IMG/VR virus record: IMGVR_UViG_3300026263_000023
Location: 1 to 20,123 of that record
DNA from: a virus
Length of the DNA stretch: 20,123 bases
Direction: 5' to 3' (one strand)
Positions 1 through 20,123 of this stretch are shown here, one piece after another. Numbering within the stretch: position 1 is the stretch's first letter; each line of letters opens with the position of its first letter. The notes under the pieces were generated by a model, which did no database searches, was not told the DNA's origin, and worked only from the letters and a program-made list of their open reading frames with translations. The position numbers and the translations under genes are program-made.

Positions 1-1426
1 TTTGGACAGAAACACCGAAACCAATACCAGTTGTGCTAGCTGCAGGAGTGCCATCTGCATATGCAAACATTGAAATTGAAGTATTCTCATCGATAGCAAT
101 CGATGTATATGCACCTGCCTGACCTGCAGTACCTACCTTACTAACACCCTGAGTATATTCTGTGCCAGGAGTGGCATCATTAGGACCCTCCGTAGCATCA
201 GCAGAGAATTTCAGAGGATAGTTTGTATTGGAAGAATCACTTAAATCAAACTTATAAGTGCGATCAACGTTAAGTTGTAACTGACCAATGAAGGTATGAT
301 CGGTAGCAGAAGGTCCAGTATCAGTAACGACATAACTTGTATTAATAGTTGCACTAACATTAGTTGAGAAAGCGAGTATAGCAGAGGCATTAGATGTTGC
401 ACCTGTAATTGCCTCACCTTCTTTAAAATAGTTAACCAAATAGGTGCCATTATCTGTCAACAGAGTAACGTTAACACCATCGTTATGATCAACATCAGCA
501 GTGCCGTAGATAGCACGAACCAGGGTAAGATCGTTACCGTTAACCTGATCAACAGAGCAAAGCTCGTTGTCAATTAAGACAACACCACCAGAGACAAATC
601 CAGTAGAATCAGTAACAGTTAGAGTTGTATCACCAGCAGTATAAGTTGCACCCTCGTTAATAGTAGTAACAGTAGCAGATGCTGACCATGCATTAGATGC
701 CAGACCAGCAGGAACTGTGCGAGCAGTTGTGCCCAGTCCAGAGCGAGTAACAGTTACTTGATCATTCACACTGTTAATACCAGAAGCATCGATAGTGACA
801 ACTTCAGCAGCAGCATCATCTGATGCTCCTAGAGTCACATACATGCCATCAGCAAGACCCGTTGTGCGGGAGAATGCCATAGTCGTAACACCAGTGGCAT
901 AAGGAGTAAATTCCAGATCAGCGCCCAATGTATCACCGCCACGGTAGACAGCAGTATATCCAGATGGGCTACCAGTTATAGTTTCACCACCAACAAGTAT
1001 ACCAGCAGCAGAGTCTGCTTGGTATAAGATGTTAGATACCTCTTTTACTTGTGTGTAATAGGTAACATCAGAGGTTTCCTTAAAGATATCAAGGATCTTA
1101 CCAGTAGAAGCGTTGGTAGATTCAAACTCCGAGCCAGGGATAGCATCAGCAAAGGTAAACCCAGGGACTACCGTAATTTTATATGCCGAGATCGGATTAC
1201 CCTTGGTAAATTTATAAGTAGATGCCGATCCACCATTCTCGGATTCGGGTCCATCTAGGTGCAGCACCTGATCATAGTCTCTTAGTGCCATCCGATAAGT
1301 GGCACCGCTACCAGACTGGTTGCACACGGAAACAACTGTGCTACCAGTTACAGTAGTAGGACATCTGTAGAGGACCGCATTTGCGGTGGCTCCAGGTTTT
1401 TTGGCTGCGAGTCTTCCTGCTGTCAT
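1..1426 (-). CDS. Large virion structural protein, C-terminus cut by left edge
   Basis: An open frame of 475 codons runs from ATG at 1426 to the window edge without a stop, so the protein is incomplete. It is rich in Thr, Ser, Gly, Ala and Asp with almost no Lys clusters, typical of beta-rich phage surface or fibre proteins. Residues about 178-240 and 258-322 look like two related beta modules, each ending in an 'R..(L/I)(G/Y)GT' type turn (near residues 228 and 304). Residues about 385-475 resemble a domain seen in marine phage virion proteins ('TYKFDLSDSSN...PLKFS', then 'GAYTSI'). It starts 8 bases after the stop of the fibre-like gene and probably belongs to the same late unit. The exact role (fibre, baseplate decoration or head fibre) cannot be read from the sequence. 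Confidence 0.8.
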   Translation of the reverse strand, partial: MTAGRLAAKKPGATANAVLYRCPTTVTGSTVVSVCNQSGSGATYRMALRDYDQVLHLDGPESENGGSASTYKFTKGNPISAYKITVVPGFTFADAIPGSEFESTNASTGKILDIFKETSDVTYYTQVKEVSNILYQADSAAGILVGGETITGSPSGYTAVYRGGDTLGADLEFTPYATGVTTMAFSRTTGLADGMYVTLGASDDAAAEVVTIDASGINSVNDQVTVTRSGLGTTARTVPAGLASNAWSASATVTTINEGATYTAGDTTLTVTDSTGFVSGGVVLIDNELCSVDQVNGNDLTLVRAIYGTADVDHNDGVNVTLLTDNGTYLVNYFKEGEAITGATSNASAILAFSTNVSATINTSYVVTDTGPSATDHTFIGQLQLNVDRTYKFDLSDSSNTNYPLKFSADATEGPNDATPGTEYTQGVSKVGTAGQAGAYTSIAIDENTSISMFAYADGTPAASTTGIGFGVSVQ

Positions 1427-1433
1427 TTGTTAA

Positions 1434-2771
1434 TTACCAACCTGCTTGGAAAAAGGATTGTAGTCTTAGTTGCCCACCCAACACAGGTGCGGCAAGTGCT
1501 CCACCGAAACTAATTGCAACATCACTAATGTTATTAGTAGATAGAAGTGTTGCGTCTGCGTCAGGGAATTGAATATTACGAGCACCAGTCAAGTTGCTGG
1601 CATCAATAGTCATGATGCCGTTAACGTCGTCTGGGTTATTTATCTTCGTTAACTCTAAAGTCTTATTATAAAGAGTTTGTGTCTTTCTTTCAGCAACCAA
1701 CATGTTAGATGCTGTGCCATTATTCAAAGGTGCTGCTGGATCATCATCAGGGAAACTAAACGCATAGGTTTGGTTATCTTCGATATTGGAGAGATCTAAA
1801 GAAATCTTTCTAGTATCATCGCCAATGTCAGCAAGGATTGCACCTTTGTAAATCTTATTAGTCAGTGTTTGTGACGATGCTTCACCAACTACCCTAATAT
1901 TCATATCAGGGAAGGTCACCACACGATTATTATTTAATAGTGAAGAATCAAAGATCACATACCTTGTGGGGTCATTCTCTTCATCTAGTGAAGGAGTGTT
2001 AGAGAATGTGGGGTTGACCATATTCTTATTGAAGACATTCTGGTCAGAGATGTCATCCAACAAAGTAGACTGAGTATTAGCAGCACCAAAGTCAGGCAAC
2101 TTGTAAGTGTGCTGACCAGGACTCTCCCAAGCGTCACATTCAAATTTTGCGATCTTATCAGTTGATGTAGATCCTGTGATCTGCAACTCACCGTCTTTAA
2201 TAATGATCGTCTTGTTTGTGACAGTCTGAAAAGTATCATTCGCCAGCAGAGTGGTGCTTGTGTTTGTACCTACATTAGGTAGATCGAAACGACGTGTGCC
2301 AGACTGGGTTGAGATTGTATCAACGTTAAATTGCACTCTCTTTGCAGGGTTTTGATCACCTTGCAAGAAGAATTGTGCATCAGTCTGAATGATAGGACCA
2401 TTAACAGTAAAAAATCCACTACCCTGTGGAGTCATTTCCATGCTTGACGTTGCAGATGCACTGTCAACAGCACGGACGATTAGGGTAGAGGATCCATCAG
2501 TATTTTCTCTTCTAGTATTATAGAGAGATGCTGATCCAAATGATATGCCAATCTCATTAATCGCTGACTGATATATCCCACTGTCTCGATCCAAATCAAA
2601 GGCAAGACCAGGCGCTGACGCCGATCCTGCCGTTACTCCACGAAATAATTGATTGACCTTTGCCTTACGGTTTGGAATCAGAGGGTCGGAGATAACAATA
2701 GGCAGAATTGCCTCGCCAGTGACGAGCGCATCTGCAATCGTATCTAATTGGGATATACGTTTAGTTGCCAC
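1434..2771 (-). CDS. Fibre-like virion protein with repeated 'FPD...TLTNK' motif (445 aa)
   Basis: The start is GTG at 2771, reading MATKRISQLDTI, an opening often seen in cyanophage fibre-like structural proteins. From residue about 150 to the end there are roughly five imperfect repeats. Each has an '(L/F)P(D/N)' strand, a 'TLL' or similar turn, and in most copies a '(Q)T(L/V)xNK' segment. 'LPN..TTLLA..FQTVTNK', 'LPD..STLLD..VFNK', 'FPD..QTLTNK', 'FPD..QTLYNK' and 'FPD..ATLLS' can be read in order. Such repeats build trimeric beta-structured shafts in phage fibres. A perfect TATAAATA element lies 28 bases upstream, so the gene looks like the head of a late transcript that continues into the next structural gene. 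The adhesin role is inferred; the receptor is unknown. Confidence 0.85.
   Translation of the reverse strand: MATKRISQLDTIADALVTGEAILPIVISDPLIPNRKAKVNQLFRGVTAGSASAPGLAFDLDRDSGIYQSAINEIGISFGSASLYNTRRENTDGSSTLIVRAVDSASATSSMEMTPQGSGFFTVNGPIIQTDAQFFLQGDQNPAKRVQFNVDTISTQSGTRRFDLPNVGTNTSTTLLANDTFQTVTNKTIIIKDGELQITGSTSTDKIAKFECDAWESPGQHTYKLPDFGAANTQSTLLDDISDQNVFNKNMVNPTFSNTPSLDEENDPTRYVIFDSSLLNNNRVVTFPDMNIRVVGEASSQTLTNKIYKGAILADIGDDTRKISLDLSNIEDNQTYAFSFPDDDPAAPLNNGTASNMLVAERKTQTLYNKTLELTKINNPDDVNGIMTIDASNLTGARNIQFPDADATLLSTNNISDVAISFGGALAAPVLGGQLRLQSFFQAGW
1637..1644 (-). promoter_or_regulatory. Possible late promoter (GATAAATA)
   Basis: GATAAATA on the minus strand lies inside the fibre-like gene, about 210 bases before the ATG of the next structural gene. 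It has one mismatch to TATAAATA, at the first base. It could give that gene a separate late start, but a chance match is possible. Confidence 0.35.
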
Positions 2772-2797
2772 GAAATCTCAGCACAATTGCTACATTT

Positions 2798-3184
2798 TTA
2801 TTTATAACGGTTCGATAAGTCAGGTATGTATAACTGATGCTTAGTCCGCCATAGACTATGCACATTTCTGACATTTTTCCACCCATATGCTGAATAGAAT
2901 CTGTCTTCACACTGGTCTAGGAATTCGGAAGTGCAGATACCTTTTGTCCACTGCCATTTACCTCTACCATTATATGAATACCAATCACTTCTTAATTCAA
3001 ATCCCCAGTAACAATAGTTAGGCTCGTAAGGGTCCCATGACCTACTATGGTCAAGGAGTAAACCCTTACGTCTCCTTCTATTCGCTAGGAACTTGTTGGG
3101 ATTATCTTTCCCCCCTTCTACTTTGTTTATTTGAGGAGGGAATCTATCAGAGTAGAAATGGAAACTACTTAAGGAGGTAGCCAT
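2798..3184 (-). CDS. Hypothetical protein, 128 aa, aromatic and basic
   Basis: I do not recognise a family with a known function. The protein has a basic patch near residue 36 ('NRRRRKG'), then an aromatic stretch rich in Trp and Tyr ('DPYEPNYCYWGFE', 'WYSYNGRGKWQW', 'YGWKNVRN'). It has four potential metal or disulfide residues (Cys 58, 83 and 92 plus His). There is no signal peptide or membrane segment. The start chosen at 3184 overlaps the end of the secreted HExxH gene by 20 bases, and no later in-frame ATG exists. It is the last gene of the small accessory run before the late structural genes. Confidence 0.65.
   Translation of the reverse strand: MATSLSSFHFYSDRFPPQINKVEGGKDNPNKFLANRRRRKGLLLDHSRSWDPYEPNYCYWGFELRSDWYSYNGRGKWQWTKGICTSEFLDQCEDRFYSAYGWKNVRNVHSLWRTKHQLYIPDLSNRYK
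2799..2806 (-). promoter_or_regulatory. T4-type late promoter (TATAAATA)
   Basis: The minus strand reads TATAAATA, the exact T4 late-promoter element recognised by the phage late sigma factor (gp55). It ends 28 bases before the GTG of the fibre-like gene and overlaps the stop codon of the 128-aa gene upstream. The distance gives a short leader, as expected. Confidence 0.75.
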
Positions 3185-3848
3185 TCTTAACTAACCAATC
3201 TCTAGTCATAGGAGTTGGGGGGTATGTGGTCCACATTTTACCCCTAGAACATGCTAGAAGTGCTTCCATTGTCATACCTTTAGTCTTACCTGCCCAGTAT
3301 GCTTCTTTCTCCCAAGGAATTGCAGATGGTTGAAATCTGTAGGTATCAGTAGCAATCTCTTGCCAGATCTTAGGGACTTTCTCTTCATCCATAATGATAG
3401 CAATCATACTATTGTCAATAGTACCTGCCATACAGTCTTGAGCAGCGTGCCATCCTTCATGACGCATCACACTCATCAATACATTCGGCCGACCCATGAA
3501 TGCTTTATTCAGATAGAAGTTGTTGCTTGCAGTATGATAAACACCGCGATGTCCTACTGGAAAATACTTCTCATCTGCCAAATATACTTTTACACCCACC
3601 TGATTTAATGCCATCAACATAGTGTTGAATTCACTAGCAGCAAATGTGTAACGCTCTGGATCTACATATTGAATGGAGATATCTAGAAGTGAAAAGACCT
3701 CATCGACTCCTTCAGTGCATTCTTGTAGGAGCATACACCCCATAGAATGATTAGTAAAGTATTCACTGTCTTTAAGTGGTTTAGCATTAACTGGCAACGT
3801 TGCCAATCCTAGCAGTGTTCCTGCCAGTAATACATTCCAAAATTTCAT
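3165..3848 (-). CDS. Secreted HExxH-motif protein, putative zinc metallopeptidase (227 aa)
   Basis: Residues 1-22 form a clear signal peptide: Lys2, a hydrophobic core (LLAGTLLGLATLP), then a VNA cleavage site. The mature part carries His130-Glu-Gly-Trp-His134, an exact HExxH zinc-binding and catalytic motif in 'RHEGWHAAQD'. Glu180 or Glu182 in 'PWEKEAYW' could be the third ligand, as in gluzincin-type enzymes. Cys38, Cys44, Cys139 and Cys200 could form disulfides in the periplasm. The ATG overlaps the stop of the preceding 111-aa gene (ATGA), indicating translational coupling. Protease activity is inferred from the motif and export signal. Role could be periplasmic proteolysis, envelope modification or superinfection exclusion; none is shown. 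Confidence 0.75.
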   Translation of the reverse strand: MKFWNVLLAGTLLGLATLPVNAKPLKDSEYFTNHSMGCMLLQECTEGVDEVFSLLDISIQYVDPERYTFAASEFNTMLMALNQVGVKVYLADEKYFPVGHRGVYHTASNNFYLNKAFMGRPNVLMSVMRHEGWHAAQDCMAGTIDNSMIAIIMDEEKVPKIWQEIATDTYRFQPSAIPWEKEAYWAGKTKGMTMEALLACSRGKMWTTYPPTPMTRDWLVKNGYLLK

Positions 3849-4180
3849 TCTAATAACCTGTTTAATTTACCATCGACAAATGTAAGCATCATCCTAGGGA
3901 ATGGTGCATAATGTGCATCCCACTTCGTAGGATATACTTCTATTGACTTCGTAAGAGAGTATGGTGTTACTTTACCATGCAAACCGTTGGGTACATAACC
4001 CTTAGGATCTTCTCTTGAAAAGTCCTGTGTATCACTGTAATCAACTTGAAATAGTCGTCCTGCTGGGTCTAGAAAGAAAGTACCACACCAACCGCCAAGG
4101 TCTTTTGTCTGCAAGGATCGTCTCCAAAACCCTGATCCAATGTCACAATGACATAAAATAGTGTCGTGCATATCTTTCAT
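3845..4180 (-). CDS. Hypothetical protein, 111 aa
   Basis: No function recognised. It is a small globular-looking protein with 'CHCDIGSGFWRRSLQTKDLGG' near the N-terminus, followed by a probable beta hairpin ('GTFFLDPAGRLFQVDYS') and a C-terminus ending in 'MMLTFVDGKLNRLLE'. The alternation of hydrophobic and polar residues suggests a beta sandwich or jelly-roll. The ATG at 4180 follows the preceding stop by one base (TAAT ATG) and its own stop overlaps the next ATG, so it is in a tight operon. An alternative start is Met4. Confidence 0.7.
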   Translation of the reverse strand: MKDMHDTILCHCDIGSGFWRRSLQTKDLGGWCGTFFLDPAGRLFQVDYSDTQDFSREDPKGYVPNGLHGKVTPYSLTKSIEVYPTKWDAHYAPFPRMMLTFVDGKLNRLLE

Positions 4181-4181
4181 A

Positions 4182-4667
4182 TTAAGAAAAACTCAATATT
4201 GCTCTTGGCCCAGATATCAGGGGCGCGTGATACACATATTTAGGTACATACAAGATGTCCCCTAGATCCATAAAAACTTCACCAAGACCGTCTACAGCAT
4301 AACCTATATCTCCAATAATGGGCACAATCATTACACTTACGGTATCATTGTGCCTACCAAACGTTTGAGAATTGCCACTAAATGACACATATTGATGGAA
4401 ATCTATCATCCCATACTGGTCTTTCATATGCTCCACGAGAGGACGCATACTCCGTGGAGCATAACTTCCTTCACAGATCATAGTATTCATCGGTCCTTGG
4501 TGTAAGATAACGTCTCTTGTTTCCCTAAGAATTTCTTCAGGTTTCACTTTTGGTGCAATCACCGTGAAAGTTTTTTGTAACCTGTCGTATTCCATCTTAT
4601 CAAATACGTCATCCCAAGTGATGTTACTTACATCAACTTTTCTTTTTGTTAGTGCTGCTTGCCTCAT
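4182..4667 (-). CDS. Cupin / 2OG-Fe(II) oxygenase-like protein (161 aa)
   Basis: The second half looks like a double-stranded beta-helix. His106-x-Asp108 ('GRHND') gives the HxD pair, and 'DLGDILYVPKYVYHAP' supplies the distal His147. 'GPRAILSFS' then places Arg155 where 2-oxoglutarate would be bound. The 'GD-x-LY-V/L-P...H' segment is characteristic of JmjC/cupin_8-type hydroxylases. T4-type cyanophages commonly carry several such proteins. At 161 aa it is short, and the N-terminal 60 residues match nothing I know. The start at 4667 lacks a clear ribosome binding site and overlaps the upstream 40-aa frame by 35 bases; Met25 is an alternative. Substrate unknown. Confidence 0.65.
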   Translation of the reverse strand: MRQAALTKRKVDVSNITWDDVFDKMEYDRLQKTFTVIAPKVKPEEILRETRDVILHQGPMNTMICEGSYAPRSMRPLVEHMKDQYGMIDFHQYVSFSGNSQTFGRHNDTVSVMIVPIIGDIGYAVDGLGEVFMDLGDILYVPKYVYHAPLISGPRAILSFS

Positions 4668-4755
4668 GGAGTTTTTTCACTGCTTTAATTGTTTCTGGAG
4701 TTTCTTCCCATTCCCAGGTGTCACCCTTCGTTGAGATCAATTGTTTCTTAGGCAT
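4633..4755 (-). CDS. Small protein, 40 aa, with strong ribosome binding site
   Basis: ATG at 4755 is preceded by AAGGAGGAG with about 5 bases spacing, the strongest Shine-Dalgarno sequence in the accessory run. The frame gives 40 residues: a charged peptide starting MPKKQLISTKG, with 'TWEWEETPETIKAVKK' predicted helical, ending in KKKS. It overlaps the end of the preceding gene by 8 bases and the start of the cupin-like gene by 35 bases. No family is recognised. The strong site and packing make it likely to be translated. It may also serve to couple translation into the cupin-like gene. Confidence 0.6.
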   Translation of the reverse strand: MPKKQLISTKGDTWEWEETPETIKAVKKLHEASSTNKKKS

Positions 4756-4972
4756 TTTTCTCCTCCTTTTTTGTTTTGAAGTAGAGTTTATAATATCTCT
4801 TCTTCATTTCATCAATAACGTCCATGTCTTCTTTGAAACCCATATATTTGAGATGTTGGTATGTACCTTCCATCTCACTAATGAGTAGTAAGAGACCTAC
4901 CGCTGTGACAGGTCTCCCGCCAAAGACATATGCATTCATGTCTGAAGGGTCATCAGTCAGGGACTTCTTCAT
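4748..4972 (-). CDS. Hypothetical protein, 74 aa, mostly helical
   Basis: I prefer ATG at 4972, reading MKKSLTDDPSDMNAYVFG; an in-frame TTG at 4999 would give 83 aa but overlaps the preceding gene more. The core has a short hydrophobic helix (AVGLLLLISEMEG), then a highly charged helix ending KTKKEEKNA. No function recognised. Its last codons contain the Shine-Dalgarno sequence of the following 40-aa gene. Confidence 0.6.
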   Translation of the reverse strand: MKKSLTDDPSDMNAYVFGGRPVTAVGLLLLISEMEGTYQHLKYMGFKEDMDVIDEMKKRYYKLYFKTKKEEKNA

Positions 4973-5225
4973 AATTTTCAACCCAATCACTGAGATCAAA
5001 TAAAATAGGATGACAACCTTCTAACACCAGATATTCTGATGCTTTGTAAAGATCATCCATCGTATATCCTCGTGCAGTATCTGCATCGAGTTTAACTTCT
5101 TCTAATTCGCTTAAAGAATTCGGTAACTCCTCAAATGTAAACGGTATACCTTGGATGAAATACATCTGGACTATACCTATGTCTTTCAAATGATGAAAAG
5201 AGTTTGTAATCCGAACCTTCTGCAT
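4953..5225 (-). CDS. Hypothetical protein, 90 aa, acidic
   Basis: The likely start is ATG at 5225 (MQKVRITNSFHH), four bases after the stop of the Phd-like gene (TAAGATG) with CAAGG upstream. A longer reading from 5297 would add 24 residues that overlap that gene and look non-coding. The protein has 'LPNSLSELEEVKLDADTARGYTMDDLYKASEYL', a probable mixed alpha/beta fold, and an acidic C-terminus (DLSDWVENYEEVPD). No family recognised. It sits exactly where a toxin partner of the Phd-like gene might be, but it shows no known toxin motif. Confidence 0.65.
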   Translation of the reverse strand: MQKVRITNSFHHLKDIGIVQMYFIQGIPFTFEELPNSLSELEEVKLDADTARGYTMDDLYKASEYLVLEGCHPILFDLSDWVENYEEVPD

Positions 5226-5226
5226 C

Positions 5227-5475
5227 TTAGAAACCTTGCGACATTTCTCCGAGAGACTCTGTAACGTATGCCTGCACCCCAGCGGGATCAGGCACAAATT
5301 CCTCAGGGTCTGGGATATTTATCTCAGATCCCTTTTCCTTTGTGATAATAGGTGTCATCATACAAACTCCTCCGTCATGGATGATTTTGATGGTGTGACC
5401 TCTCTCAACTAGAGAGAATACGAAGTCAAAGTTTTCTTGGACTTCTGCACAGGATAACGTAATTATGCTATTCAT
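5227..5475 (-). CDS. Phd/YefM antitoxin-like protein (82 aa)
   Basis: The first 43 residues follow the Phd/YefM pattern. A short strand 'SIITLSCAEVQENFDFVFS' corresponds to the helix-forming 'S..EAR.NL..VL' region, 'LVERGHTIKIIHDGG' to '..V..G..V.I.R.G', and 'VCMMTPI' to the strand 'AVLVP'. In that family the N-terminus dimerises and binds DNA, and a disordered C-terminus wraps the toxin. Here the C-terminus is acidic and Pro-rich ('PDPEEFVPDPAGV'), compatible with a disordered tail. The start overlaps the preceding stop (ATGA). No Doc, YoeB or PIN toxin is visible nearby, so it may be an orphan antitoxin or a repurposed DNA-binding protein. Homology is judged by eye. Confidence 0.5.
   Translation of the reverse strand: MNSIITLSCAEVQENFDFVFSLVERGHTIKIIHDGGVCMMTPIITKEKGSEINIPDPEEFVPDPAGVQAYVTESLGEMSQGF
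5316..5323 (-). promoter_or_regulatory. Possible late promoter (GATAAATA)
   Basis: GATAAATA on the minus strand, inside the Phd-like gene, lies about 90 bases before the ATG of the 90-aa gene. It has one mismatch to the T4 late element. It could let the downstream accessory genes be expressed late as well as early. Confidence 0.35.
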
Positions 5476-5663
5476 GCGAGATAAGTGATTAGATCTTCAG
5501 GAAGGGTTTTGTTGAATTCAGCGATAGTCTCATAGAATCCTTCGGCACCCTCTTCATCAAACTTCCATTTGATAACTTCGTCCACACCCTCACTATCGAT
5601 CATTTTGATGGAGCGTTTAGAGATGGTAACCCAGATGTGCTCAAGGTAGGTTTCGGTTTCCAT
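5472..5663 (-). CDS. Hypothetical protein, 63 aa
   Basis: ATG at 5663 opens METETYLEHIWVTISKRSIKMIDSEG, with one or two strands followed by an amphipathic helix ('GFYETIAEFNKTLPEDLITYLA'). No function recognised. It is the first gene after the spike gene and the first behind the sigma-70-like promoter at 5687-5715. The protein resembles small acidic regulators in size and charge only. Confidence 0.65.
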   Translation of the reverse strand: METETYLEHIWVTISKRSIKMIDSEGVDEVIKWKFDEEGAEGFYETIAEFNKTLPEDLITYLA

Positions 5664-5686
5664 GGAAGCATGATGAAGACTCCCAT

Positions 5687-5715
5687 ATCATACATCAATT
5701 CAGCAGCAATGGCAA
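5687..5715 (-). promoter_or_regulatory. Sigma-70-like promoter TTGCCA-17-TATGAT before the accessory genes
   Basis: On the minus strand TTGCCA (5715-5710) and TATGAT (5692-5687) are separated by exactly 17 bases. Each hexamer has one mismatch to consensus. The predicted start, near 5680, gives a leader of about 17 bases before the 63-aa gene. The element overlaps the end of the spike gene, so the accessory run could be transcribed by host polymerase independently of the late block. Confidence 0.55.
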
Positions 5716-8361
5716 GCCATAGACCTGATGGGGTCCGAGACCGCAGCCAGTTGCCATATATCCAGTGCCGACGCCCGTGTGTATCAGACCAGTAGCAACC
5801 TGATTCAACAGGGCACCAGTGGGCACAAATTCAGCGATCACACCTGTAGGAGATGCGATGAAGGTTGAGTGGACACCTGCACTAGATCCCATGATGATGT
5901 CATTCATGGATGCAGGCATCGATGTACCCAAACAGATTCTAGTCTGTGTGGGAGGTGCTAGACCAGGGATAGGTAGGTCAGTACAAATATCGATGATGGC
6001 ACCATTCACAAAGGTGAATTGACCAGACAATGCTTTGAGTGGGTTAAATACCGCAACGATCTCAAATCTACCACTGTTGAGGAAAGAGGAGATCCAGTTT
6101 GCCTCGTTAGTAATCTCACCAGATGCCACGTTTTCAATGGTGTTTGCTTCAGTCTTAACAGTCTGAGAGTTAAATGCTAGTGAGTTAATTGCAGTGATCT
6201 TAACCTTTGCACCCTGAATACTAACGTCACCAGTGTATGCAATGTCATGGTCACCCTCTTTACGAGATGCAGACTTCTGCTCTTTATCGTCTTCCAAATT
6301 ACCAGACAATTGACTACCCCATGGCACTCTACCCTGATCATCTGCCTCAGGATGGAATGGAATCTCATCAACAGGATAGAAGTGACCACCAGGCAATGCC
6401 TTGAAGTATTGATCACGCTCCTGTCGCTGAATATGGACCATGTTGACCATCTTAGTACCAGTAGGAATATTAGCTGTAACGTCTTTATTTGCTTTGGCAA
6501 TATTAGTACTCTTAGCATTCTGGTCACTCTTTGCAGAAGCCTTATCTGCATTCTTAGTTGATCCCTCAGATTTTGCTTGAGGACCCTGAGATGCGTTGTC
6601 ATTCTTAGCACCTGTCACTTCCTCATGATAGTTACCCATGACCTTCAGATAGAAGTCACCCTCAACTGTCAGCACATAGTTACCTTTAATGGTCTCACAC
6701 TTATCCTTAGCAACGATCTTAGTTTCGTTGTTGGGGACATTCTTATGAGTATTACCATGACCATCTTGGATGTCTGTAACACCACCAGGACCCTGAGTAA
6801 TCTGCTTCTCAATGCCAGGTGTTGCATCATTGATTATCTTAGCACCATTTAAAGCAGTCACGACCTCCATGAGGTTTGTATTGATGCCAGTAAACATTTG
6901 ATCGATGTAACTACCCTTGTTACCTTCACCAGTAACAGCATCATCATAACTAGAGTATGGTGTGCCAACGATTGCTTCATTGATGTGACCACATTCCGTG
7001 GTCCCGATCAACGGATACCACCCTTTAGATTTCGGTCGTTTTATCTTCCTCCCACAATCCTTCTTGAAGAACATCGCCAAGATGGCAAACAGGAGTTTAA
7101 TTAGACCTGCCCAGTTGAGTTTAGTAAAGTCAAACTCAAAGATTGATGTTACTGCATCTCCAAGTGCCCTCGCCTGCCCAGCAATACCCTTTGCCATATC
7201 AACAGCAGCGATCACATCTCCAGCAATATCTTTGATGCGATTCATTGTCTTAGTGATACCACTAAGGATACGATTAGTAACACCCTTAACAGCAGAGTCA
7301 ATACCCTTAAGTTTATCAGCAATCTTATCTACAATCTGCGTTGCTATATTATTAGCGAACGCAGAGACATCCGATATTGCGGCTTGCACTAGCCCCAACC
7401 ACATCGGTTTCTTCATGCAGAAGATATCAAAGATCATCTCAAGGAACATCATGATTGTGGTGATCACAACCAGAGGGACGAAACTGGAGATGATAGCAAC
7501 AATCTTACCAACAACCTCAGCAATGAGTTTGGCAAGTAATTCTTTCAATGGTGCAAGAATACCAGCAATACCACCAGCAAGAAAATTCATAATCTTACCC
7601 ATGTGCTCCATCACCTTATCGCCTGCAACCTTCTTACCCGTTGCAAGGGAGATGAATCCACCAGGACCACTGGCAAGAGTCGCTGCCATGTTGCCCAACT
7701 CTGTGAGCATACGCTCTAGGTCATCTGGGAAACCTTCACCACTAGGACCAGCAACACCATCAGCAATTGATTGCTTCTCTACAGGTGGTTTGGTTGGGTT
7801 AGTAACAGCATTACCAGGCAGAGTTTCTTCAGCAGCAGAGATAGCACCTCGTGCTTCTTCCTGGCCATTTCCACTAGGACTCGTTGGTGTGGATGTCTGC
7901 TTCTTAGGGAATGGATTGCCGTCGTTCCTTTCGTTACCTGCTAAATCTTTTTTCTGTGGAGTCTCAGTTTTCAACTCTTCTGCAACTGTGCCATCAGCAA
8001 CAGTCGTCTTCTTCTCAGGATCTTCTTTTGTTTGGAATCCACGGAATGCACCCATGACAATAGGCAACTGTGCCTCATCACCATCAAGGAAGAATCCCAT
8101 GACCCATGCGCCAGGTTGCAACCCAGTGGTGGATCCAACAGATTTAGTCTGTGCTTGATCATTTGGCAGCAGCACCTGTGCCCATGGGAGCACCTTTGTA
8201 GGCATCTCTTTTGTATATGCCTGCTTTGCCTTATGACCAGTATACCAACCAAGAATACGCACTTGGACACGACCTATCTCAGAGGGGTCCTTGATACTCT
8301 CAACTTCCCCGATCCACCAAGTGTAACCGTCCCTTCCTAGGTAATCAGTGCGTTCTCTCAT
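5695..8361 (-). CDS. gp5: Baseplate central spike / hub protein gp5-like (888 aa)
   Basis: Residues 1-110 ('GYTWWIGEVESIKDPSEIGRV', then 'VRILGWYTGH' and 'GAWVMGFFLDGDEAQLPIVMG') form the OB-fold typical of T4 gp5 and VgrG spikes. A Lys/Thr/Pro-rich linker follows (about 110-215), then a long hydrophobic and amphipathic region (about 215-465) in the place where T4 gp5 has its lysozyme. Residues about 540-600 carry beta-helix-like repeats ('KDKCETIKGNYVLTVEGDFYL'). The C-terminus (about 780-888) is small-residue-rich and could cap the spike. No T4-type lysozyme motif is visible, and the length exceeds T4 gp5 (575 aa). Its place downstream of the gp27-like hub gene fits a hub-spike partnership. 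Confidence 0.8.
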   Translation of the reverse strand: MRERTDYLGRDGYTWWIGEVESIKDPSEIGRVQVRILGWYTGHKAKQAYTKEMPTKVLPWAQVLLPNDQAQTKSVGSTTGLQPGAWVMGFFLDGDEAQLPIVMGAFRGFQTKEDPEKKTTVADGTVAEELKTETPQKKDLAGNERNDGNPFPKKQTSTPTSPSGNGQEEARGAISAAEETLPGNAVTNPTKPPVEKQSIADGVAGPSGEGFPDDLERMLTELGNMAATLASGPGGFISLATGKKVAGDKVMEHMGKIMNFLAGGIAGILAPLKELLAKLIAEVVGKIVAIISSFVPLVVITTIMMFLEMIFDIFCMKKPMWLGLVQAAISDVSAFANNIATQIVDKIADKLKGIDSAVKGVTNRILSGITKTMNRIKDIAGDVIAAVDMAKGIAGQARALGDAVTSIFEFDFTKLNWAGLIKLLFAILAMFFKKDCGRKIKRPKSKGWYPLIGTTECGHINEAIVGTPYSSYDDAVTGEGNKGSYIDQMFTGINTNLMEVVTALNGAKIINDATPGIEKQITQGPGGVTDIQDGHGNTHKNVPNNETKIVAKDKCETIKGNYVLTVEGDFYLKVMGNYHEEVTGAKNDNASQGPQAKSEGSTKNADKASAKSDQNAKSTNIAKANKDVTANIPTGTKMVNMVHIQRQERDQYFKALPGGHFYPVDEIPFHPEADDQGRVPWGSQLSGNLEDDKEQKSASRKEGDHDIAYTGDVSIQGAKVKITAINSLAFNSQTVKTEANTIENVASGEITNEANWISSFLNSGRFEIVAVFNPLKALSGQFTFVNGAIIDICTDLPIPGLAPPTQTRICLGTSMPASMNDIIMGSSAGVHSTFIASPTGVIAEFVPTGALLNQVATGLIHTGVGTGYMATGCGLGPHQVYGLPLLLN

Positions 8362-8382
8362 TTAAATAATAATTCCGTATGA

Positions 8383-8844
8383 TTATTTATCGACTAAGGT
8401 AAAGAGAAATTCACCCTCCTCTTTAGGTTTACCCCATGCTTGTTTATCACTTTCAGTGTCCCACCCCTGATCCAATGCTCTGTAATCTAAGCCGTTGAAT
8501 CGAATTCTAGACTTAATTAAAAACTTACCTACCTGACACAAACCATCAGGAATACCTGTCCACCATTTACAATCCCATGTCCAGATAAAAGGACAACTAT
8601 CCTCTCTACTAATGTAGTTATAGATATCAGTCTTGACAGTTGTCTCAGTGATATCAGTTATCCTATATCTCAACCAGTTGTATGCTTCCTTCTCACCTTT
8701 ATACTTGTACCAGGACTTGGATTCAAAAATTCCAGATGATGTTTGCCAAATCCTGATATCTATCTGTGGCCATTGAGAAGGATTACTCTGTGCCTGCAGT
8801 TTATTACGATAATGCCCGTATAAGAGCTCCTCAAAGTTATTCAT
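8383..8844 (-). CDS. cpeT: CpeT/CpcT-type phycobilin lyase homologue (153 aa)
   Basis: The N-terminus 'LLYGHYRNKLQAQSNPSQWPQIDI' matches the CpcT/CpeT signature 'G.Y.N..QA..NP..f..I.I'. 'WYKYKGEKEAYNWLRYRI' corresponds to the family's 'Y.....PYR.R' segment. The family attaches phycobilin to Cys of phycobiliproteins in cyanobacteria. T4-type cyanophages carry a shorter version of about 150 aa, like this one, whose chromophore-binding activity may differ from host enzymes. I chose ATG at 8844 because AAGGG lies 6 bases upstream; an in-frame TTG at 8850 is less likely. An exact consensus sigma-70 promoter lies immediately upstream, so early expression is expected although the neighbours are late tail genes. 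Confidence 0.75.
   Translation of the reverse strand: MNNFEELLYGHYRNKLQAQSNPSQWPQIDIRIWQTSSGIFESKSWYKYKGEKEAYNWLRYRITDITETTVKTDIYNYISREDSCPFIWTWDCKWWTGIPDGLCQVGKFLIKSRIRFNGLDYRALDQGWDTESDKQAWGKPKEEGEFLFTLVDK
8384..8391 (-). promoter_or_regulatory. Late promoter candidate (GATAAATA) for the spike gene
   Basis: GATAAATA ends 22 bases before the spike ATG at 8361 and overlaps the last codons of cpeT. Spacing is close to that of the perfect TATAAATA in front of the fibre-like gene. This would restore late expression of the spike gene after the cpeT insertion. Confidence 0.55.
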
Positions 8845-8863
8845 TTTCAACCCTTACATGGTT

Positions 8864-8892
8864 ATTATAATAATTTATTGGAGGTTTGTCAA
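8864..8892 (-). promoter_or_regulatory. Consensus sigma-70 promoter TTGACA-17-TATAAT for cpeT
   Basis: The minus strand reads TTGACA (8892-8887), a 17-base spacer, then TATAAT (8869-8864): both hexamers and the spacing are exactly consensus. The predicted start is near 8857, followed within a dozen bases by AAGGG and the cpeT ATG. The -35 hexamer overlaps the cp12 stop codon. Confidence 0.8.
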
Positions 8893-9116
8893 TCCTCGTA
8901 AACTAAACATTCAGGTTCTGATGGGTTTTGATCGCAGTAGAGTTCTAGGTATGTGGGATCATGATGATCTCCTTCCTCAATCTCTTTCTTATGATGCTCA
9001 GCATAATCCTCCAGTTCATACAATTCGCCTTCAATATGGCGACGTTGATTGAGAGAGGTCTTAGGATCATCTAGGATCTCTTTGTCTTTTTGGATGTGCT
9101 TTTCGATGCTTTCCAT
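8889..9116 (-). CDS. cp12: CP12-like Calvin-cycle regulator (75 aa)
   Basis: The C-terminus 'LELYCDQNPSEPECLVYED' fits the CP12 C-terminal signature 'C..NP...EC..Y(D/E)': Cys61 and Cys70 are eight residues apart, as in CP12. The rest is a helical acidic stretch ('QRRHIEGELYELEDYAEHH') and 'HDPTYLELYC', like the short picocyanobacterial and phage forms that lack the N-terminal Cys pair. CP12 in oxidising conditions ties GAPDH and phosphoribulokinase into an inactive complex. In cyanophages it is thought to shut the Calvin cycle and favour the pentose phosphate pathway. It starts 6 bases after the hub gene, without an obvious promoter of its own, so it is probably co-transcribed with the late hub genes. 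Confidence 0.75.
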   Translation of the reverse strand: MESIEKHIQKDKEILDDPKTSLNQRRHIEGELYELEDYAEHHKKEIEEGDHHDPTYLELYCDQNPSEPECLVYED

Positions 9117-9121
9117 TTCAG

Positions 9122-10492
9122 TTACTTGTTAGGAATTGAATCTCTAATTAAAAGCAATTCTGAACTACAACCCTTCTTAGTGTAGGTAAACGTATGGGCA
9201 GCAATAAGATACTTCCCACTAAATTTCCTATCTTTGGTAACAGTCTCACCCTTCTCGCGAGATCCAGGTATGACCAGTTTGATAATTTCACCCGCACAGA
9301 GTGCGGTGTTTCCAGGCACCTTGACGGTTAACTGAATTGCTTTCATTAAATTATATCTAGCCGCTGCATACTCTGCAACTGCTAATGTATCAAAAGGTTG
9401 AGTCCCATTGTCAGCATTTCCTTTCGGTTTACCACGATCACCTTGCTGATGAGAAATGGCTGGGATGATTCTCATCTTCTGTCTAGTAGGTGATGCACCC
9501 TCCCCCTTCACCTCCTCAGGCATGTTGAATGGTGGACTGGACTCTAGTTTACTAGCTCTACTGAAGATGTCATCAAATGCGGTCTCTCTAGCACCATATA
9601 CCGTGCCTGAGGGTGCAGACTTTTGGTCATTACTAACACCTGACTGTGTGGCATTACTTTCTGTAGGCATAGGCACACAGATACCAGTGGTAACTGTTTT
9701 GTAAGTGCCTAACCTCATGTGCCTGAGATGGTTTGCCTTGTCAGGATATTGAATAGATTCAATATTATAATACCCAGGATCTCCTTCTTCTAGTTGACCC
9801 TGCTGTTTGTATGTATATGTAAAGACAAGACCTTGCTCACATAACCCATCAATAGACCTAAAGTTAAATCCTTTCTGATTTTCAAAGAATAAGAATCCAG
9901 ATTGCTTCGCACCTCCTTTACCAGATGTCACCCTAGTAACCTTGTCTGAGACGTATGAGATAAGGTCTACAGGTCTCCAATTAGGAGATACGACCATGGT
10001 TCTAGAGTGTGCTTCAAAATTATCTTCCTTAATTCTCTTGCCAGGTGCTTTCAGATATTCCTTACAGACATGCTTGGGAATGTTTTCAATGTCCTTAGAT
10101 CCACCCTCATCAATAGGACCGAATGCTTTGAAAACTTTATTCAACTCATTGTTATACATCTCTGGTGAGCAACAGAAGAGTTTATACATCTGTCCTCTTT
10201 CAGATTTGATGATGTCACCAATCTTATAGATTTTGAATTCTAACTTTAACTCACCCTTATCATCTGCTGATAAGGTTTTTAGATCGACTTCAACTTTCTC
10301 ACCACCCTGCAAATTCAAGTTAAAGTCAATAGAGTCCATTATCGTCAACTCTAGGCGTACAAATGGTGCCTCAATAGACTCATAGTAGAGAAAATTTCCC
10401 ACAATATCCTTAATGTCATACTCTTTCTCATCGGTGAATGTAGTTAGAGTAATTTTCTTACACTTAAATTCTCTTGATTGATTGTCTGCCAT
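9122..10492 (-). CDS. Baseplate hub protein, gp27-like (456 aa)
   Basis: The N-terminal half is beta-rich ('KKITLTTFTDEKEYDIKDIVGNFLYYESIEAPF' then 'VRLELTIMDSIDFN' and 'GGEKVEVDLKTL'), the layout of the first barrel of T4 gp27 and related GpD/VgrG hubs. 'VFKAFGPID' and 'SYVSDKVTRVTSG' fit the middle. The C-terminal region has 'IQLTVKVPGNTALCAGEIIKLVIPG' and 'KFSGKYLIAAHTFTYTKKGCSSELLLIRDS', the second barrel typical of hub proteins. Length is slightly above T4 gp27 (391 aa). In T4 a gp27 trimer joins the tail tube to the gp5 spike; the spike gene is encoded two genes downstream here. Assignment is by fold pattern and context. ATG overlaps the tape-like stop (TAATG). Confidence 0.7.
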   Translation of the reverse strand: MADNQSREFKCKKITLTTFTDEKEYDIKDIVGNFLYYESIEAPFVRLELTIMDSIDFNLNLQGGEKVEVDLKTLSADDKGELKLEFKIYKIGDIIKSERGQMYKLFCCSPEMYNNELNKVFKAFGPIDEGGSKDIENIPKHVCKEYLKAPGKRIKEDNFEAHSRTMVVSPNWRPVDLISYVSDKVTRVTSGKGGAKQSGFLFFENQKGFNFRSIDGLCEQGLVFTYTYKQQGQLEEGDPGYYNIESIQYPDKANHLRHMRLGTYKTVTTGICVPMPTESNATQSGVSNDQKSAPSGTVYGARETAFDDIFSRASKLESSPPFNMPEEVKGEGASPTRQKMRIIPAISHQQGDRGKPKGNADNGTQPFDTLAVAEYAAARYNLMKAIQLTVKVPGNTALCAGEIIKLVIPGSREKGETVTKDRKFSGKYLIAAHTFTYTKKGCSSELLLIRDSIPNK

Positions 10493-13400
10493 TACATTAA
10501 GTTACTAAGGGTCGAAGTAAACTCGGGGATGACACCAAATTTAGGCATTAAGAAGTCATCAGCATCATTCTTAGACTTGCCAGGGAGAATGATTTCATTA
10601 TCTTCACCACCCATAATAGGTGCTGCTTCTTTCTCTATAACAGCAGGTGCCATCGCCTTATCACGCTGGGCAGTCAATGCATTCAATTTTTCTTTCTTGG
10701 TTGCAGACTTCTCCTGCTCACTTTTTTCCAGTTTCGCACCAGGAGCAACCTTAGCAAACTCTTTAAGACCTTCTCCTAATAATCCACCTTCTCTTACACC
10801 TCCTTCATTTTTTGTACCAAAGAGTCTATTAATGATGTCATCAGCAGTCTCTACTTTCTTCTCTGTCTTAGTCTCTGCGGCCGCTTCTGCTCTCTGTGCT
10901 TCAGTACGATCTTTTGCAGTAACAACAGCATCCTTCATGCTCTCAGGTGCTGCATGGGGATTATCCGCACCTGGCAAAACTGAAACTTTCCCATCAGGAT
11001 CAACCTGCGCCAGTTCAGCAGCAGCAGATGCTGCCAAATGTTGAGATCTCTTGTGATCAACACCCTGTTCTTCCCACGCATCTAAATTATCATGATATGA
11101 TTTATTATACATGTATGCGATATCTGCCTGTGGGTGAACCTTAATCTCTTTGATATCTGCTGGTACAGATGTCCCCTTCGTACCGAAAGTCTGATGTCTA
11201 CCGGCAATGTCAGACTTCAGACCACCTGAATTCATTACTGCATTAAATTCATCAGATCCTGGTTTAACACCTATCCTCTCTTCACCCCAGCCAAAGAGTC
11301 CTCCTTTTATCTTCTTGGACATTGACTTAATATTTACAACGTTGGCATCAGGATTCCATCCATAAGTCACATAGTATGACTTGTCATTTAAGACAACTCT
11401 ACTTGCTTCATAACTATTCTTTGTATACTTTTCAGGATCAAACTTACCACCATCGGCAAACTTAGGTAGATGACCACCCTTAGAGAATCCTGGCATGGAG
11501 TATCCACCACGCGATGCCTCACCCCACCTCTGAGCTGTTAGACCGGGTTTCGCTCTAGTTGCAGGAGTGTCAAATGGCACAACAAATGCGCCACCACCTG
11601 CAAATCCCTTCATGCCAACCCACTCAGTGCCATGACCGATGAATGATGTGGTAGCACCACCATCTAGTGACACGGGGTAACCAGACTGAGGACCAGAGAT
11701 CCATCCACCCATGGATGCCTTAGGTAGGACACCACCTTCAGAGAATCCAAAGAAGTTACCAACAGCACCCAGGATACCTCCTGCTACTGCCTTCACACCT
11801 TTGAAGATGGGATGCTCTACGATTGATTTGAATAGTTTACCAATCAGTGAGATAGTGCCATTATCACCAGCAATTGCCTCTAGGAGTTTCTCATCCCAGG
11901 TCATTCCTATACCTTTTTCTGCCTGTCCTTTATCCCCACCCTTCATATCTTCTTTATTGGCAGCACTACCACCAATGACAGAAGTTGGTACACCAAAGAT
12001 CTTAGCAAGAGGTGCGATCATTGCACCTAGCATGTTTCTAATAGGTGCAGGGAGGAATGCTCCGAATACTTTACCAATACCACCGATGGCAGTCATAATA
12101 CCAACACCCAGTGCTTTGAATGGGAGTTGCATCAACTGACCGAAAGCTCTAGCTACCTTCATAGTCTTCTGAAGTTGCTTTGCCATCTCATCTTGCAGGT
12201 TAAATGTCCCGCCAGATGCCATCTTAGGTTTGACCATCTTAGCAGTCTGGAAGGACCCTCCTGCTGCCTTACCTTTACTCGTCTCCTTATCTATCTCGGC
12301 TGTCTTAGGTGCAAAGAATTTCAGCACTGCAGTCAGTGCTTTAATACCCATGAATAGTGGTGCAAACATGACCTGGATGCCAATACCCAGGATTTTACTA
12401 ATCATTGGCAGGTGGGGCTCAATGAAGTCTAGCACCTGAGACATTACTGCTCCGAGGACTTCAAAGAAACCACTCAGACTATCCTTAATAGGTGCCATGA
12501 CCTGCTTAAAGACATTACCAATCATACTGAAGAATTTGCCGATTGGTTTGAAGATGGGTTCCATAAACCCACCGATTGCTTTACCTGCCTTACCACCAAC
12601 GAATGCACCAGCAGCACCACCGATCATCCCACCAAGGGGACCACCGAGTTTATTACCAATAGCTTCACCAACCATAGCACCACCAGCGGTGCCTACACCA
12701 GCGCCAACTGCCTCTGAGCTGCTAGCACCAGCAGCTTTCTCGCCCAGGAATGCACTAACACCTAAACCACCAGCAATCAAACCCTTACCGAGTTTGCTGC
12801 CCGCAAACTTCCTAAGCTTGGCACCAGCTTTCGCTGCTTTACCAATGTTTAGGATACCTTTAATCAGACTGCTTACGACCCATCCAACAGTCTTTGCCGT
12901 TGCTAATGGATTCTTAAGGAATGCAATCCCTAAGAATATAGGAGCAGCAGACAGCAGAAACTGTCCTAATCCTATGATCCCTTTCAGAGATATAGGATTC
13001 TCCATAAACTTCACCAGTCCATCAAACGCCGACCCCACTAGGAATGACGTTATCTTCCAGACAAACTTACCAATAGCAGCAAGTCCTTCTACAAGTTTCT
13101 GAACCTTATCTGGATTCTTAGCGATCCAATCTAATGCAGCAAATGCAATGAAGATCTTAAAGATACCACCTAAGAATCTAGCAACAGCACCAAGAAGTCT
13201 ACCGAAAGCACCTCCTGCTGCCTTCTTAAAATTCTGGATTACCTGAGATCCTACCTTCTTTTCCTTCTTTTCTCCCTGCTCGCTTTTATCTTCTGCAGCT
13301 GCTCTATTCTTCTTATTTTCTCTACGCTTATCCTCAGCAGTTTTCTTCTTCTCTCTTTCTTCCTCTAATTTATCAGAAACAGTCTCTGCCTTCTTAGTAG

Positions 13401-13677
13401 CTGCATCACTCTTGATCCTGGCAGATATTCTATCCTTCATTGCTTGAGTCATTGCCTCCGCTTGGAGAGCAATACCATTCATAGATGCACCCAAGGAATT
13501 CATACCTGAGGTAATAGTCTTGAATGCCTGATTTTGATCTTTGGAAATCTTGCCTAACTCATCAGCAGCAGTAACAGCAGTAAATTTCTTGCCACCACCA
13601 CCAGTACCCTTATAAGATATCATCTTATAAAGTTTTGGTTTTGTGACCTTAATTGTTGGTGCTTTCGATGATGCCAT
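10492..13677 (-). CDS. Tape-measure-like protein II (1061 aa), paralogue of the upstream giant
   Basis: Residues about 85-150 are a charged coiled coil (Lys/Glu-rich). Residues 155-280 contain hydrophobic helices ('LLGAVARFLGGIFKIFIAFA', 'IGKFVWKITSFLVGSAFDGL'), and 300-440 a Gly/Ala-rich stretch followed by further helices. Residues 500-650 are helical. Residues about 655-705 include 'SLDGGATTSFIGHGTEWVGM' and 'GGGAFVVPFDTPATR', a conserved tail-protein block. The C-terminus is charged. The composition and length are those of a tail tape measure. The same succession of N-terminal helices and Gly/Ala region occurs in the upstream giant, so the two are paralogues. Unlike that one, it has no hydrolase domain. 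ATG overlaps the upstream stop (TAATG) and lacks a Shine-Dalgarno sequence. Which giant fills the T4 gp29 role is not decided. Confidence 0.75.
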   Translation of the reverse strand: MASSKAPTIKVTKPKLYKMISYKGTGGGGKKFTAVTAADELGKISKDQNQAFKTITSGMNSLGASMNGIALQAEAMTQAMKDRISARIKSDAATKKAETVSDKLEEEREKKKTAEDKRRENKKNRAAAEDKSEQGEKKEKKVGSQVIQNFKKAAGGAFGRLLGAVARFLGGIFKIFIAFAALDWIAKNPDKVQKLVEGLAAIGKFVWKITSFLVGSAFDGLVKFMENPISLKGIIGLGQFLLSAAPIFLGIAFLKNPLATAKTVGWVVSSLIKGILNIGKAAKAGAKLRKFAGSKLGKGLIAGGLGVSAFLGEKAAGASSSEAVGAGVGTAGGAMVGEAIGNKLGGPLGGMIGGAAGAFVGGKAGKAIGGFMEPIFKPIGKFFSMIGNVFKQVMAPIKDSLSGFFEVLGAVMSQVLDFIEPHLPMISKILGIGIQVMFAPLFMGIKALTAVLKFFAPKTAEIDKETSKGKAAGGSFQTAKMVKPKMASGGTFNLQDEMAKQLQKTMKVARAFGQLMQLPFKALGVGIMTAIGGIGKVFGAFLPAPIRNMLGAMIAPLAKIFGVPTSVIGGSAANKEDMKGGDKGQAEKGIGMTWDEKLLEAIAGDNGTISLIGKLFKSIVEHPIFKGVKAVAGGILGAVGNFFGFSEGGVLPKASMGGWISGPQSGYPVSLDGGATTSFIGHGTEWVGMKGFAGGGAFVVPFDTPATRAKPGLTAQRWGEASRGGYSMPGFSKGGHLPKFADGGKFDPEKYTKNSYEASRVVLNDKSYYVTYGWNPDANVVNIKSMSKKIKGGLFGWGEERIGVKPGSDEFNAVMNSGGLKSDIAGRHQTFGTKGTSVPADIKEIKVHPQADIAYMYNKSYHDNLDAWEEQGVDHKRSQHLAASAAAELAQVDPDGKVSVLPGADNPHAAPESMKDAVVTAKDRTEAQRAEAAAETKTEKKVETADDIINRLFGTKNEGGVREGGLLGEGLKEFAKVAPGAKLEKSEQEKSATKKEKLNALTAQRDKAMAPAVIEKEAAPIMGGEDNEIILPGKSKNDADDFLMPKFGVIPEFTSTLSNLM

Positions 13678-16600
13678 TACTTAGTGAGGAGTGGCGAAGG
13701 TTTGGTGTATACTGCGCTGGTGTTACCTTTTGTATTTATCTGTTGTGTAACCTTTTGTATAACCAATTTCTCCGCAATAACGGGTACAAATTCTGATTCT
13801 TCTTCATCACGCTGTGCTTTTTCCCTAATCGCCTTTAGTTTAGCGTTAGCGCCTTCTGGTCTAGCTGCTGTGATTTTAGATGCTGCAGCGACTGTGGATG
13901 AAGACTCAGTAGAAGATGTTGGTGGTTTAGATTCAGTAGTAGGAGTAGTAGGTTGTGCTGATTCATTGACGTTGGTGTTGATCGTTGTCAAGGCAGTTGT
14001 TAAACCTGTCTTGAATGCCTCCAGCATCTCTTCAAGAGTTTTGGGTTTTTCAGGTTTGGGATCCTCTCCACCTCCATTCCTAGAAATACCTGAATTAGTG
14101 CTACTATCCTGTGATGCTGATGTTGTTACCCCATCATGTGCTGCAGTATTACCTTGTGGGTGTGTAAGGGCAACAATCTCTTTTACATTACTATAGACAG
14201 CACCAACTGTTTTCCCTTTATGCTTGAAGTCAGATTGCCAGTGACCACTCCAAAGTGCAGCACCACCATTTTGAGCAATAGCAGCATCATTACCACTAGA
14301 TCCACCATTCCAATCCCAACCATGTCTAGTATTAAAGATTAGAGATCCACTAGGAACGAGACCATCAACTACAGCATCTGCCCACTGAGTCTCCGTCATG
14401 GAAGTTACACCAAAGTCGCCAAACGCACCTTTGATGTTTCTTGGTTTACCTTGAGTGCCAGGTATAGATCCGTATCCTTTCTTAACTGCCCATGCCATCA
14501 AACCTCTTGGATGGTTTCCAGGATCTACACCACCAGCCACTTCAGGTGCTCCGATTTTAGCACCGTTTGCTTCAGCAGTGTAGATCACGCCAGCAACACA
14601 CATTCCTGCAGGAGTGCCAGGACCATCACTTGCACCTTTAGCAAAATTAAGTTTATCTAATTCACCACCGCTTGCCATCTGGCGGAATCCCTTTTTCATA
14701 CCTCTTTTAGATCTTTTCAGACGCTCAAGCATCCTAAGATCTTTAGGTAAACCATTCTCGTCTACTTCACCACCAGCATCCAACAGTTGGTGGACGACCC
14801 CACCCTTTGCCATCTCAGCTAAGAATTGCTGAGCATATTTAATTCTAGGTCCATCATGATGGACACCTGCACGCTCCCAATGCTTTCTAAACCAGACTGC
14901 TGCTGAAGCAACATCGGTCATACTGGAGAATGATGAGCCTAAAGGCTCAGGACCCCTCATCTCTTGGACAGCAAACTTCCAGTTATCCTCGTTTGTTGGA
15001 GTCTTACTGTAGTCGCCACCGTATGATTGAATAAACTTATCGTATCTGTCTCCAGGTGCAGCATTTGTCCACTGCGCCCAACCATAACCTTTACCAACTG
15101 TATTCTTAGGCCATGGTTTTGAGTTTTGTCCGAAGGGTCCACCTTCCCTAATACCAGGAATAAACCCTGCTGATTCATGTGCAAAGTTACCAGCAATTGC
15201 CGCTGCTGCTTCCTTTGTGATACCTAATTCACTCTTGAAATTCTTGGCAATATTTACGCCCTTTGCTTGGACGCTACCACTATTAGCATTACCAGAAAAA
15301 GTTCCTACTGGTCCGCCAGGAGTCTGAGTAGGGGCATTATTACCATTATTACCGCTATTATTTCTCTGGTTCTCAATATCCTTTGCCTTTGAAGGATCAA
15401 ATATCTTGATGCCCTCGACGAGCATCTTATTTAATCCTTTATCAATCGCATTGTAAGTCTTTTCTTTATGGGTGAAATTCTTTACATTATCAACCTTTTT
15501 CTGCTCAGTCTGAGTTGCTTGGAATTGTACACTATTAGTTACACCACCAGCAGTGCCACCACCGCCAGTACTGACCTGCACACCTAATCCACTAGCGATC
15601 TTTTGAATGTCAGGTGCTAGGACAGATTTTACTTTGTTACCAACAAATCCAAATGCACCAAATGATCCGACTATGGTCTTAAGGTAAATGCCACCTGTAG
15701 CAGCAAGCATGTCAGGATGACTACCAAACTGCAAAGCACCACCCGCTGCCATCCCTACAGGACCGCCTGCTGCCTTCTTATTCTCACCATCAAAGTCAAA
15801 TAGGTTGAATGTGAGACTATCAGCAATACCACCTGCCACAGAGGTGGGATTCATTAGACGCTTGGCATTATTGACGATAAATTGGACGGTGGCACCAATG
15901 GCATCAAACAATGGACCGAAGATAAATCCAATGAAGTCGCCCAGAATCTTGGCAGCACCCATCAGGACTTTGCCGAGCTCCCCTATCATCTGGAAGATCA
16001 ACCCTAAAGGCTCTGCAAGTTTCTCAAAGAGTGGTCCGATAACGGACTGGACCACCTTAAACATCATCTTAAATGCTCGACCGATAGGACCGAAAATAGG
16101 TTCCATGATCGGACCTAACTCTTTACCTACCCACTCACCTAAAAAACCACCAATTGCGTTACCGACAATTGGTGCAAAGGGTCCTAGGAAGGGTCCTAGC
16201 AGTGCTGTGCCAGCGATACCGCCAACTAAACCACCAACACCCTGACCGACCCCAGCACCAATAGCAGAGGATGCCTTCTCACCGCTTGCAAGACCTGCTG
16301 CGATCCTTCCAGCGCCACCTACGACGCTCATACCGACGTTTAACTTACCGCCGAGCTTACCAAATGCTTTGTTAGCACCAGCACCAAATCTCTTGCGTGC
16401 TGCAGATGCTTTACCTTTGAATTTAGAGAAACGACTTTCTTTGCCAAATCTATCCTCAAATGCTTTGCCAGCACCAGGATTCTTGCGTTCTGCCCTTCTG
16501 GCAGACTTCTTCATCGCTTCGTATTCTTCTTTGGAGTATATAACTCCAGTCTTCTTATCCCTAAACCCGCTCTGTCTTATCTTCTGGTTAGCATCCTGCT

Positions 16601-17360
16601 CTGCAGACTGCTGGTTGGACATGTTGAAGATCATTCTCAGACGATTAACGTCCGCCATCAACTTCCAAGGCATGATCAGATACTGTGCTGTCCTAAGCGC
16701 AGCAATACCACCCATCATCTGCACAACTCCGAGTATGCCTCGGAATGCACGTTTGATTGGACCTTCTTCCTTATAATTACCTATAAGGTTGGTCAGACCA
16801 TCAAGGAGCAGACCAACCCCAAATTTAGTAATTTTGTAAGCAAACTTACCTATGGTGAATAGTATCCTGAATACCTTTACGGCACTCTCAGCATTCTTGG
16901 GGTTACTTAACCAGTTTAATGCCCCAAATATAATCATTAATTTGAAGACTTTGAATAGACCATTGAAGAATCTACCAAGCATATTTAACTTGGGTTTCTG
17001 CTTCTTAATTGCCTTTCTGCCGTCCTCTTTGCCTTCCTCTACGCCCTTCTCTGCTTCATCTTCTAATCTACCACGTTTCTTTTTTCGGAAAGTTCTTCGG
17101 ATATCCCGCATGGATGAAGTCCACTTGGTTTTATCCTTCTTATCTTTCTTCTTAATATCCGTGACTTCTGTCTTAGAAGTATCTGAAAGATAGTCTTTTT
17201 CAAACTTTAGAAGCTCAGTAGTATCATAAAAACTCTTGGCAATGCCATCCGTCACGCTCCCCATGCGATTGATGCCTTTACGCACCTGATCCATGTTTTG
17301 AGCGATACCTGATTTACCAGATATCGGTTGAATTTTAACGAAACTACGGATTGCTGCCAT
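13677..17360 (-). CDS. Tape-measure-like protein I with tail lysozyme and Cys/His hydrolase domains (1227 aa)
   Basis: Residues 1-125 are polar and charged. Residues 128-200 hold hydrophobic helices, 335-420 a Gly/Ala stretch, and 420-500 more helices, all matching the second giant in order. A Phage_lysozyme2-type domain lies at about 700-850: Glu729 in 'AGNFAHESAGF' is the likely catalytic acid, followed by 'GYGWAQWT' (758-765) and 'DRYDKF'. A CHAP/NlpC-like domain lies at about 910-1066 with Cys921 ('PAGMCVAGVIYTAEA') and His1013 ('SGSLIFNTRHGW'). The C-terminal part is low-complexity (Thr/Ser/Pro). It could set tail length and cut peptidoglycan during DNA entry. The start overlaps the gp51-frame stop (TAATG) and has no visible Shine-Dalgarno sequence, so it probably depends on coupling. 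Confidence 0.75.
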   Translation of the reverse strand: MAAIRSFVKIQPISGKSGIAQNMDQVRKGINRMGSVTDGIAKSFYDTTELLKFEKDYLSDTSKTEVTDIKKKDKKDKTKWTSSMRDIRRTFRKKKRGRLEDEAEKGVEEGKEDGRKAIKKQKPKLNMLGRFFNGLFKVFKLMIIFGALNWLSNPKNAESAVKVFRILFTIGKFAYKITKFGVGLLLDGLTNLIGNYKEEGPIKRAFRGILGVVQMMGGIAALRTAQYLIMPWKLMADVNRLRMIFNMSNQQSAEQDANQKIRQSGFRDKKTGVIYSKEEYEAMKKSARRAERKNPGAGKAFEDRFGKESRFSKFKGKASAARKRFGAGANKAFGKLGGKLNVGMSVVGGAGRIAAGLASGEKASSAIGAGVGQGVGGLVGGIAGTALLGPFLGPFAPIVGNAIGGFLGEWVGKELGPIMEPIFGPIGRAFKMMFKVVQSVIGPLFEKLAEPLGLIFQMIGELGKVLMGAAKILGDFIGFIFGPLFDAIGATVQFIVNNAKRLMNPTSVAGGIADSLTFNLFDFDGENKKAAGGPVGMAAGGALQFGSHPDMLAATGGIYLKTIVGSFGAFGFVGNKVKSVLAPDIQKIASGLGVQVSTGGGGTAGGVTNSVQFQATQTEQKKVDNVKNFTHKEKTYNAIDKGLNKMLVEGIKIFDPSKAKDIENQRNNSGNNGNNAPTQTPGGPVGTFSGNANSGSVQAKGVNIAKNFKSELGITKEAAAAIAGNFAHESAGFIPGIREGGPFGQNSKPWPKNTVGKGYGWAQWTNAAPGDRYDKFIQSYGGDYSKTPTNEDNWKFAVQEMRGPEPLGSSFSSMTDVASAAVWFRKHWERAGVHHDGPRIKYAQQFLAEMAKGGVVHQLLDAGGEVDENGLPKDLRMLERLKRSKRGMKKGFRQMASGGELDKLNFAKGASDGPGTPAGMCVAGVIYTAEANGAKIGAPEVAGGVDPGNHPRGLMAWAVKKGYGSIPGTQGKPRNIKGAFGDFGVTSMTETQWADAVVDGLVPSGSLIFNTRHGWDWNGGSSGNDAAIAQNGGAALWSGHWQSDFKHKGKTVGAVYSNVKEIVALTHPQGNTAAHDGVTTSASQDSSTNSGISRNGGGEDPKPEKPKTLEEMLEAFKTGLTTALTTINTNVNESAQPTTPTTESKPPTSSTESSSTVAAASKITAARPEGANAKLKAIREKAQRDEEESEFVPVIAEKLVIQKVTQQINTKGNTSAVYTKPSPLLTK
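13733..13740 (-). promoter_or_regulatory. Late promoter candidate (GATAAATA) before tape-like protein II
   Basis: GATAAATA inside the end of the first giant gene, 55 bases before the ATG at 13677. It has one mismatch to the T4 late element and would allow separate expression of the second giant. Confidence 0.4.
14811..15260 (-). other. Tail lysozyme domain inside tape-like protein I
   Basis: This stretch encodes residues about 701-850. 'NFAHESAGF' with Glu729, 'GKGYGWAQWT' and the later 'FRKHWERAG' follow the Phage_lysozyme2 pattern, whose members cut the cell wall from phage tails. It is the best candidate for the cell-wall-cutting activity missing from the gp5-like spike. Confidence 0.6.
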
Positions 17361-17557
17361 TAGAGGGACATGCGTGATTGATCTTGTTGTTGCCTTCTTT
17401 CTTCCTCAGCAATGTGTGCGAGGAGAAGATTCACATATACATCACGTTCCCACGGTATCATATTCTCTAATTCTGTTAGTGAATACTTGTGGTGCTGCAT
17501 CAAGGCAAAGTTTGTCTTATAGTAGTTTTCAAGACTATCATGCAGTAGGGCTATGCG
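17360..17557 (-). CDS. gp51: gp51-like hub assembly segment, reached by -1 frameshift from gp26
   Basis: Sixty-five codons in the -1 frame relative to gp26 run from the slip site to TAA, which overlaps the tape-like ATG. The peptide starts RIALLHDSLENYYK and includes 'HHKYSLTELENMIPWERDVY', followed by an acidic and Gln-rich helix. This resembles the short gp51-type proteins of T4-like cyanophages and sits in the T4 order 26-51. In T4, gp51 catalyses assembly of the baseplate hub. The frame opens only four codons before the slip site (TGA) and has no ATG, GTG or TTG until TTG/ATG at 17503/17500, so a conventional start would drop about 19 well-structured residues. Expression as a gp26-gp51 fusion of about 298 aa is the simplest reading. 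Confidence 0.65.
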   Translation of the reverse strand, partial: RIALLHDSLENYYKTNFALMQHHKYSLTELENMIPWERDVYVNLLLAHIAEEERRQQQDQSRMSL

Positions 17558-18255
17558 AAAAAACTCGCGAGTCCTTCAAGCACAACATCAGATACGACTT
17601 TAGTTTTGGGGTTAGTAACCTCAAGTGTATATGACAGTTTGGGCATAGTCTCAAAGAATTTCTGGACTTTAGCAAACTGCTCAGAATTCAAGTCTTCCAA
17701 GAAAGCAAGTGCTTCTTGCTTAGTGAATGTGTCGTAGACTTCTTCCTTATCGTAAACACTCTCGATACACCCTGCTGCCAACTCAAAGATATCATCGATA
17801 TTAGGATTATCTGACATATTTTGACTGATGAATACATCAATCGATGGATACTTCATAACAATACCTACAGTGTCATCGAGAAGCATTTTCTTCTCATGCT
17901 CTGCAGGAATAATAACCTCAACTTCATTCAGAGGGACCATCACTTCTACTTGGGTCTCATTATCATCAGGGCAGGTGATTTTGAATTCACTTGCTTCACC
18001 AACAGCAGTAGCACGAATGCGAAGGAAGATGTATTCGATCTCAAAGGTTGCGAGAGCTTCCACCTTACCCTTTAGATTGGTGCAATTCTTAATGATGGTC
18101 TTAACTGCCTTGATCATCTGCTTGTCGTCTTGCGACTCCATAGCGAGATACAGCAGTTTTTCCTCCTTAACGAGGAAAGGTCTATATTTAACTTGCGTGC
18201 CCGTGATAGGCAACGTCATATCATACTCGGGGATAGCGAGCTTAGGTAAAGGCAT
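17551..18255 (-). CDS. gp26: Baseplate hub protein gp26-like, possible tail assembly chaperone (234 aa)
   Basis: The opening 'MPLPKLAIPEYDMTLPITG' followed by 'VKYRPFLVKEEKLLYLAMES' and 'IEYIFLRIRATAVGEASEF' matches the T4 gp26 baseplate family (T4_baseplate), which includes short-tailed hub subunits of about 210 aa. The middle has 'FKITCPDD' and an acidic region; the C-terminal third is helical with a terminal beta pair ('LSYTLEVTNPKTKVVSDVV'). GGAG lies 7 bases before ATG 18255. The gene follows a tube-fold protein and precedes the tape giants, the slot that lambda fills with tail chaperone G. The last seven codons contain the slip site, so a minor fraction of product probably continues into the gp51 frame. 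Confidence 0.8.
   Translation of the reverse strand: MPLPKLAIPEYDMTLPITGTQVKYRPFLVKEEKLLYLAMESQDDKQMIKAVKTIIKNCTNLKGKVEALATFEIEYIFLRIRATAVGEASEFKITCPDDNETQVEVMVPLNEVEVIIPAEHEKKMLLDDTVGIVMKYPSIDVFISQNMSDNPNIDDIFELAAGCIESVYDKEEVYDTFTKQEALAFLEDLNSEQFAKVQKFFETMPKLSYTLEVTNPKTKVVSDVVLEGLASFFA
17557..17563 (-). promoter_or_regulatory. Candidate -1 ribosomal frameshift site (T TTT TTC)
   Basis: In the gp26 frame the minus strand reads T TTT TTC GCA TAG, an exact X XXY YYZ slippery heptamer two codons before the gp26 stop. A Shine-Dalgarno-like AAGGA (17576-17572) lies 8 bases upstream, an arrangement known to stimulate -1 slippage in dnaX. Weak hairpins can be drawn downstream (for example GTCTT pairing with AAGAC), but no strong stem is seen. 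Confidence 0.65.
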
Positions 18256-18280
18256 AATGCTCCATAACTATTAAATTTAT

Positions 18281-19033
18281 TTAGGTGCCAAAGTAGGATG
18301 AATCTATTTGATCGGCAGCAAATCCTAAATGCCCAAATACTTTATCAAAGTCACGAATAACCTTATCATTTGATTCAGGTTTGAAGGATAGTATATCCTC
18401 TGCCACCGTGTCAAATCTAAATCTTTCGTATTTGAAGTCAACGTCAATCTTCATAAGATCAGCAGGACCGTTATTGAGAGTCATTGCTGAGATGTCAAAT
18501 GGATATGCACCATACATCTGCCAGACTGCAGTAGATCTATTCATCCTCTGCTCAAATTTAACTGGTCGCCCTTTGCCATTATTAGAAGTGCCCTTATATA
18601 CAATGTTAGCGCCATTCTCCCATTTCAGGATCTGAATGGATGATGTATACTCATCATAGAATGTAACTCTGTTTTCAGCGTCATTAGCAGTCATATTCAT
18701 CCAATTCTCAAAGAATTGGCGATGATACATGTCCTTTGTCATAATAAAAGACATTCGGACTTCTTGCTTCTGCTGACCATATGCATAGTCATATGGCATA
18801 CCAACAGTCTTGACTGATTGTGTCTTAATCCTTCTAGCAGGGATAGTTACACTGTCAGCAAAATAGTTGATAGATTCGTAATGCTCTCTGTAGTCAGGGT
18901 TCGAACCATTAGCATACATCATTGTGGGGAGAGTAATCTCCACCGAGAATAAATTTGACTTTGCAATATCTTTCTCACCAGTGCCGACCAGATCAGCAAA
19001 TCGGAGAAAACTATTGGGATTCCTGTAACTCAT
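18281..19033 (-). CDS. Tail-tube-fold protein, gp54-like tube initiator candidate (250 aa)
   Basis: The pattern 'NLFSVEITLP' then 'YFADSVTIPARRIKTQSVKT' and 'GMPYDYAYGQQKQEVRMSFIM' is that of the T4 gp19/gp54 tail-tube family, in which a beta barrel hexamer forms the tube. 'FFENWMNMT' and 'NRVTFYDEYTSSIQILKWE' follow in the usual order, and 'AVWQMYGAYPFDISAMTL' gives the conserved C-terminal strand pair. Tube gp19 in T4 is 163 aa, and this one is longer, like baseplate tube initiator gp54. Neighbouring gp26, gp51 and hub genes (T4 cluster 26-51-27-28-29-48-54) favour gp54 over gp19. ATG overlaps the upstream stop (TAATG), with GGAG about 10 bases ahead. Confidence 0.7.
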   Translation of the reverse strand: MSYRNPNSFLRFADLVGTGEKDIAKSNLFSVEITLPTMMYANGSNPDYREHYESINYFADSVTIPARRIKTQSVKTVGMPYDYAYGQQKQEVRMSFIMTKDMYHRQFFENWMNMTANDAENRVTFYDEYTSSIQILKWENGANIVYKGTSNNGKGRPVKFEQRMNRSTAVWQMYGAYPFDISAMTLNNGPADLMKIDVDFKYERFRFDTVAEDILSFKPESNDKVIRDFDKVFGHLGFAADQIDSSYFGT

Positions 19034-19503
19034 TAAACTCGACTCCAGATGTGACTGCTAGGGACTTCGATCCAGCGACCTGCTGCATTAAATAAAAACT
19101 GCTCAATAGGCAGTGGAGTCATATCCTGCAGATCAATCGGTCTAACAGTGTAGACGTTGGTAGTATTTGATATAAAGTATTTATGATGACAACGGGCAGG
19201 ATATGCTGGACTGCCCATAGACCACTGTGCAGCGATTGTCCTTCTTGCTGATGGTTGTAGATAATGCAAGTTACCACCTGAAAATTGCATGTTGGGTTTA
19301 TCCAGATCGGATATTTGTACCATCGGGAATCTGTCATAAAATGACAGTTTCTCAGTTGCTGCAGAGTATGCAAAGAAGATGATGTCACCAACCTGAAAAG
19401 TGCCCTCATAGGGATCCATACCGTATTGCAGTTGACTGCGATACCACTCTTTTGATTGCTTCTTGCCTTCTGCAAGATCTTTGACATCAGTGAAGATGCT
19501 CAT
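19033..19503 (-). CDS. Conserved virion-type protein of unknown role (156 aa)
   Basis: The core reads 'VGDIIFFAYSAATEKLSFYDRFPMVQI' followed by 'GGNLHYLQPSARR', a small beta-barrel-like motif I associate with structural proteins of T4-type marine phages, but I cannot name a T4 gene number. The N-terminus ('KDLAEGKKQSKEWYRSQLQ') is helical and charged; the C-terminus 'YTVRPIDLQDMTPLPIEQFLF' is extended. It lies between gp4 and the tube-fold gene and overlaps gp4's stop by 4 bases (ATGA). It does not match T4 gp53, which has a LysM-like domain. The function could be tail completion or DNA-end protection; both are speculative. Confidence 0.7.
   Translation of the reverse strand: MSIFTDVKDLAEGKKQSKEWYRSQLQYGMDPYEGTFQVGDIIFFAYSAATEKLSFYDRFPMVQISDLDKPNMQFSGGNLHYLQPSARRTIAAQWSMGSPAYPARCHHKYFISNTTNVYTVRPIDLQDMTPLPIEQFLFNAAGRWIEVPSSHIWSRV
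19178..19185 (-). promoter_or_regulatory. Possible late promoter (CATAAATA)
   Basis: CATAAATA on the minus strand inside the 156-aa gene, about 145 bases before the tube-fold gene. It has one mismatch to TATAAATA. The match could be chance, but the orientation agrees with the genes. Confidence 0.3.
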
Positions 19504-19934
19504 ACGTTTAACTCTTTTTCTGTGAGAATTAGGAATTCCATACGACGATCCTTACAGTATTCTCTTGCTGCCTTCCATTTTGCTTGATTAACACCGTAAG
19601 TTTTCACTTCAGTTATATATTTTCTAGTTTGCCTCTTTGGTCTCTTTGGGGGCGCACACTGGACTTTCGGTTTAACCTCGATAATGAACTTCTGAGTCCC
19701 TCCGTTTCTAGTTCGTGCTCGGACGTAGAAGTCGGGGAAATAGCGATGAATCCGATTATCCACAGGACTGATATATGGAATAACGATTTCTTCACTACCC
19801 CACTCCATTACATTTACATTTTTGTCACACCAGACCATAAACTTTCTTTCCCACAAACTCCTATAAATAATATTAGTGGGATCACCCTTATACTTATGTC
19901 TATTTAATGGTCGGTATTTACCAGAGTAACTCAT
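19500..19934 (-). CDS. gp4: Head completion protein gp4 (144 aa, nuclease-fold)
   Basis: The sequence from MSYSGKYRPLNRHKYKGDP on, with 'YRSLWERKFMVWCDKN', 'EWGSEEIVIPYISP' and 'HRYFPDFYV', matches T4 gp4, which is needed to complete the DNA-filled head before tail joining. The fold is that of a PD-(D/E)xK endonuclease: Glu29 ('WER'), Asp68 ('PDF'), Glu86 and Lys88 ('IEVK') are in place. I chose ATG at 19934 because it matches where T4 gp4 begins; a GTG at 19976 would add 14 residues with no family match. This ATG overlaps the start of the divergent plus-strand gene. A perfect late element lies at 20052-20059, inside that gene. Confidence 0.85.
   Translation of the reverse strand: MSYSGKYRPLNRHKYKGDPTNIIYRSLWERKFMVWCDKNVNVMEWGSEEIVIPYISPVDNRIHRYFPDFYVRARTRNGGTQKFIIEVKPKVQCAPPKRPKRQTRKYITEVKTYGVNQAKWKAAREYCKDRRMEFLILTEKELNV
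19862..19869 (+). promoter_or_regulatory. T4-type late promoter (TATAAATA), plus strand, inside gp4
   Basis: TATAAATA on the plus strand, 63 bases before the plus-strand ATG at 19933. It is the only copy of ATAAATA found on this strand of the window and faces the only plus-strand gene. Confidence 0.7.
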
Positions 19935-20123
19935 GACGGATTTGTTAGTATTCCCTAGGGTCAAACCCATGGGCACATCAGGTAGCAGTAGAGCGTCTGT
20001 ACGGGAGCAAGCAAGTTTCCCAACAGAAGTTGTAGACTATCTTAAGTTAAATATTTATAAACACTCACGGGAAGATGGAAAGCAAAATAAGGGTGGTGGC
20101 GGCATGGATCATACCCTCTATCT
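19933..20123 (+). CDS. Plus-strand gene, N-terminal part; possible gp48-like tube cap
   Basis: From ATG 19933 the plus strand is open to the window edge (63 codons): MTDLLVFPRVKPMGTSGS, then 'FPTEVVDYLKLNIYKHSRED' and a Lys/Gly-rich loop leading to 'MDHTLYL'. A stop at 19927 excludes earlier starts; ATG at 19969 is an alternative. The 'P.E..DYL.L.I.(Y/K)..(P/R)' opening followed by a loop and a hydrophobic '(L)YL' strand resembles gp48-type baseplate tube caps of marine T4-like phages. The genes around it (gp54-like, gp26, hub) belong to the same T4 cluster. The call is tentative because only the first 63 residues are visible. It is the only gene on this strand. Confidence 0.55.
   Translation, partial: MTDLLVFPRVKPMGTSGSSRASVREQASFPTEVVDYLKLNIYKHSREDGKQNKGGGGMDHTLY
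20052..20059 (-). promoter_or_regulatory. T4-type late promoter (TATAAATA) for gp4, inside the plus-strand gene
   Basis: The minus strand reads TATAAATA 117 bases before the gp4 ATG. The predicted transcript begins inside the coding sequence of the divergent gene, and its start overlaps with the transcript from 19862-19869. Confidence 0.7.

Follow-up and report, generated by a model that had tools for sequence, protein, structure and literature searches.

A probable programmed −1 ribosomal frameshift joining gp26- and gp51-type sequences in the tail assembly chaperone gene of a marine T4-type cyanophage

The end of gp26 and the open frame behind it

How is a gp51-type domain translated when the sequence carries it neither as a complete gene nor in the frame of the gene before it? 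Phage T4 carries 26 and 51 as two distinct genes with divergent transcription. This two-gene arrangement is absent from the window, i.e., the whole 20,123-nt stretch analysed here (IMG/VR record IMGVR_UViG_3300026263_000023; all locus coordinates are on its minus strand), where the C-terminal segment alone follows gp26, in the −1 frame. Very probably, this one gene gives rise to two tail assembly chaperones (TACs) through a programmed −1 ribosomal frameshift.

The gp26-type gene (18255..17551) encodes the short form of the chaperone, TAC-N, with 234 amino acids (aa), which matches PF12322 (T4_baseplate) over its full length (E 1.6e-69, 234 bits, curated cut-off 24.5) and phrog_150 (E 3.2e-74). 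The 3' end of the gene reads GGA CTC GCG AGT TTT TTC GCA TAG and thereby includes the slippery heptamer T TTT TTC (17563..17557), in phase as X XXY YYZ and separated by one sense codon (GCA) from the 0-frame TAG stop that ends TAC-N (17553..17551). A Shine-Dalgarno (SD)-like AAGGA is located 8 nt 5' of the heptamer (17576..17572). Among 5,948 codon positions in the main genes of the window, TTTTTTC occurs in phase once only, while in-phase XXXYYYZ heptamers of any kind number 23. The −1 frame extension, TAC-C (17557..17360), consists of 65 codons (17557..17363) followed by a TAA (17362..17360) that overlaps the ATG of the next gene as TAATG. Upstream of the slip site, this frame is closed by a TGA at 17578, and its first start codons are a TTG at codon 19 and then an ATG at codon 20. 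Together, 233 gp26 codons and the 65 codons of the −1 frame would encode a joined product of 298 aa, TAC-NC, with LEGLASFFRIALLHD and LEGLASFFRIALLHDSLENYYK predicted as junction peptide sequences. Of these elements, the original prediction had described the gp26 ending with a heptamer near its stop and AAGGA 8 nt upstream, the 65-codon frame ending on TAATG, and a −1 frame closed by TGA and devoid of starts before codon 19, and each agrees with the sequence. The −1 segment matches phrog_634, annotated as 'baseplate hub assembly catalyst' (E 6.9e-31), as well as the C-terminal end of phrog_150, and a HaeIII-type Pfam match of the same segment (E 0.027) was rejected as chance.

The gene order at the locus is tube, TAC, tape, with the tape assigned by similarity and position. 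Upstream of gp26, a tail-tube-like gene (19033..18281) matches phrog_45 tail tube (E 4.6e-41) and PF23849 (E 2.5e-10), whereas the gene behind TAC-C (17360..13677; 1,227 aa) is tape-measure-like, carries Phage_lysozyme2 (PF18013, E 1.4e-18) and is the likely client of the chaperone. In phage Cr30, an annotated tape measure gene follows the −1 frame after one small ORF, and in phiM12 the gene after the −1 frame is annotated 'similarity to tape measure'. The analogy with lambda G/GT and the tube-tape position, both proposed at the outset, are strongly supported by the comparative evidence. In addition, the tape-like gene and the gene following it (10492..13677; 1,061 aa) are consecutive, very large, tape/lysin-like genes with related N-terminal profile matches (phrog_1200 and phrog_17500), which suggests duplication or splitting of a tape-measure module behind the chaperone gene. 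Among cultured phages, S-WAM1 of Synechococcus (Kyanoviridae) is the nearest relative (70% identity), and two IMG/VR contigs encode an identical gp26.

Conservation of the slip site and selection on the −1 frame

The original prediction had proposed an alignment across T4-type cyanophages as a check; here, 253 loci were collected, comprising IMG/VR contigs from six protein scans, isolates located by annotated regions, and the window; the non-redundant set consists of 161 loci. In 249 of the 253 loci, in-phase T TTT TTC is kept, always with 0 or 3 nt between it and the gp26 stop. Two further loci, phiM12 and Cr30, have T TTT TTT, with the phiM12 heptamer 6 nt before the stop. The heptamer and its geometry are common to Kyanoviridae, phi-pp2 (KVP40 species) and the Stenotrophomonas and Pseudomonas Milchi phages, and a stop close behind the heptamer is a constant feature. 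The remaining two loci are an in-frame fusion (L145) and a locus one T short (L257). In L257 (IMGVR_UViG_2974778117_000001, Stenotrophomonas-phage-type), five T instead of six around position 1553 put gp26 out of frame, likely a homopolymer sequencing error because the closely related L256 has six T. In L145 (positions 801-1691; IMGVR_UViG_3300049043_000112, a 236-kb contig), gp26 and gp51 are fused in frame as TCT TTT TGG TTA GGA, corresponding to a 2-nt deletion relative to L153, which is 84% identical. A second gp26 copy was looked for in the record of L145 and not found, and the locus represents either a natural loss of frameshifting or an assembly error.

In the non-redundant loci, the Phe-Phe pair at the slip site is encoded by TTT TTC in 159/161 and by TTT TTT in 2/161, whereas TTT TTC would be expected in ~22% from Phe codon use elsewhere. 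Relatedness inflates such codon-pair counts; a control, a conserved Phe-Phe in the same gene ~30 codons upstream, has equal relatedness and is TTT TTC in 3 of 162 loci. A run of T could also act on RNA polymerase, which by slipping on the six T would place some mRNAs in the −1 register, and such transcriptional slippage would result in the same fusion; the run of T6-T7 is a conserved feature, with seven T in two relatives. However, a six-T run is short for transcriptional slippage in bacteria, which usually requires ~8-9 or more identical bases, and the length of the run shows no upward drift. Position seven of the heptamer is C, and its constant phase and spacing relative to the stop are what tandem tRNA slippage would predict. 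Transcriptional slippage is therefore the least probable of the explanations considered here, with a very small chance of being correct.

Turning to the extension itself, no stop interrupts the −1 frame for 54-67 codons past the gp26 stop in any of the 248 loci followed to the end of the frame, a count from which L145 and L257 were left out. In the non-redundant set, the extension is stop-free in 161/161 loci. This is partly by definition, as its end is set by its stop, but the extension keeps a constant length (54-67 codons), and over the same stretch the other two frames contain a mean of 5.1 and 5.4 stops and are stop-free in 0 loci. Within the 45 codons after the gp26 stop, pairwise comparison of 1,501 locus pairs of 75-95% identity gave a pS of 0.63, a pN of 0.11 and a pN/pS of 0.17 for the −1 frame, as opposed to pN/pS values of 1.26 and 2.89 in the other two frames. 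This substitution pattern indicates that the −1 extension is under purifying selection.

A selected reading frame could in principle also belong to a gp51 made as a separate short protein, from an independent start or through coupled re-initiation close to the gp26 stop. Separate short gp51 genes are indeed annotated in public records, for example in P-SSM4 and syn9, and in many relatives an ATG of this frame lies 2-14 nt past the start of the gp26 stop. Yet no conserved start codon of the −1 frame was found among the loci: the first start lies anywhere from −1 to +95 nt from the stop, varying by relative, and around one quarter of the loci, including the window, have no start until at least 50 nt past the stop, inside the conserved domain. 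Such variation argues strongly against a separately initiated gp51 in general. Furthermore, fixation of TTT TTC at the end of gp26 is not expected from an independent gp51 gene, and the N domain is fused in both T4 gp51 and the L145 product. A separately started gp51 is thus very improbable, if marginally less so than slippage of the polymerase. Programmed −1 frameshifting, as originally predicted, is strongly supported by the conservation of the heptamer, the codon pair and the selection on the −1 frame, and sequence comparison supports selection on both frames as well as the tandem slip site and the fusion.

Proposed mechanism, possible stimulators and structure models

During translation of the locus, most ribosomes would terminate at the TAG of gp26, yielding TAC-N of 234 aa. 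In a minority, the two tRNA-Phe paired with TTT TTC in the P and A sites would both slip back onto TTT TTT, and these ribosomes would translate 65 further codons to give TAC-NC of 298 aa. Tandem slippage of the two tRNA-Phe would be a low-frequency event. By analogy with lambda gpG/gpGT, both TAC-N and TAC-NC would bind the tape-measure protein, which the N part shared by the two would coat, and the rarer C extension would recruit tube subunits.

Candidate stimulators of the shift were considered on both sides of the slip site. Downstream, a stimulatory RNA structure was rejected: none was found in the single sequence of the window (z +1.35), and RNAalifold revealed no consensus structure among 14 relatives, just two uninformative pairs. 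Upstream, AAGGA is a plausible SD-like candidate and may have a stimulatory role, but it could also be a by-product of Glu-Gly codons. Most relatives have GARGG at −14 to −9, and the motif is weaker outside Glu-Gly lineages. Selection for an SD is inseparable from selection on coding because Glu-Gly codons force GARGG in most lineages.

AlphaFold gave confident models of TAC-N (pLDDT 87.3) and of the protein that L145 encodes as a natural fusion (pLDDT 87.1; 51-76 in the C-terminal extension). One alignment that combined the fusion with gp26 and −1 segments misplaced its short rows and was set aside, and other alignments were used for folding. In the L145 model, a single helix (residues 234-259) spans the junction and is followed by a short and then a long helix. 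When TAC-N was compared with PDB chains, 2ob9, a tail assembly chaperone of HK97, ranked first with a weak match (E 1.0-1.6, prob 0.16-0.63), so that the modelled fold is suggestive of a likeness to the HK97 TAC that is not significant. Among BFVD entries, those ranking highest are gp26-type proteins from other T4-like phages, labelled baseplate hub or hub assembly chaperone, and lower matches include unnamed proteins of other phages. A profile search of PDB sequences found no credible relative.

Relation to T4 genes 26 and 51 and to known systems

As reviewed in PMC3004832, T4 gp26 and gp51 are both hub assembly chaperones, and gp51 is required for assembly and absent from the virion. T4 gp26 (208 aa) spans the full PF12322 profile (E 8.8e-64), and residues 1-201 of T4 gp51 (249 aa) match the whole of the same family (E 3.9e-52). 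Unlike gp26, T4 gp51 stays aligned with phrog_150 as far as position 280 and ends in a stretch that matches phrog_634; by direct profile comparison, the −1 segment aligns with T4 gp51 residues 205-244 (E 2.6e-4, 33% identity). On this profile evidence, T4 gp51 is a paralogue of gp26 that has the C-terminal extension joined to it, and a complete homologue of TAC-NC. Since T4 gp51 carries both PF12322 and the extension, it is the counterpart of the whole frameshift product, while T4 gp26 corresponds to the unshifted product. The original assignment of gp26 to the G role and gp51 to the T role thus stands in its frameshift logic but not in equating gp51 with the extension, and its description of the two as hub proteins is better replaced by tail assembly chaperones. 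In turn, the essential T4 'hub assembly catalyst' gp51, long puzzling, belongs among the tail assembly chaperones. T4 gene 26 ends in GAG TTC TTT GAG, without the heptamer, and its −1 frame was ruled out as a hidden extension as it is gene 25. The T4 pair may have arisen from a frameshifting single-gene ancestor by duplication, after which one copy lost the slip site and the other fixed the fusion, a scenario to which we give an even chance. If true, fixed fusions like that of L145 would be living intermediates of frameshift loss.

The frameshift also bears on annotation. Cyanophage gp51 has been described as ~20% of the length of other gp51 proteins, with the first ~200 residues missing (Sullivan et al. 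2010, PMC3037559), and these 'missing' residues are explained by gp26 supplying them via the frameshift. In S-WAM1 (KU686210.1), syn9 and P-SSM4, gp51 is either a truncated gene with an internal start or unannotated, and the joined TAC-NC product is absent from all three annotations. The records suggest that gp51 is mis-annotated as a separate truncated gene in many marine phages.

Vladimirov et al. reportedly found frameshifting conserved in several T4-like groups, with T4 using genes 26 and 51, in agreement with the profile matches above. Their paper identified TAC genes of T4-like phages (Vladimirov, Gautam & Davidson 2022, PMID 34826709). Passages of later papers cite it for some T4-like phages having a short gene and a longer fused gene, with no frameshifting (PMC10885494), and for poly-T slip signals in the TAC-N genes of T4-like phages (PMC12846349). 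As the principle was published in 2022, the value of the present analysis lies in independent confirmation, extension and correction of annotation: the locus is a well-documented further case of a frameshifted TAC-N/TAC-NC gene, an arrangement that, by these accounts, has been known in T4-like phages since then. The T4-like TACs of that study, as relayed by the citing papers, are of the same locus kind, with polyT slip sites in TAC-N genes. T4 itself shares the PF12322 family and a homologous C extension in genes 26 and 51 but has two genes, no heptamer and no frameshift. In lambda gpG/gpGT there is likewise a −1 shift near the end of the chaperone gene, at the tube-tape position, giving a short and a C-extended form; the slip sequence is G GGA AAG in lambda and T TTT TTC here, where the tail is contractile. 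The lambda G/GT scheme, with its 30:1 ratio, is covered in a 2016 review describing G-T frameshifting as conserved in long-tailed phages 'except T4' (PMC5009743). Finally, in different phage families, Pseudomonas phage Adele and Vandenendeviridae/Andersonviridae have a conserved −1 shift with a poly-T slip motif (GTTTTT) where TAC-N ends, and the −1 frame in these TAC loci is open up to the tape gene, as it is here (PMC12846349).
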